The notes beneath the pieces were generated by a model that saw nothing but the letters and a program-made list of their open reading frames with translations, was not told where the DNA came from and ran no database searches. Positions 1 through 64,000 of a stretch of 64,000 bases of DNA are shown here, one piece after another. The stretch comes from Nitrospira sp. (lineage in GTDB: Bacteria > Nitrospirota > Nitrospiria > Nitrospirales > Nitrospiraceae), in NCBI GenBank assembly GCA_036984305.1, contig BQWY01000001.1, positions 4,051,501 through 4,115,500 of the forward strand. Direction: 5' to 3'. Position 1 is the first letter of the stretch; each line of letters starts with the position of its first letter. The position numbers and the translations under genes were made by a program.

Positions 1-74
1 CAGTTCTGCTCGCCGCTCGGGGCCGGGCCCTTTCTTGACAGCACGCTCCATGCCTCCGTAGAATTTCGTCTTTC

Positions 75-698
75 ATGGCGCCCCGCTCTACCCGTCCGTC
101 GCCCGCTATCAGACACCACAGCGATCACACCGTTCACTTCGATCAGCTGTATCAGCAGTACGTCGACCGGGTCTACCGCTACGCCCACCGTCTCTGCGGA
201 GAAGCCGAAGCAGCCAAGGACCTCGTCCAAGACACCTTTCTCAATGCGTACCGTGGATTGAAGCAGTTTCGGGGCGATGCCCAGGTCTCTACTTGGCTGT
301 ATACCATTGCTTCGCGGGCATGCCTTCGGATGCGAAGGCGTCGAAAGGGGGAGCCCACGCAGAATCTCTCTTTGGAAAGCTTCATTCCGGCCACTGACGG
401 CGAGTTGCGTTTGCAGATTCCCGTGGATGGGCTCAGTCCTGAAGAGGCACTCGCGAACAAGCAATTGCGGCAGGCGTTGGACCACGCCATCGCAAAACTG
501 CCGAATGCCTATCGCATGGTCTTGATTTTGCGCGATATGGAGGGACTGAGCGCCAAGGAGGTGGGGAGCATCATGGGGATCGGTGAGCGGGCCGTCAAAT
601 CACGTCTCCATCGGGCACGGTTGTTTGTGCGGCGGGAATTGAGCGCGCGCGGTTTGGGCGGCCCTCTTCAACCCCATGTCCACGAGGAGTCCGCATAG
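75..698 (+). CDS. ECF-family RNA polymerase sigma factor
   Basis: A 207-residue sigma-70 factor of the extracytoplasmic-function type. Region 2 lies at about residues 24-90 (FDQLYQQYVDRVYRYAHRLC, then AKDLVQDTFLNAYRG and STWLYTIASRACLRMRRRRK, the core-binding and -10 recognition parts). Region 4 lies at about 125-190 (LPNAYRMVLILRDMEGLSAKE, then GERAVKSRLHRARL, the helix-turn-helix for the -35 element). There are no extra domains. The anti-sigma gene begins 19 bases after its stop, so the sigma factor is probably held inactive by that partner and released by an envelope or redox signal. The genes that follow (cupredoxin, PH protein, cytochrome c) are plausible targets. Family call is firm; the regulon is inference. 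Confidence 0.93.
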   Translation: MAPRSTRPSPAIRHHSDHTVHFDQLYQQYVDRVYRYAHRLCGEAEAAKDLVQDTFLNAYRGLKQFRGDAQVSTWLYTIASRACLRMRRRRKGEPTQNLSLESFIPATDGELRLQIPVDGLSPEEALANKQLRQALDHAIAKLPNAYRMVLILRDMEGLSAKEVGSIMGIGERAVKSRLHRARLFVRRELSARGLGGPLQPHVHEESA

Positions 699-717
699 GA
701 TATAGTGGAGTAACCCA

Positions 718-1017
718 ATGAAACAGCGGCACCGACAGCTCCGACCTATTCCAGCTCAGCGGCCTCGTGCGAAGGGAAAAGGCCACTGTCTGAACATTCT
801 CCGACAACTTTCGGATTACCTTGACCAAGAGCTACCGATGAACGTGTGTGCCGAGATTCGGCGCCACCTCGGTACGTGTCCCAACTGTGAAGTGTTCGTG
901 GACTCTTTGCGTGCAACGGTTTCGCTTTGCCGCCACACGCCGACTCCCTCGCTCTCAACCAGTACCAAAACCGACCTTCGGCGGCGAATCCTGTCCGCCG
1001 CAGGCCGTGTCCGTTAA
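718..1017 (+). CDS. zf-HC2 anti-sigma factor
   Basis: A 99-residue soluble protein with a zinc-binding anti-sigma (ZAS/zf-HC2) core. A cysteine at about 24 (CLNILRQLSDYLD) is followed by HLGTCPNC, the HxxxCxxC signature, at about 51-58. No membrane segment is visible, so it would be a cytoplasmic ZAS factor of the ChrR/RsrA kind, with zinc and thiol ligands able to sense oxidation or metals. The start has a GGAG ribosome site 8-9 bases upstream. It directly follows the ECF sigma gene and would bind and inhibit that protein. The sensing mode is inference. Confidence 0.85.
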   Translation: MKQRHRQLRPIPAQRPRAKGKGHCLNILRQLSDYLDQELPMNVCAEIRRHLGTCPNCEVFVDSLRATVSLCRHTPTPSLSTSTKTDLRRRILSAAGRVR

Positions 1018-1093
1018 GCCGCGAAGGTCACTTGTACGTGGCGTGGCCTCGACGAAGACCGGTCTCCTGATGATAGACTGCAGTAGGTTGACA

Positions 1094-1525
1094 ATGCGAG
1101 CGCACGGGGCATCCGACCGAGCACACGGGGTTTGGATAACGGTGTGCCTACTTGCACTGGTGCCCCAGGCCATATGGGCGGAACCTTCGATGATGGCGGT
1201 CGCCGCCCACTCCATCGCCATTGAGCGTCGGATCTTTGATCCGGCGGTCGTCACGGTTCGGGCTGGTGAGCCGGTTCGCTTGAAGTTTCATAATCTCGAT
1301 TCGGAACTGCACGCGGTGGTACCCGAGCGCTGGCTGAAAGGAATCAACGTGGCCGTATCTGGGAACGGGGCCCCCGAATTCGACGGCACCGGCTTGCACC
1401 GTGTCGTGATTCCGTCTGGTGGGCACGCCGAATTGCAGTTCACCCTGTCCCGGGCCGGAATCTATCGATACCAATGTGACATGCCCGGTCATGAGATGCA
1501 GGCCATGATTGAGGTACGAGAATGA
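1094..1525 (+). CDS. secreted cupredoxin-domain protein
   Basis: A 143-residue periplasmic blue-copper-type protein. A signal peptide occupies about residues 1-30 (GVWITVCLLALVPQAIWA). The mature part is a cupredoxin fold with one ligand histidine in NLDSELHAVV and the Cys-His-Met cluster in YQCDMPGHEM, as in type 1 copper sites. It probably carries electrons or binds copper. The frame is open further upstream, to 848, but those codons overlap the anti-sigma gene; ATG 1094 gives a clean signal peptide, and ATG 1070 is an alternative. Its TGA overlaps the next start as ATGA, which suggests translational coupling. Confidence 0.85.
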   Translation: MRAHGASDRAHGVWITVCLLALVPQAIWAEPSMMAVAAHSIAIERRIFDPAVVTVRAGEPVRLKFHNLDSELHAVVPERWLKGINVAVSGNGAPEFDGTGLHRVVIPSGGHAELQFTLSRAGIYRYQCDMPGHEMQAMIEVRE

Positions 1526-2028
1526 CGCAGACCGATTCGGCCGATCAAGAACGGGTCATATGGGAAGGGCGTGCCGGTTGGATGGACCATGCCGTGCTAT
1601 TTGTCTTCCTGTCGGTGGCGTTGGTGCGTGCGATTGTGGCGGGCCGGGCGGGAGATTGGACCACGGTCACCCTGTATGCATTCACCATTGCCGGATTTCT
1701 GGGAATCGCCGCATGGTTTCACTACGGCCGTTTCTATCGCCTGACATCCGTTCGCGTGCTGATCAAATCTGGATGGTCGGATCGCGTACTGCATGAGATG
1801 CCTTTGAGGGATATCACAGACATCAGCATCCGCTATGATCTCCTCAATCGCTGGTTCGACCTCGGCACGGTGGAACTGGCGAGTCGTAGCTCGGAGGAGT
1901 GTTGCACAATTCGAGGAATCCCATACCCCGAAGACGTCAAGGCCCGTCTCGAGCGCTGGATCAGTGCTCAACGAAATCCGTGGGAGAAGCGCTCCGCTCA
2001 CGGCGCAGCCGACCATGTGGAAGGGTAA
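1522..2028 (+). CDS. membrane protein with bacterial PH domain
   Basis: A 168-residue protein with two membrane segments (about residues 23-40, AVLFVFLSVALVRAIVAG, and 48-66, VTLYAFTIAGFLGIAAWF). They are followed by a bacterial pleckstrin-homology (bPH2/DUF304-like) domain: YRLTSVRVLIKSGW, then MPLRDITDISI and LGTVELAS. Proteins of this kind sit in the inner membrane with the PH domain on one face, usually with unknown role. It starts inside the stop of the cupredoxin gene and ends 14 bases inside the cytochrome gene, so the three are probably one transcript. No catalytic residues are seen. Confidence 0.8.
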   Translation: MTQTDSADQERVIWEGRAGWMDHAVLFVFLSVALVRAIVAGRAGDWTTVTLYAFTIAGFLGIAAWFHYGRFYRLTSVRVLIKSGWSDRVLHEMPLRDITDISIRYDLLNRWFDLGTVELASRSSEECCTIRGIPYPEDVKARLERWISAQRNPWEKRSAHGAADHVEG

Positions 2029-2437
2029 GCTTCGGCTTGAATGGGGCCGCACGTCGACCTGCGGTATCCTTCTCATCGGGATGCTCGGCGTGGGTATGGT
2101 CGCCTCGGCCTTGGCAATTCCCAGTGGACATCCGGAACGTGGTCGCGTGGTCTACGACCAGTACTGCATCAGCTGCCATGGTCAGACGGGCCGAGGCGAT
2201 GGTACGGCCGCGTTGACGCTCAGTCCTCGCCCCGCCAGTCTCATTTCCGCATCCACATCGGCAAAGTCGGACAACGAACTGCTCCGGATCATTGCAGAAG
2301 GCAAACCGCACACGGCCATGCGCCCTTGGAAGGGTACTCTCACGGAAGAGGAGCAACGCGACGTCCTGGCTTACATCCGAAGCCTCGTTCGGTTCGTCCC
2401 TTCGCTCCCTGTCGAGCCCTCCTCCTCTACCCGTTAG
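2015..2437 (+). CDS. monohaem class I cytochrome c
   Basis: A 140-residue periplasmic or membrane-anchored cytochrome. An N-terminal hydrophobic segment at about residues 15-35 (CGILLIGMLGVGMVASALA) serves as signal or anchor. The single haem site CISCH is at about 51-55, and HTAMRPW near 100 supplies the likely axial methionine. The C-terminal helix (TEEEQRDVLAYIRSLVR) is typical of class I domains. The frame is open to 1835, but ATG 2015 gives the proper export signal. It overlaps the PH-domain gene by 14 bases. With the cupredoxin three genes upstream it suggests a small electron-transfer module. Confidence 0.9.
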   Translation: MWKGKLRLEWGRTSTCGILLIGMLGVGMVASALAIPSGHPERGRVVYDQYCISCHGQTGRGDGTAALTLSPRPASLISASTSAKSDNELLRIIAEGKPHTAMRPWKGTLTEEEQRDVLAYIRSLVRFVPSLPVEPSSSTR

Positions 2438-2540
2438 TCGACAGGGCCCTCTTTTCGGACTTTTCCCGAGCCAAAGGCACATGCTAGATTGATCGTTCGC
2501 ATCGTTGCGATTGACGAGAGACACGGTGAATGAGGACCAT

Positions 2541-4241
2541 ATGACACACCCCGTAGCGACCCAGCTCGCGGCCGCGGCAGGTCGAGTTACTCTCGGAGTT
2601 TGGATCATCGTCGGTCTGGTGGCCGGGGGAGACTCGCTGCCGGCGTGGGCCGAAAAGAAACACGAAACGGGCAAGGCACCCTCGGCTGCAGCACACGCCG
2701 CCATGGATTATGTCAACGCCGTTGGCCGGCATGACGCCGAGCAATTCGCCCAACTGGACTTTGCCTGCCTCTACGAAGGCCTGCACGCGTCTCAGCAAGC
2801 AGCTCGGGCGTCGACGACGACCAACACCTGCCTGGAACAGCTCGGACCGATCCACGCGCAAGCGATCCAACAGAAGGCCGCGGTGATGCATGCGCAATGG
2901 CCCGGACATGGTCGGACCGTGTTTTTCTCTCGCCCGCTGACTGAATACCCCGTGTCGACCTTTGTCATGGATCTTATCGGACAAGCACCGCCCGGCAGTG
3001 GTTTCGACGTTCAATACGTGGGCGAGCGGACGCTCCCAAAGGCATCGTTCCCGGCGAAGGACGGTAGTCAGACAATCCTGGTCCCCACGACGCTGGTACG
3101 CCTCACCATATCGTACAAAGATCCCTTGAGCGCACCGCTGGCATATGCGCCCGGCACGTTCCAATGGACGAGTACCGTGGAGCGGCCTCGCATCGCCATC
3201 CGGTCGCTGTCGCTCCAGCTCGTGGTCTTCACCGGGCTCAGCCGCCACGGGTATCCCTCAGATACGGCGGTCTTGAACCGGCCCGTCTCGACCATTGAGC
3301 GGACCGACGTCGGGGTGCAGCAAGCTATACCCTTTGCGACCGAGTCGAGCGGCGCCGTTGAACAATCGATGGTCGCGTGGCAACCGCAGGATATGCCCGG
3401 TCTGCTGATTGCGGCCGTTGCTCGTTCCCAGCACTTTCCGGAATTGGAAGACCGCATGGCCATGTTGAACCGCGTGTTATTGCTCGATCCGAAGCAACCG
3501 GAGGCACTGACGACACTGTCACGCGACCTCTACGTCCGTGTACTGGCCACGGGAGACGCTGCACTGCCGCGCGTCACCCCGGACGGCTCCATGGCACGCC
3601 GTTTGGCCGAGTTGTCGTGGAATCACTATGCACAGACGACCCGCATGGACCTCTCGTTGGGGATGGATATGGGAGGCTTTGCCGAACCCACCGCAGCTGA
3701 CTACTTGTACAGAATGATCCCCGCGATGGAAATGCTGGCCGAGGTTCGCCCAATGAACTTGGACAATCGGCTCTACCTCGGAATCGCGTATCGCTGGAAC
3801 AACGATCAATTGAAGGCCATTGACGTGCACGAAACTCTCCTTCGGGATCTGGCCCACGCGAGAAAGGACCAGCAAGCCCGGGCCCTGTACGAATTGGCTT
3901 GGTCACGGATTAATAAGGCCGCGTGGAATCGGGAGATCGACGATCCGGACATTCACAAGGCTTATGCGGAGGCGGAGAAGGCCCACGCATTAACCGCGGA
4001 CCCCTTGGAAAGGTTTCTGGCCGCCTATACCATGGCCTACAGCCAAATTTTCATGCCCCAGCGCGACACCCACTTGATGCTCGCGAACCTGACGGAGGCG
4101 AAGCGCTGGTTCGAGCTTTCCGCCGGAGCCACACCAGAGGCCTGGCAGTTCGCCATGAGCCGAGAAAGCCTCAAAGCGGTACTGGATACCGATCCAAAGT
4201 TCGGACCGCTTCTGGCCGCGACGGACGAGAAGCAGGGTTAG
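2541..4241 (+). CDS. secreted protein of unknown function, TPR-like C-terminal half
   Basis: A 566-residue exported protein that I do not recognise. A signal peptide is visible at about residues 14-38 (RVTLGVWIIVGLVAGGDSLPAWA). The N-terminal half contains beta-rich, non-repetitive sequence. The C-terminal half (from about 310) has helical, TPR-like segments: MLNRVLLLDPKQPEALTTL, then RPMNLDNRLYLGIAYRWNNDQ and a stretch with A-L-x-YELAWSRI. The start ATG follows a GAGG site by about 6 bases; in-frame codons upstream lack a signal peptide. It lies 103 bases after the cytochrome gene and may belong to the same group. TPR assignment is by eye. Confidence 0.7.
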   Translation: MTHPVATQLAAAAGRVTLGVWIIVGLVAGGDSLPAWAEKKHETGKAPSAAAHAAMDYVNAVGRHDAEQFAQLDFACLYEGLHASQQAARASTTTNTCLEQLGPIHAQAIQQKAAVMHAQWPGHGRTVFFSRPLTEYPVSTFVMDLIGQAPPGSGFDVQYVGERTLPKASFPAKDGSQTILVPTTLVRLTISYKDPLSAPLAYAPGTFQWTSTVERPRIAIRSLSLQLVVFTGLSRHGYPSDTAVLNRPVSTIERTDVGVQQAIPFATESSGAVEQSMVAWQPQDMPGLLIAAVARSQHFPELEDRMAMLNRVLLLDPKQPEALTTLSRDLYVRVLATGDAALPRVTPDGSMARRLAELSWNHYAQTTRMDLSLGMDMGGFAEPTAADYLYRMIPAMEMLAEVRPMNLDNRLYLGIAYRWNNDQLKAIDVHETLLRDLAHARKDQQARALYELAWSRINKAAWNREIDDPDIHKAYAEAEKAHALTADPLERFLAAYTMAYSQIFMPQRDTHLMLANLTEAKRWFELSAGATPEAWQFAMSRESLKAVLDTDPKFGPLLAATDEKQG

Positions 4242-4376
4242 ATTCAACGCATCGCGGACCGTCGCCCAGGACGCCAATGTTCGAGCCCAGTCGTGGGGCA
4301 TAGTCGTCTCCCATCCTGAGGCGCTGATCACCCGTTACATCACGATGTCCTCTACGGCAGCCAGACAGAGAACGCC

Positions 4377-5420
4377 ATGATTCCCACACTGGGATATGCC
4401 GCCCACAATGCGACCGCGCCCCTGGTCCCCTTTTCGTTTTCCCGCCGGGATGTCGGCCCGCACGACGTGCTGATTCAAATCCGGTATTGCGGAATGTGCC
4501 ACTCGGACCTGCATCAAGCTCGCAACGAGTGGGGCGGCTCCATGTACCCGATGGTTCCGGGTCATGAAATTGCCGGGACCGTCGCACAGGTCGGAACAGC
4601 AGTGACGGCGTTTGCCGTGGGCGACTCTGTCGGCGTCGGTTGCTTCGTCGATACCTGTCGAACGTGCCCAGCCTGTCGAAGGGGCGAGGAACAATACTGT
4701 GACGGCCATCTGGCCTGGACCTATAACGGTTATGAACGCGATCAGAGCACGCCAACCTACGGGGGCTATTCCAATCGGATCGTCGTCAACACGCGCTACG
4801 TTGTCCGCATTCCTGTTGGATTATCGCTCGATCGCGCGGCGCCGCTCCTGTGCGCCGGCATCACCACCTATTCTCCGTTGACTCATTGGAAGGTCGGACG
4901 GGGCCATCGGCTGGCCGTGGTGGGCCTCGGGGGATTGGGGCACATGGCGGTGAAACTCGGCGCGGCCCTGGGCGCCCAGGTCACAGTGCTCAGCCGATCG
5001 GACCGTAAACGGCCGGATGCCCTGCGTCTGGGCGCGTCGGATTTCGCGAGACTCGACACAGACCTGTCAAAACTCGAACGCACGTTTGACTTCCTGCTGG
5101 ATACCGTGTCCGCGCCCCATGCAATTGACCCGCTTCTGGAATCGCTCAAAACGGACGGCACGTTCATCCTGGTTGGCGCGCCGGATCAGCCGATGGCAGT
5201 CGGTGCGATGCCGTTGATTCTTCGGCGACGTCGATTGGCCGGCTCCCTCATCGGAGGAATTCGCGCCACGCAGGAGATGCTCGATTTCTGCGCTACCCAC
5301 AATATTGCGGCGGACGTCGAAGTGATCCCTATTCAGCAAGTCAATGATGCGTATGAGCGGATGTTGGTTGGCGACGTGCGCTATCGCTTCGTCATCGACC
5401 TGGCATCACTCTCTGGATAG
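4377..5420 (+). CDS. zinc-dependent alcohol dehydrogenase (MDR family)
   Basis: A 347-residue medium-chain dehydrogenase/reductase of the cinnamyl-alcohol-dehydrogenase/YahK type, reducing aldehydes or oxidising primary alcohols with NAD(P)H. The catalytic zinc ligands are in CGMCHSDLH (Cys and the start of the site) and PGHEIAGTV (His-Glu). The structural zinc is bound by the four cysteines of CRTCPACRRGEEQYC. The nucleotide-binding loop is GLGGLGHMAVK at about 181-191. Length matches the family. It is a single gene on +, 135 bases after its neighbour. The physiological substrate cannot be read from the sequence. Confidence 0.92.
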   Translation: MIPTLGYAAHNATAPLVPFSFSRRDVGPHDVLIQIRYCGMCHSDLHQARNEWGGSMYPMVPGHEIAGTVAQVGTAVTAFAVGDSVGVGCFVDTCRTCPACRRGEEQYCDGHLAWTYNGYERDQSTPTYGGYSNRIVVNTRYVVRIPVGLSLDRAAPLLCAGITTYSPLTHWKVGRGHRLAVVGLGGLGHMAVKLGAALGAQVTVLSRSDRKRPDALRLGASDFARLDTDLSKLERTFDFLLDTVSAPHAIDPLLESLKTDGTFILVGAPDQPMAVGAMPLILRRRRLAGSLIGGIRATQEMLDFCATHNIAADVEVIPIQQVNDAYERMLVGDVRYRFVIDLASLSG

Positions 5421-5630
5421 CCGCATTCAGGTGCTGCGTAGGAGCCTCGCGGCGCGGTACTGAAGGGCATGCGCGAAGCGATACGGCTCTCCGGGGTTCC
5501 GACGGACAAGCCCTGCGCGAGGCGTCCGCAGGCCAAAGACCCTCCAGACCGACCACGAAGGTTTTGATTCGGTTACTCGTCTATCGAAAAGCCCATAGGC
5601 CTGGTCGCTCAGGCGGTCGAGCCGTCACCG

Positions 5631-6185
5631 CTAGGAATCCGGTTCCTCTGGAAATCTGAGGTAGACGACATGTTCACCGCCGGCGGAGATCGTGACTCGT
5701 CGAAGCGTGGCAGTACTTGGTCCTCGATTACCTGTAATGTCGTAGGTCCCAGGAGGCAGATCCACAAACAGCCAAGGCCCGTGAACGCGGTCGGATGGAA
5801 TCGAGAGGGTCCTATCCCCGCCGACCTCGACAATATGGACATCGGCGTGCGCCGCATACGGCTTGGTGCCCGCCGTCAGGACGATCTTCAGCGGAAACGG
5901 AGGATACTTCGCCTGACGTTCGGCCATCCCGACGCCTGCGCTGAAATATCGGATGGCGCCTTGTGTCTCCCCGCCTTGACCGCCCTGATAGATCGGGATC
6001 ACGTCCGTCCATGTCTCGCCCTCGGATCGATACTCCAGTTCGATGCCCTCCCCCGACGGCAGTAGACGCGCAGTGGTGGAGACCTCGACGGCGGCCGCCT
6101 GCTGCGGTAGAACCGTCCCTGCCAGTAAGGCCGACAGGAGCGCCAGACGCAGCAGCATGGCTCGCACGGCTGGTGTGTTCATCAT
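5631..6185 (-). CDS. exported protein of unknown function
   Basis: A 184-residue protein with a clear signal peptide (MLLRLALLSALLAGTVLPQQ, then an AAA cleavage region near residue 31). The mature part is beta-rich and ends in a stretch like a carboxypeptidase-regulatory or transthyretin fold (WLFVDLPPGTYDITGNRG, then RRVTISAGGEHVVYLRF), typical of periplasmic beta-sandwich domains. The chosen start follows a strong GAGGAGGG site; codons further upstream run into the neighbouring peptidase gene. It lies 41 bases downstream of the M20 peptidase on the same strand and is probably co-transcribed. Molecular role unknown. Confidence 0.7.
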   Translation of the reverse strand: MMNTPAVRAMLLRLALLSALLAGTVLPQQAAAVEVSTTARLLPSGEGIELEYRSEGETWTDVIPIYQGGQGGETQGAIRYFSAGVGMAERQAKYPPFPLKIVLTAGTKPYAAHADVHIVEVGGDRTLSIPSDRVHGPWLFVDLPPGTYDITGNRGPSTATLRRVTISAGGEHVVYLRFPEEPDS

Positions 6186-6226
6186 CCATCCCTCCTCGCT
6201 GTTCATCAGACTCGGATACACGGGAG

Positions 6227-7600
6227 TCACGGGCTCGATTTCATGGTCGCAAGCTGTCGAAAATACGTGGCGAAGGCGCGCATGCCGCCCGAAGCTTGAC
6301 GCCAGTCGAAGTGTTCGTTCGGGGCGTGATACCCGTGTTCAGGTAAACTGAGGCCAAGGAACAGAATCGGGACCTTCCAGGCCTTCTGCATACTGACGAC
6401 CGCGCCGATGGAGCCTCCTTCCCGTGTGAATGCAGGGTCCTTCCCGAATCCGGCTCGGATCGCCGCTCGAATGGACTCGACGTAGGCCCCGTCCGCTACG
6501 CCACGGAACGGACTCAGCATCCCGTCGGCCTCAACGACGATCGACGGATTCAGTTTCCTCACGTAGCGTTTGAAGAGCTGGAAGATTTCTTCCGGCGACT
6601 GCGCCGGAACCAACCGCATGCTGCATTTCAACTCACCCTTCCACGGCACCACGGTCTTGACGCCAGGACCATGGTACCCGCCGGTAAGCCCATGGACTTC
6701 GAAGGTCGGTTGCGCCCAAATTCTTTTCATGACTTCCGCGGGGTTCTTCGTACGAAGGGATTGAAACCCATAGGCCTTCATGAACCGATCCACTCGAAAG
6801 CCAGAGCGAAGGAAACCGTTCACGTCCTTCGGAGTAGGTGCCACCGCCTTGCGATAGAAACCCGGAATCTTCACGCGCCCGGTTTTCGCATCGACGGAAG
6901 CGCTCACGACCTCGGCCAATTCGGCAAGTGGATTCCTCGCTGCCCCACCCGTCACTCCCGAATGCGCGTCCTTCGACCCTGTCTGCAAGGTACACCGCAC
7001 CGCCAGCAGGCCGCGCAGGCCTACGGCGATCGCCGGTTGATCGTTGGAAATCCAGATCGTGTCTGAAATCACCACCGAATCGGGGCGTGGAATTCGACCG
7101 GATTTGGCCAGGGTGGCGGCAAAGTTCGGGCTGCCGATTTCCTCTTCGCATTCCCACAGAAAACGAATGTTGATCGGCAGTGCCTGATCAATGGCAAACT
7201 TGGCTGCGAGAAGCGCCGTCAGCGCAGGGCCCTTGTCGTCAGTCGCGCCTCGGCCATGGTACACACCATCAGCGATTCGAAAGGCAAACGGCTCCTGCCG
7301 CCATTCGGGCTCTTGCGCGGGCTGAACGTCCAGATGGTTATAGATGGTCACGGTCGGATGCGAGGTGCCCGTGGTCCATCCCCCTGACACCAGCGGGTGT
7401 CCCCCGGTCTCCACCACCTCCGCATCCGCCCCATGATGCCTGAGCAGGGCGGCGCCATATTCAGCCATTGAGCGCACGTCCTTCGCACGATCTGGATCCA
7501 TGCTGACCGAAGGCATCTCTACCATGCGTCCCAATGTCGCTTCGAATGCCTTGCGTCCATCGGCAATGTACCGGCTCAACTGTCGTTCGAAATTGCTCAT
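6227..7600 (-). CDS. M20-family dipeptidase
   Basis: A 457-residue zinc peptidase of clan MH (M20, CPG2/dipeptidase type). The metal and catalytic residues are visible in order: HLDVQP (His, Asp), GRGATDDKGP (bridging Asp), WECEEEIGSPN (catalytic Glu pair), SDTIWIS (Asp) and, near the C terminus, HGYHAPNEHFDW (last His). A lid or dimerisation domain lies between, with HSGVTGGAARNP. No signal peptide is present, so it should act in the cytoplasm on dipeptides or acylated amino acids. The M20 call is firm; exact substrate is unknown. The exported protein gene follows. Confidence 0.92.
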   Translation of the reverse strand: MSNFERQLSRYIADGRKAFEATLGRMVEMPSVSMDPDRAKDVRSMAEYGAALLRHHGADAEVVETGGHPLVSGGWTTGTSHPTVTIYNHLDVQPAQEPEWRQEPFAFRIADGVYHGRGATDDKGPALTALLAAKFAIDQALPINIRFLWECEEEIGSPNFAATLAKSGRIPRPDSVVISDTIWISNDQPAIAVGLRGLLAVRCTLQTGSKDAHSGVTGGAARNPLAELAEVVSASVDAKTGRVKIPGFYRKAVAPTPKDVNGFLRSGFRVDRFMKAYGFQSLRTKNPAEVMKRIWAQPTFEVHGLTGGYHGPGVKTVVPWKGELKCSMRLVPAQSPEEIFQLFKRYVRKLNPSIVVEADGMLSPFRGVADGAYVESIRAAIRAGFGKDPAFTREGGSIGAVVSMQKAWKVPILFLGLSLPEHGYHAPNEHFDWRQASGGMRAFATYFRQLATMKSSP

Positions 7601-7713
7601 CGCTCGTGCTCCTTCGCATGCGCATTATAACGACTGCCCCGACGGCAATGAAGAGCGGCGCGGCGCTCTGCAATTTCTGCTGCACATCCGGCGGCCTTTG
7701 CTACAATGACCGC

Positions 7714-8250
7714 ATGGCACAGACCAGCCGCCACACGATGGGATTCGCCTGCCTACTCATGCTGCTCGCCGCGCAGACCTGGGTCGGCGGTCCGTTGAGT
7801 GCGGCCGACGAATCCCGCGAGCCCATGCCGATCAAAGATCTCCACGAATACCCCGAGGCGTACCATTTGCATCAGATCTTTGTACACGGGACGGCCCACG
7901 ACGTGCGTGCCTTTGATCCGTACAAGTTGCCGGCCGGGAGCGTCTGCTACGGCGCCTACTCGTTTCGCCTGGAAGACGAAACCGGCACGATCCCCATCAT
8001 CGTCCTCGGCATCTGCGGGGTACCGGTCGTCAAAGACCCCGACGTGGAAAACGGAGATGTCCTGACCGCGCAGGTCACCGCCCATGCGCCGGGGAAAGGG
8101 ACCTTCTTCCTCACCCTCGACGGCCGCCGGATGCCGTTCAGCGAATCCGACGAACCGCAAGGCGTCGCTCTGAATATTTGGACGGAATCCAGGCCACCGA
8201 TTCGACACGGTGACGACGCTGAGTTCTCCGACTTCCCACCGACTCACTAA
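7714..8250 (+). CDS. exported OB-fold-like protein
   Basis: A 178-residue exported protein. The signal peptide is at about residues 9-31 (MGFACLLMLLAAQTWVGGPL, cleavage near SAADE). The mature part resembles an OB-fold, nucleic-acid or ligand-binding barrel: HLHQIFVHGTAHDVRAFDP, then YSFRLEDETGTIPIIVLG and GDVLTAQVTAH. Two cysteines (VCYG and GICG) could form a disulphide. ATG 7714 gives the best signal peptide among the in-frame starts. It lies between the divergent peptidase gene and lemA. Function unknown. Confidence 0.7.
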   Translation: MAQTSRHTMGFACLLMLLAAQTWVGGPLSAADESREPMPIKDLHEYPEAYHLHQIFVHGTAHDVRAFDPYKLPAGSVCYGAYSFRLEDETGTIPIIVLGICGVPVVKDPDVENGDVLTAQVTAHAPGKGTFFLTLDGRRMPFSESDEPQGVALNIWTESRPPIRHGDDAEFSDFPPTH

Positions 8251-8386
8251 CGTGGAACCTCGCCTGCGACATCGCGGCCGCTCTCCGTTGACCGAGCGCA
8301 CGGAACGCTTTACAGGGGGTGGACGGGACGCTATGATGCGCCCCCGATGCAGTACGTAATTCACCCCGAGCCGTAAGGAGCCATCG

Positions 8387-8935
8387 ATGGGTTGGATCGT
8401 CACCGTCGGACTGGTCGTCCTCGTCCTCATCGTCATCGGTCTCTACAACGGTCTCGTCCGCCTCCGCGCCGCGTGCGATGGTGCCTGGGCCGATATCGAC
8501 GTCCAACTCAAACGCCGGTACGATTTGATTCCCAACCTCGTTGAAACGGTCAAAGGGTATGCCGTCCACGAGAAGGGCGCCCTCGAATCCGTCATCGCGG
8601 CAAGAGCCAAGGCCATGTCGGCACAAGGGCCGGAAGCCAAAGCCGAGGCGGAGGACCAGCTCAGCCGATCGCTGAAATCCATTTTCGCCCTGGCCGAAGC
8701 CTATCCGCAGTTGCGGGCGGTGGAGAGTTTCACTCAGCTGCAAGGGAGCCTGAACCAGATCGAAGAGGCGGTGCAGAATGCCCGTCGGTACTATAATGCG
8801 GTGGTGCGCGACTACAACGCGAAGACGCAGGAAATTCCAACGAACTTCCTCGCGAGCTTGTTCAATTTCACCGGCCGGCAATTCTTCGAGCTCAACGAGT
8901 CGAGCCAGCGGGAACCGCCGAAGGTGCAATTCTAG
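8387..8935 (+). CDS. LemA family protein
   Basis: A 182-residue LemA protein. One N-terminal membrane helix (WIVTVGLVVLVLIVIGLYNG, residues 3-22) is followed by a long helical domain with the family's signature DIDVQLKRRYDLIPNLVETV and a late ARRYYNAVVRDYNAK. The start follows a TAAGGAG site. Such proteins are inner-membrane anchored and often adjoin DUF2207 or TPM-domain genes, as here, where the next gene begins 14 bases after its stop. The pair probably makes a membrane complex of unknown function. Confidence 0.94.
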   Translation: MGWIVTVGLVVLVLIVIGLYNGLVRLRAACDGAWADIDVQLKRRYDLIPNLVETVKGYAVHEKGALESVIAARAKAMSAQGPEAKAEAEDQLSRSLKSIFALAEAYPQLRAVESFTQLQGSLNQIEEAVQNARRYYNAVVRDYNAKTQEIPTNFLASLFNFTGRQFFELNESSQREPPKVQF

Positions 8936-8949
8936 CCGGTTGGCAAACC

Positions 8950-10698
8950 GTGCTCCCTGCCCTCCATTCTCCCCGACGGTTCTCCCTCCTTCTGGCGGCC
9001 CTGCTCTGCCTGTTCGCATCCCTCGAGATCGCTTCGGTCGAGGCCCGTTCGTTCGTCCTGAACCGCTTTGACGTCGAGCTGCTCGTGCTGCCCAGCGGCG
9101 ACCTTCTCGTGACCGAAACCGTTCGGTCACGATTCCAGGGATCTTGGAACGGCATCGAACGGCTGATCCCGGTGGAGTATCGGACTCCGCAAGGGTTCAA
9201 TTACTCGCTCCGCATCGACCAGGTAACGGTCACCGATGAGCTGGGCGCCCCGCTCAAGCTCGAACAGAGCCGTGAACGCCACTATCGCAACTTCAAAATA
9301 TGGATTCCAGGGGCCGTCGACGCCATACGCACCTTCATCTTGAAATACCGGGTGCGAAACGGGCTCAAGTTCTTCAAGGACCACGATGAACTGTATTGGA
9401 ACGTGACGGGGGACGAATGGGACGTGCCCATCGAGCATGCGTCGGCACGTATTATCCTCCCCGCGAGTGCCACAGGCGTCCGTGCGGGCGCGTTCACCGG
9501 CGCCTATGGGGCGCGCGAGCACGCCGCGACAGTTGAGGTCGTGGGTCCGATCATCGAAATGAACATGATGCGCACCTTGGGTTTTCGCGAAGGACTCACC
9601 GCCGTCGTGGCGTGGGACAAGGGGGTGGTCTCGGAACCTACGGCATGGGACGACGCTCGCATGTTTCTGGCAAGCAACTGGCCGTTGGGGCTTCCGATAC
9701 TCGTGTTCGTCGTCATGCTTCGGCTCTGGTACAGCCGTGGGCGCGACCCCAGGCTGCGACCGATCACCGTCGTCTACGAACCGCCGGACCGATTGACACC
9801 GGCGGAGGTCGGCACGCTGGCCGACGACTCGCCCGATCTCCGCGACGTGACCGCGACCGTTGTCGATCTTGCGGTGCGCGGCTATCTTCGCATCCAGGAG
9901 CAGCGGCAGGAACGAATCTTGGGATTCTGGTCGAGCACCGACTACGTGTTCCACCGATCCAAGCCGCCCGGAGAATGGGCCGCCTTACCAAAACACGAAC
10001 GGCTGCTCTTAAGTGGCCTGTTTCGCAGCGGCGCGGACGAACGGGTTCCGCTCAGTTCGTTGGAAAACGCCTTCTATACGTCTCTCCCTGGCATCCGTAA
10101 CGCCGTGTTCGATGCGCTCCAAGCACGGAAGTACTACCGGCACAGACCGGATCGCGTCAAACAGAACTACCTGATCACGGGGATCGTGCTGGGGGCAGGT
10201 CTGGTCTTCGGCCTATCGGCGCTGGCGGATCACTGGGGAATGGCACCCCTCGCGTCTATCGGGGGAGGCCTGCTCTCCGGCCTGATCGTCGCCGGGTTCG
10301 GCCGCATTATGCCCGCCCGCACCATTCGCGGCACCCGTGCCCTGGAAGGCGTGCTCGGATTCGAGGAGTTCCTGACTCGAGTGGAAGCCGATCGGTTCGA
10401 CCGGGTTGTGAAGACGCCCGACCTTTTTGAGAAGTTCCTTCCGTTCGCTATGGCCCTCGGCGTGGAAAAGGACTGGGCACGGGCCTTCGAATCGATGCTT
10501 CGGAGTCCGCCGTCCTGGTATCATGGCACCGACATGAGCCGCTTTACCTCACAGAGCTTTATCGGCCACATGAGCGACATGGCCTCAAAAACCGGTACCG
10601 CCATGGCTTCGGCACCACGCGGTTCGGGAGGGTCGGGCTTCGGAGGGGGAAGCTCGTCCGGAGGCGGGTTCGGGGGGGGCGGCGGCAGGGGATTTTGA
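8950..10698 (+). CDS. DUF2207 membrane protein
   Basis: A 582-residue membrane protein of the DUF2207 family that starts with GTG. A signal peptide lies at about residues 8-34, followed by an extracytoplasmic beta-rich DUF2207 domain (FDVELLVLPSGDLLVTETVR and later KFFKDHDELYWNVTGDEW). A membrane helix is near 238-255 (LGLPILVFVVMLRLWY), with more hydrophobic helices near 400-455 (NYLITGIVLGAGLVFGLSAL), and the protein ends in a glycine-rich tail (GSGGSGFGGGSSSGGGFGGG). That tail is a usual feature of the family. It is coupled to the upstream lemA gene, 14 bases apart. Role unknown. Confidence 0.92.
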   Translation: MLPALHSPRRFSLLLAALLCLFASLEIASVEARSFVLNRFDVELLVLPSGDLLVTETVRSRFQGSWNGIERLIPVEYRTPQGFNYSLRIDQVTVTDELGAPLKLEQSRERHYRNFKIWIPGAVDAIRTFILKYRVRNGLKFFKDHDELYWNVTGDEWDVPIEHASARIILPASATGVRAGAFTGAYGAREHAATVEVVGPIIEMNMMRTLGFREGLTAVVAWDKGVVSEPTAWDDARMFLASNWPLGLPILVFVVMLRLWYSRGRDPRLRPITVVYEPPDRLTPAEVGTLADDSPDLRDVTATVVDLAVRGYLRIQEQRQERILGFWSSTDYVFHRSKPPGEWAALPKHERLLLSGLFRSGADERVPLSSLENAFYTSLPGIRNAVFDALQARKYYRHRPDRVKQNYLITGIVLGAGLVFGLSALADHWGMAPLASIGGGLLSGLIVAGFGRIMPARTIRGTRALEGVLGFEEFLTRVEADRFDRVVKTPDLFEKFLPFAMALGVEKDWARAFESMLRSPPSWYHGTDMSRFTSQSFIGHMSDMASKTGTAMASAPRGSGGSGFGGGSSSGGGFGGGGGRGF

Positions 10699-10861
10699 AC
10701 CGGTCTCACTGGCGCCAATCAAGTCCTAGAGCCGATTCGCGACGAAAAACGAGCCCATCTGGTCGTGCACCCAATAAATTTCCATTTGCCAGGGGCGAAC
10801 AGCGGGGGTAGGATACCCCGACGACGGTGACGAACGCTCCAGTGCGCCTGACAGTTTCGCG

Positions 10862-11458
10862 GTGCTTCTTATGCTCGTTGATCTCGAGATATACGGCATC
10901 ACGCAACCGAAACGCCCACGTGGGAATTGGTGGGCCCGCTCCCTGGCTGTGCTCGTCCTCTGTGCGATTGCAACACTGACCGTCCCGAACGGTATCCACC
11001 CCTCGCACTTCGGCTCACTGGCTCAGCGGTCCCAACTCGAGGGTTTTACCCTCCCGGCGGCCTTTGAGGCAACGATCCACCAATATGCCTGGCGTTATGG
11101 ACTGGATCCCGCATTGCTCACCGCCATTATTCAGGTCGAATCGAGCTTCAACCCTCTGGCGGTTTCCAACAAGGGCGCCCTTGGACTGATGCAGCTCATG
11201 CCTCGTACGGCATCCTCCCTCGACGTCACGGATCCGATGGACCCACAACAGAACATTCTCGGGGGCGCCAAGCAGATGCGCTATCTGCTGGACCGATTCG
11301 GGGACAATCTCGAGTTCGCCCTTGCCGCCTACCATGCGGGGGTCAGCCGAGTGCTCCGCCATGAGGGGATCCCGCCCTACTCCTCGACTCAGACTTATGT
11401 GAAGAACGTGCTGCGCACCTACCGCAATCTGCAGGCTCTCCCGGAACACGAACTCTAG
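10862..11458 (+). CDS. lytic transglycosylase (SLT domain)
   Basis: A 198-residue murein transglycosylase. An N-terminal hydrophobic signal-anchor is at about residues 25-43 (ARSLAVLVLCAIATLTVP). The SLT/goose-lysozyme-like domain is at about 68-185, with the catalytic Glu in IIQVESSFNPLAVS, the GALGLMQLMP motif and the AYHAGVSRVLRH motif. It cleaves glycan strands in the periplasm. The frame opens with GTG at 10862; ATG 10871 is an alternative start. A stand-alone gene between DUF2207 and a convergent methyltransferase. Confidence 0.92.
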   Translation: MLLMLVDLEIYGITQPKRPRGNWWARSLAVLVLCAIATLTVPNGIHPSHFGSLAQRSQLEGFTLPAAFEATIHQYAWRYGLDPALLTAIIQVESSFNPLAVSNKGALGLMQLMPRTASSLDVTDPMDPQQNILGGAKQMRYLLDRFGDNLEFALAAYHAGVSRVLRHEGIPPYSSTQTYVKNVLRTYRNLQALPEHEL

Positions 11459-11507
11459 AGCTGACCTTCCGGCCGATGGTTGGGATCGTGAACGGTCCAA
11501 CCCTCGT

Positions 11508-12566
11508 TCAAGGTCGGACTTCCAAGACTAAGTTAAACGGCGTCTGTGTGGCTCGGCGAAACCGCGTGAACCCACCGTCCGTCATCACCTTGCGTAGGCG
11601 CTGTTCACCGGCCTGGGCCCCGAGGGCCAACCCGACCTCCTGCGACAGTGACGCCGGTGTACAGACCACGGTCGAAAACCCGTAGTAGACTCGTCCGACA
11701 GGATTGAGATTCTCCGCCAGCGTATCTCCCGCAAAGGGCTCAACCAGCATCACGGTTCCATCGGGGCGCAGTGCTCGCCGCACGTGCCGGGCTGCCCCCA
11801 CGGGGTCCCCCATATCGTGGAGACAATCGAAAAAGGTGACGAGGTCGTAGTCAACGCCAGGAAAATCCTTGGCGCCTGCAGTTTCGAACAGAACCCGATC
11901 GGCCACGCCCGCCTGCTCGGCGGCCTTACGGGCCTGTTGAATAGACGGCCCATGATAATCGAAGCCAATGAATTTGGATTTGGGGAAGGCTTTGGCCATC
12001 ACCACGGTCGAGCTACCATGACCACACCCCAAGTCGGCCACTTTGGCGCCCCGTTTGAGCGTGGCTTCGACGCCATCGAGGGCCGGTATCCACGAAGTGA
12101 CCAAGTTTGCGTTGTAGCTAGGCCTGAAAAATCGGCAGGTGCCTGAGAAAAGCCTCGTATCGTGTTCATGCCACCCGACGCCCAACCCGCTGCGAAAGGC
12201 CGCCGTGATCTTGGGTTCGTCCACAAAGCATGCGGCGAGGCTTTCGAAGCCACCGGGCAAGAATGCCGGGCTCTCTTCATTGGCCAAGCAGAATGCTTGC
12301 TCTTCCGTCAACGAATAGGTGTTCGACGCGGCATCGTAAGAGACGTAGCCTCCCGCAGCCTGGTTCGCCAGCCATTCACGTATGTACCGTTCCGCGGTCC
12401 CGGTCTTGTCGGCCAATTGCTGAGATGTCAGCGGCCCGGTATCCGCCATTGTCTTGTACAGGCCGAGCTTGTCTCCGATATGCAGCAAAAGCCCCGACAC
12501 CGCGGCCCCGAGGTCATTCACCGCGCGCCCTACGAAAGCATCAAGTTTGTCCGGATCGATCGCCAT
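11508..12566 (-). CDS. class I SAM methyltransferase, Rv2258c-like
   Basis: A 352-residue methyltransferase. The N-terminal winged-helix region (LGLYKTMADTGPLTSQQLAD, then ERYIREWLANQAAGGYV) resembles the Rv2258c-like group. The Rossmann SAM domain starts near residue 170 with VADLGCGHGSSTVVMAKAFP (motif I), then FIGFDYHGPSI and FFDCLHDMGDPVGAARHVRR. The start is chosen at ATG 12566, which follows a GGAGGGAAGG site; the frame extends further, into the SDR gene. Substrate unknown: related proteins act on small molecules. It lies 114 bases downstream of the SDR gene on the same strand. Confidence 0.88.
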   Translation of the reverse strand: MAIDPDKLDAFVGRAVNDLGAAVSGLLLHIGDKLGLYKTMADTGPLTSQQLADKTGTAERYIREWLANQAAGGYVSYDAASNTYSLTEEQAFCLANEESPAFLPGGFESLAACFVDEPKITAAFRSGLGVGWHEHDTRLFSGTCRFFRPSYNANLVTSWIPALDGVEATLKRGAKVADLGCGHGSSTVVMAKAFPKSKFIGFDYHGPSIQQARKAAEQAGVADRVLFETAGAKDFPGVDYDLVTFFDCLHDMGDPVGAARHVRRALRPDGTVMLVEPFAGDTLAENLNPVGRVYYGFSTVVCTPASLSQEVGLALGAQAGEQRLRKVMTDGGFTRFRRATQTPFNLVLEVRP

Positions 12567-12679
12567 ACTTTCCTTCCCTCCTTCCATGCGTTCACGGAGC
12601 GTTGTCACATTGAGCGGCTCTTGGCAAGAGGCGATCGGCCCTAACTTGACTACGCTGTCCGCGCGAGAGCGGACTTGTT

Positions 12680-13402
12680 CTACCATTCCGCTCCCAGACG
12701 ATCGACTACGATTTGGTGGATGACCACGTATGGGCCGAGCGTCGCGAGGAACACGGCCGTGTCGGCAATATCATAGGGACTGATTTTTTCCGTCCGATGG
12801 ATGCGTTCAGGAGAGTCATCGACCAACTCATCGGCAACCGCGCCCGGACAAATGGCGCTGGCTTTGATCCCATGCGGCCGCCCTTCTTCGGCCAATGATT
12901 TGGTCAGTGCCATGATGCCGTGCTTGGACGCACTATAGACACCGGTCCCGGCCCACGCCTGTATCCCGGCAACGCTCGACATGTTCAAGATGGTCCCTCC
13001 AGTCGCTTGCTGCCGCATGTGACGGAAGCCGGCACGACAACAGAGGAACGTCCCACGCAAATTGGTCTGCATGACCCGTTCGAAGTCCTCCAGGGGGGTT
13101 TCGACCAATCGGCCGCCGGCCATGACGCCCGCATTGTTCACTAACACATCGACTCGCCCATATTCGGAAACCGCCCGATCGAATAAGGCTTCGACCTGCC
13201 GTTCATCGGTGACGTCTGTCCGAATCGCCCGCGCTTCTCCACCACACTCGCGGATCTGCTCGACGGTGCGTTCGCACAGCGGAAGGCGTCGAGCCGCCAC
13301 CACCACTTTGGCCCCCTGCTCGGCGAACCGACGTGCGATGGCCTTGCCGATTCCGCTGCTGCTGCCCGTTACGATCGCCACTTTGCCTTGTAATCGATTC
13401 AT
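12680..13402 (-). CDS. short-chain dehydrogenase/reductase (SDR)
   Basis: A 240-residue classical SDR oxidoreductase. The cofactor loop is TGSSSGIGKAIA at about residues 12-23, VNNAG is at about 88-92, and the catalytic Ser-Tyr-Lys set is in NMSSVAGIQAWAGTGVYSAS followed by KHG. Arg residues after the first beta strand (AARRLP) favour NADP(H). The start follows GAGGAGGGAGTG. It may be co-transcribed with the methyltransferase downstream. Substrate cannot be assigned. Confidence 0.92.
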   Translation of the reverse strand: MNRLQGKVAIVTGSSSGIGKAIARRFAEQGAKVVVAARRLPLCERTVEQIRECGGEARAIRTDVTDERQVEALFDRAVSEYGRVDVLVNNAGVMAGGRLVETPLEDFERVMQTNLRGTFLCCRAGFRHMRQQATGGTILNMSSVAGIQAWAGTGVYSASKHGIMALTKSLAEEGRPHGIKASAICPGAVADELVDDSPERIHRTEKISPYDIADTAVFLATLGPYVVIHQIVVDRLGAEW

Positions 13403-13525
13403 CACTCCCTCCTCTTGTTCAATCGTGAGCAAAGGCAGGATTGTAGCAAACGGCGTGGCCCCGGACGGGTGTGAACGACACGATGCCCAGTGAAGCGCTC
13501 CCTCCCCCTGTGTTAGGGTCTCCAC

Positions 13526-14986
13526 ATGGCCGGGGGGAAGACCGTCACCGCGAACGATCTCTACAACTTCACGAAGTGTGCCCACCGGGTCTACCTGGAT
13601 GCCAACGGGGATCCGAAGGAGAAGGTCGACGTCAGCCCCTTTGTCAAACTTCTGTGGGAACTCGGCCTGCAGACCGAACGCAGATATCTCACAGTACAGG
13701 GCTCTGGAGAGATCGCCGACCTACAGCCGCTTCCCCCGGACGTCGCGGTCGGTGAAACTCTACGTTTGATGCACACGGGAGCTCCGTGCATCTACCAGGG
13801 GTGCTTGAGAGACGACGATCTGATCGGCCGTCCAGATCTGTTGGTCAAGCGCGACGGCACGTCTCGGCTCGGTCCGTTCCTCTATGAGCCGATCGACATC
13901 AAGGCAGGGAGGGGCTGGGAGGAGCGCGACGGCAAACGCACCAGGTTCAAAGCCCACTACGCGTTTCAGGTGCTCTTTTACCGCCGCCTTCTAGGGCGGG
14001 TGCAAGGGACTCTGCCGTCGACGGCTCATATTATCAACGTCGACATGGAGCTGGAGGAATTCGACCCGTCAGACTTCGAAACAGAGTTCACCTCCGCCCT
14101 AAACCAAGCCCGGCAGCTTGTGACCGGCGAAGAACGCTCGGAGCCGGTTCTGGGTAGTCACTGCTACCTCTGCTCCTGGTTCAAGCATTGCGAGCGCTGG
14201 GTCACGGATACGTCCGATCCCACCGGATTGTTCTTCGTCGGGAAGCAGAAGTTCGCATTGAAGGCCGCCGGACTCCATACGATCGCCGATATTGCCGAGA
14301 TGACCGTGGAGGATTTCGTCAATGGGGAGAAGAAGATTCCCCGAATGGGCCTGGCCTCATTGCAGCGGATGAAGACCAGGGCACGGGTGCGCTTGGAGGG
14401 ACGCCCGGTGATTCGCCCCGGGTACAGCTTTCCCGTTCGACAGCGAGAAGTCTTTTTCGATATCGAAGATGACCCCACTCAGGGAGTGACCTATCTCTTT
14501 GGACTCTTGATCGCTGAAGGGAAACGCCATCCGCGCTTTCAGTACTTTGTGGCGAGAAAGCCCGACGAGGAGGAGGCGACCACGCGCGCATTTTGGGATT
14601 TTTTGGCTGCCGCTCCAGATGACGTGTATTACGTGTACTCTTCGAAAGAACGGACGACCCTTCGACATTTGCGTGATAAATACGGCCTCGATGCGGAGGT
14701 CTTAGCCAAGTATGAGTCGCGGGAATTCGACCTGTACCACGACCTGGTGGTGGCATACTCGGACTGGCCGACGTATTCGTACGGCATCAAGCAAATCGCG
14801 AAGCAAATCGGGTTCAAATGGAGAGATGCCGATCCATCCGGGGCTAACTCCATCGCCTGGTACAACGAGTACCTGGCCAATCCGTCGAACGCGGCCGCGC
14901 TTACACGCATTCTGCAATACAACGAGGACGACTGTCGCGCCATGGTGGCGCTCAAGGATTACTTCGCCTCGATGCTGGTAGAATAA
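13526..14986 (+). CDS. TM0106-type RecB-like nuclease with RNase H-like C-terminal domain
   Basis: A 486-residue predicted nuclease of the TM0106 type. The N-terminal part is a RecB-like PD-(D/E)xK domain: GRPDLLVKRDG (acidic residue) and YEPIDIKAGRGW (Asp-x-Lys). A Cys near residue 18 (FTKCAHRVYL) and the later HCYLCSWFKHC make a four-cysteine set like the Fe-S cluster of Cas4 and AddB. From about 305 an RNase H-like (RNase_H_2) domain begins with EVFFDIEDDPTQGVTYLFGL and ends with YNEDDCRAM. The family is widespread and not CRISPR-linked here; no cas genes are visible. Its 3' end overlaps the convergent SET-domain gene by 28 bases. Confidence 0.88.
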   Translation: MAGGKTVTANDLYNFTKCAHRVYLDANGDPKEKVDVSPFVKLLWELGLQTERRYLTVQGSGEIADLQPLPPDVAVGETLRLMHTGAPCIYQGCLRDDDLIGRPDLLVKRDGTSRLGPFLYEPIDIKAGRGWEERDGKRTRFKAHYAFQVLFYRRLLGRVQGTLPSTAHIINVDMELEEFDPSDFETEFTSALNQARQLVTGEERSEPVLGSHCYLCSWFKHCERWVTDTSDPTGLFFVGKQKFALKAAGLHTIADIAEMTVEDFVNGEKKIPRMGLASLQRMKTRARVRLEGRPVIRPGYSFPVRQREVFFDIEDDPTQGVTYLFGLLIAEGKRHPRFQYFVARKPDEEEATTRAFWDFLAAAPDDVYYVYSSKERTTLRHLRDKYGLDAEVLAKYESREFDLYHDLVVAYSDWPTYSYGIKQIAKQIGFKWRDADPSGANSIAWYNEYLANPSNAAALTRILQYNEDDCRAMVALKDYFASMLVE

Positions 14987-15498
14987 CTGCTCGACAGGGT
15001 GAGCGTGGACGTTGGGAATTCTGGGATTGCCTGGGAGGCCCGCACGAGGTAAGTCTGCACCACACCGCGCTGGAGATAGGCTTGCCGGAGCGTCTCCGGC
15101 AGTGTGTGGAAGTCGAGCACACGACCTCGACACGTGGGCTCCCCGCAGAGACATACCATGGTCCAGTGCCCGTCGGCCATGCTCGTCGAATAGTCGTAAC
15201 AGATCTCCTCGTGAGGCCGAATGGGCCCGAGCGCGATCAAATGAAAGTCGTTTACGATCCCGGCGTTCGGAGCACAGGAATGGTTGACGAGCGAGCCGGG
15301 CTGGGTCAGATGCACGTACAAATCCGGCCTGATCTGCAACGCATCGCCTTCGCGCTCGCCCAATTGAATCGTGCCCTGGAAGTCAATCAGTGGCCCGGAG
15401 AAGGTCAGAATTTCGTCGCCGCGTCGAATGGTCCGAGCTGCGTACACACCAAAACCCTTGACGCCCTTGGCGACATACAATCCATCGTCTGTGGTCAT
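14959..15498 (-). CDS. SET-domain protein
   Basis: A 179-residue protein with a SET (lysine methyltransferase) domain. Visible motifs are KGFGVYAARTIRRGDEILTF at the N terminus, VNHSCAPNAG (the NHS-C-xPN core of the SAM site), EICYDYST, and a post-SET-like cysteine group CLCGEPTCRGRV. The set matches bacterial SET proteins that methylate unknown proteins. It converges on the RecB-like nuclease gene and overlaps it by 28 bases. Catalytic activity is probable; the target is unknown. Confidence 0.88.
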   Translation of the reverse strand: MTTDDGLYVAKGVKGFGVYAARTIRRGDEILTFSGPLIDFQGTIQLGEREGDALQIRPDLYVHLTQPGSLVNHSCAPNAGIVNDFHLIALGPIRPHEEICYDYSTSMADGHWTMVCLCGEPTCRGRVLDFHTLPETLRQAYLQRGVVQTYLVRASQAIPEFPTSTLTLSSSYSTSIEAK

Positions 15499-15640
15499 CG
15501 ATATGCTTCCAGGGTGAGTGGCAGGAGTTGCAGTATATCACAAGCCTGAATACTTAGGAGTGTTTTCGCAGTCATGGGCCGCTCCCCGACCCCGAGACTG
15601 TATCCTCACCTCCAGCCCGATCGAACGGACCTATCAACCG

Positions 15641-16561
15641 ATGACCAAGAGCACGGCAGAAATCGGCGCTCAGCTCGGCTGGATCGGCACGGGTGTCATG
15701 GGCACCTCGATGTGCAGTCACCTGATCGCACAGGGGCATCGGGTGATGATCCACAGTCGAACGAAAGAGAAAGCCCGCCCCTTACTGGACCGGGGAGCCG
15801 CCTGGGCGAACGACCCGGCCGAAGTCGTCGATCAATGCCACATCGTGTTCACCATGCTGGGGTTTCCCGAGGACGTACGGGCGGTGTACTTCGGCGAGCA
15901 GGGTGTCCTGCGAGCCGTCCGGAAAGGTGCGATACTCGTGGACATGACCACCACGAGCCCTCGCCTAGCCCAGGAAATCGCGCATGCAGCTCGAACCAAA
16001 GAGGCCGTGGCGCTGGATGCCCCGGTCTCCGGAGGCGACATCGGCGCCAAGCGAGCGACCTTGTCGATCATGGTTGGGGGCGAGGCTGACGCATTCGGTG
16101 CCGTCATGCCGTTGCTCAAGGCTATGGGCTCCCGCATTATTCACCAGGGGGGGCCTGGCGCCGGACAACACACGAAGCTCTGCAACCAGATCGTCATTGC
16201 ATCCACAATGGTGGGGGTCTGTGAAGGCCTGCTGTATGGGGCTCGCGCCGGCCTCGACCTTGTCCAGATGCTGGAGTCGATTCGAGGTGGTGCCGCCGCC
16301 TGCTGGACGCTCGAGCACCTTGCTCCGCGAATTCTGGAAAGAAATTTCGATCCCGGCTTCTTCGTCGACCACTTCGTAAAAGACATGGGGCTCGTGCTCG
16401 AGGAAACCGCGCGATCTGACCTGCAACTACCAGGGCTGGCACTTGTGCACCACCTATATCAGTTCGTCCAACGCTTGGGTCACGGGCGAAAAGGCACTCA
16501 TGCCCTGATGCTGGCCCTGGAGCAGCTGTCCGACCACCCACCCCACCGCCTCGATTCTTGA
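15641..16561 (+). CDS. NAD(P)-dependent beta-hydroxyacid dehydrogenase
   Basis: A 306-residue member of the 3-hydroxyisobutyrate/6-phosphogluconate dehydrogenase superfamily. The cofactor loop LGWIGTGVMGTSM is at about residues 12-24. The substrate motif is DAPVSGGDIGAKRATLSIMV and the catalytic lysine is in GQHTKLCNQIV. It probably oxidises a beta-hydroxyacid or reduces an aldehyde acid such as glyoxylate or succinic semialdehyde. The frame is open to 15518, but ATG 15641 gives the expected start of the Rossmann domain. Single gene on +. Confidence 0.9.
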   Translation: MTKSTAEIGAQLGWIGTGVMGTSMCSHLIAQGHRVMIHSRTKEKARPLLDRGAAWANDPAEVVDQCHIVFTMLGFPEDVRAVYFGEQGVLRAVRKGAILVDMTTTSPRLAQEIAHAARTKEAVALDAPVSGGDIGAKRATLSIMVGGEADAFGAVMPLLKAMGSRIIHQGGPGAGQHTKLCNQIVIASTMVGVCEGLLYGARAGLDLVQMLESIRGGAAACWTLEHLAPRILERNFDPGFFVDHFVKDMGLVLEETARSDLQLPGLALVHHLYQFVQRLGHGRKGTHALMLALEQLSDHPPHRLDS

Positions 16562-16654
16562 TCGCTCGTCGAGACGCACTCCGGGCACCCGGCAGGGACG
16601 AGTCGCTCACGGTGCAAAGGTTGGCGCAGCCGTAGCTCGATGGTGATCTCGCGG

Positions 16655-17320
16655 TCAGTCGGTCCGAAGGCGATACCCGACCCCTACTTCTGTCACGAAA
16701 TAGCGCGGATTTGCCGGGTTCTCCTCCAACTTGTTGCGCAATTGTCGCATGTATATCCGCAGGTAGTGGGTTTCGTCGACGTGGAGCGGACCCCACACTT
16801 CCTTCAGCAGTTGCCGATGGGTCATCACTCTTCCCGCATAGCGGATCAACGTGGTCAGCAGCTTGTACTCGATCGGAGTGAGATGCACTTCACGGCCCTT
16901 GACGAGCACCTGCCGGCGTCCGAGATCGACACGAATTTCGCCCATCGTCGCCACCGAATCGGCCGGCTCATCGGCTCGTCCCGCGTGATGGCGAAGGGCG
17001 GTCCTCATGCGAGCCAACAGTTCCTGGGTGCCGAACGGCTTGGTGACGTAATCGTCCGCGCCCAGATTCAGCGCCGACACTTTCATCTGTTCCTGGTCTC
17101 GCGCCGAAAGAACGATGATAGGAATGGCCGTCCACTCTCGTACCTCTCGAATCACCTCGATTCCATCCATATCCGGGAGACCCAAATCAAGCAGGATCAG
17201 ATCGGGATTCCTGGCCCGAGCCTCGGTCAGGCCGTCCCGGCCGGTCGTCGCCTCGACCAGATGAAACCCCTGCGACTGTAAGCAATGCCGCGCGCATCTC
17301 TCACCGGTGCTGTTCGCCGT
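16655..17320 (-). pseudogene. KdpE/OmpR-type response regulator with damaged N terminus
   Basis: On the minus strand the frame encodes a REC domain from alpha-1 onward (LVEATTGRDGL, then PDLILLDLGLPDMDGIEVI with the phospho-Asp, and VTKPFG), followed by a winged-helix DNA-binding domain (LTPIEYKLLTTLIRYAGRVM, then VGVGYRLR). It is KdpE-like. The frame is closed by TAG at 17321-17323 before the first strand and the acidic pair of the receiver domain. A segment reading like I-I-x-D-G-E-Q-H-R appears there in another frame, so at least one frameshift is likely. The only good internal start, TTG 17185, would exclude the phosphorylation site. No kdpD or kdpABC is in view. Confidence 0.7.
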
Positions 17321-17411
17321 CTAGATAATGCCGGATCGCGAGGAGTTCGCTTGGTCGGCTGTTAGTGGATCGTGGGGTTGGTATATGGCTGCTCTCTGCC
17401 CATGAAGGTCC

Positions 17412-18737
17412 TCACGGCGAATCGAGCGTCCAGATCAGCCCGAAAATCAGCATCTGTTGGGCTGGGGTGAGCCCGACGACACCAGGCGCGATCTCATTGC
17501 CTTTGAAGAATCCCCCACCCGCCCCCGTGGACTCGTCGTAGCGATACTCGAGCCGAAGCATCGTATGGGTCCATCGATAGGGCAGCTTGTATTCCACGGT
17601 GGTGGTGATTGCGCGGATAAACTGCTCAAACCCCGTCATAGTGCCGTTTCGATCCCAGTACAGCTCAGGCCGAACCGCCACGGTCCACGGTCCCGTCACA
17701 TGCCAGCGCATCGGAAGCGACGCCCCCATATAGAACGTCCGAGGTTGCCCGGGCGCGTCCGCCGTCCTCTGGGTCCCGATCTGATACTCTGCCGCAAGCG
17801 TCAAGTCCTGCCCCTTCCACTCAAGAATGGTGTCCGAGAAGACGCGCCAGAACTCCAAGGCGGTGTTCGATTGATCAGGTCCGTAGTAGAGCGTCTCCTT
17901 GACTGTCCAAGACGAACCCGGCTTGTACGTCACTTGCGCTCCGTAACTTGGCAGGTTGTTGGCGTTCTGTAGATGAAAGTATTCGTTGATGACAAAGACG
18001 GCCCCGGTCCATTGATCATTGAAAGGGTAGACCGCATTCGCCCCAAACATCAGGTAGGGTGAATAATCTGCGATCCAGGCTCGCGTGTAGTTGGCATTGT
18101 CTTTGGCATAGAGTGATTCGTAGCCGATGAGACTGTTGAAAAGTCCGGCCTGGAGGGTTAGCCCGTTCCCCATCGGCGCCAAGTAAGAGACGTTGGCGCG
18201 CCCAAAATGACGCAAGGCGTCGGAGTCCTGCACCTGGGGCAGATTGACTCCGAACCCGAAGCTCTTCGCATCCTGCCCCCCATGCACGAGCAGTTCGGTG
18301 CCCCAGCGCGATTGTTCGGATGCATCTTTACGGACATAGACGCCCGCCATATTGAGATCGAGTTCATTGACGCGAGGCGTGGTCGCGCGATTTCGGAACT
18401 GATGGTTCTCTGGAAAATTGAAGTCAAGGGAGTAACCCAGATCGACAAATCCGCCGTAATGCCAGAGCGGCGATGTCACAGCATCCGCGACGGTGGTGTT
18501 CCGTAACGACCAGTCTACGACGACAGCCGGCCGGCCTGGCTCGTGCAGGATCGGGCCGATGGGTTCCTCGCCCATGGCGGGAGTCGCGGCCGCCGACATC
18601 GCGAGCAACAGGATTTGCTTGAACCAAGAGCGGGTTTGTCGAGAATGACTCTTGGAGGCGTCCGCGCGCCCGGTTTGGCCACCCATGAGGTCGGCGGCTT
18701 CTCGCCCGCCACCGACACCCCCAGACTGAACGGACAT
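17412..18737 (-). CDS. OmpL-like outer-membrane beta-barrel porin (paralogue 1)
   Basis: A 441-residue outer-membrane beta-barrel of the putative beta-barrel porin-2 (OmpL-like) type. A signal peptide covers about residues 40-56 (FKQILLLAMSAAATPAMG). The mature part is rich in alternating strands and aromatic girdle residues: FVDLGYSLDFNFPENHQFRN, SYLAPMGNGLTLQAGLFNSL, ADYSPYLMFGANAVYPF, VAVRPELYWDRNG. It ends with an aromatic-rich last strand. It would form a general diffusion channel. Several in-frame starts exist; 18737 follows an AGGA site. It is divergent from a close paralogue (19070-20347). Confidence 0.8.
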   Translation of the reverse strand: MSVQSGGVGGGREAADLMGGQTGRADASKSHSRQTRSWFKQILLLAMSAAATPAMGEEPIGPILHEPGRPAVVVDWSLRNTTVADAVTSPLWHYGGFVDLGYSLDFNFPENHQFRNRATTPRVNELDLNMAGVYVRKDASEQSRWGTELLVHGGQDAKSFGFGVNLPQVQDSDALRHFGRANVSYLAPMGNGLTLQAGLFNSLIGYESLYAKDNANYTRAWIADYSPYLMFGANAVYPFNDQWTGAVFVINEYFHLQNANNLPSYGAQVTYKPGSSWTVKETLYYGPDQSNTALEFWRVFSDTILEWKGQDLTLAAEYQIGTQRTADAPGQPRTFYMGASLPMRWHVTGPWTVAVRPELYWDRNGTMTGFEQFIRAITTTVEYKLPYRWTHTMLRLEYRYDESTGAGGGFFKGNEIAPGVVGLTPAQQMLIFGLIWTLDSP

Positions 18738-19069
18738 GATCCTGTGTCGATCGCCGTTTCGAATGGTCGCAATGATCATGATTCACATGAGGGCGACCAG
18801 GCTCAGGAGCAAACCGATTGCGATCATCGTCATGCTATTCCCGCATCACGGACTGCGGCTTCTGCGAGCTGCCGCTTCCCGGCGACCTATCGCCTACGAA
18901 TGTACCAAGGCGTCTATCAGAATGGTATTAAACCGGATACCTCTTGTATAAAAACGGTGTCAAATTGCCGGTGGCGTCTGGGCGCTCATCCTCGTCCGAT
19001 GGTGGAAAATCGTCACGAATGTTCATACAAGATATTTACGGCGTGAGCGGCCCAGGCTGTGTTAGAAGG
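18738..19069. promoter_or_regulatory. intergenic region between divergent porin genes
   Basis: About 330 bases separate the starts of the two paralogous porins. No gene is supported here. It is the only place where the promoters of both genes could lie. A TTGTATAAAA stretch near 18943-18952 could be part of a -10 element for the right-hand gene. I see no convincing operator repeats. Confidence 0.4.
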
Positions 19070-20347
19070 ATGCCCGTGAAGCAAAAACTGTTACAGATTA
19101 ACGACAGATGGGGCATTGGGTTTATCCAGGCGGGCATGGTGTTACCTGTTGTCTGCTGGTTCGTTTTTGGAGGGAGTGTAGCGGCACAGGACAGTCACTC
19201 GGAGAGGTCTTTCAGTTCAGTGCCAAACGAAGCCACTGTGCCAGATAGATGGTATTACGGGGCGTATTTCGATCTCAGTTATCCGCTGAATTTAAATTTT
19301 CCCGAAAATCACCTGTGGCGAAACCGCTCAACCGTGCCTCGGACCAACGAATTGGCCCCCGACATGGCACTCGCTTACGTACAAAAAAAGATTACGGCCC
19401 CATTAAACTCAACCACTTCCGCGACTGATAGGTCTCGATGGGGGGCGGAACTCGCTGTCCAGGCCGGATACGACACCAAGGATTTCGCCTTCCTCCCGGG
19501 AGAGCCGAAAATCTCCGGTGCGGACACGCTCCGTCACATAGGCCTGGCCAATGTTTCCTATTTGGCACCGGTTGGAAGCGGGTTGGCCCTGCAGGCAGGC
19601 CTGTTCAACAGCCTCCTCGGCTACGAATCACTCTATGCCAAAGACAATATCAACTACACGCGCGCCTGGCAGGCCGACTATAGTCCCTACCTCATGTTCG
19701 GCCTGAATGCCCGGTACCATTTGAACGAGCGCGTCGAAGTGGCCGCTTACATAATCAACGGATACGCGCACCTCGCGCGCCCAAACGACGCGCCGAGCTA
19801 TGGCATGCAGGTCGTCTATAAGCCCGGCTGGGGCCTGAATGTCGCCCACACCGTCTATGCGGGGCCAGACCAGTCGGATACTGCTCTGCAATTTTGGCGC
19901 TACTATCTCAACAACATCGTGACCTGGGAGCGCGACGATATTCTGCTGGCATTGTCGTATGACGCGGGGACTGAAAATATTGCCGGCCGGCCCGGGAACC
20001 CACGCGCGTTTGTGATGGCAGGAAACATCACGGCCCGATGGCGGTTTGCTCCTCGGTGGTATGTGGCCGTGAGACCGGAATTGTACTGGGACCGAAACGG
20101 ACGCTGGACGGGAAGCGAACAGTTTGTGAAAGCCATGACCGTGACACTCGACTTCGCCCCATTTGTGTACGATCGACAAAGACTGCTGCGTAATTGGCAC
20201 GCGCGGTTGGAATATCGCTGGGACGACTCGACGGGAGTGGATGGAGGCTTTTACAAGGGAGGTGACATTTCGCCCGGCGTCCCGCAGTTGGCCCCTTCCC
20301 AGCAACTGTTGATCCTGGCTTTACTGTGGACGTTTGATTGGCCGTAG
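19070..20347 (+). CDS. OmpL-like outer-membrane beta-barrel porin (paralogue 2)
   Basis: A 425-residue barrel protein clearly related to the divergent neighbour. Shared blocks include LNFPENHLWRNRSTVPRTNE, SYLAPVGSGLALQAGLFNSL, GYESLYAKDNINYTRAW, ADYSPYLMFGLNARY, GPDQSDTALQFWR, and a late VAVRPELYWDRNG. A signal peptide ends near residue 40 (VVCWFVFGGSVAA). The frame opens earlier (18944); ATG 19070 and GTG 19076 follow an AGAAGG site, the latter with better spacing. The gene is probably regulated from the shared intergenic region. Function: porin, by family. Confidence 0.8.
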   Translation: MPVKQKLLQINDRWGIGFIQAGMVLPVVCWFVFGGSVAAQDSHSERSFSSVPNEATVPDRWYYGAYFDLSYPLNLNFPENHLWRNRSTVPRTNELAPDMALAYVQKKITAPLNSTTSATDRSRWGAELAVQAGYDTKDFAFLPGEPKISGADTLRHIGLANVSYLAPVGSGLALQAGLFNSLLGYESLYAKDNINYTRAWQADYSPYLMFGLNARYHLNERVEVAAYIINGYAHLARPNDAPSYGMQVVYKPGWGLNVAHTVYAGPDQSDTALQFWRYYLNNIVTWERDDILLALSYDAGTENIAGRPGNPRAFVMAGNITARWRFAPRWYVAVRPELYWDRNGRWTGSEQFVKAMTVTLDFAPFVYDRQRLLRNWHARLEYRWDDSTGVDGGFYKGGDISPGVPQLAPSQQLLILALLWTFDWP

Positions 20348-20356
20348 GGCCCGATC

Positions 20357-21130
20357 TTACCCGAGCCGCTTGGACTGTTGAATCAAGAGCCACGCCGCCC
20401 ACACGAGAGCGCCGACCATCAACGCCGTCCCCATCCGGTGCGCGATAGTCGCCACCAGATGGTCATACTGGAGCCAGCCCACCGTTCGCAGTATGTATTC
20501 CCAGTCGTGATAATCCTCGACGTCCTTTCCGGTCACGCCACCGATCAGCACCAAATCGAGCGCCCTCGCATCATCGATGTACGGCGCCAGATCCAGCAGA
20601 CTTTCTCCACACCACCACAGGGAGACAGAGGCCCCAAATGGATTCCGTTGTTGGATAAGAAACGCACCCACGCAGATTAGGGGCATCATAAGCTGGCCGA
20701 GGCTTCCCCCTATCACCTGCAGGAATCGCCCGAGCGGAGTAAAAAAGATGTGCCCGGCTTCGTGAAAGGGCAGATTGATCAGATGCATGAACGATTCGCC
20801 GACGTAGTTCGAGGCAATGGACGCCGACATTAACTTCCAGCCCCAAACAAGGAGAACAACAAAGGCGACTGCCCGGCCGCCAAGCACGACAGGACTCGTG
20901 GACTCGTCGACCGCGAATGCCAGGCGTTTCAAGTCCAACCACAGACCGCCGATCCAGCCGGTTCGGTCCGGCACCTGTAACGCAACTGCATGGACCGTAG
21001 GCGCACTCGGACGGGGCAGGGGCTTGTACTTGGCAAAGATGATCCCGCATTGTCTGCACTCGTCACTCAACTGATCGCGTTCAGCGCGACAAATAGGGCA
21101 AAACAATGTGGATGCCTGGAGGTCTGACAT
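20357..21130 (-). CDS. zinc-ribbon membrane protein with HEAGH metallopeptidase motif
   Basis: A 257-residue protein. The N-terminal zinc ribbon (CPICRAERDQLSDECRQCG) is followed by a linker and four or more membrane helices. One helix start carries LPFHEAGHIFF, an HExxH-type zinc-peptidase motif typical of M50-like intramembrane proteases. The rest (GWLQYDHLVATIAHRMGTAL, then VGALVWAAWLL) is hydrophobic. Classification as an active peptidase is tentative because the second M50 motif (LDG-type) is not obvious. The start is placed at ATG 21130 ahead of the ribbon. A true M50 gene lies just beyond the next gene on the same strand. Confidence 0.7.
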   Translation of the reverse strand: MSDLQASTLFCPICRAERDQLSDECRQCGIIFAKYKPLPRPSAPTVHAVALQVPDRTGWIGGLWLDLKRLAFAVDESTSPVVLGGRAVAFVVLLVWGWKLMSASIASNYVGESFMHLINLPFHEAGHIFFTPLGRFLQVIGGSLGQLMMPLICVGAFLIQQRNPFGASVSLWWCGESLLDLAPYIDDARALDLVLIGGVTGKDVEDYHDWEYILRTVGWLQYDHLVATIAHRMGTALMVGALVWAAWLLIQQSKRLG

Positions 21131-21363
21131 GGCGTCTCCCATGCATACCACCTCCGGGCCCGATCACAGTAGCGAAACCGCGTTTCGGAGCGTGAGCCAG
21201 CACGACACCGGCACGATCCCGCGTGCCTCATGCATCCGCGCTCACGCTCGTTGGGACCGGTGGGGCGGCTGTGTGAGATTCAACGGCTGTGTGGAGGTGG
21301 ACACTGGTCGACGATTGCCGAGGAGCCAACGGGGGCAGAGATGCAACTCCGCGCTGGCCTGAC

Positions 21364-21813
21364 CTATGGAGCCAGAACGCACCAGAGACGGCGCATGCCG
21401 GACTTCTGATCGGTCACCGATTGGCCAGTGAGAAAACTCTGCTGCCACGCGACGATGTCGTCGGTAGGATGCGGGGTCGAGGTCCAAAAAATTTCCGATC
21501 GGATGCCGACGAACGGATGTCCAGCCGGCAAAGATGGATCATTTTGTTCAAGGTCGACCAGCGTCCTGATTTCGTCAATCGTCGGCGGGCGCCAGCCCTT
21601 TTGACCACCGACTTCCTTCGTGGCGCAACGTTCCAAGGATCGGCTCCATACGTCGTGTTCCCGGTCCGGCTCGCGTTCCCATACGAGGCCCGTCCGAGCG
21701 TCACGGACGGCTTCTCCATTGTGCATAAGCGTAAAGCGGTCCGCAGCGAAGGTCGGCGGGAACACTCCCGTCACCAGCGCTCCCACCACCAGCGCGCGAC
21801 CGAATCGGTTCAT
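21364..21813 (-). CDS. exported DUF1566-domain protein
   Basis: A 149-residue exported protein. The signal peptide is at about residues 1-23 (RALVVGALVTGVFPPTFA). The DUF1566/Lcl C-terminal domain starts with DARTGLVWERE, has the hallmark GWRPPTIDEIRTLVD, then SEIFWTSTPHPTDDIVAWQQ, and ends with RRLWCVLAP. Such domains are surface or fimbrial adhesin-like and not enzymatic as far as known. The frame runs further upstream, into the protease gene, but ATG 21813 gives a proper signal peptide. It lies 20 bases after the M50 protease gene. Confidence 0.8.
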   Translation of the reverse strand: MNRFGRALVVGALVTGVFPPTFAADRFTLMHNGEAVRDARTGLVWEREPDREHDVWSRSLERCATKEVGGQKGWRPPTIDEIRTLVDLEQNDPSLPAGHPFVGIRSEIFWTSTPHPTDDIVAWQQSFLTGQSVTDQKSGMRRLWCVLAP

Positions 21814-21833
21814 ATCGAATCGTCCTCCAGGAG

Positions 21834-22817
21834 CTAGCCGATTGAGAAGGGAATGGGTGCAAAGGATAGGACGAAGATCGCAAGGGCGGCCCACCCGATC
21901 CAGACACGTGTGCGGCCGAGTTCCTGGTGCGGATCGATGATGGGCGGATGGGACACGCCAAGCAGGCTGGCCATCCCGACCCACAAGAACCACCCCGGCC
22001 AGCCGATAAAGCCCAAGACCAACAGAATCGGGACGGCGATCAGCGCGATGCCCCGCTGTCGCCGGCCCCACAGCGCATACGCGACGTGCCCGCCATCGAG
22101 CTGTCCGATGGGAAGCAGGTTCAGCGATGTGACGAAGAGTCCGAACCAGGCGGCAAACGCGATTGGGTGAAGCAGGACGTCGGCTCGTTCCGGTATTGGA
22201 CCGATCACCAGCCATGACATGAATTGGAGCAGCAGCGGTTCGCCCAATTGCAGACCGTAGCTGCTCCCGCGTGAAGTCACCGTGGAGAGCGCAAGGCCGA
22301 CTGCCATGGCTACGACCGCCACGACGAACCCGGCAATGGGGCCAGCCACTCCGATATCGAACAACGCCTTACGATTTAATATGGGGCGCATGCGGATGAT
22401 TGCGCCAAACGTCCCAATGAAATGGGGTGGTCCAGGGATAAAGAGCGGGAAAGTGGCCGGCACCTTATGTATCCGTGAGAGTAGGAAATGACCAAACTCG
22501 TGGGTCACGAGGATCAGCAGCAGGGTCGCCGCGAACGGAATCCCCCGCAGTAGGGCCCACAGATCTTGGGCCAAGAAATCCAACGGCCCCAGTCTTGGAT
22601 TCGTACTGGTTTGATAGGCTCCCGCCCATAAGGTTGTAAAGACAGTCAGGGCAAAGAGACAGAGCGGGAGGAGCACCCCTGGTCGCGGCGGATCGTCGTC
22701 AAGTATCTCCGATGTCGTATCCGTTTCAGGGAGCGACGGAAGGCGGGCTGCGGTATCAGACCAAGCCACCTCGTCCGGTGTTCCATGTCTGGGATCGATC
22801 GGGCTCCACGATGCCAT
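21834..22817 (-). CDS. M50 site-2 protease family protein
   Basis: A 327-residue multi-pass intramembrane zinc protease. The first motif, THEFGHFL, holds the HExxH site at residues 106-110. The second, LPIGQLDGGHVAYALWG, holds the third metal ligand (Asp). Between them lies PLFIPGPPHFIGTFGAIIRM, typical of the group, with flanking transmembrane helices. It would cleave membrane proteins within or near the bilayer, by family. It is the first of a minus-strand pair with the DUF1566 gene. Substrates are unknown. Confidence 0.92.
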   Translation of the reverse strand: MASWSPIDPRHGTPDEVAWSDTAARLPSLPETDTTSEILDDDPPRPGVLLPLCLFALTVFTTLWAGAYQTSTNPRLGPLDFLAQDLWALLRGIPFAATLLLILVTHEFGHFLLSRIHKVPATFPLFIPGPPHFIGTFGAIIRMRPILNRKALFDIGVAGPIAGFVVAVVAMAVGLALSTVTSRGSSYGLQLGEPLLLQFMSWLVIGPIPERADVLLHPIAFAAWFGLFVTSLNLLPIGQLDGGHVAYALWGRRQRGIALIAVPILLVLGFIGWPGWFLWVGMASLLGVSHPPIIDPHQELGRTRVWIGWAALAIFVLSFAPIPFSIG

Positions 22818-22826
22818 CGGGAATAC

Positions 22827-23663
22827 TCACGTTGCCCCGAAGGGATTATATATGCGCTCCTCCCGTACGCTTGTGCTGGGTCCATGCCCGGGGAAGAGCA
22901 CCGTCTCCTCAGGTAACGTTAACACGCGCTTTCGAACCGATTCCAGATGAGTTCCATAGAGCGTCGTCGGATTGGATCCGCCGATCGAGCCGGCAAACAC
23001 GGTGTCTCCGACGAAACAGACGGGACCTTCGTGCTGCATGATCCGATAGCAGATGCCCCCCGGCGTGTGGCCGGGAGTCGTGATACATTCGACGGACAAG
23101 CGCCCGACAGAAAGACGCTGGCCATCTCGAGGAACGGTCAGGACATCTTCCGGTGGATGCCACTTCATCAAAGGAACGTCGCCCGTCCCCAGGTAGACCG
23201 GCACGTGCGCCGCGGCCAATAAGCGATCCAGGCCGCCGGAATGATCGTCGTGACCATGGGTCAGGCAAATGCCGACCAATCTCACCTTGAGGCGATCGAG
23301 CAAGGCCAACATCGCCTCCGCATTGTACCCCGTGTCGACCAGTACGGCCTCACCCTGGTCGTGCACCACGTAGCCCTTGACCTCGTACCCACCGATATCG
23401 CCGCGCACGGTTTCGATGCCGGATATCACCGGGGTCGGCGCAGGCATCCAGTGTTCGAGGGCAATCGCGACAAGCGGCTCGCCCTTGAGGTGCAACGCCT
23501 GACTCACCGACGCGAGGGTCGTACGGTTCGGGTTCGTCCCGCGCTCGATGGCGCTCAGTTCGGACTCAGGAACTCCGCTCTTGGCCGCAAGCTGCTCGAG
23601 GCTCATGCCTTGCCCGCGACGGGATTTTTTCAGAATGTCCGACAGTTCATCTTCAAGTGGCAT
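22827..23663 (-). CDS. XRE helix-turn-helix fused to metallo-beta-lactamase fold
   Basis: A 278-residue fusion. Residues about 5-62 form a Cro/XRE helix-turn-helix (ILKKSRRGQGMSLEQLAAKS, then SELSAIERGTNPNRTTLASV). From about 80 a glyoxalase-II-like metallo-beta-lactamase domain follows: VLVDTGYNAEA, THGHDDHSGG (HxHxDH at 136-141), TTPGHTPGG, FVGDTVFAGSIG and LFPGHGPST. All metal ligands appear intact, so the domain should hydrolyse a thioester or related bond. The fusion suggests a DNA-binding or auto-regulatory role, or reuse of the XRE fold for dimer formation. It lies 9 bases upstream of the M50 gene. Confidence 0.9.
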   Translation of the reverse strand: MPLEDELSDILKKSRRGQGMSLEQLAAKSGVPESELSAIERGTNPNRTTLASVSQALHLKGEPLVAIALEHWMPAPTPVISGIETVRGDIGGYEVKGYVVHDQGEAVLVDTGYNAEAMLALLDRLKVRLVGICLTHGHDDHSGGLDRLLAAAHVPVYLGTGDVPLMKWHPPEDVLTVPRDGQRLSVGRLSVECITTPGHTPGGICYRIMQHEGPVCFVGDTVFAGSIGGSNPTTLYGTHLESVRKRVLTLPEETVLFPGHGPSTSVREERIYNPFGAT

Positions 23664-23688
23664 AGACCCTCATCGAAGCTCTTGTCGC

Positions 23689-24201
23689 TCATGGCTCGGC
23701 CGGTCGGCCCGATGCATTCCCGGTGTGCCATGCGGCAATCATGGCCGGATCGAGATCCACCAGGGCGACTCGCTGAAGTGCGCACCCCGCGAACGACTTG
23801 ATCGCTTGAATCATCTGGTGAGCTGCATCGTGGACATCGACACCGCCGACACCTGTGCCCAGGCCTGGAAGTGCAATCGATACAAACCCCCGCTCATCGG
23901 CCAGCGCCAGGGCCGCTCGTGTTGCCTTTCCTACATTCTCGGCGGGTATGCGCATGCCCGGCTCCGGCATCGTCGGCGCATGGATGATACCCTTGAACTT
24001 CGTGTGGCCGCCGGACGTGAGCACGGCCTGTCCAACTGGAATCGGTGCCTGCCGCATCGCCTCTTCCTCAACAGCTGCACCGGCCGCACGTTTGATCACT
24101 CCGGCGACCCCGCCGCCCATGATCCCATGACTATTCGCCGCGTTCACAATCACGTCGGCTGACGCCTGGAGAATGCTACCCTCGATCACTTCGACCTGCA
24201 T
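23689..24201 (-). CDS. macro-domain protein
   Basis: A 170-residue macro-domain (ADP-ribose-binding) protein. It shows the conserved ADP-ribose loops VIVNAANSHGIMGGGVAGVI near the N terminus and ALPGLGTGVGGVDVHDAA in the middle. By family it removes the acetyl group from O-acetyl-ADP-ribose or an ADP-ribose from proteins. The start at 24201 (MQVEVIEG) is preferred over 24216. It lies 63 bases after the M16 operon on the same strand, and the XRE fusion gene follows 25 bases later. Confidence 0.92.
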   Translation of the reverse strand: MQVEVIEGSILQASADVIVNAANSHGIMGGGVAGVIKRAAGAAVEEEAMRQAPIPVGQAVLTSGGHTKFKGIIHAPTMPEPGMRIPAENVGKATRAALALADERGFVSIALPGLGTGVGGVDVHDAAHQMIQAIKSFAGCALQRVALVDLDPAMIAAWHTGNASGRPAEP

Positions 24202-24264
24202 AGAATGACTCCGCAAGACACCTGGTCACCGAGCGAAACGAGTTATGCGTCTGGTTGCCTTGCT

Positions 24265-25761
24265 TCAACCTTCCGGCGGCAATTTGATCTCCTGTACGTC
24301 ACCGAAGCTTGCCAGCGCCTTGGCCAGCCCGTTCGGGGATCCCACCGCCAACACGCACAATCGCTCTGGATGCAGATGCTCACGGGCAACCCTCAACAGG
24401 TCGTCCTTCGACAGGCGAACGACCTTGTCGCGCAGTTGTTGCAGCCAGTTCCTTGGGAGTCCGTCATACTCCAGATCGATCATCCGGCCGACAATACTCG
24501 ATGAATGCGCAAACGAAAACACGAACGCGTTGACAAAAGAGTCCTTGGCCTCGGCGAGTTCAGCGTCGGTGACCGGCTCGGAACGCACCTGCTCGACATT
24601 GGCGAGGAATCGGCCGACCACCTCCTCTGCCGAGGCCAACTTGGTTTCGGCCCGCATCGACCAGAGTCCTCGCTCACGGACGTTGGCTTGCAACCGGCTT
24701 CCCACCGAGTACGCCAGCCCGCGATTGGTCCGGACGTCCTTAAACAGACGGCTCCGAAAGCCACCTCCCCCGAGAATGTCGTTCAGGATGGCCAGGGCCG
24801 GATAGTCGGGATCGGTCTCCTTGATCGTCAGTTCTCCCACCCGCAGGTGTGCCTGGGACGTTTCCTTGCCGACGAAGCGTACCGCCAGCTTGGCATTGCC
24901 CGCGTCGTCTGCCGGCACAGGCGGGGCCACGAATGTCGACACCTCCCCTCGTTGCCAGTCGCCGAAGGTGTCGCGGATTAACTGGATCAACGCCTTTTTG
25001 TCGAAATCCCCGCTCACGCCCATGATGATGCCGTTCGGGTGGATATGCGTACGATGGAACGCGACGACGTCGTCGCGCGTGATACGCTTGACCGTCTCCA
25101 CGGTCGACTCGCGCGCATACGGATGATCGGGACCGTAAATCAGCTTCGTGAATTCACGCGAAGCGATCGCACCCGGATGGTCTTGCCGGCGCCGGATTGC
25201 TTCCAACGCCTGTAAACGCAGCAATTCGAGTCGGTCGGTTTCAAACGCCGGGCTGCGCAAGAGGTCGGCGAAAATTCGGATCCCTGTTGAAAGGTCCTTT
25301 TTCAGAACATCCAAACTGGCGGTTCCCGATTCATCGCCGATTCCAAACGAGACCGATGCCGCAATGTGTTCCAGCGCTTCATCGATGTCCTTCGCCGGCA
25401 TCATGGCCGACCCACCGTCTCGCATGAGCTGGCCCGTCACTTCGGCTAACCCTGTCTTGTCGAGCGGGTCCAGCCATGCTCCCACCCGCATCATGGCCCC
25501 CAGGTGCACCAACGGTAGTTCGTGATCTTCGAGCAGATACACGACGAGACCGTTGTCCAATTCGAGGCGTTCGGCATCGGGCGGTGCAAAGGTCACGGGA
25601 CTGAATGTCATGGACCGCGGGTCTGGCAAGCTCGCCGTGGCTGACCAGACAGGACCGGCCGCTATCCACCCAACGAGACACAAGACGCACGTCAGCCAGA
25701 CGCACTGTGCGGCAGACGGTGCCAATCCAGCCCTCTCGTACTCCCACCGCCGTCGCTTCAT
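24265..25761 (-). CDS. M16 peptidase-like protein lacking HxxEH (non-catalytic partner)
   Basis: A 498-residue exported M16 (pitrilysin/processing peptidase) homologue. An N-terminal hydrophobic signal is at about 20-38 (CVWLTCVLCLVGWIAAG). The N-terminal M16 domain begins near 60 (LELDNGLVVYLLEDHELPLV), but where active family members carry HxxEH it reads TGQLMRDGGSAMM, so it lacks the zinc site. The C-terminal M16 domain is well preserved (LGGGGFRSRLFKDVRTNRGL). This is the usual make-up of an inactive subunit that pairs with the active enzyme encoded immediately upstream. The genes overlap by ATGA. Confidence 0.9.
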   Translation of the reverse strand: MKRRRWEYERAGLAPSAAQCVWLTCVLCLVGWIAAGPVWSATASLPDPRSMTFSPVTFAPPDAERLELDNGLVVYLLEDHELPLVHLGAMMRVGAWLDPLDKTGLAEVTGQLMRDGGSAMMPAKDIDEALEHIAASVSFGIGDESGTASLDVLKKDLSTGIRIFADLLRSPAFETDRLELLRLQALEAIRRRQDHPGAIASREFTKLIYGPDHPYARESTVETVKRITRDDVVAFHRTHIHPNGIIMGVSGDFDKKALIQLIRDTFGDWQRGEVSTFVAPPVPADDAGNAKLAVRFVGKETSQAHLRVGELTIKETDPDYPALAILNDILGGGGFRSRLFKDVRTNRGLAYSVGSRLQANVRERGLWSMRAETKLASAEEVVGRFLANVEQVRSEPVTDAELAEAKDSFVNAFVFSFAHSSSIVGRMIDLEYDGLPRNWLQQLRDKVVRLSKDDLLRVAREHLHPERLCVLAVGSPNGLAKALASFGDVQEIKLPPEG

Positions 25762-27392
25762 GGTCTCCCCTCCTCCCGTCCCGCATCGGTCGTCAGCGCC
25801 ATCTTGTTTTGGTCCGCTCGCTTTACCAGGGTGACCACCGTGCGATTCTGCTTTGTGAAGTAGCGTTTCGCCACACGCTGCACGTCTTCCGCCGTCACCG
25901 CGGCGATACGGTCGCGTCCCTTGATGAGGTACTGCCAATCGCCGACCACCGTTTGATAATACGCCAGCGAGCCCGCGAGACGGCTGCTCGACCTGAGCGA
26001 GCGGGTCAGCCCTGCATCCAGATTGTTGATCACCTTCTCCAACTCCCGTTGGGTAACCGGTTCCGTCTGAAGGCGTTCGAGTTCTCGATAGACCTCGGTC
26101 TCCACCTCGGCCGTCGTGTGCGGGGCGCGGGGAGCCGCACTCACAACGAAGAGCGTGGGAGTTCTTGCACCCGGGAAACCGGTATCAGAGTCGACCGACA
26201 CGGCAACCTTGGTATCCCGGACAAGCCGCTCATGGAGTCGCGATGTGACCCCATCCGTCAGAATTGAGTCGATGACGTCGAACACATAGTCGTCGGGATG
26301 GCCGATTCCCGGCTTGTGGAATCCGATCAGTACGCCCGGCTCCGCATCGAACTCGATCTCGACTCGCCGCTCGCCCCGCTGTTCCGGCTCCGCCGTAAAC
26401 ACGGGCGGGGGAATGGGGGAGGGTGGAATCTTCCCAAAGGTGCTTTCCACGAGCTTGATGACTTCGCCTGGATTGATGTCCCCGACTATGGCGATGACCG
26501 CGTTGTTGGGACCGTAATAGGTCTTGAAGAACTGCTCCGTCACGGCGGGCGTAAGACTTTGAATGTCCGCTCCCCATCCAATCGTCGGGAAGTGGTAGGG
26601 ATGCGCCTGAAAGGCCGCCGATGCCAACGCCTCGTACAGCAACCCGGCCGGGCTGTCGTCCGTCCGTAACCGGCGCTCTTCCATCACCACCGCACGCTCC
26701 TTATAAAACTCCCGCATGACAGGGTGAGCCATCCGGTCCGCCTCGATCGCCGCCCATAGGGGAAGCCGATTCGCCGGTAGACTGACCACGTAGCGTGTCA
26801 CGTCCTTCCCTGTGGACGCGTTCATCCCCACCCCTCCATGTCGCTGGTACAGGAGAGGAATCTCATTTTCGACCACGTATTCCCCGGCTTTGGCTTGGAG
26901 CTTTGCAAATCGTCGTTCCAATTCTTCGGCTTTCGCACGGACGGCAGGATCCTCCGGCTCACCCGTCTCGACAGCAGCCTGCAATCGGCCTCGCGCCCGT
27001 TCCAATTCGGTGTTGACCTTGTCGAGTTGCTGCAGCAAGGGCCGTTCTTTGTCGAAATTCGTCGTCCCCAGCCGTCGCGTTCCTTTGAACGCCATGTGCT
27101 CATACAGGTGCGCGACACCGGTTTGCCCGGTGACCTCGTTGACGCCGCCGACTCCGAACGTCACGTTGATGGAGACCACCGGGGCATGATGCCGCTCAAC
27201 CATCAGGAGCTTAAGCCCGTTCTTCAACTTGTGTTCGATCACGCGATCTTTCAGCGCCGACATGTCGGCAGGGGCGCGGTCGATGTTGAAGAACAAGGGG
27301 GACAGTAGACAAATGAGAAGTGTCATGAACCCGATCGCGGACGGTCCGGGCCTTGTGGTTGCCCTCACCCTATTCCTGAAGCTGTGTGTCAT
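25758..27392 (-). CDS. M16 zinc peptidase (catalytic)
   Basis: A 544-residue exported zinc protease. After an N-terminal signal or anchor (MTLLICLLSPLFFNI) comes the M16 domain with the inverted zinc motif HLYEHM at residues 95-99 and a following FKGT. The downstream acidic ligand is expected within MREFYKERAVVMEERRL. A charged, probably coiled-coil insertion (about 108-170) separates the zinc motif from the rest. The C-terminal domain has GDINPGEVIKLVESTFG and VTSRLHERLVRD. It would form a heterodimer with the inactive M16 protein downstream. The gene overlaps both neighbours by ATGA. Confidence 0.93.
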   Translation of the reverse strand: MTHSFRNRVRATTRPGPSAIGFMTLLICLLSPLFFNIDRAPADMSALKDRVIEHKLKNGLKLLMVERHHAPVVSINVTFGVGGVNEVTGQTGVAHLYEHMAFKGTRRLGTTNFDKERPLLQQLDKVNTELERARGRLQAAVETGEPEDPAVRAKAEELERRFAKLQAKAGEYVVENEIPLLYQRHGGVGMNASTGKDVTRYVVSLPANRLPLWAAIEADRMAHPVMREFYKERAVVMEERRLRTDDSPAGLLYEALASAAFQAHPYHFPTIGWGADIQSLTPAVTEQFFKTYYGPNNAVIAIVGDINPGEVIKLVESTFGKIPPSPIPPPVFTAEPEQRGERRVEIEFDAEPGVLIGFHKPGIGHPDDYVFDVIDSILTDGVTSRLHERLVRDTKVAVSVDSDTGFPGARTPTLFVVSAAPRAPHTTAEVETEVYRELERLQTEPVTQRELEKVINNLDAGLTRSLRSSSRLAGSLAYYQTVVGDWQYLIKGRDRIAAVTAEDVQRVAKRYFTKQNRTVVTLVKRADQNKMALTTDAGREEGRP

Positions 27393-28036
27393 GTGAATAT
27401 CTCCATCAGATCCTCCGGACGTTCGATAAACCACTCGGGCCGACAGGCACGCATACGATCGCGATTTCCCATCCCGTACCCGACGGCACAGACACGGATC
27501 CCCGCATTGTGTCCGCCATTGATATCGTTGGTGCTGTCACCGATCAGCACGGCCCGTTCCTTGTCCACCTCGAGCTGGTCAAGGATATGCAAGAGCATGC
27601 CCGGCTCGGGCTTTAACCCGAACCCATTATCCCCGCCGACCACGTGCGCGTAGTGGTGGTCCCCGAGCCCTTTGAGGATCACCTTGGTGTATTCCAGCGA
27701 TTTGTTGGTCGCGACCGCCTTGAGCTTGCGATCGAAATGCGACAAGACTGCATCCACGCCAGGATAGTAGGTGGTACGGTCGAGGCAATGCTCGAGGTAG
27801 TGGCCGCGGAATATGCGCAATGCCTCCGCATAGCGCGCTTCGTCCATCTCACCAACGGCCAATCGCAGAAGCTTTTTCACCCCGTCGCCGACGAAGCCGA
27901 AAATCTCCTCTTGAGGACGCTCGGGCAAACCCATCTCCTTCAACGTCAGATTGACGGAGAAGGCGATGTCCCATTTCGATTCGATCAGGGTGCCGTCCAG
28001 ATCGAAGATCAGGAGATCGATCGGTGTTGCCATCAT
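27389..28036 (-). CDS. HAD-superfamily phosphatase (phosphoglycolate phosphatase-like)
   Basis: A 215-residue HAD hydrolase of the Gph/PGP group. Motif I FDLDGTLIES carries the nucleophile Asp, a cap domain follows, motif II lies in VATNKS, motif III in LKPEPG, and motif IV in LIGDSTNDING. It probably hydrolyses 2-phosphoglycolate or a similar phosphate ester. ATG 28036 follows the stop of the upstream gene at ATGATG, so translation is coupled; earlier in-frame codons belong to the overlapping region. It is the third gene of the pyk operon. Confidence 0.9.
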   Translation of the reverse strand: MMATPIDLLIFDLDGTLIESKWDIAFSVNLTLKEMGLPERPQEEIFGFVGDGVKKLLRLAVGEMDEARYAEALRIFRGHYLEHCLDRTTYYPGVDAVLSHFDRKLKAVATNKSLEYTKVILKGLGDHHYAHVVGGDNGFGLKPEPGMLLHILDQLEVDKERAVLIGDSTNDINGGHNAGIRVCAVGYGMGNRDRMRACRPEWFIERPEDLMEIFT

Positions 28037-28638
28037 TTCGCCTTTTCCAGCGCCTCTTGAAGGCTCGCCAGTTGCCTCCGCTTCGAGAGGTCGGTTTCGT
28101 CCAGCCAGGCCTGGCGAACTTGATTGATCATTCGTTTTTGTCCCACGTGAGGCGGCCAAATCGGCCCCACGATCCGCCAGCGATTCCGAACTGCCTTGAC
28201 TCGAACCTGAATTCTCTCCTTCGCCGGGTCGGCCACGAATCCGCTCGTCTCATAATACACGGATCCGAGCACCGTAAAGGTGACGGGGATCACGACTTCC
28301 AAATTGTCGACGACCTCCCACTCCGAGATGTCTTCGGCGATCGTAAAATCGGTAATGACCATGATCTTACCCCACACATGATCGGGGCCCCAGTCGACAA
28401 AAGGGCTCAGGGCTTCGTAGGTCGTCGAGCTCAGCCGCGCGCCCTTCGAGTCCAAGGCAAGGTATCGCTTCACCACCTCGACGGGATTATTCTTCAGCGC
28501 CCCCGACTGCGCTCGCACCTCGCCTCCTGCCCCTATAATCACGACAGCGATCAACACCACGAGACGGATGGCCGCGTACACGGCCGGCGTCGCCCCGTAC
28601 ACCAATGCCCTTCGCTCCCCGGCGTGGTTGACTCTCAT
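28033..28638 (-). CDS. exported protein of unknown function in pyk operon
   Basis: A 201-residue protein with an N-terminal signal-anchor at about residues 22-42 (AIRLVVLIAVVIIGAGGEVR). The mature part (NNPVEVVKRYLALDSKGARL, then VPVTFTVLGSVYYETSGF-like beta segments, and a basic, Gln-rich C-terminal helix) resembles an NTF2-like or lipoprotein-like small domain, but I do not recognise a family. The start ATG overlaps the pyk stop (ATGA), so it is made together with pyruvate kinase. The pairing of a glycolytic enzyme with an exported unknown is unusual. Confidence 0.75.
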   Translation of the reverse strand: MRVNHAGERRALVYGATPAVYAAIRLVVLIAVVIIGAGGEVRAQSGALKNNPVEVVKRYLALDSKGARLSSTTYEALSPFVDWGPDHVWGKIMVITDFTIAEDISEWEVVDNLEVVIPVTFTVLGSVYYETSGFVADPAKERIQVRVKAVRNRWRIVGPIWPPHVGQKRMINQVRQAWLDETDLSKRRQLASLQEALEKAK

Positions 28639-30086
28639 CCCACCTCGTAGAGCTTCATCACATTGGTCCCGCCTGGTTGCCCCGCCATGACACCCGACAC
28701 CATGACGATTCGATCCCCTGCTTCGGCCAGACCGTGCATCTTTAAGTACGCATCGATACGCCGAACTCGGTCGTCGTTCTGCTCCATCACTGGGAAACAT
28801 CCAGCTTGCACCCCCCAGAGCATTGCCAAGCGCCGCCGAACCGTTTCGGTCGGAGTCAGCGCGACGATCGGGACGCGGGGTCGTTCCTTTGACAAGAGCC
28901 GCGCCGTCCGCCCGGATTCCGTCAACGCGACGATGGCGCGTGCCTGGATGACAGCGGCGGACGAAGAGGCGGCACGGCAAATCGCTTCCGAGATGCGGTC
29001 GGCAAGGGAGACACGATCCGTCTCGCGTTGAAAGCGCAGTGGTGCGGCCTCCTCGGCGGCCTGCACGAGCCTATTCATGACAGCCACCGATTCGATAGGA
29101 TACTCCCCTACAGCCGTCTCCCCCGACAACATGACGGCATCCGTGCCGTCGAATACCGCGTTGGCGACATCGGAGGCTTCCGCCCGTGTAGGACTGGGAT
29201 GGTGTGTCATGGATTCCAACATCTGCGTCGCGGTGATCACGACTCGCCCAACCCGATTGGCTGCCTCGATAATCCGTTTCTGAAGGATCGGCACCGTCTC
29301 CGGTCCCATCTCGACCCCCAAATCACCGCGCGCGACCATCACTCCATCCGCCGCATCGATCACGCTGTCGAGTTTTTCGATCGCTTCGGCCCGTTCGATC
29401 TTGGCAATAATGGGCTGGCTGCCGCCGCGATCTCGAATCGCCGTGCGTGCCGTCTCGATGTCTTCCGGCCCTCTGACAAACGACAACGCCACATAGTCCA
29501 CGCCCTGTTCAATTCCAAACGCAAGGTCCTCGCGATCCTTGTCGGTCACAGCCGGCGCGCTGACGACCGTTCCAGGTAAGTTCATACCTTTGTGTGATCG
29601 CAGCACCCCGCCGCTTACGACGGCACAGAGCAGGTCCGATGCATCGATCGAAAGCACCCGAAGCTCGACGAGGCCATCATCGATCAAGACCCGCGCGCCC
29701 GGCTTGGCATCCCGCGCCAATTGGGGATAGGTGACCGGAACGGCCATGTCCGGAATCGATCGCCCACTTTGAAAGCCATGCTGTCCACCAGAGCGGAGCA
29801 TGCCACCGCGCAGCCTGATCCGCTGGCCTGCGTCGATCCGGATACCGTCGGAAGGAAGATGCCCGAGCCGAATGCGTGGTCCTTGGAGATCCTGGAGAAT
29901 GGCCACGTTCCGACCCAGCCGCAGCCCTGTCTGGCGCACCGCGGTGATCGTCTGCGCGTGACTCTCGTGCGTGCCATGAGAAAAATTCAGCCGCGCCACG
30001 TCCATCCCGGCGTCCAACAGCCGAACGAGCACGTCCGGAGTGGAAGTGGCTGGCCCAAGCGTGCAGATGATCTTGGCTTTGCGCAT
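28635..30086 (-). CDS. pyk: pyruvate kinase
   Basis: A 483-residue pyruvate kinase that converts phosphoenolpyruvate and ADP to pyruvate and ATP. The N terminus reads KAKIICTLGPATSTP and ARLNFSHGTHESH. The active-site block is IIAKIERAEAIEKLD, then MVARGDLGVEMG and ITATQMLESM with the K+/Mg2+ residues. The C-terminal allosteric domain includes ALTESGRTARLLSKERPRVP. Full length by family standards. It is the first gene of a minus-strand operon (pyk, exported unknown, HAD phosphatase, two M16 genes), each joined by an ATGA overlap. Confidence 0.97.
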   Translation of the reverse strand: MRKAKIICTLGPATSTPDVLVRLLDAGMDVARLNFSHGTHESHAQTITAVRQTGLRLGRNVAILQDLQGPRIRLGHLPSDGIRIDAGQRIRLRGGMLRSGGQHGFQSGRSIPDMAVPVTYPQLARDAKPGARVLIDDGLVELRVLSIDASDLLCAVVSGGVLRSHKGMNLPGTVVSAPAVTDKDREDLAFGIEQGVDYVALSFVRGPEDIETARTAIRDRGGSQPIIAKIERAEAIEKLDSVIDAADGVMVARGDLGVEMGPETVPILQKRIIEAANRVGRVVITATQMLESMTHHPSPTRAEASDVANAVFDGTDAVMLSGETAVGEYPIESVAVMNRLVQAAEEAAPLRFQRETDRVSLADRISEAICRAASSSAAVIQARAIVALTESGRTARLLSKERPRVPIVALTPTETVRRRLAMLWGVQAGCFPVMEQNDDRVRRIDAYLKMHGLAEAGDRIVMVSGVMAGQPGGTNVMKLYEVG

Positions 30087-30255
30087 GAGTCAAGGAGGGA
30101 CACGACGCCAAAAGAATTCTAGCAGGAGGCCAGAGGGCGTCGCAATGAACACACGGGAATGTGCGCCCGCGGCAGGCTCCGCGCGGCCCGACGTGTCGCG
30201 TTGTGCTGTCACGGACTGCGTGCTAGAGTGCGTGTGGCAACGGACATCGACACGC

Positions 30256-30744
30256 ATGGCTGCACGCAATACGCTGAGACGCTCACTCGGATGGGCGGCC
30301 ACGCTCGCGACAGTGCTGCTGGTCATGTTTGCGGTGAGCCGAGAGCCGGAATTAACGACCCACCCTTCCTATCTTCCGGCATCGACGCAAGATGAGTCGG
30401 TCCCAAGCGCAACGCACGTGGTCCCGGCGAGCCGGGGAGAGCCGGAGCGCCGCACGGCTACACACTCCAGCAAGATCGCACCGCTCCCCGGAGTTCCCAC
30501 CAAGGCGTACGAGGTCTTCGATGCCATTCAGGCTCGAGAGGGAGAGCCCCTCCCAGGGTATGTCGGCGGACGAACGTTCGAAAACCGGGAACGGCGTCTT
30601 CCCCGGGGACGCTATCGAGAGTACGACGTGAACCCTAGAACTCGTGGGGAGGATCGGGGAGCGGAGCGACTCGTGATCGAACAGCAAACCGGGAAAGCCT
30701 ATTATACCGACGACCATTACCGGTCCTTCACTCCCATCAACTAA
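30256..30744 (+). CDS. barnase-like secreted ribonuclease
   Basis: A 162-residue protein with an N-terminal membrane or secretion segment (LGWAATLATVLLVMFAVS, about residues 11-28) and a C-terminal microbial ribonuclease domain of the barnase/RNase N1-T1 fold. The active-site residues can be placed by similarity: Glu in RGRYREYDVN, Arg in GAERLVIEQ and His in DDHYRSFTPIN. Other conserved blocks are GEPLPGYVGGRTFENRE and AYYTDDH. It would cleave RNA. The frame is open upstream to 30040, but ATG 30256 gives the signal; 30145 is an alternative. The inhibitor gene starts 7 bases later. Confidence 0.88.
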   Translation: MAARNTLRRSLGWAATLATVLLVMFAVSREPELTTHPSYLPASTQDESVPSATHVVPASRGEPERRTATHSSKIAPLPGVPTKAYEVFDAIQAREGEPLPGYVGGRTFENRERRLPRGRYREYDVNPRTRGEDRGAERLVIEQQTGKAYYTDDHYRSFTPIN

Positions 30745-30751
30745 GGACTCG

Positions 30752-31225
30752 ATGCCCGCCTCTCATCGGTTGGTAAGTCTCCATGCACCGTGGGTACACG
30801 TGCTGGCGCTGGAATCAGGACAATCGGCCCTGGCGGCGCTGACCCCTCCGCCCTCATTCGCCGTGAAGATTGTCGACGGTCTGACCTGTTCCACAAAAGA
30901 TCGGTTGCTCAATGAACTCGCTCGTGCTCTCTCGTTCCCCGACTATTTCGACCCCAACTGGGACGCGCTCGAGGAATGTTTGTGCGATTTGGAATGGCTA
31001 CCGGCAGACGGGTACGTACTCCTGTTCGACCGGGCCAACCAGCTACTGGCCGAGGAGCCGGGCGCGCGCAACACGTTGTTCAGTGTCCTGCGCTCGGCGG
31101 GAAAGCACTGGGCTTCCCAGTGCCCGCCCAAGTCGTTTCGAACTCTGCTCATCGTAACTGAACGCCCGCAGGCTATTGGGAAGGCGTGGCGCATAGCCCT
31201 TTGGAATCCAGCGCGACAGACTTGA
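30752..31225 (+). CDS. barstar-family ribonuclease inhibitor
   Basis: A 157-residue barstar-type inhibitor. The recognisable core is FPDYFDPNWDALEECLCDLE, which holds the acidic residues that block the barnase active site, preceded by IVDGLTCSTKDRLLNELARA and followed by a beta strand YVLLFDRANQ. The C-terminal extension (from about 100, SKSFRTLLIVTE-like) makes it longer than classic barstar (about 90 residues). It starts 7 bases after the ribonuclease stop, the standard toxin-immunity order, and would protect the producer. Confidence 0.9.
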   Translation: MPASHRLVSLHAPWVHVLALESGQSALAALTPPPSFAVKIVDGLTCSTKDRLLNELARALSFPDYFDPNWDALEECLCDLEWLPADGYVLLFDRANQLLAEEPGARNTLFSVLRSAGKHWASQCPPKSFRTLLIVTERPQAIGKAWRIALWNPARQT

Positions 31226-31304
31226 GAGCACACCGTGAGAATAATGGCCGGCGTACCGAACACTATCGTTGGCCATCGCTTGAGCGATACCTTCGATGGC
31301 GCGA

Positions 31305-31511
31305 CTATGTAGACAGGATAGCGCTAGGTTCGGCTCGCATCTGCCCTTCGAGCGACTGAACCTTGCGGAGGCCCGCGCGAAGGCGAGCTCGGTAGTGGTA
31401 GGCATGGTACGGACAGATCCCGTGCGTCGTCCGCTTATCGAGGAGCGGGGACCGCTCGCCGAGCATGGCTGGTTTTCCCTCTCGTTCACACCAGGCGCAG
31501 ACAACCAGCAT
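31305..31511 (-). CDS. small CxxC/HGIC zinc-binding-like protein (paralogue B)
   Basis: A 68-residue protein with the same pattern as its neighbour at 31883-32245: VVCAWCEREGKP, PLLDKR, THGICPYH and a short basic helix (YRARLRAGLRK). The C-x2-C and H-G-I-C-x2-H set looks like a small zinc site. The start is placed at ATG 31511; the frame runs further upstream without similarity. Function unknown; the motif also occurs as a tail on sensory proteins (CxxC ... HGICPxC). Confidence 0.6.
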   Translation of the reverse strand: MLVVCAWCEREGKPAMLGERSPLLDKRTTHGICPYHAYHYRARLRAGLRKVQSLEGQMRAEPSAILST

Positions 31512-31882
31512 GAAGCACGCTCCACTGTTCACATGAGTTTGAGGCGACTCGACCGACAGTCTGACCAATCGATGAATCCAGCAAATTCCGGGCCAACGCT
31601 GATGATTGCGCAAGTACACAAAATTACGGACGGAACCTCTTTCGCCGCGCTATACAGCACTCTGCATGTATCGAATTGGATAACCGACGTGTATCTACGT
31701 GGCGGGAGCTGAACTGGACGCCCGGTGCGAGACCACACGCATTGGCATGGCGGAAGGGGCTGAGCCCTCCTCATTAAGGCGAGACGACCTGGGCAACCGC
31801 CCCGGCTCAATGAGTAGTTGGGCTCGCCCTTCCATTCCGGCTGGCCGACTGACCGGCCAACCCTCCGTCCATGACCCACTGA
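31512..31882. other. intergenic gap, no gene seen
   Basis: A 371-base stretch between the two small CxxC proteins. Open frames here have no similarity, no ribosome site and overlap each other on both strands. No tRNA, strong hairpin or long repeat is apparent. Confidence 0.5.
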
Positions 31883-32245
31883 CTACCACCAGGACGACGC
31901 CACTCGCTTCTCCGAACAGCTAGCCAAGTTACGCTGTCTGAGCCCAATTTTTTCGAGGCAATCTCCGAGATGCAACCGGCGAAACGTCAACAATACTGAC
32001 TTGACCAATGCCCGACTTCCGGAAATGTGTTCTTGCTGAAGAGCATGAGAGTCGGCCCAGTCGGGACCGGGAACTTTGTGGGACACGGCCCCCCCCGGTG
32101 TCGTTCCCACTCCGCATGTCTTCAAGTAATCATCCAAATGCGTGCGACAGATTCCGTGAGTCGGACGTTCATCCAACAGCGGAGCACGTAGGCCGATAAA
32201 CGACGGCCGCCCCTCCTGCTCGCACCATGCGCAGATAACCTTCAC
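31883..32245 (-). CDS. small CxxC/HGIC zinc-binding-like protein (paralogue A)
   Basis: A 120-residue protein with N-terminal KVICAWCEQEGRP, then PLLDER, THGICRTHLDDYL. The Cys and His spacing (CxxC, then HGIC-x2-H) matches paralogue B and suggests one zinc ion. The C-terminal half is unlike anything I know. The start ATG is at 32245 with codons MKVICAW. The role is unknown; both paralogues are transcribed toward the barstar gene. Confidence 0.65.
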   Translation of the reverse strand: MKVICAWCEQEGRPSFIGLRAPLLDERPTHGICRTHLDDYLKTCGVGTTPGGAVSHKVPGPDWADSHALQQEHISGSRALVKSVLLTFRRLHLGDCLEKIGLRQRNLASCSEKRVASSWW

Positions 32246-32532
32246 CCTGCCCTCCCCCGATGAACTGCCGTGACACGAGAAGTTCTCGCAAGAGTCGGGC
32301 CGCGGTCGCCCCGCTCTGACCGCGCTGGAAAATATGAGTATCCACAGCGAGATAGCAGCCGTGTAGACGCTTCTACGACATCAGGCGTGGTGAAGGGGTG
32401 TAGGCGGGGGGATATACCAGAGAGCGGTTTTGATCAATTGTTCGGCTACCTTGTCATATTCTCCTTGACAGGCCACCGAAGGGAAAGCCGCTTGACCCTG
32501 ATAAAATTGACATGCTACCGTGCGCCCCTTTC

Positions 32533-33816
32533 ATGAAGACCACACGATCCCAAAAGCTATTCGAAGCGTCACAACGAGTGATTCCCGGCGGGGTTAACAG
32601 CCCCGTGCGAGCCTTTCGTGGCGTCGGCGGGATTCCCCGCTTTATCGCACGAGCCAAAGGCCCTCGGTTACACGACGTCGACGGCAATGTCTACCTCGAC
32701 TATGTTCTGTCGTGGGGACCGATGATCCTGGGCCACGCTCCGGCTCCTGTCATCCAAGCGATCCGACGCGCGGCTGTCAACGGCACCAGTTTCGGAGCAC
32801 CCACCGAATTGGAATTGACCCTCGCGAGCATGCTTCGCGACGCGATTCCCTCGATGCAAAAGGTCCGATTGGTCAGCTCGGGTACCGAGGCCGTCATGAG
32901 CGCGATTCGGGTGGCTCGCGGCTTCACGGGGCGGAATACGATTCTCAAATTCGAAGGTTGCTATCACGGACACAGCGATTATCTGCTGGCGAAAGCCGGG
33001 TCTGGCTTGGCGACTCTTGGAATACCGGACTGCCCCGGGGTGCCAGCCGATTTCGCGAAGTACACGGTAACCGCTCCCTACAATGATCTCCGGGCCACGA
33101 AGCAACTGATCGAGCGGCACGCGCGTGATCTTGCGTGCGTGATCGTCGAGCCGGTGGCCGGGAACATGAATGTCGTGCCGCCATCGCCGGAATTCCTCCA
33201 CGCCTTGCGCGAATGGACGCGTGCCCATGATGCGTTGCTGATCTTCGACGAGGTCATCACCGGGTTTCGTGTGCACTACGGGGGCGCGCAGACCCTTTAT
33301 GACGTCGCACCGGACCTGACCATCCTTGGGAAAATCATCGGCGGGGGCCTTCCGGTCGGCGCGTACGGAGGCCGGGCGGAGATCATGGATTTGGTCGCGC
33401 CCGCAGGACCGGTTTACCAGGCCGGTACACTCTCGGGAAATCCATTGGCCGTCACGGCCGGGATCGAAACGTTGAAGCAACTCAAGAAGAAGGGCGTCTA
33501 CCGTCAACTCGATCGGCAGGCGGACGCGTTGGCCCAAGGTCTGGGCGCAGCTGCCAGGAAGGCCGGGGTGGATCTGTATCAGACACGCGTCGGCTCGATG
33601 ATGGGAGCCTTTTTTGCAAAAGGACCGGTCGTGGATTGGTCCACCGCGAAGTCAGCCGACACACAACGCTACGGGAAGTTCTTCCATGCCATGCTCGAAC
33701 ACGGCGTCTATCTCGCTCCGTCTCAGTTCGAGGCCGCGTTTGTGTCGACCGCTCATACGGCGGCCGACATTGCCGCAACACTCAAGGCAGCCGCCAAGGC
33801 ATTCGCAACTCTCTAG
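32533..33816 (+). CDS. hemL: glutamate-1-semialdehyde 2,1-aminomutase
   Basis: A 427-residue PLP-dependent enzyme of tetrapyrrole synthesis (C5 pathway), which converts glutamate-1-semialdehyde to 5-aminolevulinate. The N terminus reads [37 protein letters not shown] is the PLP phosphate-binding block, [12 protein letters not shown] holds the conserved Asp, and [18 protein letters not shown] carries the Schiff-base Lys. ATG 32533 gives the standard N terminus; 32512 is 7 codons earlier. The TAG stop lies exactly in the CTAG at the left end of the inverted-repeat element (33813). Confidence 0.97.
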
Positions 33817-34161
33817 AACCTATCTCAACATCGTGTTCGGGGAGCCTGACACGGTCGGGTTGGGCTCCGAGAGGGGACAAGCCTTCGAGCGGGTTGTTCC
33901 CGCCCACGTTACTCCCTCAAACGGCTGGAGGGGATGAGCCCGCTCGCCTTCGCCATGGCAGGCGCCGATCGTGACGGGCCAGATGGGCTGCTGGTCGCCG
34001 ATCCGACGATCTGCTGGAGGCGATCAGCCAATCCAAGGACTCGCGCTGGCGGTCGGGACATCAACGCATCATGGCGAGGCTGGTGCGGCTCGCCCCTCGC
34101 CAGTCGTCCGTGTTTGAAGAGCGCACTCCGTTGACTCGAGCGATTTTGAGATAGGTTCTAG
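33813..34161. mobile_element. MITE-like element or IS5-type remnant with terminal inverted repeats
   Basis: The left end (33813-33833) and the right end (34141-34161) are inverted copies of one another over 21 bases with one mismatch; the outer 16 bases match perfectly (core CTAGAACCTATCTCAA). The outermost CTAG on both sides could be a 4-base target duplication, as in the IS5 family; the TIR would then begin AACCTATCTCAA. The inside (about 340 bases) has no convincing transposase. It lies between the stops of the convergent hemL and GT2 genes; the hemL TAG is in the left CTAG. Most likely a non-autonomous element or deletion remnant. Confidence 0.65.
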
Positions 34162-34167
34162 CCGACC

Positions 34168-35313
34168 TTAGCATTCGTTCGCGATCAGCTTCGACTCCGC
34201 GCGGTGAGCGGTCGCTCTCTCGAGCGGTGCCGCGGAAGCTGCGCCAGGGAGAGTCCCCCCAGCGGTTCCAGTGCTACGGCCGTCAGAGCCTGGTTGCGAT
34301 CCCTTCACGCGGTCGCGCAGGAAGGACCAAATCCGATCCGGCAACCATCGGCGGGCGATGTTGGTGATCTGCTCGGTAAGACGCCATGCCCAACGACGAC
34401 GGGCTTGAGCACACCACGATTGCCACTGGGCGATGCGTGGATAGTGGTAGGGCCGAAGCGCCCGGTTTATGGTCCCTCGTACAAGTGAATCGGTCACGTT
34501 ATGCCGCCGACAATACGCCTTGACCCATCGCAGAAATCGCGCGCGCGCGGCGGATATTTTCCCTTCAGTGATCATCGTCGCACAGCACGACCGTGAGTGT
34601 TGCCGATAGTGATACCAGATGCGACTGGACACGTATGACGGCGCCACACGACAGAGCTTCACCCGAAAGACCTGGTCTTCGTACATCCCCGTGAACTCAT
34701 CCTCGAACCCGCCTATTCTTCTGGCCATCTCCGTGCGAATCAGATTCCCCGATGGAACCGCGTCTTCGTGGAGCAGAAAGGTCGTGAGCACGCTCACTGG
34801 ATCATGCACACGATCCGTTTCCAAATGCAGATCGGTCGTCCCGTCCACGTGACCGCCGCGTGACGAGCCGTTCCAGCTCCGCCACAACCGCATGGGTCCA
34901 TACACCGTCCCGACGCCGGGATGCGCGTCCATGAAGGTTACTTGGTCATCCAGTGTCGTAGGAACGATTGTGTCGTCCGCATCCAAGAACAGGACGAATT
35001 CCCCGCGAGCGTGCGCCAGGCCCAGGTTCCGCGATGCACTCATCCCCCGATTGGCGTGACCGGGATGATCGAGATAACGGATGGTTGCCGAATACGTGAC
35101 CGCATGGCGTTTGGCGACGTCCGTACTACCATCCGTGGATCCATCGTCGACCAGCAGCAATTCCCACGCGAGAAAGGTCTGCGACAACACGCTCTGAATG
35201 GCTTCGGCGAGAAATTGACGTTCATTGAGGAAAATAATGACGACCGTAACGCGGCAGGGGAACGCTGCAGCGGGTATCCGCCGGGTTCCGATCGTTTCGA
35301 CTATTGCCTTCAT
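34168..35313 (-). CDS. family 2 glycosyltransferase
   Basis: A 381-residue GT-A fold glycosyltransferase (GT2). The N-terminal domain has TVVIIFLNERQFLAEAIQSV, ELLLVDDGSTDGS and then FVLFLDADD, which includes the DxD metal motif. The acceptor part has GFEDEFTGMYEDQVFRVKL with a likely ED base. The C-terminal region is basic and helical. It would transfer a sugar during surface polysaccharide synthesis. It is the last gene of the minus-strand polysaccharide group and stops 6 bases beyond the inverted-repeat element. Confidence 0.9.
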   Translation of the reverse strand: MKAIVETIGTRRIPAAAFPCRVTVVIIFLNERQFLAEAIQSVLSQTFLAWELLLVDDGSTDGSTDVAKRHAVTYSATIRYLDHPGHANRGMSASRNLGLAHARGEFVLFLDADDTIVPTTLDDQVTFMDAHPGVGTVYGPMRLWRSWNGSSRGGHVDGTTDLHLETDRVHDPVSVLTTFLLHEDAVPSGNLIRTEMARRIGGFEDEFTGMYEDQVFRVKLCRVAPSYVSSRIWYHYRQHSRSCCATMITEGKISAARARFLRWVKAYCRRHNVTDSLVRGTINRALRPYHYPRIAQWQSWCAQARRRWAWRLTEQITNIARRWLPDRIWSFLRDRVKGSQPGSDGRSTGTAGGTLPGAASAAPLERATAHRAESKLIANEC

Positions 35314-35425
35314 ACCGTCACCGTCGGGACTTCGAGGCCGTGGATGAGTCGAGGCTTTCGTTCGACCCGGTCGTGTCGTTCACATACATTGCGCAGCGGA
35401 GTCCCATGCCCATTGTTACCTCTCG

Positions 35426-36502
35426 TCATTGCTCCAAGAGCCCTTCCATCCATGCCGAAAACTGCAGACGATCCTTCGGATGGACGGTGAAGCGCGGCAA
35501 CTCGAACGGATCGGCACCGGCCTCGACCCTATCCTCGATGGTCGTGCAGGCGCAGGTAAAACCCGCGGCCCGGACGAGTGCCAGCGTTTCCCGGCTATAG
35601 TCGCGCGCTCGGCCAAAGGGAAAGGCAAAGCTTGCGACGGGCTTGCGGATGGTATCCTCGAGCAGCGCTTTGCCCTCTTGAATTTCTCTCCATTGCTGTC
35701 CAGGGCTGAGCGCACCGAGAGCGGTATGGGTCAATGAATGCGCGCCCACCTCGACCGCGCCGCCATCGATCATTCGTGCCAACTCGTCGTGCGTGAGCAG
35801 CCGATGCGATTCACGCGCGCTACGCGTTATTCCTCCGGCCCATTCCGCGAGCTCGTCGAGAACGGCCTGACGAGCCGACTCCTCAAGACGAAATAACAGA
35901 GCGTACAGAGTTTGATAGAGCGCATGCCGCTTCGACGGACAGGTGGTATGCCACGCGCGCCAGCCGAAATGAGTGCGAAAGTCACATTCTTGATAGATCG
36001 CCGACTCCTCCAACGCCCAGTGATACCGCTGCCCGCCTATCGTGAGCGTCAGGTCGGAGGGCAGCGTTCCAGGATTCAGCAAGTGCCGTTCGAGCTCGTC
36101 CCACCAAAACTCTCCGGGTCGCCCGATCATGCCGGCCGTCACGAAGACCGTCGCCGGGATACCATACTTGTGGAGTATCGGCTTCGCCTGCAGCAGGTTA
36201 TTGGCAAATCCGTCGTCGATGGTGACGACGATGGCCCGGCCCCGAGCGTTGGAGTCCCTTCGTTGCCTCAGAAATTCCTGCAGCCCCATCGGGGTCCCGA
36301 ACCGGCTCAGGACACTGAGATGCTCCGCAAAATCGGCCGGCGAAACGGAAAGACCCCATGGGTCCGACCCGCCCTCGGCGATGCGATGGTAGAGCAAGAT
36401 CACGCCCGTCAGCCTTCGCCGCCTTCGAATTCGGGCGATGACGCGGGACGCCACCGAGAGGCGCTTTACAACAGCGGTTGCGGAGGACATCGGCACTGAC
36501 AT
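35426..36502 (-). CDS. polysaccharide deacetylase (NodB homology domain)
   Basis: A 358-residue carbohydrate esterase family 4 protein. The metal and catalytic Asp pair is in IVVTIDDGFANN (about residues 92-101), VFVTAGMIG follows, and the metal His pair lies in VGAHSLTHTALG. A basic N terminus (about 1-35) precedes the domain, with no clear signal peptide. It would remove N-acetyl groups from a polysaccharide or peptidoglycan sugar. The gene lies 112 bases upstream of the glycosyltransferase and 15 bases downstream of the methyltransferase. Confidence 0.9.
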   Translation of the reverse strand: MSVPMSSATAVVKRLSVASRVIARIRRRRRLTGVILLYHRIAEGGSDPWGLSVSPADFAEHLSVLSRFGTPMGLQEFLRQRRDSNARGRAIVVTIDDGFANNLLQAKPILHKYGIPATVFVTAGMIGRPGEFWWDELERHLLNPGTLPSDLTLTIGGQRYHWALEESAIYQECDFRTHFGWRAWHTTCPSKRHALYQTLYALLFRLEESARQAVLDELAEWAGGITRSARESHRLLTHDELARMIDGGAVEVGAHSLTHTALGALSPGQQWREIQEGKALLEDTIRKPVASFAFPFGRARDYSRETLALVRAAGFTCACTTIEDRVEAGADPFELPRFTVHPKDRLQFSAWMEGLLEQ

Positions 36503-36517
36503 CTCGTTGCGGTCGCC

Positions 36518-37300
36518 TCAGGGCGACGTACGCCCGTTGGATTCGCCATCGGCCTGGAGAGGTTTCGTTGCCTTGACGGTGATCGTGACTTCGTACCGAT
36601 CGTCGCCGTACGCCAATTCATCCTGCGACAACTCTTCGGCGGCCAGACCCTGCAAGAATGCTTGCGCGCTCAACAGATTTCCGTGCGTGGCGACCGTTAC
36701 GCACGAGTCAGGGAATTGATCCCGAAAGAGCCGAGCTGCCGACAGTTTGGTGAAATTCCAATACCACTGGCGGGACCACTCGGCATCGTTGAGCGGCGTG
36801 ATCCCCGGCATCGTCGCCAACACGACACCGCCGGGCTTGAGGATGCGGTGGACGGTCCGAATGGCGGCGTGGACGTCGTAGATGAGTTGCAGAGTTTGGG
36901 TCAGAATGATGCAGTCGAATCGATCCGAAGCAATATGGTCGGCAGCAGTAAGATCTGCAATGATCGTTGCCTGCGGAGCGCCGGGAGTGACATGGAGGAC
37001 GTCGCTCACCGTAACCCGTGCACCCCCGAATCGGCGGGTGTACTGATTGTCCCCGATTTCCAATACGCAACGCTGGATGTGCGGCGACTCGCGCGCGAGG
37101 AACAATTCGATGTAGTATCGATCGATCGGCAGGCCGCGATCAAAGCCCCAGACTTGGCTGATCGGCGTCAATCGCCGGAGGTCTCCGAACTGCACGGCGC
37201 CAACGGACGGCGAGGCTCCTCCGTCGAGCGTGCCCAACATGAACGCGCGCACCGGAGCCAGCATGGGCGAATGTACGGCGCGCTGCAGTAACTGTTTCAT
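36518..37300 (-). CDS. SAM-dependent methyltransferase of polysaccharide cluster
   Basis: A 260-residue class I methyltransferase-like protein. SAM motifs are weak at the N-terminal side (RCVLEIGDNQYTRRFGGARV) but the later motifs are clear: FDCIILTQTLQLIYDVHAAI and RILKPGGVVLATMPGITPLN, then WYWNFTKLSAARLF. The start at ATG 37300 overlaps the stop of the Wzt-like gene (ATGA), so the two are translated together. By analogy with O-antigen chain termination, it may cap the glycan that Wzt recognises. That link is inference. Confidence 0.8.
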   Translation of the reverse strand: MKQLLQRAVHSPMLAPVRAFMLGTLDGGASPSVGAVQFGDLRRLTPISQVWGFDRGLPIDRYYIELFLARESPHIQRCVLEIGDNQYTRRFGGARVTVSDVLHVTPGAPQATIIADLTAADHIASDRFDCIILTQTLQLIYDVHAAIRTVHRILKPGGVVLATMPGITPLNDAEWSRQWYWNFTKLSAARLFRDQFPDSCVTVATHGNLLSAQAFLQGLAAEELSQDELAYGDDRYEVTITVKATKPLQADGESNGRTSP

Positions 37301-38640
37301 CGTCGCGAACTCCCTTCTTCCACAGACAACACTTCTCCTGCTGGGCCGACCAGCGGCTCGACCTGGCAATTCCACTGCAACAAGGGCCGAATCGACCCCG
37401 GAATTCGGCCGCGCATGTAGCCACGCGCTCCTCCGGGTTGCTGACGATCGACCACCTGAAACACGACCGCCTCGGGCACCTCGATGTTCACCTCTTTCGT
37501 CTCGTAGGCGTAACAAAACGCGCCGAGGAAGTACGTCCCTTCGGTGAGAAGATTTCCGGGAACCACCGCGCGGCTGGTGTACCGCCCCGCGGCTCGCGCC
37601 AAGCCGTCCCACGGTTGATTGACTTCATACGCGAGAAATAACTGCTCGCCTCTCTCCGTCGTCACGCCGACGTGCGGGGCGAGCTTGAACCCCGGTTGCA
37701 GCACCTCGTACTCAAGTTCGATCGTAAAGGCATCGCGAATTTCGACGATCCGCGCAATGGCCCCGAATCGGTCTCGTACACGGACGGCACGGACGCGCGC
37801 GTATTCATTGCCGGGGGCGATCTCACGTTCGCGCCATTCCATCGCGCCGGGAGGAAGCGTTCCCGCATGGAGATAGGTGCTGAGCACCTCCGTGGTCGGC
37901 CCGTCCACCAGCAGGCGCCCGCTATCCAGCAGAATCGATCGGGGGCACAGTCGCGAGACAGCCGACAGGTCGTGCGACACGAACAGCACGGTGCGGCCGT
38001 GTGCCCCAATGTCCTGCATTGCCTGCAGGCATTTGCTTTGAAATTCAAAATCGCCGACGGCGAGTACTTCGTCCACGATGAGAATCTCCGGTTCGAGGTG
38101 CGCCCCGACGGAGAATGCAAGTCGCACGAACATGCCGCTTGAATAGCGCTTCACCGGGGTATCGACGTAGGCCCCGATCCCTGAGAACGCGACGATGTGG
38201 TCGAACCGTGCATCGATCTCCTGCTTCGTCATGCCGAGGAGGATTCCACTCAGGTAAATATTGTCTTGGCCCGTCAACTCCGGATGAAAGCCCGTGCCGA
38301 CCTCGAGGAGGGTACCGACACGCCCCTGCAGCACGGCTCGACCGGCCGTGGGATCGATGATGCGAGAGAGAAGTTTCAGCAGCGTGCTTTTCCCAGCCCC
38401 GTTCCTACCGACGATGCCGACGACCTCGCCCGGCTGAACCTGAAACGACACGTCCTTGAGCGACCACACGTCCATCGGAGAGTCAGACCCTCGGGCATGA
38501 CTCTGTCCCGGTAGCAGACCACACACACCATGGTGTAAACGCTCAGCGAACGTTCGCCCCGGTCCGGTCCTGGATTGAATGACATACTTCTTTGACAATC
38601 GGTCCACATGGATCGCCGTTGTCGCCGAATGGGCGTGCAT
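37297..38640 (-). CDS. Wzt-like ABC transporter ATPase for polysaccharide export
   Basis: A 447-residue ATP-binding protein. The nucleotide-binding domain shows Walker A GRNGAGKST (residues 78-86), the signature YSSGMFVRLAFSVGA, Walker B ILIVDEVLAVGD and the H-loop VLFVSHDLSAV. A C-terminal extension from about 270 (beta-sandwich, Wzt_C type: VGVTTERGEQLFLAYEVNQP and GTYFLGAFCYA) is the carbohydrate-binding domain that reads the end of the O-antigen. No Wzm permease gene is present in the window. The first of four coupled or closely spaced minus-strand genes. Start chosen at 38640. Confidence 0.92.
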   Translation of the reverse strand: MHAHSATTAIHVDRLSKKYVIQSRTGPGRTFAERLHHGVCGLLPGQSHARGSDSPMDVWSLKDVSFQVQPGEVVGIVGRNGAGKSTLLKLLSRIIDPTAGRAVLQGRVGTLLEVGTGFHPELTGQDNIYLSGILLGMTKQEIDARFDHIVAFSGIGAYVDTPVKRYSSGMFVRLAFSVGAHLEPEILIVDEVLAVGDFEFQSKCLQAMQDIGAHGRTVLFVSHDLSAVSRLCPRSILLDSGRLLVDGPTTEVLSTYLHAGTLPPGAMEWREREIAPGNEYARVRAVRVRDRFGAIARIVEIRDAFTIELEYEVLQPGFKLAPHVGVTTERGEQLFLAYEVNQPWDGLARAAGRYTSRAVVPGNLLTEGTYFLGAFCYAYETKEVNIEVPEAVVFQVVDRQQPGGARGYMRGRIPGSIRPLLQWNCQVEPLVGPAGEVLSVEEGSSRR

Positions 38641-39125
38641 CGAGGGTAACGGTATCTCCAACCTTATGGCTCCGGTGGTCGAGGGCGTTGGTGCTTTCTT
38701 ACCGCCTGTGACGCCCAATCCACCCTCGCGTCGGGCGGGCCTTACTCCATGCGCCGTTGCAGCGACCAGATCCGGCCAGGAGTACAGGGCACACTTCGCC
38801 GCTCAAATCTCACTCAAATCTCCAAGCTACTCCGGTTTGGCAATATCCAGACCCACCGGCAACACCCAGAAGATATGAGTAGGATCAATATTTACAATAC
38901 GATAGGAAAATGATGGTAGGTTGATCTGACTAGGGAACCTGAAAAACTGTAGGTTTGAAGCGACTACACCTGCCACCGCTTACCTGCTCACCAGCGTGTC
39001 GAGGAGAGATCGGGAGGAGTGCTAATCCTCAGCGAGCTACGTTCACAGTGGCGATGGACCTAACGAGGACGCACTCGTCATACAACTAAGTCGGGCGGGC
39101 ATGGCTGATTGAACCTTTGGTACAA
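38641..39125. other. intergenic region upstream of Wzt-like gene, no gene seen
   Basis: About 485 bases without a supported gene. The part around 38875-38940 is more AT-rich than its surroundings and may hold promoters. No Wzm fragment or repeat is recognised. Confidence 0.45.
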
Positions 39126-39148
39126 GATGGGGGTTCGATCCCCTCATC
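39126..39148 (+). other. tRNA/tmRNA T-arm-like remnant
   Basis: The hairpin GATGGGGG - TTCGAT - CCCCTCATC reads like a T-arm (GGGTTCGATCCC) with part of an acceptor arm. No complete cloverleaf can be drawn: the matching 5' acceptor strand and a CCA end are absent. Such 3'-end fragments commonly mark attachment sites of integrative elements. Interpretation is inference. Confidence 0.35.
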
Positions 39149-39257
39149 TATATCCTCCCAGAGTGAGAGAGTACCTCTACACATCGGGGCATCTATGCTC
39201 CTAGCTGTATCGACTCGGATACCGAACCAACGATTCTGATACAGCCCTTTCGGCGGG

Positions 39258-39485
39258 TTACTCGTCTTCATCCTCCATTTCCAACGCTTCCTGTCGCCGT
39301 TGCTCCTCCATGGCGTTGTGCAGCAGCATGCGGATGAACATGGAATAGAGTGATCCCTTCTCCAACGTGCCTCCTGGCGGGACCGCGATACGCCCCTCCT
39401 TGATCATGCGATCCAGCCACGCTTTTTGATCCGGCGCGATCAGGATCGGCACTTCCACCAGCCCAACTTTACCAAACATATCCAT
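39258..39485 (-). CDS. small protein with acidic tail, unknown
   Basis: A 75-residue protein starting MDMFGKVGLVEV, with a strong GGAGGT site 8 bases before the ATG. It has a helical middle (PILIAPDQKAWLDRMIKEGR, then MFIRMLLHNAMEEQRRQE) and a very acidic end (EMEDEDE). The size and a beta strand followed by two helices could be a ribbon-helix-helix DNA-binding fold, but I do not see a firm match. It stands alone in the variable region. Confidence 0.55.
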   Translation of the reverse strand: MDMFGKVGLVEVPILIAPDQKAWLDRMIKEGRIAVPPGGTLEKGSLYSMFIRMLLHNAMEEQRRQEALEMEDEDE

Positions 39486-39730
39486 GGCTTAAACCTCCGT
39501 ATTCGTCATTCGTCAGTGGTCGATCGCATCGCCCCAGCGGGCGCTCGTTTGAGAGGGCCCGCATTTCGATCCGCACGGCGACGTGCACCGCACAGGACTG
39601 CTCGTACCACGCCATTTCAGCATGCCGTTTTCCGCCCTGTCAATTGCGCAATCACGTGGACGGCGCTCGGACGTGCATAGCTTTTGCAATCCCGGCAAAG
39701 CCATGTTCCATGCTGATTGGAGGGGAATCG

Positions 39731-40345
39731 ATGAATGCTCGTACGATGTATTTCTGGATCGTCATTGTAATCGGCGCGTTGCTGACAGGGGGCATCGCCC
39801 ATGGGGATATACGACATGCTCATCCCCTGCATCGCCACACACGTACGCCTGATCATGGGTCCCAGCCGAAGAAACGGCTTCATGGAGATTCGGTCCGTGG
39901 TTCCGTCCCGCACGCCGGCATCCCAAAGAAGTTTCGTTCGCGCGGAAAGCTCTCCGTTGGAAAGAGCGGGAACCGGTCCCGCAAGTCTTCAGCGCGACGC
40001 TCGCGTGCCAAGGCTGGCGGATTGCACAGCCTGCCGCGCGCCACGTACCCAACCGTTCTGCGCGGGTCGACGGAGGTGGACGGACGGTTTCTTCGTCCGA
40101 TCGACGGCGATACCTTCGCCATGAACGGCATCAAGGTCCGCATGTCCGGACTCGATGCGCCGGAGTTAGGCACACCCGGGGGGATCGAAGCGGCGCAACA
40201 CCTGGCCGCTCTGCTACAGGAAGGACGAGTGACGATCGTGCCGCGTTCTCGCGACGTCTACGGCCGTACCGTCGCCGACGTCTTCATGAACGGCCAGAAC
40301 CTGGCCGAGCGGATGATTGCAGAGGGGTTCGCACGAAGGGGGTAG
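39731..40345 (+). CDS. exported thermonuclease-like (SNase) protein
   Basis: A 204-residue protein. A signal peptide lies at about residues 6-26 (MYFWIVIVIGALLTGGIAHG). A low-complexity basic and His/Arg/Ser-rich linker follows (about 27-105). The SNase-like domain then shows VDGRFLRPIDGDTFAMNGIK, VRMSGLDAPE, and RDVYGRTVADVF, which keep the Asp, Glu and Arg residues expected in the fold. The start follows GGAGGGG. It would be an exported nuclease if active. It directly precedes the integron-integrase fragment. Confidence 0.85.
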   Translation: MNARTMYFWIVIVIGALLTGGIAHGDIRHAHPLHRHTRTPDHGSQPKKRLHGDSVRGSVPHAGIPKKFRSRGKLSVGKSGNRSRKSSARRSRAKAGGLHSLPRATYPTVLRGSTEVDGRFLRPIDGDTFAMNGIKVRMSGLDAPELGTPGGIEAAQHLAALLQEGRVTIVPRSRDVYGRTVADVFMNGQNLAERMIAEGFARRG

Positions 40346-40382
40346 CTAGACGTGAGGCGTGAAAAGTGAAGGGTGAGGCGAG

Positions 40383-40502
40383 GAGAATATCAGAACGATT
40401 CAAGAGCTCCTCGGGCACAAGGACGTCAAGACAACCATGATCTATACGCATGTCCTCAATCGAGGGGGAGGCGGCGTGGCGAGCCCGGGTGATCGGTTAT
40501 GA
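40383..40502 (+). pseudogene. C-terminal fragment of integron-type tyrosine recombinase
   Basis: In frame, 40 codons read [20 protein letters not shown] then [12 protein letters not shown] and end SPGDRL-stop. This is the conserved C-terminal part of integron integrases (IntI): the LLGHKD and YTHVL blocks with the catalytic His and Tyr, and the terminal GGxGVxSPxD pattern. Everything upstream (N-terminal arm, most of the catalytic domain) is missing; a GTGAGGCGTGAAA-type repetitive stretch lies just ahead. It is a remnant, not an active enzyme. Confidence 0.8.
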
Positions 40503-40726
40503 CCGCCTCCGACCATCGACGCCCTTGGGGGGTGACGCTGGGATATACCGCTCGACGACGCCGTCTATCCCGGCCCGCGATATCTTGATAAAGTCACAAG
40601 GAAAGATTTTGCGGATGTTTCTTGTAGCCACAGCGGCGGTTCCGGACAAGATATGCCGCGTGCCTATCCTAGGATGGTGAGCGGTCCGCTTAATGATTCA
40701 ACGCCAAAGCGTTACCGGAAGGTTGA

Positions 40727-41344
40727 ATGAGCCTGTTCTACAGATTTCAGTATCTGGTTGGCATGACGCCGTGGGAGCGGATGCCGTCACTTCCTATAGG
40801 CGAACAGGCCGTCGCGCTCCTTGACCGGGAGGAGAGCGGACGAGAACCGCCCTTCGGGCGCACGCTCGATCTCGGATGCGGTACGGGCTTCTGGTCGGTT
40901 CGCCTGGCCCAACGCGGGTGGGAGGTAACCGGCATCGACATCGTGCCGAAGGCGGTGCGCCTCGCTCGCGAATGCGCGCGCAAAGCAGGCGTGGAGGGTC
41001 TATTCGTCGAAGGGAGCATCGCGGCTCTCTCGGCCGCAGGCATCGGCTCGAGGTTTCGCCTCATCCTGGACTTTGGCGTCGTACATGGCCTTCCGCCCGA
41101 TCATGTGCGGGCGGTCAGCCGTGAAGTCACGACGGTGGCCACCGAGGACGCTACGCTGCTGATGTACGCGTTCTCGCCAGGTCGCAGAGGACCCCTGCCG
41201 CGAGGGATCAGTCGGGAAGAGATCGAACAAACTTATGGGGGATGGACGATCACCGACGAGGAAGCCTTCGAGTTGGCCGGAGCCCCCCGTTTTGTACAGA
41301 AAGCGCACCCGCGCTTTTACTGCCTTCGCCGCAGACGATCGTGA
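40727..41344 (+). CDS. class I SAM-dependent methyltransferase
   Basis: A 205-residue methyltransferase. Motif I is LDLGCGTGFWSVRLAQRGWE at about residues 47-66, VTGIDIVPKAVRLARECARK follows, and GSRFRLILDFGVVHGLP is motif IV. The length and motifs fit small-molecule (thiopurine/tellurite-type) methyltransferases. GGAAGG lies 6 bases before the ATG. The substrate is unknown. It is the first of a run of small genes right of the integrase remnant. Confidence 0.9.
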   Translation: MSLFYRFQYLVGMTPWERMPSLPIGEQAVALLDREESGREPPFGRTLDLGCGTGFWSVRLAQRGWEVTGIDIVPKAVRLARECARKAGVEGLFVEGSIAALSAAGIGSRFRLILDFGVVHGLPPDHVRAVSREVTTVATEDATLLMYAFSPGRRGPLPRGISREEIEQTYGGWTITDEEAFELAGAPRFVQKAHPRFYCLRRRRS

Positions 41345-41421
41345 TGGCGCTTTGGCAGCAGGATAATGTCGCTTGATCGGCGCACCGAGGATCGAGCGCA
41401 GGTGAGCCGTGATGAACATGG

Positions 41422-41460
41422 TGCCTAACAAGACGATGAAGTTGACGGCTGCCTGTTATG
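41422..41460 (+). repeat. attC-like site, left part only
   Basis: GCCTAAC (41422-41428) fits the RYYYAAC box of integron attC sites, followed by AAGACGATGAAGTTGACGGC. In an open frame this gives N-K-T-M-K-L-T-A, close to the N-x-x-x-K-x-T tails often created where attC sequence is read as protein. A matching GTTRRRY box is not found within 150 bases; GTTGGGA near 41526 is a near match. Confidence 0.35.
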
Positions 41461-41940
41461 GGGAAGAACCTGGTGGCTCGCGGTACACCAGGACAGACGT
41501 CTGCTCAGGCCATCTTTGTCACTCGGTTGGGACACCAGACACTCACAGCTGGCCTGGATACCATTCGGGCGACCGAGCGTCTAGACGTCGCCTTACACGA
41601 TCGCCTTGCTAGGGTGAAGTCGCAGTTTCTGCTAGGCGAATATGAGTTGGCGGCCTTCGCTGCCATGCGCGAGGTCGAGATCCGAGTACGGGAACTGGCT
41701 GGGGCCGAACCTTCTCTCATCGGCGTCAAGCTAATGCGAACCGCTTTTGGCGAAGGTGGCACGCTCGCGGATCCGAAGCTGGATCCGGGTGAACGGGTCG
41801 GTCGAATGGAGCTGTTTGCCAGCGCGATCGGCACATTCAAGAATCCACCAAGCCATCGTCAGGTCAACTACAACGATCCCACTAAGGCATCGGAAGTCGT
41901 ACTGTTTGCCGACCTGCTCATGCGCCTGTTGGATCGATGA
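41458..41940 (+). CDS. TIGR02391-type protein
   Basis: A 160-residue protein that ends in the conserved TIGR02391/Ymh-type domain: MRTAFGEGGTLADPKLDPGE, MELFASAIGTFKNPPSHRQV, and NYNDPTKASEVVLFADLLMR. The middle section (about 42-95) is helical. Full-length relatives are often longer, and the N terminus here begins right beside the attC-like site, so a 5' truncation is possible. The function of the family is not known; some relatives occur near defence or restriction genes. It lies in the variable region. Confidence 0.75.
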   Translation: MGKNLVARGTPGQTSAQAIFVTRLGHQTLTAGLDTIRATERLDVALHDRLARVKSQFLLGEYELAAFAAMREVEIRVRELAGAEPSLIGVKLMRTAFGEGGTLADPKLDPGERVGRMELFASAIGTFKNPPSHRQVNYNDPTKASEVVLFADLLMRLLDR

Positions 41941-42298
41941 TGGCCATCGCAACCAGTCGGCGCAACTTGGCGTTTGTCGCGAGCGACTCCGCGCAGCGAA
42001 ATCTTGATACGCGTCGGATTTCCTCTTAGACTCGCCATCTAGTAGGCATCGCAGATTTGCATGCGATGTTGCACGGCGCCCCGCAGCAGAGTTCATCGCT
42101 CGATTTGCCATGACACCGCTCTCGCGGCTCGCAAATCGGCCTCGATTCACAGTGTTTGTCGTATTTGCCGTATCTGCCGAGCGGATCGTCTGCCAGCAAC
42201 GAGTAATCAGGAGGCGAACCGAACCTAGCTTTCTCGTCGCCTTGATGATCGCAACTGGTTACCAGGTTGCTGATACACGAAAGGAGGGGCGTCACACC
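41941..42298. other. intergenic gap, no gene seen
   Basis: A 358-base gap before the ester-cyclase-like gene. The reading frame of that gene is open here but has no start with a ribosome site until 42299. No repeat or RNA gene is recognised. Confidence 0.45.
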
Positions 42299-42850
42299 AT
42301 GGAGAGTCGTGATCTTACGCAGAAACAGCAGGCAATGGTGGAGATATGGGAGCGGCACCTAGCCGCCGAGTTCAAGGAGAAGAGTATCGATGCCACGATG
42401 GCGACGATGGCGCCGGATCCCGTCGTCAATCATGTCCCTGTCATGACCGGCGGCGTCGGCTCCGGTCAGGTTCGCCACTTCTACAGCACGTATTTCCTCC
42501 CGAGTCATCCACCGGATACCGAATCCGCCCCGGTCGCTCGCACAGTCGGAGACGACCGGATCGTGGACGAACTGATTCACAGGTTTACCCACACGATCGA
42601 GATGCCGTGGATCCTCCCCGGCATACCGCCGACAGGTAAACGAGTCGAAATTCCTGTCATCGTGGTTGTGCAATTTGAAGACGGCAAGATCGCCGGGGAG
42701 CGTATCTACTGGGACCAAGCCTCCGTCCTCGCGCAGGTCGGGCTGATCGAGGCAGAGCAATTGCCCGTGACGGGGATCGAGGCATCCCGCAAAGTCGTCG
42801 ATCCTGCGCAGGAGCCATCCAACAACTTGATTAAGAGGACAAGCCGATAA
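42299..42850 (+). CDS. SnoaL-like/ester cyclase family protein
   Basis: A 183-residue NTF2-fold protein of the SnoaL-like (ester cyclase) group. Signature segments are TMATMAPDPVVNHVPVMTGG, RHFYSTYFLPSHPPDTE, VDELIHRFTHTIEMPWILPG and GKRVEIPVIVVVQFEDGKIA. The substrate is unknown. Its C-terminal residues (NNLIKRTSR) come from the attC-like tail described separately, so the native stop may have been shifted. GGAGGGG lies about 10 bases before ATG 42299, although the frame is open further upstream. Confidence 0.75.
   Translation: MESRDLTQKQQAMVEIWERHLAAEFKEKSIDATMATMAPDPVVNHVPVMTGGVGSGQVRHFYSTYFLPSHPPDTESAPVARTVGDDRIVDELIHRFTHTIEMPWILPGIPPTGKRVEIPVIVVVQFEDGKIAGERIYWDQASVLAQVGLIEAEQLPVTGIEASRKVVDPAQEPSNNLIKRTSR
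42817..42850 (+). repeat. attC-like site, left part only
   Basis: ATCCAAC (42817-42823) fits RYYYAAC and is followed by AACTTGATTAAGAGGACAAG, giving the protein tail N-N-L-I-K-R-T-S-R. This resembles the first site (41422) in position after a gene and in the K-x-T reading. No GTTRRRY box is found in the next 130 bases. Confidence 0.3.
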
Positions 42851-43152
42851 CAACACCGGAGGTTCCGTAACTTGCAGCATGGACTGACCAAGTGCATCAG
42901 GATGCCGAACGCGCCCCGGATTGAAGTATGGAGTCGCGCTTTGCAATACGACACGGGGCAGCCAATACTGCCTATCCGAGCGGCCAGTTCACGCCCCCGA
43001 CTGTGATAGCCATATAGGACTATTTCACTTGCAGTTGATTGTCAACCGACCGCTCGCTGAGGTCGCGATGCAAGGCGGCACCGATTGCCTGCAGCAGAAT
43101 TAGTAGATACGCCGATTCTCACTCGCTACCCCGCTTCTCACTGGAGAAAACC
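42851..43152. other. intergenic gap, no gene seen
   Basis: A 302-base stretch between the ester-cyclase-like gene and the tautomerase. Only short overlapping frames are present. No hairpin or repeat stands out. Confidence 0.4.
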
Positions 43153-43368
43153 ATGCCGTATGTGAATGTCCAGATCACCAAGGGCGCCACGCGCGAGCAG
43201 AAAGCAGAGATCGTGAAGGACATCACCGACTCTCTCGCTCGCGTGCTTGGCAAGAGGCCGGAGCACACTCATATTGTGATTCAAGAGATTGACGAAGCCG
43301 ATTGGGGGTTCGCTGGCATGCTCACAGACGACTGGAAGAGAACACACGAACGCAAGGAGACCACCTAA
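43153..43368 (+). CDS. 4-oxalocrotonate tautomerase-like protein
   Basis: A 71-residue tautomerase of the 4-OT family. After loss of Met the N-terminal Pro (PYVNVQITKGATREQK) is the catalytic base, a defining trait of the family. A later RPEHTHIVIQEIDEADWGF fits the beta-strand and active-site loop. It should be a cytoplasmic oligomer that tautomerises or dehalogenates a small acid. The start at 43153 matches the family exactly. A stand-alone gene in the variable region. Confidence 0.92.
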   Translation: MPYVNVQITKGATREQKAEIVKDITDSLARVLGKRPEHTHIVIQEIDEADWGFAGMLTDDWKRTHERKETT

Positions 43369-43471
43369 CTGACGCTTCTTGATGCAAGGCGTAGCGCACT
43401 TCCGCGGACGCCCTACCCAGCGGCGTGCCCGCAGGCGAAGCGTACGACATTGGGGGCGTCTGCGATGAAAC

Positions 43472-43495
43472 AAAGGGGTCTGACCCCGTTTTTTC
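43472..43495. repeat. GGGGTCTGACCCC hairpin with T run
   Basis: Six base pairs (GGGGTC-T-GACCCC) with AAA to the left and GTTTTTTC to the right. It could serve as a terminator after the tautomerase gene, or be a REP-like palindrome; the same kind of core is often seen in intergenic repeats. Only one copy is seen here. Confidence 0.35.
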
Positions 43496-43637
43496 TGACC
43501 CAGCTAGTCGAGCGGACCCGCCACGAGCTGTGCCTGGTCGGCACGATAAACCATTGCCCAGAGGAGGCGAAGTAGGCGCTAGGATGAATACGGAACAGAG
43601 GACCAAAGTTGAGAAACTATGCCGAAGCTAGACTGCC

Positions 43638-43991
43638 ATGGAAGCCGGCGATCTAGAAGCATTGCTCGCAAACTTCACCGACGATGCGACGGCCACGTCG
43701 CCGATTTCTGGCAGGCAGCCGGCCCGAGACTTCTACTCCTATGTCATGCGAGTAACCAGCGCGCGATCGATGGCGCTCAGGACTATCTTTCTAGGGGCGT
43801 CGGATCCGTCTCGGGCGGCCATTCACGTCGCCTATACGCGCACGGTGGGAAGCGGCAAACCGGCGACGATCGAGGCTGTGGATATTTTTGATCTGACCGA
43901 GGATCACAGCAAGTTCGCTGCGGTGACGATCATCTATGACACCAGTTCGGTCCGGCCCGATTTCGACAGGCCGGAGGCCGACCGCGGCTAG
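43638..43991 (+). CDS. NTF2-like (SnoaL-type) protein, likely N-terminally interrupted
   Basis: A 117-residue NTF2-like domain: MEAGDLEALLANFTDDATAT, SGRQPARDFYSYVMRV, then VAYTRTVGSGKPATIEAVDI and VTIIYDTSSVRP. The family N terminus seems to lie upstream in the same frame: codons from ATG 43584 read MNTEQRTKVEKLCRS, then TAG (43629-43631), then two codons, then this ATG. The in-frame amber splits the expected start helix. Either a nonsense mutation or a sequence error, or translation really begins at 43638. Function unknown. Confidence 0.65.
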   Translation: MEAGDLEALLANFTDDATATSPISGRQPARDFYSYVMRVTSARSMALRTIFLGASDPSRAAIHVAYTRTVGSGKPATIEAVDIFDLTEDHSKFAAVTIIYDTSSVRPDFDRPEADRG

Positions 43992-44218
43992 GGCTTGACT
44001 GCTCGGGTGAGATAAATGTGGTCTGAGCTGACCTGATAATTCCAGGCAGACGCTCAGGACGAGCGAGCCTTGATACCGGGCGGGAAGGTAGGCATATTGG
44101 GCCTTATTTCTCCACATCAGCCATGCATTCAAACGCAATCTTCCACAATCCTGTTTGGGCGATCCAGCCGTTAACGGCGCGGAGCAAGCCTTGATGGCAG
44201 ATCGATCTGAAGCTTCGG

Positions 44219-44848
44219 ATGACACCTGCAAGCGGAATTCGATTGGAGCGCGATGGTCAGCGGCCTCTTGATTCGCTGAATACGATCAACGAGGAGCTCG
44301 CGCCGATCGGCGCCCGGATTTGGTCTCAGGACTGGTCCGGGCTGTCTGATGACCTCAGGGAGTTTCTCGCCGACCCCAACCCCTCGCCAGAGCGCATTGA
44401 AGAAGTTAAACCCCACTTCTTGCTTTCCCGCGAGCGTCTCCTGGAGGTCGTCGCCGAAGCCGGACGCGACCCCCATGTGCCTGGCGGCGGCGAGCTGGTG
44501 ACCCTCGACGAGACCCATGGTGTCACCTATCCCAAGCTCTACGTCGCCCGGGCGGGTGAGGACTTCTCGCGCTTCGACCGGATGCACGTAAACATCGGTT
44601 TTGACGGAACACCGGTGGACGATGTGTCGCAATTGCTCTGGGGAGCTGGGTTGGTCGTGCAGTTCCGCGTTCCCTCGGGAGGGATACTGACGGTACATCT
44701 CGCCTGCCCGTCGCCGGATACCGGCTGGCTCCTGACCGTCGATTGCTCTCAGCCGTTCATCGGCAGCCTCAGCGCAGCGACCGTGGGAACGAAGGCGGTC
44801 TCTCAGGTCATCGGTCCGGCGCGCTGGAAGATGGTCTACGTGGAATAG
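44219..44848 (+). CDS. conserved protein of unknown function
   Basis: A 209-residue soluble protein I do not recognise. The N-terminal part is helical (LNTINEELAPIGARIW, then DDLREFLADPNPSPERIEEV). The C-terminal half is beta-rich with HVNIGFDGTPVDDVSQLLWG and a late WLLTVDCSQPFIGSL. There is no signal peptide or metal motif. It stands alone in the variable region, with 227 bases before and 270 bases after that show no gene. Confidence 0.6.
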   Translation: MTPASGIRLERDGQRPLDSLNTINEELAPIGARIWSQDWSGLSDDLREFLADPNPSPERIEEVKPHFLLSRERLLEVVAEAGRDPHVPGGGELVTLDETHGVTYPKLYVARAGEDFSRFDRMHVNIGFDGTPVDDVSQLLWGAGLVVQFRVPSGGILTVHLACPSPDTGWLLTVDCSQPFIGSLSAATVGTKAVSQVIGPARWKMVYVE

Positions 44849-45118
44849 TCGCCTCAGCCGACCGCGTTCATCGACTCTAAATCAGGGAATCTTTCTCCCT
44901 GCCCGATCGTTCTTGACAGACTCTCCCAGAGTGCAGATAGTAGGCCGATTACAGGATCGGGTGCGTTCAGGGCATTCCTCGCTACACAGTAACCGACGTC
45001 GCGCTCTGTCTGCGCAGAGCGAAGTCAAGAACACACCCACCACATTCTCTCCGTAATGCCGGGTGAGCGCAGGGGCTTCCATGCGCCGCGCACAGGGAAT
45101 CACGGTCAAGAACGCCAG

Positions 45119-45994
45119 ATGACTGAAACCATGAGACTCTCCGATGGACGCGCGTTGACGTACGACATCTTCGGCGATCCAGAGGGTACGCCTGTGATCT
45201 TCAGCCACGGATTCTCGGATTCGCACCTGATTCGTCACCCCGACGACTCGCTCACCGCTTCGCTAGGAGTTCGCTGGATCGCCGCCGACCAGCCCGGCGT
45301 CGGCGGGTCGACGCCGATGAAAGGTCGCAAGATGGTCGATTGGGGACCCGACATGGAACAACTTGCCGACCACCTTGGCCTCGAGGCGTTCAACGTTGCC
45401 GGACACTCAGGGGGCGGCCCTCATGCGCTGTCGATCGCCTACCATTTGCCTGATCGAGTCTCGAAAATCGTGCTCGCCTCCCCTGTCGCCCCGTTCGACA
45501 TGAAGGACGTGACATCGATGCTGGTGATAAAAGACCTCAAGGCGATCGCGAAGCTCCGACACCTCCACTTCCTCGTCCGATGGGTGATGAAGGCGGTTGC
45601 CAAAAAGATCAACAAGAACATCGTCTCGTATGTGGAGTCCATCGTCGACGAGCTTCCCAACGAGGCGCAGACGATCCTTCGCAATCCCGCGCAGCAGGCG
45701 CTCTTCGAAGACAATTTCCGGCAGGGCTACGCACAGAATGAAGAAGGGGTCTATGAAATGACCCTTGCGCTGTGGGACTGGGGCTTCCAGCCTGGCGACA
45801 TCCGACAGTCGGTCGAGATCTTCTACGGTAACGAGGACGGGATCATTTCACCGCAAATGTCGCTCTACTTCTCCGAGCAACTTCACTTGGCCAGGACACA
45901 CGAATGGGAGGGCGCCAACCATTACAGTTTTGTCGACAAGGATCGCTGGATCGAGTTCGTCACAGCCGCGGGGGAGCCGCCACTACAGCATTAA
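45119..45994 (+). CDS. alpha/beta hydrolase
   Basis: A 291-residue alpha/beta-fold hydrolase. Oxyanion-hole region VIFSHGFSDSHL, nucleophile elbow FNVAGHSGGGPHAL (Ser in G-H-S-G-G), acidic residue probably in IFYGNEDGIISPQM, and catalytic His in GANHYSFVDKD. The cap is helical (KKINKNIVSYVESI). It probably acts on esters or related bonds in the cytoplasm. ATG 45119 is chosen over 45056 because it begins the first strand. Substrate unknown. Confidence 0.92.
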   Translation: MTETMRLSDGRALTYDIFGDPEGTPVIFSHGFSDSHLIRHPDDSLTASLGVRWIAADQPGVGGSTPMKGRKMVDWGPDMEQLADHLGLEAFNVAGHSGGGPHALSIAYHLPDRVSKIVLASPVAPFDMKDVTSMLVIKDLKAIAKLRHLHFLVRWVMKAVAKKINKNIVSYVESIVDELPNEAQTILRNPAQQALFEDNFRQGYAQNEEGVYEMTLALWDWGFQPGDIRQSVEIFYGNEDGIISPQMSLYFSEQLHLARTHEWEGANHYSFVDKDRWIEFVTAAGEPPLQH

Positions 45995-46039
45995 TCGATA
46001 GCGGCTTCCCATTGGGCCATTCTCAATAAAGGAACACAC

Positions 46040-46321
46040 ATGCCAAAGATCGTCGCCATGATCCAGGTTCACGATTTGCCGCAATGGGAACGGAATTTCA
46101 GAACGCACGGCGAGTTGTTTCGACGACAAACGATCAACGGCCAATACGACTATACGATGATCGGAGACGGGAATCGTGTCGTACTGAGTGCCGACGTTCG
46201 TGACGTCGACACCTTTTTCACAGTTTTGAAATCTCCCGACGCCGATGACGCCATCGACTTGGATGGCGTCAAGCGTGAGACCATCCAATTTTTCGTACTG
46301 GATAAACAATTCACGTTCTAA
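46040..46321 (+). CDS. small conserved protein of unknown function
   Basis: A 93-residue protein with the layout of a dimeric alpha/beta barrel: KIVAMIQVHDLPQWERNF, YTMIGDGNRVVLSADVRD, then VDTFFTVLKSPDADDAI and QFFVLDKQF. AAGGA lies before the start. No catalytic residues are evident. It directly follows the hydrolase gene (45 bases) and precedes the VOC gene, and may be part of a small transcript with them. Confidence 0.65.
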   Translation: MPKIVAMIQVHDLPQWERNFRTHGELFRRQTINGQYDYTMIGDGNRVVLSADVRDVDTFFTVLKSPDADDAIDLDGVKRETIQFFVLDKQFTF

Positions 46322-46381
46322 CGGACTGTCTCCTGAGGTCCGAACAGCCGACGAGAACGCTCAACCCGACGAGGTAAACCT

Positions 46382-46852
46382 ATGGTGACGCACTTTGATC
46401 ACATGACCATTGTCGTTCGCGATGTTGAGGCTGCAAAGCGATTTTTTGGTCTGCTTGGATTCGAGCACGAGCGGTCCGTGGTCATCTCCGGAGACGTCTT
46501 CGCACGCTATATGGGAGTCCCCGGCATTGCCGCCGAACATGTCACCTTGGTGCTCGCCGGTGCCGTCCCTCGCTGTGAAGTGCAGTTGCTCGGCTATCAA
46601 TCACCGGATGCTGTGGCCAATCCCTTGGTCGAAGATCTGAGAACGGTGGGCTTTAACCACATCTGTTTTATGGTTGAGAACCTTGACCGAGAACTGATCC
46701 GCTTGCGCGCCGCGGGTGTCGAGACGCGCAATGATCTGCTCGACTTCCATGGGCGAAAACTCGTGTTTCTTCGAGGGCCGGAAGGGATCACCGTTGAACT
46801 CTCGGAGCGCCATGAAGCGGCCGCGAATCCGACTGAGACGTGGCCGTCGTGA
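46382..46852 (+). CDS. VOC-family (glyoxalase/dioxygenase-like) protein
   Basis: A 156-residue VOC protein. The N-terminal motif THFDHMTIVVRDVEAAKRFF carries the first metal His, and the later GFNHICFMVENLDRELIRLR and VELSERHEAAA supply further ligands. It could be a glyoxalase, epimerase or dioxygenase; the substrate is not determined. GAGGTAAACC lies before ATG 46382. Located in the small-gene run. Confidence 0.88.
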   Translation: MVTHFDHMTIVVRDVEAAKRFFGLLGFEHERSVVISGDVFARYMGVPGIAAEHVTLVLAGAVPRCEVQLLGYQSPDAVANPLVEDLRTVGFNHICFMVENLDRELIRLRAAGVETRNDLLDFHGRKLVFLRGPEGITVELSERHEAAANPTETWPS

Positions 46853-46963
46853 CGCCTACGCGTGCTCCTGTCAGATGAATTTGCAGGTCTTCGGTCGGCA
46901 CTCCTTTCGCAACATCGTTGTCTCGGAAGGGTTGCGTAGACTGCACATAAACCAAGTTCAACC

Positions 46964-47368
46964 ATGAATCCTGTATGTCCAGGCCTGACACCATTCCAGT
47001 TCATGTGCATGGGATGCCTCGCCTTGTGGACTATGATCCTGCCCTCGGTAGCCGGCGCGGAAATAGAAGCCGGTGTAAGAGCAGAGATCGAGGCTTTGTT
47101 CGCTCGGCTCGAAACCTCGCACTGCGAGTTTCAGCGGAACGGGAAAGCCTACAGCGCCTCCGACGCCAGGGCGCATCTGTTGCGCAAGCTCGCTTATCTC
47201 GAAGCCAAAGGCACGGTCTCCAGCACGGAACAGTTCATCGAACTCGCAGCATCCAAAAGCAGCCTGTCTGGGAAATCCTACCTCGTCCTCTGTCCGTCGA
47301 CAGCTCCTCTCCTGAGTGCAACATGGCTCACTTCTGAACTTCACGATCTGCGCGCCTTAAACAAATAG
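46964..47368 (+). CDS. exported DUF5329-type protein
   Basis: A 134-residue exported protein. The signal peptide is at about residues 8-32 (TPFQFMCMGCLALWTMILPS). The DUF5329-like core reads EIEALFARLETSHCEFQRNG, KAYSASDARAHLLRKLAYLE and TVSSTEQFIELAASKSSLSG. No enzymatic motif is known. A single gene with a weak ribosome site. Confidence 0.8.
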   Translation: MNPVCPGLTPFQFMCMGCLALWTMILPSVAGAEIEAGVRAEIEALFARLETSHCEFQRNGKAYSASDARAHLLRKLAYLEAKGTVSSTEQFIELAASKSSLSGKSYLVLCPSTAPLLSATWLTSELHDLRALNK

Positions 47369-47513
47369 AGCGCGGATCTTCGTTGCGGAAGGGATCGAGC
47401 CATGACCAACCCCCGCCCCGCTACCCTCGTCCCCTCTTGCGCCTATTCGACATCCTGCCGATAATGCCACGCGTATCGTGCTGAACCCATGACGTAAAAC
47501 CGGAAAGCGCCGT

Positions 47514-47891
47514 ATGCCCGAGTCGGACCCCCGCGTCTTCTTTGCCGCCGAACGCACCCTGCTTGCCTGGTTACGCACCGGGATCACCATCATCGCATTG
47601 GGATTTGTCGTGTCCCGATTCGGACTATTTCTTCAACTGCTTTCCGCTCAATCCCAAACACCGTCGGCTCATTCGAACGCGCATACCTCCACATTGTTCG
47701 GCGTCATGCTGTCGCTCATCGGCGCAGCCTGCATTGCGGTTGCGGCCTACCAACATGGCCGGTTTATCGCCACCTTACCCGCTCGCGATCGTCCCGCTTC
47801 CTATTCGCGTCACTGGGCTGTCACCCTTTCTGTGGCGATTGCCCTGGCTGGGCTTGGTCTATCAGTCTATATGCTGGCCACACTACCCTGA
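47514..47891 (+). CDS. DUF202 (YidH-type) membrane protein
   Basis: A 125-residue inner-membrane protein of the DUF202 family. The signature RVFFAAERTLLAWLRTGITI begins near residue 6, followed by transmembrane stretches (LGFVVSRFGLFLQLL, then LFGVMLSLIGAACIAVAAYQ and VALAGLGLSVYML). Three helices are predicted by eye. Function unknown. It is the last of the small genes in the variable region. Confidence 0.9.
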   Translation: MPESDPRVFFAAERTLLAWLRTGITIIALGFVVSRFGLFLQLLSAQSQTPSAHSNAHTSTLFGVMLSLIGAACIAVAAYQHGRFIATLPARDRPASYSRHWAVTLSVAIALAGLGLSVYMLATLP

Positions 47892-48282
47892 GCAAGCTGG
47901 CGCCCGCATACTGATCTGAGATTTGTTCACGACCCAGCGAGTGGCGAACTCCTGAAGTACGCGGAGAGGATGGCCAGGAAGGGAAACGGTTAGGCGACCG
48001 GACGGCACAATCTATCGAGCGCACGCCACATGACGACCATGAAGTACGATGCGCTTCACGTCCTGATGAGTCGGACAGGAATCAGTTCTGGACAATTCGT
48101 GCGCCCGGGGATCCGTCAAGCCCGCCAAGGAGGGACAGGGTACGATCTCTCGCACCCCGATCATAGGTACAAGCTGGTGAAAGTCACGTCCGAAGGCGGA
48201 ACGGCAGATTGCGGGTTCGACCCTTGGCTTGTGGATCGTCTTTCACGTCCCATGACGTCCTGCTCTCTCCTGTACCAAACCT
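47892..48282. other. intergenic gap, no gene seen
   Basis: A 391-base gap. Open frames lack starts with ribosome sites or family similarity. A GGGTTCGACCC stretch near 48208 is not part of a tRNA. No repeats seen. Confidence 0.45.
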
Positions 48283-48735
48283 TCAGCCGTGCTTTGATTT
48301 CTTGACGACTTCCGACTCAGTAATAAGCTTGTTGGTCGGCGCGAGAGAGGCAGCCTTCTTATACAGCTTCACGGCTTCTTCGTGTTTACCCTGCTTGTCG
48401 AGTGCGATACCGAGGTTGAAGTAGGCTTCGGCCAGATTATCGTCGGTCTCAATTGCCTTCCTGAATGACTGCTCCGCCGTATCCCAGTGGCCTTGCTGGC
48501 CGTGCTGGACGCCCTCGTCGTTGGTCCGTCGGCCCAGCGAAGTGGCGGGCGCCACCAACAATCCGGCCTCGGTCACGGGCGCGACCCCTTCCTTGGACAT
48601 AATGCTGCTATTCCCCTGACTCGCTGACGTCTCGTCCGCGAGATCTTTCGGGGACGAGCCCGAGTCGCAGGCAATCAAGATTGTAAGACACAGACCGGTG
48701 ATCACGACTTCGACCAGGCGATTTGGCTGACACAT
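48283..48735 (-). CDS. TPR-repeat lipoprotein
   Basis: A 150-residue lipoprotein. The signal peptide ends in the lipobox LIAC (residues about 18-21), so Cys would be lipidated. One to two TPR units follow near the C terminus: AEQSFRKAIETDDNLAEAYF, then NLGIALDKQGKHEEAVKLYK. It probably has a scaffold role at the outer membrane. ATG 48735 follows a GGGAGG site; earlier codons do not give a signal peptide. Confidence 0.85.
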   Translation of the reverse strand: MCQPNRLVEVVITGLCLTILIACDSGSSPKDLADETSASQGNSSIMSKEGVAPVTEAGLLVAPATSLGRRTNDEGVQHGQQGHWDTAEQSFRKAIETDDNLAEAYFNLGIALDKQGKHEEAVKLYKKAASLAPTNKLITESEVVKKSKHG

Positions 48736-49066
48736 GGTTTCCTCCCACCGGTCCAATTGGTACGCCATCTCATGCAGGGCCGCTCGGGCACCCTCTTGGT
48801 GCCACGCAGGGCCAATGTCTCTACAAAGGGTACCACCGGATCGCCAAACGGCCACTGTGGATCTCACGAGGGAGGGTCGACGGGAGGGAAACCCTGCGAT
48901 CTATTGGAAATATAAGCGTTATAGGTTCGTGAGGTGCGCCATCGTCGAAGCGTATTGCCCAACAGCCGAATTTGTTTGCGCCCTTCGCAGACCTGCGGTA
49001 CAGCACATTGAGGAGATCGGCTCGCCAAGAACTCGGAGGCGTGCTGAACGATCGATGGAGTATTCC
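48736..49066. other. intergenic gap between divergent genes, no gene seen
   Basis: About 330 bases between the TPR lipoprotein and the small membrane protein. The frame of the latter is open but unsupported before 49067. Promoters of both genes are expected here. Confidence 0.45.
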
Positions 49067-49270
49067 ATGAAGCTGCTTGGGTATACGCTGCTGAGCCTGG
49101 TGGCGGTTATGTGGCTGATCGCAATGCTGGCCGGCCTGATCGCGGCCTTTCCCTATGGCTTAGTCGGTCTCCTCGCAATTGCCGGTCTTGGCGCTCTTTC
49201 TGCGCACGTCATCGCAGAACGCCTCCGTAATAAGGAAGATACTCACTACGATCGGACCGTGCATCAATGA
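49067..49270 (+). CDS. small membrane protein
   Basis: A 67-residue protein with two hydrophobic segments (LLGYTLLSLVAVMWLIAMLA and PYGLVGLLAIAGLGALSAHV) and a charged, polar tail (RNKEDTHYDRTVHQ). ATG 49067 follows a GGAG site. Its TGA overlaps the ATG of the YbjQ gene (ATGA), so the two are translated together. Function unknown. Confidence 0.7.
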   Translation: MKLLGYTLLSLVAVMWLIAMLAGLIAAFPYGLVGLLAIAGLGALSAHVIAERLRNKEDTHYDRTVHQ

Positions 49271-49593
49271 AAATGTTGATCTCAACCCAGGATGTGATCG
49301 AAGACTATCACATCACGGAAACGCTCGGGCTGGTCTACGGCAATACGATTCGATCCCGTCACGTTGGAAACGACATTTTGGCTGGACTGAAGTCGATCGT
49401 GGGAGGAGAGATCTCGGAATATACAAAAATGATGGCAGAATCCCGCGAGCAGGCCATAGACCGGATGGTAAAGCAGGCGCGGGTGTTGGGGGCGGACGCC
49501 ATCGTGGGTATGCGGTTTACCACTGCAGCCGTGATGCAAGGGTCTGCGGAAATTCTCGCCTTCGGCACTGCCGTGAAGCTGGCAAAGAAGTAA
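49267..49593 (+). CDS. YbjQ/UPF0145 family protein
   Basis: A 108-residue protein of the YbjQ (UPF0145) family. Signature: LGLVYGNTIRSRHVGNDILA, SREQAIDRMVKQARVLGADA and then VGMRFTTAAVMQGSAEILAF. These proteins form oligomeric rings; the family has been called heavy-metal binding but the role is uncertain. Coupled to the small membrane protein just upstream. Length fits. Confidence 0.92.
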   Translation: MKMLISTQDVIEDYHITETLGLVYGNTIRSRHVGNDILAGLKSIVGGEISEYTKMMAESREQAIDRMVKQARVLGADAIVGMRFTTAAVMQGSAEILAFGTAVKLAKK

Positions 49594-49853
49594 TTCTCTT
49601 CTCCGCGTCCGGTGGATCATTCAATTATTAAGATGGGTAGTTACTCTGCATGACCATCCCTGGCGCATGCGATGGTGACGGGATGGTGAATGCACACTTG
49701 TTCGAACCCAATGCTCTCCATGAATATGCATTCACTATCTCTTTACTCGCCGCGACAGCATCAGGGTTCCTGGTAACGATTGGCCATTCGACCTGGTCGG
49801 TCGTGACCGAGGCTAACCCGCAGTGAATACGCGGACTCTTCTGCGAACCGCGC

Positions 49854-50401
49854 ATGTCACCATTCGTACTTGGCGTGTTGTGGTCCGAGACACTCGCACT
49901 CTGGGTCGAGTTCTTCCACAAGATCGGGGCTACCTTCCGCCCAGCCGCCCTGCTCGTTGCCATCCCATTCTACTGTCTCGCCTTGATCCTGCTGCACATA
50001 CTCTTTGACCGTCTCAGGAAACCGTACCGGGACACGTACCGATCTGTTTCGTGCTCGGTGGCGTCGGCGGACTCGCGATCGAATGGACTCTCGTGGGCAA
50101 TTCACCGCATGGAAATCCTCGGGCCTTTCAGACCGCGCAGTTCCTGTTTCACGTCGTCTATCCGATACTCGGGTACTTGGTTGCTCGCGATTCTTCCGAT
50201 AGAACATGGACGGGATCGTTACGAAACTATCTCGTACTGGCAACCTTGATCAGCGCGCTTGGCTTTGTGTTGCCGCGATCACCGGTGCGCACGATGTGGT
50301 TTCTTTTCCTTCCCATCGTGACATACGCAGGGTTGTGTTACTTTGTGTTTCGCCGGCCGACCCGAACGATGGGATGTCCGCGCGAGGGCCGAGGGACCTA
50401 G
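49854..50401 (+). pseudogene. frameshifted multi-pass membrane protein
   Basis: Two consecutive open frames look like one gene. The first (49854 to about 50035) encodes FFHKIGATFRPAALLVAIPF, then YCLALILLHILFDRLRKPY. The second (about 50038-50401, different frame) continues with VPICFVLGGVGGLAIEWTLV and further membrane helices (FLFHVVYPILGYLV, NYLVLATLISALGFVLP, MWFLFLPIVTYAGLCYFVF). The join near 50035 needs a one- or two-base indel. The whole would be about 180 residues with five or six helices. Either a decayed gene or a sequencing error. Identity unknown. Confidence 0.5.
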
Positions 50402-50416
50402 GTTATCTTGTTGTCG

Positions 50417-51175
50417 ATGTCATCCTCCCGGAACCTCAGGCTGTGTCTGGGTATATTCATGGCCCTGAACCTGCTGACGAGTTTCTGGCAGGCGGGGGCG
50501 CCGGCGACCACACCCCAGCCACAGACCGATGCCTGGTGGATGACGCGCCACAAACAGAAGTTACTCCAGCTCCGTCAAGGCAAGACGGACCTCCTGTTCA
50601 TCGGAGATTCGATCACACAAGGATGGGAGGACACGGGCCTTCGCGTCTGGGATCAGTACTATGCATCGCGTGGAGCCGTCAATTTGGGCTTCAATAGCGA
50701 TCGCACCGAGCACGTGCTGTGGCGACTGGCGCACGGGGAGATCGATGACATTGCCCCCCGGCTCGTCATCCTGCTGATCGGGACGAACAATCGTACCGCA
50801 CGCCCCGAATCTCCAACCGAGACATCGGCTGGCATCCAAGCGATTGTGGACGTGCTCCGTGCCCGACTACCCAATACGAAGATCCTCCTCTTGGCGCTCT
50901 TTCCGCGCGGGGCTTCGCCCCAGGACTCCCTCCGCCGCCATCACACACGCGTCAATGCCCATCTTCGTGGGCAGGCCGACGGCCGCTCGATTGTCTTTTT
51001 GGATCTCGGCGAACGCTTCGTGGATAACCAGGGACGACTTCGACAACACCTGATGCCGGACCAGGTACATCCTAGCGAGGCCGGATATCGCACATGGGCG
51101 GAGGGCATGGAACCGATCGTGCAGACCTTGCTAGGAGTGAGCGCGCCACCCGTTGACATGAGACCCAACCCCTAG
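50417..51175 (+). CDS. SGNH/GDSL hydrolase
   Basis: A 252-residue exported SGNH esterase. A signal peptide covers about residues 5-28 (LRLCLGIFMALNLLTSFWQA). Block I has FIGDSITQGWED (Ser nucleophile), block III NLGFNSDRTEHVLWRL, block IV LLIGTNNRTA and block V DQVHPSEAGYRTWA (Asp and His). It resembles platelet-activating-factor acetylhydrolase-type esterases that deacetylate glycans or lipids. ATG 50417 is used; the frame opens with two TTG codons. The gene converges on the next operon. Confidence 0.92.
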   Translation: MSSSRNLRLCLGIFMALNLLTSFWQAGAPATTPQPQTDAWWMTRHKQKLLQLRQGKTDLLFIGDSITQGWEDTGLRVWDQYYASRGAVNLGFNSDRTEHVLWRLAHGEIDDIAPRLVILLIGTNNRTARPESPTETSAGIQAIVDVLRARLPNTKILLLALFPRGASPQDSLRRHHTRVNAHLRGQADGRSIVFLDLGERFVDNQGRLRQHLMPDQVHPSEAGYRTWAEGMEPIVQTLLGVSAPPVDMRPNP

Positions 51176-51285
51176 AGCTTCTTGTTCTTCTTGTCCTTCG
51201 GCGTCTCCGCGAACAACAGCCACGCTAAAACTACGAAGCCGATCGCGACGCCGGTGATGGCCAACCAGGTGCCGAGTTTTTCCAT
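51172..51285 (-). CDS. 37-residue single-pass membrane protein
   Basis: A very short gene. It reads MEKLGTWLAITGVAIG and FVVLAWLLFAETP, one transmembrane helix, with a lysine-rich end (KDKKNKKL). It begins 13 bases after the stop of the thioesterase gene and has an AGGT-type site upstream. Its stop overlaps the SGNH gene stop by 4 bases. A short coupled gene of this kind is credible, but no family is known to me. It is the third gene of the CARF-type operon. Confidence 0.6.
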   Translation of the reverse strand: MEKLGTWLAITGVAIGFVVLAWLLFAETPKDKKNKKL

Positions 51286-51298
51286 CGTCTACCTGCTC

Positions 51299-51706
51299 CT
51301 ATTGTTGCATCCGCAATCGCGCCACCACGTCCGGGGCCAATCGTTTCACCTTGCCGGAGAGGTCAGTCGCGGCCAACCTGGCTGCGCCTTCGACCACGAT
51401 GCGGCCGCTCTGCTGCTCGCGAATCACATGCGCAAATGTCAGAGTCGCCCGCGTCACTTCCGGCAACGTCGTCTCGATCGTCAACACATCCCCATACCGT
51501 GCCGGCGAACGGCAATCGAGTTCGGCATGGACGACGACGAACTGGGTGCCTTCCTGCAATTGCGCGGACACGGCAACTCCGCGCGCTTCAAGGCAATGAG
51601 TCCGGGCTCGTTCAAAATATTTCAAGTAGTTGGCATAATAGACCACGCCGCCGCAATCCGTGTCCTCATAATAGATGCGGAGGTCAAATCGGTGCGGCCA
51701 CGGCAT
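51299..51706 (-). CDS. YbgC/FadM-type acyl-CoA thioesterase
   Basis: A 135-residue hotdog-fold thioesterase. The conserved FDLRIYYEDTDCGGVVYYAN holds the catalytic Asp (E-D-T-D), followed by YLKYFERARTHCLEARGVAV and AELDCRSPARYGD. Members hydrolyse short acyl-CoA or acyl-ACP; YbgC often sits with tol-pal genes, which are absent here. It begins 3 bases after the stop of the CARF-type gene, so the two are co-transcribed. Confidence 0.92.
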   Translation of the reverse strand: MPWPHRFDLRIYYEDTDCGGVVYYANYLKYFERARTHCLEARGVAVSAQLQEGTQFVVVHAELDCRSPARYGDVLTIETTLPEVTRATLTFAHVIREQQSGRIVVEGAARLAATDLSGKVKRLAPDVVARLRMQQ

Positions 51707-51709
51707 GGG

Positions 51710-52966
51710 CTAGAGTGCGAGCACTGGAAACTTCGGCAAGGCCGCGTCGGTCAGACCCATCAGCTTCATCGTGATGTCAAACAGTTGCTGACACCGCTCT
51801 GGTTTGACCGCCTCCACGCCATGCCCGAGAATAGCCTGATCTGCCGCATCAAACAACGGCTTCATTTTGGGCCACTGCGCCAGATAGGCTCGCCCAAGTT
51901 CTTCTCCGAGCTCGGCCAACACCTGAAATTGCGCGTGAATCGGGAGCTTGTACTTGCCATCCACCTCGCTGAGATATCCGCTCCGACAAACCGCCTGCAT
52001 GCCGTCGGGTAATTGTTCCGGCTGCACATCCCAGGATTTGATCTGGTGCTGTTTGAAGAGTTTCCACTGGGCCGCACTCTCGAGTGCACGGATCACTGAT
52101 CGCATGACAATCTCGTTGTGATGACGCAGTGCCGTCAGCCGGGCCGCTTGACCAAGCAATTCGAGCGTCAGGCACTCTTTCACTTCCAAGGAGTCCATCG
52201 TGAGCCGCTCCAAGAAGCCAGCATTGGCCTTGATCAGCGGCAGCAACGCCTTGAGCCCGGGCGGTCCACCCCACACTGCCGCCATCTCAAGCGATTTGGC
52301 GGCGGTCTTGAGCTTCTCCCATGCGGCCCGATGCTGGAATCGGCTCCAAAGGCCATAGCCCTCAGCCATATCACCCAGCGCATGATAGAGCGGTTTCTGT
52401 CCTCCGCTGACGCGAATTTCCAGTTGACGAAACAGGTAGGCTGCTCCGACGTACTCGCCACGGTTGAAGAGGTCGTTGGCCTCGCGTCTCACCGAAGCCG
52501 CCTCCTCGTCCCAAGGGTTGCCTTGTACCCAGCGCCATTGATCCTCCGCCGGGGAGCCATGGGCCTCCGACCCTTCAGCTGATCGTGAAAAGAGTTGAAT
52601 CATTCGAGAACTCGTACGGACCCCCACCAACGTCATCGCAGCCGACATGGCCGCTGTCGCATCGGCGATGCCCATGACCAATTCACCTGGATGCACGCCC
52701 CACGCGTCCAACAGCTCGGGGAGCCTTCGGGCCAACGCTTCGTGTGACGATGGAAATTCTTGCGGCTCCGGCGTGACGACCCAATCCCACCGGCGGGGCA
52801 TCTGCGCAAGGTGCGTTTGAATGCGCTGTTCGATCAGCGCTCGACTGGTTTCGGGAGCAAAGAAACAGAGGGTGTCGGGTTGAAGCCGGTTGATGAGATA
52901 GACCGCCGGTGCGAAATCGGTCACCAGGGCGCAGAGCAAGGCTTTAATGGGTGCATCGGCGGGCAT
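51710..52966 (-). CDS. CARF-like protein of TIGR02710 type, no CRISPR locus
   Basis: A 418-residue protein whose plan fits the TIGR02710 (CRISPR-associated CARF) group. An N-terminal Rossmann-like part (KALLCALVTDFAPAVYLINR, then DTLCFFAPETSRALIEQRIQ) is followed near 101-115 by ADATAAMSAAMTLVG, which corresponds to the usual D-x-T-G-G-T-K-x-M-S ligand loop but with the G-T-K replaced. The helical C-terminal part (GEYVGAAYLFRQLEIRVSGG, ALGDMAEGYGLWSRFQHRAA) is typical of the group. No HEPN R-x4-6-H motif is evident. No cas gene or array is in the window. Family call moderate; function inference. Confidence 0.65.
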   Translation of the reverse strand: MPADAPIKALLCALVTDFAPAVYLINRLQPDTLCFFAPETSRALIEQRIQTHLAQMPRRWDWVVTPEPQEFPSSHEALARRLPELLDAWGVHPGELVMGIADATAAMSAAMTLVGVRTSSRMIQLFSRSAEGSEAHGSPAEDQWRWVQGNPWDEEAASVRREANDLFNRGEYVGAAYLFRQLEIRVSGGQKPLYHALGDMAEGYGLWSRFQHRAAWEKLKTAAKSLEMAAVWGGPPGLKALLPLIKANAGFLERLTMDSLEVKECLTLELLGQAARLTALRHHNEIVMRSVIRALESAAQWKLFKQHQIKSWDVQPEQLPDGMQAVCRSGYLSEVDGKYKLPIHAQFQVLAELGEELGRAYLAQWPKMKPLFDAADQAILGHGVEAVKPERCQQLFDITMKLMGLTDAALPKFPVLAL

Positions 52967-53193
52967 GGCGAGCGGACTATAGCATCGCACCAGGGGTCGA
53001 TCAAATCGGGTGAAGCCACGATCGCCGGTCCGGCTCCTATTCACGCTCTACCGCCCTCACTCGATGGGAACAGAGAGAATTACTAAAGCATTCGATTTCT
53101 TGACCCCTCGCGCGTTTGCGTCTAGACTTTCGCCAGCAAACCAACCGGTCTATCCCCCCGTTCCTCAGTGCGCGATCGACAATCGAGGTGCTC

Positions 53194-53622
53194 ATGCTGT
53201 GGTGGTACTGGATGGTGCTCGGATTGATCCTGATGGGATTGGAACTGGCAACTCCCGGCGGCTTTTATCTGTTCTTTTTCGGTTTGTCCGCCCTGGTCGT
53301 CGGCGCGCTCGGCGGGATCGATCTCAGCGGGCCAGATTGGATGCAGTGGCTCCTATTTTCAGTGTTGGCCGTGGTCTCGTTGCTCTTGTTCCGCGGTCCC
53401 CTTGTCCGCGCCATGAAGAGCGCCGATCAAGGGGAGGTCGATAGTCTCGTGGGCGAGTTGGCTACCGTACTCATGCCGATAGCGGCCGGCGCCATGGGAA
53501 AAGTTGAATTGCGGGGGAGTACGTGGAACGCCTGCAATACAGGGCCAGGGGCGCTGCTCAAGGATCAACGTTGCAGGGTCGACCGCGTCGATGGACTCAC
53601 GCTCTGGGTCACGGCACCGTAA
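53194..53622 (+). CDS. NfeD-family membrane protein
   Basis: A 142-residue NfeD1b-type protein: two or three transmembrane helices (MVLGLILMGLELATPGGFYL, FFFGLSALVVGALGG, WLLFSVLAVVSLLLF) and a C-terminal OB-fold (LVGELATVLMPIAAGAMGKV, then ELRGSTWNACNTG and a late RVDRVDGLTLWV). It pairs with the SPFH gene 30 bases downstream. In many bacteria this pair makes membrane microdomain complexes. ATG 53194 follows GAGG. Confidence 0.92.
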   Translation: MLWWYWMVLGLILMGLELATPGGFYLFFFGLSALVVGALGGIDLSGPDWMQWLLFSVLAVVSLLLFRGPLVRAMKSADQGEVDSLVGELATVLMPIAAGAMGKVELRGSTWNACNTGPGALLKDQRCRVDRVDGLTLWVTAP

Positions 53623-53652
53623 CGCCTCGTAGGCAATATGGAGGAAGCGACT

Positions 53653-54594
53653 ATGACCGGCGGCCTTGTTGTCATGCTGATCCTCGCGCTGTTGGTGCTC
53701 ATCACCATCGGTAAGACGGCTCGCGTCGTGCCGCAACAGAGTGCCTTTGTCGTCGAGCGTCTGGGAAAGTACCACAAGACCTTGGGCGCCGGGTTCCACG
53801 TTCTTGTCCCATTCGTGGATTCCGTCCGCTACAAACACTCGCTTAAGGAGACCGCCGTCGATATTCCTGAGCAGATCTGCATCACGCGGGACAACGTACA
53901 GGTCGGCGTCGATGGCGTCTTGTATCTGAAAGTGCTCAACCCTGAACGCGCCTCTTACGGTATCGCAGACTACGAATTCGCCCTGAGCCAACTCGCCCAA
54001 ACCGCGCTCCGGAGTGAAATCGGCAAAATAGACCTTGATCGGACGTTTGAAGAGCGGACCAACATCAACGTCCAGGTGGTCAACGAACTCGACAAGGCGT
54101 CCGAGCCGTGGGGCGTCAAAGTACTTCGCTACGAGATCAAGAACATTACGCCCCCTAAAGACGTCCTCAATGCCATGGAAAAGCAAATGCGGGCGGAGCG
54201 GGAAAAGCGGGCGGTCATTCTGACGTCCGAAGGTCAACGCGACGCTGCCATCAACGAAGCGGAAGGAGAAAAGCAGCAGGTGATCAAGGCGTCCGAGGCG
54301 AAGAAGCAACAGCAGATCAACGAGGCGGAAGGGGCGGCCTCGGCTATCTTGGCCATCGCGATCGCCACGGCCGAAGGTCTCCGTAAAGTGGCGGAGTCAA
54401 CGCAGGTCCCTGGTGGGCAGGAGGCAGTGCAACTGCGTGTGGCCGAGCAATATATTGCAAAGTTTGGAGAACTCGCACGAGCCAGCAACACGCTCGTGCT
54501 CCCAGCCAATGTGTCGGATGTTGGGTCGATGATCGCATTGGCCATGAACGTCATCAAACGGTCCAGCGCGCCCGCATCCCCTCCCAAGAGCTGA
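53653..54594 (+). CDS. SPFH/band-7 (stomatin/QmcA-like) protein
   Basis: A 313-residue SPFH protein. One N-terminal membrane helix (GLVVMLILALLVLITIGKTA) is followed by the band-7 domain: ARVVPQQSAFVVERLGKYHK, GFHVLVPFVDSVRYKHSLKE, QICITRDNVQVGVDGVLYLK and LRSEIGKIDLDRTFEER. A charged coiled-coil (KQMRAEREKRAVILTSEGQR, KQQVIKASEAKKQQQINEAE) and a short hydrophobic end follow. It would oligomerise in the membrane with NfeD and hold proteases or other partners. The start at 53653 follows GGAGG; 53638 is possible. Confidence 0.93.
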   Translation: MTGGLVVMLILALLVLITIGKTARVVPQQSAFVVERLGKYHKTLGAGFHVLVPFVDSVRYKHSLKETAVDIPEQICITRDNVQVGVDGVLYLKVLNPERASYGIADYEFALSQLAQTALRSEIGKIDLDRTFEERTNINVQVVNELDKASEPWGVKVLRYEIKNITPPKDVLNAMEKQMRAEREKRAVILTSEGQRDAAINEAEGEKQQVIKASEAKKQQQINEAEGAASAILAIAIATAEGLRKVAESTQVPGGQEAVQLRVAEQYIAKFGELARASNTLVLPANVSDVGSMIALAMNVIKRSSAPASPPKS

Positions 54595-54639
54595 CCCGCT
54601 GTTTGACAGCCCTCGTCCCCTTTTCTAGAATGCCTTGCG

Positions 54640-55221
54640 ATGAGAGCGCGCGCCATCCAAGCCTTTGACGAGAGCGCAGAGGTCAAGCGCCGTTTTGTCC
54701 GTGAGTACGCGGATCGCATCGCCGCTGTGGCGCAGCTCATCGGCAAATCCCTCCGAACAGGGAATAAAGTCCTTTTTTTTGGCAATGGCGGCAGTGCGAC
54801 GGATGCCTCGCATTTGGCGGCCGAGTTCGTGGGGCGCTATCATCGTGATCGAATGCCTCTCCCGGCGATCGCGCTGGGGGCCGACGCCGCCGCGCTCACT
54901 TGTATCGCCAACGACTACGGCTACGAGGATGTCTTCGCCCGACAGGTTCGCGCGCACGGACGGAAAGGCGATATCGCCATCGCGATCAGCACCAGCGGCA
55001 ATTCCCCAAACGTCTTGAATGGCGTCGCGGCAGCTCGATCGATAGGGCTCATCACCATCGGATGGACCGGTCATGAAGGCGGAAAGTTGGCCGAACAGGT
55101 GGATTATAGTTTTGTCGTGCCTTCTCGCGTCACCGCCCGTATTCAGGAGAGCCACATCACACTCGGCCACGTGCTCTGCGAGTTGATCGAGGACGACCTC
55201 TTTGCCAAAGACTCGAACTAA
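54640..55221 (+). CDS. gmhA: phosphoheptose isomerase
   Basis: A 193-residue SIS-domain isomerase that converts sedoheptulose 7-phosphate to glycero-manno-heptose 7-phosphate, the first step of the heptose branch of LPS synthesis. The core reads FFGNGGSATDASHLAAEFVG, ADAAALTCIANDYGYEDVFA and ISTSGNSPNVLNG. The C-terminal ESHITLGHVLCELIEDDLF holds the catalytic Glu and His. Full length. It overlaps the next gene by 20 bases; rfaE2 lies further along the window. Confidence 0.94.
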   Translation: MRARAIQAFDESAEVKRRFVREYADRIAAVAQLIGKSLRTGNKVLFFGNGGSATDASHLAAEFVGRYHRDRMPLPAIALGADAAALTCIANDYGYEDVFARQVRAHGRKGDIAIAISTSGNSPNVLNGVAAARSIGLITIGWTGHEGGKLAEQVDYSFVVPSRVTARIQESHITLGHVLCELIEDDLFAKDSN

Positions 55222-56203
55222 GTCACGCCCGCCGCGCGTCGCACCTACGCAACCCATCGATGTGACCCGACTCAAAACGTACCCACTGCGTCGCCGGCAT
55301 AGCAAGGTCCGTGTATCTGACTTTGCCACTGCATGGAAGCCCGGATCCAGTTTGGGAAGATTCCTGAACAGTCTGCCAGACATTTTGGCCGTCAAGACGC
55401 TTCGGGCCGTCGCCGGGACCATTGTTCAAGCTCATCGACGCCGACGGCCTGTCGTACTCGGGATGGGTGCCCATCCGATCAAGGTCGGCTTGAGTCCCAT
55501 CGTGATTGATTTGATGGAACGCGGCATCCTAACGGCAATCGCCATGAACGGGGCTGGCATCATTCATGACTTTGAGATCGCCTTACTGGGCCAGACTTCA
55601 GAAGACGTAGAGGCGGAGATCGATTCCGGTCGTTTTGGGATGGCAGAAGAGACCGGCCAAATCTTGAACGGCGCAATCGTTGACGGCGGACGTAGCGGCC
55701 TTGGGATCGGAGAGGCCGTCGGACAGTATCTTCACCGCCACCGTCGCTCCTTCCCTCACACCCATATGAGCGTTCTTGCGACCGGGGTCCGGTTGGGGAT
55801 TCCCGTCACCGTACATGTCGCGATGGGAACAGACATCATTCACATGCATCCGTCCGCCGATGGAGGGGCCATCGGCGCCGGATCGCTGGTCGACTTCAGA
55901 AAACTGGCGGCGGTGGTGTCACGGATGGAAGGCGGAGTGTATCTGAATTTGGGATCGGCGGTCATTCTTCCCGAGGTGTTCCTTAAAACCGTCGCGCTGG
56001 GTCGCAATCTCGGTCACGCGCTTCGCTCCATCACGACCGTGAACATGGACTTTCTCGCGCACTATCGACCGCTCACCAACGTGGTCAAGCGACCGACGCA
56101 AAAGGGCGGAAAGGGTTACTCACTCATCGGTCATCATGAACTCATGTTTCCATTGCTGGCTGCGGCCGTTCGTGAACAACTCGCTGACAGCAGGACCGCA
56201 TGA
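55202..56203 (+). CDS. conserved protein linked to gmhA (deoxyhypusine synthase-like fold, tentative)
   Basis: A 333-residue protein that is strongly conserved in style: VVLGMGAHPIKVGLSPIVID, AMNGAGIIHDFEIALLGQTS, ETGQILNGAIVDGG, VTVHVAMGTDIIHMHPSADG and YLNLGSAVILPEVFLKTVAL. The layout suggests an NAD-dependent Rossmann-like enzyme of the deoxyhypusine synthase-like type, but I cannot assign a reaction. It starts with TTG 55202, 20 bases inside gmhA; GTG 55262 is another option. The strong coupling suggests a linked role with heptose or LPS metabolism. Confidence 0.6.
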   Translation: MPKTRTKSRPPRVAPTQPIDVTRLKTYPLRRRHSKVRVSDFATAWKPGSSLGRFLNSLPDILAVKTLRAVAGTIVQAHRRRRPVVLGMGAHPIKVGLSPIVIDLMERGILTAIAMNGAGIIHDFEIALLGQTSEDVEAEIDSGRFGMAEETGQILNGAIVDGGRSGLGIGEAVGQYLHRHRRSFPHTHMSVLATGVRLGIPVTVHVAMGTDIIHMHPSADGGAIGAGSLVDFRKLAAVVSRMEGGVYLNLGSAVILPEVFLKTVALGRNLGHALRSITTVNMDFLAHYRPLTNVVKRPTQKGGKGYSLIGHHELMFPLLAAAVREQLADSRTA

Positions 56204-56251
56204 GACGGTCTCCCACGTTCAATTCCGCAGGAGACCGCCTGGCGGTGAGTC

Positions 56252-57937
56252 TTATGGCCGCTGCGTTACAAAGACGTCGGCCACTCCATTCGTATCGTCG
56301 TCCACCAAATTGGTTGCGTAGGATGTGAAGGAGATAAAGCGACCGTTGGCACTGATCGAGGGAGTGTTGCTGAGGCCTCCAGCCGCCTCCGCGCCTGTCC
56401 CGCTCACCGATGCCCGCTTGATCGCATTAATCCCCGTGCCTTGCAAGTCGACTACGAAAATGTCGGATTGACCATTGGTATCGCCGCCGCCATCCAGCAG
56501 CGTACTGGCTTCGGACTCGAACACCACATAGCGCCCATCGCTCGTCAGCACCGGAATGCGGCTGTCACCATTGCCCTCAATCCCGCTTTCGGAAATCGAC
56601 ACTCGACGCATGGTCGGAGCCGGCGATTGCCAATCTACGACGAAGATGTCCGCCACGCCGTTGGTGTCATTAGCTACAAGGTTGTCCGCCACCGACCAGA
56701 ATGCGATCATTTTTCCGTCCCCACTGATCGATGGCGTGAAGCTGTGCCAGTTGCCGGGATTCCCGCCCTGATCTTTTGAAACTAATTGCGTGATACCGGT
56801 AAGCCGGTCGTACACAAAAATGTCAGACGCGCCGTTGATGTCGTTGCCGGGACCGAGTAGATTCGTCGCCACCGACTCATACACGACATAACGGCCATCC
56901 GCGCTCATGCCGGGATTTCCGCTGCCTCCATCGGCTTCACTTCCGCCCGGTCCGACCGACACACGTTCCGTAAACTTAGAGACTCGATTGTGCACGAAGA
57001 TGTCCGCCATTCCGTTGGTGTCACCAGATACGAGGTTGGTAAAGGTCGAGCCAAAGGCAACGAGGTTCCCGTCGTACGTCAGCGCAGGATCAAAGCTGGA
57101 ACACGTCAACCCACCTGCCGGCGGAACCGCGCAGGTGCCTTCTGTACCGGAGAGCGAAGTAACCGACACGCGGACGGTCTCACCCTTCAATCGATCATAG
57201 ATAAAGATGTCACCTCCGCCGCCGCCCGGAGCGCTGGCATTGGTGTCTCCGAGCACCAAGTTCGTCGCAAACGAGTGGAAGGCGATTACATTGCCATCCT
57301 GGCTGATGGTTCCAGCGACGGTATCATTGTCACCTTCTATACCGCCGTTGCCGACGGACGTGCGGACGACATCTCCGGTGAGACGATCCTGAAGGAAGAA
57401 ATCCCGCTTACCATTGGTATCGCCCGTGACCAGATTGCTAGCAGAGGATTGAAATACGATATACCGCCCATCTCCGCTCAGAGCGGACTCTCCTCCGTAG
57501 GTGGGATACACTCCACTATCCCCATTGCCCTTCGTACCTGAGGTTCCTGTTGAAACAACGCTTGTCTTGGGACGGACGGTGAGGTGGAAGGTGCGTGTGT
57601 CCTGCCCACCCGCGCTGCTGGCGATTACCGTCAACACCCACGTTCCGTGCTGTGAAGGGGTTCCCTCAATCGATCCTGATTCGAGGAGCGACAATCCGGG
57701 AGCGAGAGTTCCTCCAGCTATCGCCCACGTGACGTCGGTGGATCCTGTAGCACTCATTGAAGCGTTGTAGGGTAATGATTCATCGCCCATAGGAAGCGCG
57801 GCGGTGCTGATTGTCGGGGCCGTAGTCGTGGCGGTGCCACCACCTCCCCCGCTGCTATTGCAAGCCGACAGTAAGACCAGCCCAACCAGCGCAACCATTG
57901 CGTTGCGGCAGCCTCGCCCTACTCGTGTGGTGCTCAT
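56252..57937 (-). CDS. propeller-repeat lipoprotein (paralogue 1)
   Basis: A 561-residue lipoprotein. The lipobox LLSAC (Cys near 26) is followed by a short Gly/Thr-rich spacer, an Ig-like putative domain (GTLAPGLSLLESGSIEGTPS, the He_PIG-type pattern) and seven repeats built on S-x-x-G-x-x-V-x-F-x-S-x-A-x-N-L-V-x-x-D-T-N-G-x-x-D-I-F-V. Each repeat carries a DTNG loop, and the repeats resemble TolB/PD40 blades, so a seven-bladed beta-propeller is likely. DxNG-type loops may bind Ca2+. It is a neighbour of a 561-residue paralogue on the same strand. Confidence 0.85.
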   Translation of the reverse strand: MSTTRVGRGCRNAMVALVGLVLLSACNSSGGGGGTATTTAPTISTAALPMGDESLPYNASMSATGSTDVTWAIAGGTLAPGLSLLESGSIEGTPSQHGTWVLTVIASSAGGQDTRTFHLTVRPKTSVVSTGTSGTKGNGDSGVYPTYGGESALSGDGRYIVFQSSASNLVTGDTNGKRDFFLQDRLTGDVVRTSVGNGGIEGDNDTVAGTISQDGNVIAFHSFATNLVLGDTNASAPGGGGGDIFIYDRLKGETVRVSVTSLSGTEGTCAVPPAGGLTCSSFDPALTYDGNLVAFGSTFTNLVSGDTNGMADIFVHNRVSKFTERVSVGPGGSEADGGSGNPGMSADGRYVVYESVATNLLGPGNDINGASDIFVYDRLTGITQLVSKDQGGNPGNWHSFTPSISGDGKMIAFWSVADNLVANDTNGVADIFVVDWQSPAPTMRRVSISESGIEGNGDSRIPVLTSDGRYVVFESEASTLLDGGGDTNGQSDIFVVDLQGTGINAIKRASVSGTGAEAAGGLSNTPSISANGRFISFTSYATNLVDDDTNGVADVFVTQRP

Positions 57938-58260
57938 GTTCCTCGCCTTTCAATGAAGTGGAGAGTGGCGGCCCTTGCCTTGTTTCTACTGTCCTACGAG
58001 CACACCGATACGTCTATTCCCATAGAAGGGTGACAACCGTCCCCCATTGGTCAGGATCTTCTCTACGGGGGCGATGAGTGAAAGGCGGAACGCCTGGCAT
58101 CGAGGTACACCCTGCCCAGTCTGGATCTGAGAGCGTGTCGGCTGGACAAGGAGAGAGAGACGGGGAAGGGGACGAAATCAGGATTTTGTCAACGAAGGCG
58201 AGGAGCGGGGGGGATGGCCCCACCGCCGTCGGCGGCGGGGCCGGCCCGATATGCAGGTTC
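57938..58260. terminator. intergenic gap with GC-rich hairpin downstream of paralogue 2
   Basis: A 323-base gap between the two propeller genes. At 58216-58242 the sequence GGCCCCACCGCCG-TC-GGCGGCGGGGCC forms a strong GC-rich stem with one mismatch, 19 bases beyond the stop of paralogue 2. No clear T run follows on the minus strand, so termination would need Rho or the stem alone. The rest shows no gene; promoters for paralogue 1 are expected here. Confidence 0.45.
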
Positions 58261-59946
58261 TTATTGCCGACGCGTTACGAACGCGTCGCGAACTCCGTTC
58301 GAATCCCCGTCTACGAGTGTCGTGGCGTCGGAGTAGTAGGCTATGTAAGAACCGTCTTCAGAAATGGCCGGATGAATGCTGTCCCCATTACCTTGCTGTA
58401 TGCCGCCCCCACCCAAGAAATTGAGTGAGAGACGTTGGATGCTCTCTCCAAGCTTCACCAGATAAATATCCTGCGCGGAATTCGTGTCGGGATTCGCCGG
58501 GTCCAGATTGGCGGCCTCGGATTCAAACGCCACGAATCGACCATCCCGGCTGATCGCGGGGAAGTCGCTATTACCATCACCGCCCTCAAATAGCGGAGGA
58601 CCATTCACGGAGATCCGCGTTACGGTGGGAATTGCCGCACTCAGATTGGTCGCCACGAAAATGTGCTGAGACGCGCCTCCTGAGCCCCAGTCGGTTGCTT
58701 CTGACATGAAGGCTACGACTGTTCCATCGCCATTGATACTGGCATTGAAGCTCGGTCCGGTTGCCTCACCACCACCCGGAGCCACGGAGACCTTTTTGAT
58801 GGTTGGCGGAGATGTTTTTAGGTCGGCGAGGAAGATGTCATTGACTCCCCCACCGTCGAAGCCGTTTGACCCAAAGGCAAGGACATCGCCATCGGCACTC
58901 AGTGCGGGGCTTCCATTTCCTCCGCCCACGCCTGCTGATGCCGTAACTCGAGTCAAAATGGGGGCACCGCCTCTGAGATTCAATACATAAATATCGGACT
59001 CGTTGTCGGTATCGGTGAGCTCCAGTTTGGCCAGCGATCCAAACGCAATGACTTTCCCATCTGCGCTGATAGAGGGATCGAAGCTGTTGCAGTTCTCTCC
59101 GTCGGGGGGAAGGACTGGACAAATGCCCTCTGCCTTCGAAACTCCCTGCGAAAGTCGAATCGTGGTCTTGTTGGTCCGGTCTCGCAAGAAGACGTCGCGC
59201 GAATTGTTCGTATCGGCCGAGCCATTGGTGGCCGCATCGACCAGGTTGGAGGCCCATGAATCGAATGCCACAAAATTGCCGTCGTCGCTCACGACTGCCA
59301 CGACGCTGTCATCGTCGCCGGGTAGCCCACCGGTACCGACCGAAATCAGCTCGGTCTTGCCGGTTTGGCGATCGTGAAGATAGATCTGAGACTTTCCATT
59401 GCTGGATTGTCCAGGGACGAGATTGGACGCCGATGAGTCGAACACCACGAAGCGGCCCGTGCTGTTGATGCCGGGATCAAAGCTTCGCGTGTGACCGTTA
59501 TGTTGCGCATCGCCACTGGCTCCCCCAACCGCCTGGTCCAAGGTATCGCTTTGCACCGAAACCCGATGCGTCCTCCCTCGCACTACAAATGTGAGGTTAT
59601 TCTTGGTATCTGTTCCGCCAGGGCCGGTCACTGTAAGTGCCAACACCTTTACGGTCACTTCAGTGGGCGTACCGGATATCACGCCGTCTGACGCCAGGGT
59701 CAAGCCCTGTGGTAACGTGCCACCGGCTAACGTCCAGGTGAAGGGTCCAGTGCCGTTTGCAGTAAGCTGAGTGTTATAAGGAAGGTTAACGTCTGCGGGA
59801 GCAAGGCCTGCGATCGTAATGGTTGGGGCGACCGGGGGGGGAGGGGGGGCACCATTATCCCCGCCACCACCACATGCCGTCAGAAGGCCCAGCATGACGA
59901 CCATAACGAGGCCGCGAGATACCCGCCCACTATGATTGTTTCTCAT
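58261..59946 (-). CDS. propeller-repeat lipoprotein (paralogue 2)
   Basis: A 561-residue lipoprotein similar in plan and exact length to paralogue 1. The lipobox LLTAC is near residue 24, then a Gly/Pro-rich spacer, an Ig-like domain (TLPQGLTLASDGVISGTPTE) and about seven repeats with SASNLVPGQSSNGKSQIYLH, WASNLVDAATNG, LELTDTDNESDIYVLNL, GGGVNDIFLADLK, then further blades ending DATTLVDGDSNGVRDAFV. Probably another beta-propeller on the outer surface. A run of G (minus-strand C) codes for a Pro-rich section after the lipobox. Confidence 0.85.
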   Translation of the reverse strand: MRNNHSGRVSRGLVMVVMLGLLTACGGGGDNGAPPPPPVAPTITIAGLAPADVNLPYNTQLTANGTGPFTWTLAGGTLPQGLTLASDGVISGTPTEVTVKVLALTVTGPGGTDTKNNLTFVVRGRTHRVSVQSDTLDQAVGGASGDAQHNGHTRSFDPGINSTGRFVVFDSSASNLVPGQSSNGKSQIYLHDRQTGKTELISVGTGGLPGDDDSVVAVVSDDGNFVAFDSWASNLVDAATNGSADTNNSRDVFLRDRTNKTTIRLSQGVSKAEGICPVLPPDGENCNSFDPSISADGKVIAFGSLAKLELTDTDNESDIYVLNLRGGAPILTRVTASAGVGGGNGSPALSADGDVLAFGSNGFDGGGVNDIFLADLKTSPPTIKKVSVAPGGGEATGPSFNASINGDGTVVAFMSEATDWGSGGASQHIFVATNLSAAIPTVTRISVNGPPLFEGGDGNSDFPAISRDGRFVAFESEAANLDPANPDTNSAQDIYLVKLGESIQRLSLNFLGGGGIQQGNGDSIHPAISEDGSYIAYYSDATTLVDGDSNGVRDAFVTRRQ

Positions 59947-60109
59947 TCGCCCCTCCTGTACAGTTACCGGCGGCCCGTCAAGCCCATCCCACCTTACGGG
60001 CTCGGCGGGACACGAGACCTGAGACCGGAGCTGTCTGAGCGATTCCGGTCTATCTGTTTATTGCGTAGATTCCTATAAGTGCTCCTTTGGGTCAATCCCC
60101 TCATTATGC

Positions 60110-60844
60110 ATGAGTGATCCCTTCAGAGGAGGGGACCAGGGGACGACGATCCGAAGGGGAAACTCAGACGCCCATAGATCCATGTTTTTCAAATACATAT
60201 ATGCACCCATCCATACATCTGGGGTCTTGCTCCCGGATGCGTCCGTTCTGTTTCAGGCATGGACCCTACTGAATAGGCAGTTCTTTGAAGGTAAGCTGGC
60301 GCCGCTTGCCATACACTGGAGCACGCGTCTTACGGCGTCCCTAGGGGTTTTTGTTTGTAGCCGAAATGCCATTATGATTGCAACCGGCAAGGGCTTGAGC
60401 AGTCCTTCTCGATGTATTCGCCTATCACAGCCACTCTTTCACTCGTTGTGCCACGACCCTACAAAGGCCGCGCGCGAACTGCGGGCGACCCTCGCACACG
60501 AAATGATTCATCAGTGGCAATTCGACCGTTTACATCGTAGGCCGGATCATGGCCGAACATTTCGCACTATGATGGAGGCTATGAATCGAGAAGGGCTCCA
60601 CATATCGATCTACCACGCCTGTACGGAGGCGGTAGCGATGCACACACGATATTGTTGGGCCTGCATCCAGTGTGGTCAACGATACGAGCGGCAACGCCGG
60701 ACGATCAATCCTCGACGACACCGCTGCGGCAGATGTCGTGGAAGCCTGAAACTTATGTGCGACGAAGACCGGACGAACCGGTCATCCATCAACTCTTCCG
60801 ATGTCTTGCCAGCGCAACTCCCTCTACCTCTCCTATCTCGATAA
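60110..60844 (+). CDS. SprT-like zinc metalloprotease with C-terminal clamp-binding-like motif
   Basis: A 244-residue protein with a SprT-like domain. HEMIHQWQFD holds the HExxH zinc site (residues 130-134) and DHGRTF (145-150) the third His. A zinc ribbon follows: CWACIQCG and CGRCRG (Cys 182, 185, 188, 206, 209). The last residues are PAQLPLPLLSR; QLPLPL (236-241) closely resembles the bacterial beta-clamp-binding hexapeptide (QLSLPL in E. coli Hda). Eukaryotic SPRTN has the analogous order of SprT domain and PCNA-binding peptide. Start uncertain (60110 or 60182). Function: DNA-linked protease, inference. Confidence 0.8.
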   Translation: MSDPFRGGDQGTTIRRGNSDAHRSMFFKYIYAPIHTSGVLLPDASVLFQAWTLLNRQFFEGKLAPLAIHWSTRLTASLGVFVCSRNAIMIATGKGLSSPSRCIRLSQPLFHSLCHDPTKAARELRATLAHEMIHQWQFDRLHRRPDHGRTFRTMMEAMNREGLHISIYHACTEAVAMHTRYCWACIQCGQRYERQRRTINPRRHRCGRCRGSLKLMCDEDRTNRSSINSSDVLPAQLPLPLLSR

Positions 60845-60949
60845 GGTCGTAGTTGCGCGCCGCCATGCTGGAACTGTCATTGATTCGCGAGCATCCCCCG
60901 TCTATGATTCCCCATCTACTCCTGCACCGGGTTTAGGCACGGATCACCG

Positions 60950-61429
60950 ATGTCAAAGGTATTACCGAGAACCACTCTGTTGAATGTTCTGAGAAGCGCA
61001 AGAGAGGAAAGAAAGCGCATCGTGTTCACGAATGGGTGCTTCGATTTACTTCATGTCGGTCATGTCCGTTATCTGCAAGCAGCACGCGCCTTGGGGGATC
61101 TTCTGGTCGTAGGCCTGAATACCGATGCATCTATTCGCCGCCTCTCCAAAGGCGCCGATCGACCAATCGTACCGGAACATCAGCGAAGCGAAGTGCTGGC
61201 CGCCCTCGGTTGTGTCGACTATGTCACTCTGTTCGATGAACCCGACCCTCTCGAGTTGATCACCGCGCTCAAGCCCGATGTTCTGGTCAAAGGAGGAGAC
61301 TGGAAGCCTGATCAGATAGTCGGAAAGGATCTTATCCAGGCACGCGGAGGCCAGGTACTGGCTCTACCGCTGGTGCCCGATATCTCCACGAGTACGCTCA
61401 TCGACCGTATTCGATCACGTTCCTCCTGA
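60950..61429 (+). CDS. rfaE2: D-glycero-beta-D-manno-heptose 1-phosphate adenylyltransferase
   Basis: A 159-residue nucleotidyltransferase, equal to the C-terminal domain of HldE made as a separate gene. The N-terminal motif FTNGCFDLLHVGHVRYLQAA has the HxGH nucleotide-binding site, and LVVGLNTDASIRRLSKGADR follows, with IVPEHQRSEVLAALGCVDYV and VLVKGGDWKPDQIVG. It activates heptose 1-phosphate with ATP for LPS core synthesis, downstream of gmhA. It lies 4 bases from mfd. Confidence 0.94.
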   Translation: MSKVLPRTTLLNVLRSAREERKRIVFTNGCFDLLHVGHVRYLQAARALGDLLVVGLNTDASIRRLSKGADRPIVPEHQRSEVLAALGCVDYVTLFDEPDPLELITALKPDVLVKGGDWKPDQIVGKDLIQARGGQVLALPLVPDISTSTLIDRIRSRSS

Positions 61430-61433
61430 CCCA

Positions 61434-64000
61434 GTGTCGCACATCCATCCCTCCACCTACTGGCGTACGCTTTTCCAACCGATACGGGACGCGCTCCTGA
61501 ACGCGGGGGCCAGGGCCTGTGTGTCTGGGCTTATCGGATCCGCCGCATCCTTCGTGGTGACGATTCTCGCGCGAGATCTGTCGACGCTGTCGTCGCCGCG
61601 TTCCCTTCTGCTGGTGACAGGCACAGACGAGGCCGCCGAGGTACTTGAGGGTGACCTGCGTTTTTTTCATTCGTTACTCGGACATTCGGACGAGGTTGTG
61701 CAGTTCTTTCCCGCATGGGAAATGATCCCCTATGAGCCAACTGCTCCGCATGTCGACCTCGTAGCCCAGCGGATGAGGGCGCTGCATCACATGACCGAAA
61801 GGAAGCCGTGCATCCTCGTCACATCTGTGCGCGCCCTGGTACAGAAAATCATGCCACGGGCGCTCTTTCGCGAGGCATCCATACATCTTCGCGTGAACCA
61901 CGACCTGAGCCGCGAACAACTTCTGTCCGGTCTTCTGCGTCTGGGCTATCGACAAGCCTCCGTGGTTGAAATCCCAGGTGAATTCAGCGTTCGAGGTGGC
62001 ATTGTCGATATATACTCGACAGCCTATCTGTCCCCGTTGCGAATTGAATTCCTCGGTGACACGGTGGATGCCATCCGCACATTCGATCCAGCCACGCAAA
62101 CATCGTCGCAGCGCCGGCAGGATGCGTGGGTGCTTCCCGCGCGGGAGGCCATTCGCCCAGTTGGGCTCCCGGACGAACTATCCGCGCTGCCGGTCGACGC
62201 CGAATGGCAAGCTCCGTCCTGGTACGCGTCAATGGACTCGCTTCTCGACTACTTCGCCTCTCCACCAGTCTTTGTCCTTGATCAGCCTGCCATGCTGGCG
62301 GCCGAGGCAACAGCGTTCTGGACACGGGTGGAGGACGAATACCTGCGTCACCTCGACCATTCAGGAGATCATGTCTATCCAACGCCTGACCAGCACTTCG
62401 CATTATGGGAAGCCGTGTTGGCTCATGCGCACGCAAATGCTTGGCTTGCCCTGGAATCGGTCACTTCGCCCGAGGCAACGTGGACCCCCGTCATAGCATT
62501 TTCGGCCCAGACGCCTGAAGCGCTGGGTCTGAACTTACGAGGGACACCATTTACCGAAACCCTGTCCCTATTGGATCGATTGCGGTACGCGGGACCCGTC
62601 CTGATCGTAGCGCGGGCTCGCGCTCAGGTGGATCGACTCTTAGCACTTTTTGCCGAGCACGACCTCCCTGCCGCTCCATGGACGCCGGCGGCATGGTCCT
62701 TAGAGACTTCGGATCGGCACCCCTTTTACGTGATTCATGGGGACATGTCCTCTGGGTTCATTTGCCGGGACATGCCCTTTTGCGTCGTGACCGAGGAGGA
62801 AGTGTTTGCCAAAGGTACGCGCCACAAGCCGACGACCAAAAGCAAGGCGGCCTCGTTTCTCGCATCATTGGATGAGCTCGATCTCAACGATTACGTCGTG
62901 CACGTGCAATACGGGATTGGGAGATATCGCGGACTCAAGCGGCTCTCCGTCCAGGACAATGAAAACGATTATCTGATCCTCGAATATGCTCGCGGGGACA
63001 TGCTCTACGTCCCCTTGGATCGACTCAATCAAGTGCAGCGCTACGTCGGAGCCGAGGGCAGTCCCCCGCGTCTGGACAGACTGGGTGGAACCGGGTGGGA
63101 GAAAACGAAGGCCCGGGTCAAAAAGGATATCGAGGAGATGGCACACGAGTTGGTGGAGCTGTATGCCAGCCGGGAAGTCATTCAACGAGGAGCCTATAGC
63201 GGCGATCGCACGCTCCTCCATGAATTCGAGGCGGCGTTCGACTATGAGGAAACGCTGGACCAGCTGCGCGCGGTTGAAGATATTCAGGGGGATATGGCTT
63301 CCACGAAACCGATGGATCGACTCGTCTGCGGGGACGTAGGCTACGGGAAGACCGAGGTCGCTATGCGTGCGGCCTTTCTCGCCATCGAGCATAATCGGCA
63401 AGTGGCCGTGCTCGTTCCCACGACGCTATTGGCCCACCAGCATTACGACAATTTTTCTCAACGGTTCGCGCCATTCCCCACTCGGGTCGGACTCTTGTCA
63501 CGCTTTCAAAGCCCGAAGGAAACCAAGGCCGTCATACAAGACCTGGCGGCTGGAACCCTGGACATTGTAATCGGCACCCACCGGCTCCTCCAAAAGGACG
63601 TCACATTTAAGAATCTCGGGCTCGTGATCGTTGACGAGGAACAATGGTTCGGCGTGCGCCACAAAGAACGCCTCAAGCAGCTTCGGACTCAAGTCGACGT
63701 GCTGACGCTCACCGCCACGCCAATCCCACGCACGCTGCAACTCGCCATGGCCGGAGTTCGCGATCTCTCAGTCATTGAAACACCGCCGCCGGGCCGGCTG
63801 GCCATTCGCACGCAGGTCCTGCGAAGCAATGACACGGTTGTCCGCGACGCCATCGTCCGGGAACTCGACCGAGGCGGCCAAGTCTATTTTGTCCACAACC
63901 GGGTGGAGACGCTCCAGCGGATGGGGTCTTGGCTCCAGCAACTGATCCCTCAGGCCCGTGTCGTCATGGCTCACGGGCAGATGGACGGACGCCTGCTGGA
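61434..64000 (+). CDS. mfd: transcription-repair coupling factor, 3' end outside the window
   Basis: At least 855 codons, starting GTG 61434 and open to the right edge. The N-terminal UvrB-like module includes WEMIPYEPTAPHVDLVAQRM and VEIPGEFSVRGGIVDIYST. The RNA-polymerase-binding segment is NDYVVHVQYGIGRYRGLKRL, with LDELDL just before. The helicase core has KPMDRLVCGDVGYGKTEVAM (Walker A), VPTTLLAHQHYDNF, IVIGTHRLLQKDV, VDEEQWFGVRHKE (motif II) and TLTATPIPRTLQLAMAGVRD. Motif II shows W where R is usual (DEEQRFGV). The translation is open with no frameshift. It displaces stalled RNA polymerase and recruits UvrA. Confidence 0.95.
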   Translation, partial: MSHIHPSTYWRTLFQPIRDALLNAGARACVSGLIGSAASFVVTILARDLSTLSSPRSLLLVTGTDEAAEVLEGDLRFFHSLLGHSDEVVQFFPAWEMIPYEPTAPHVDLVAQRMRALHHMTERKPCILVTSVRALVQKIMPRALFREASIHLRVNHDLSREQLLSGLLRLGYRQASVVEIPGEFSVRGGIVDIYSTAYLSPLRIEFLGDTVDAIRTFDPATQTSSQRRQDAWVLPAREAIRPVGLPDELSALPVDAEWQAPSWYASMDSLLDYFASPPVFVLDQPAMLAAEATAFWTRVEDEYLRHLDHSGDHVYPTPDQHFALWEAVLAHAHANAWLALESVTSPEATWTPVIAFSAQTPEALGLNLRGTPFTETLSLLDRLRYAGPVLIVARARAQVDRLLALFAEHDLPAAPWTPAAWSLETSDRHPFYVIHGDMSSGFICRDMPFCVVTEEEVFAKGTRHKPTTKSKAASFLASLDELDLNDYVVHVQYGIGRYRGLKRLSVQDNENDYLILEYARGDMLYVPLDRLNQVQRYVGAEGSPPRLDRLGGTGWEKTKARVKKDIEEMAHELVELYASREVIQRGAYSGDRTLLHEFEAAFDYEETLDQLRAVEDIQGDMASTKPMDRLVCGDVGYGKTEVAMRAAFLAIEHNRQVAVLVPTTLLAHQHYDNFSQRFAPFPTRVGLLSRFQSPKETKAVIQDLAAGTLDIVIGTHRLLQKDVTFKNLGLVIVDEEQWFGVRHKERLKQLRTQVDVLTLTATPIPRTLQLAMAGVRDLSVIETPPPGRLAIRTQVLRSNDTVVRDAIVRELDRGGQVYFVHNRVETLQRMGSWLQQLIPQARVVMAHGQMDGRLL

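Follow-up and report, generated by a model that had tools for sequence, protein, structure and literature searches.

Introduction

In the genome of a Nitrospira species, a gene for a SprT-like metalloprotease ends in a short peptide that resembles those by which bacterial proteins attach to the beta sliding clamp, and this locus raises the question whether a bacterial protease is tethered to the clamp and, if so, what it may do there. Eukaryotes offer a model in SPRTN, which binds PCNA via a PIP box and cleaves crosslinked proteins independently of their sequence (PMC9240642), and in vertebrates this proteolysis promotes translesion synthesis (TLS) past the crosslink or the residual peptide adduct (PMC6375733). 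For bacterial DNA-protein crosslinks, nuclease-based routes have been described, which lead through excision repair and recombination (PMC7782752, PMC9240642). Peptides that bind the bacterial clamp follow the consensus QL[S/D]LF or QxxLF, of which positions 1, 4 and 5 weigh most in E. coli (PMC12309361, PMC3836487, PMC4478557). The Hda peptide QLSLPL binds tightly, with a KD of 0.38 uM when put into the epsilon subunit of Pol III (PMC12309361).

SPRTN as such is known, and so are SprT domains and clamp motifs. A search of freely accessible literature retrieved no report joining Nitrospira SprT, the clamp and crosslink repair, and none that places a SPRTN-like protease of bacteria at the sliding clamp or describes one that has a clamp peptide under selection and is paired with dinB. 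In the present study the window, i.e. the whole analyzed stretch of 64,000 nucleotides, was used as a starting point to follow this protein and its tail through the order Nitrospirales.

Materials and Methods

Orthologues were searched for in the order Nitrospirales, in which the protein was present in 198 of 236 genomes; 80 named loci were retrieved, the majority labelled Nitrospira or Nitrospirae/Nitrospirota. The strict tail pattern was defined as Q[LMF]x[LMF]x?[LF], and background C-termini for the motif test were taken from ORFs flanking sprT in Nitrospira loci. Values of dN/dS were computed over 25 independent sister pairs of orthologues.

Results

The protein and its protease domain

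Coordinates and sequence of the gene as given in the preliminary description were correct, and its account of a HExxH SprT-like protein ending in QLPLPL was confirmed by the ORF translation, with PAQLPLPLLSR as C terminus (tail peptide SSDVLPAQLPLPLLSR; N. defluvii AGPQLGFPFTTV), and by a Pfam match to the SprT-like domain PF10263 over residues 53-169 (E 9e-16, 58.1 bits vs. a cut-off of 25.6). The SprT zinc ribbon PF17283 scored 23.7 bits over residues 180-214, with a cut-off of 28.1. An alignment of 47 Nitrospirales proteins displayed the HEMIHQW block, H147, the four Cys of the zinc ribbon and many structural residues as invariant, and every one of these residues is retained in the window protein. 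Judged by sequence, the latter is intact as a SprT metalloprotease, with HEMIH, the third His and the Cys of a probable Cys4 zinc ribbon (Table 1). The N-terminal 40 residues were found in the window protein alone, and because orthologues begin near its residue 40-46, translation may in fact begin at ATG 60182 or TTG 60227 instead of ATG 60110.

Table 1. Features of the sprT locus, with positions counted from the first nucleotide of the window.
Feature	Position	Strand	Remarks
sprT	60110..60844	+	SPRTN-like metalloprotease; 244 aa with ATG 60110 as start
Protease domain, residues 44-176	60239..60637	+	Human SPRTN (6mdx/6mdw) nearest among solved structures
HEMIH zinc/catalytic motif, residues 130-134	60497..60511	+	Alignment
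Invariant third-ligand His, residue 147	60548-60550	+	Alignment
Cys4 zinc ribbon C185, C188, C206, C209; Arg-rich between pairs	60662..60736	+	Pfam, alignment
Variable linker, residues 214-235	60749..60814	+	Low predicted confidence; dN/dS 0.54 in orthologue sister pairs
Predicted beta-clamp-binding hexapeptide QLPLPL, residues 236-241, then LSR-stop	60815..60832	+	Tail-motif conservation
Site of dinB (Pol IV) in most Nitrospira relatives; gene absent here	60845..60949	.	
rfaE2 (heptose nucleotidyltransferase domain)	60950..61429	+	Conserved neighbour
mfd (transcription-repair coupling factor)	61434..63998	+	Conserved neighbour, runs past window end
gmhA-like SIS protein	54640..55221	+	Conserved upstream neighbour
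Protein of deoxyhypusine-synthase-like look	55202..56203	+	Conserved upstream neighbour; no Pfam match in window copy
Two 561-aa lipoprotein-like proteins	56252-57937, 58261-59946	-	PD40/beta-propeller repeats in first; second looks like paralogue

When the profile of the Nitrospirales family was compared with solved structures in the PDB, human SPRTN came first (E 4.5e-25), the next, unrelated match reaching 0.001, and the profile scored 91.5 bits against the human SPRTN domain vs. 22.9 bits against E. coli SprT. SPRTN was likewise the best fold match of the AlphaFold model (Z 12.9; 111 residues superposed at 2.3 A, with 34% identity), with archaeal selecase-type minigluzincins behind it (Z 9.9); Foldseek also listed Hsp90 and MCM, which were set aside as noise. 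Because profile scores and fold matches both favour SPRTN, the protease domain is, on sequence and predicted structure, to be regarded as SPRTN-like rather than E. coli-like. The parallel to eukaryotic SPRTN drawn in the preliminary description is hence supported and goes deeper than was proposed, as it includes the protease domain itself. The same model has a pLDDT mostly above 90 in the core and of about 60 in the tail, with no secondary structure at the motif, which places the predicted clamp motif in an accessible region.

With SPRTN, its nearest solved relative by sequence and fold, the window protein shares the SprT catalytic domain, including HExxH and the third His, and probably a zinc-binding module after the protease domain, followed in a flexible region by a sliding-clamp peptide, here a predicted one; a link to translesion synthesis may also be common to both, which in Nitrospira is suggested by gene order. 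However, the PIP box of human SPRTN is directed to PCNA and lies internally (aa 325-332 of 489), whereas the Nitrospira peptide is C-terminal and of the bacterial beta-clamp type. The window protein is also much shorter, with about 30-35 residues after the zinc ribbon, and since UBZ and VCP-binding motifs are absent it was not classed as SPRTN proper.

Conservation of the tail motif

Conservation of the tail in orthologues, which had been named beforehand as a check of the clamp idea, turned out strongly positive. Orthologue tails vary in length and sequence, and nearly all of them present a Q-L-x-L-x-F type peptide at or near the end: a motif of the Q-L-x-L-x-F/L type was found in the tail of 96/107 distinct Nitrospirales orthologues and was absent from a minority of 11/107, including a four-member clade of family f4, genus g37. 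Truncated tails (L009, L015, L106, L107) are among the losses, and about eight changes of the motif were counted on the tree of 107 distinct cores, which was built from few columns and has many unresolved forks. The strict pattern matched 116/130 orthologue tails, where shuffled tails led to an expectation of 2.2. After clustering of the cores at 85% it matched 39/44 (shuffles: mean 0.7, maximum 3 in 500), the loose pattern failing in 3/44 clusters, and after clustering at 65% it matched 12/13. The remaining long ORFs of these Nitrospira loci supplied 391 C-termini, not one of which matched, and together with the shuffles they rule out a chance match.

The position profile of the clustered motifs reads Q - L/M/F - x - L/F - x - F/L, with Q in 41/41, Gln being demanded by the pattern. 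Variants comprise QLGFPF, QFSLPF, QLTLEF, QLTLQL, QLSFTF, QLELDF, QLAFDF and QLSLF, and the distance from motif to stop ranges from 0 to 42 residues. Two species of family f4 (L122, L127) display a PSPQPSPRG-like repeat in place of the zinc ribbon and retain a terminal QLAFQF.

Selection on the tail

Over the sister pairs dN/dS amounted to 0.06 at the anchors of the motif (positions 1, 2, 4 and 6), 0.15 in the SprT core and 0.54 in the linker, while motif positions 3 and 5 gave 0.30 and residues past the motif 0.94; synonymous change was ordinary. To judge by these ratios, purifying selection acts more strongly on the anchor residues than on the enzyme core, and the linker drifts. The pattern looks like that of a peptide that docks from the end of a flexible tether.

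The tail as a clamp-binding peptide

The hexapeptide QLPLPL of the window protein differs from QLSLPL of Hda solely at the variable position 3, so that the single-residue difference noted earlier was borne out. Elsewhere in this genome QLPLF occurs in ImuB and QTNIF in DnaE1, and DnaN retains TDGHRL and VVMP, which correspond to segments of the clamp pocket in E. coli. As the tail matches both the clamp consensus and the Hda peptide, as ImuB and DnaE1 of this genome bear motifs of their own, and as the pocket segments of DnaN are retained, it is very likely that the SprT tail binds the beta sliding clamp. Clients of the clamp such as Hda, ImuB, UmuC, PolB and PolC possess, as does the SprT tail, a short peptide of Q-L-x-L plus F/L, but the word protease is absent from a review of clamp clients (PMC9690074).

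Gene neighbourhood and dinB

Among relatives with enough flank, the commonest order, all on one strand, was SPFH - gmhA - deoxyhypusine-synthase-like - sprT - dinB - rfaE2 - mfd, and in the 70 retrieved loci whose flank downstream of sprT measured 2.3 kb or more, dinB was present in 49, rfaE2 in 58 and mfd in 45. The neighbours rfaE2 and mfd had initially been considered perhaps coincidental; this did not hold, for sprT-dinB-rfaE2-mfd is a conserved order, from which the window species lacks dinB. Since the gap between sprT and the downstream dinB commonly measures 6-20 bp, an operon of the two is suggested. The identity of DinB is backed by the Pfam domains IMS, IMS_C and IMS_HHH. The locus L043:2929-3960, counterpart of the window gene at 55202-56203, yielded only a sub-threshold ArgZ-like Pfam match.

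The window species has retained the order and lost dinB; its only Y-family match is ImuB, located at 780 kb beside DnaE2, and the pair of PD40 lipoprotein-like genes is inserted between sprT and its conserved upstream neighbours. The SprT of this species has a branch of unusual length (1.53), and for this reason its own function may have drifted. Outside family f1, and in the greater part of genus g15, sprT does not adjoin dinB, so that the link to the polymerase is a lineage-specific one. In much of g15 (L069, L079, L082) the place of dinB between sprT and rfaE2 is taken by an antisense open frame of about 1050-1130 aa, which codes for a sensor kinase. At L078 a single frame of 844 aa joins the zinc ribbon of sprT to the C-terminal half of mfd, which reflects either a deletion of dinB-rfaE2 or an assembly fault of the MAG.

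DinB proteins encoded next to sprT retain the LF of the Y-family clamp motif, with Gln and the first hydrophobic residue missing (PAPEPLF, PATESLF and PAPPGLF vs. QLxLF); this degenerate xxxLF site was seen at L043:4635-5825 and other loci. A clamp motif was absent anywhere in 59/61 of these proteins, the other two presenting only an unrelated QLILL far upstream. DnaE3 proteins of the xxxLF type have been described (PMC12309361), and the xxxLF peptide of DinB may bind the clamp weakly.

Discussion

Taken together, we favour, with a probability of roughly two in three, the reading that the protein is a SPRTN-like zinc metalloprotease which is recruited by the beta clamp and trims DNA-protein crosslinks, or other proteins at the fork, so that bypass synthesis can proceed. 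The tail peptide would dock in the standard clamp pocket, which is conserved in the DnaN of this genome, and would thereby bring SprT to forks, to gaps or to patches under repair; there the zinc ribbon, rich in Arg, could aid contact with DNA. Its substrates, presumably crosslinked or tightly bound proteins, would be degraded to peptide stubs, and a translesion polymerase could then copy past the stub, DinB in most relatives and, in the window species, the ImuB/DnaE2 set with its clamp motif. The logic would be the same as that of SPRTN, PCNA and TLS in vertebrates. If this is true, bacteria have also evolved the combination of protease, clamp and bypass, perhaps independently of its PCNA counterpart, and a protease joins the clients of the bacterial clamp.

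Because the adjacent DinB has lost Gln and the first hydrophobic residue of its own clamp motif, it could even be imagined that SprT and DinB form a two-gene module for crosslink bypass, in which SprT carries the clamp tether for both, trims the crosslinked protein and passes the site to Pol IV; we regard this extension as rather improbable.

The main rival, which we consider unlikely, is that the clamp-tethered protease cleaves a regulated fork protein, i.e. a polymerase, a clamp client or a repair factor such as DinB or ImuB, and so controls access to the clamp. The evidence of tail and clamp applies to it equally, the tight pairing of sprT and dinB is what would be expected of a regulator, and a SprT that diverged fast in a species devoid of dinB would fit as well. 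However, the domain is SPRTN-like, and SPRTN cuts crosslinked proteins irrespective of sequence; moreover, SprT was kept without an adjacent dinB in g15, in f4 and in the window species.

There is even less to be said for the tail being a short linear motif for a partner other than the clamp, be it SSB-tip-like or for docking to membrane or chaperone. Although the last residues of some tails, ...DF or ...LPF, superficially recall the C-tip of SSB, position 1 is Gln in all motif-bearing clusters (the pattern demands it, but only the three clusters mentioned fail the loose one), the hydrophobic residues are spaced as in clamp motifs, and ImuB of the same genome bears QLPLF. In addition, the motif often lies off the very C-terminus, whereas an SSB-like tip needs the terminal position, and an SSB-tip-like peptide was disfavoured on account of these offsets and the conserved Gln.

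That the tail is a relict or artefact of shared ancestry or of nucleotide constraint, e.g. by the ribosome-binding region of dinB, has next to no probability: the orthologues do share ancestry, and in many genomes dinB follows shortly after the tail, but the contrast in dN/dS between anchors and adjacent linker with ordinary synonymous change, and the retention of the motif at differing distances from the stop and without dinB (g15, f4, window), rule out a constraint at nucleotide level or from a dinB ribosome-binding site.

A general occurrence of the tail among SprT-like proteins was likewise rejected. E. coli SprT (YggI/SprT, NF003421; SprT family NF003339) resembles the window protein in that a zinc ribbon comes after the Pfam SprT-like domain, but terminates at this ribbon and is tailless; against NF003421 the window protein reached 16.6 bits, with an equivalog cut-off of 175, and it stayed far under the equivalog cut-off of NF003339 too. 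Those SprT-like proteins that turned up in other classes of the phylum belong to different subfamilies and have no such tail. The phage search gave no SprT-like matches and the plasmid search only weak haloarchaeal ones. Viral relatives on IMG/VR contigs (L166-L203), tailless and devoid of a zinc ribbon, are short SprT-like proteins of about 110-170 aa, which carry AHEMIHQ and end soon after the protease domain.
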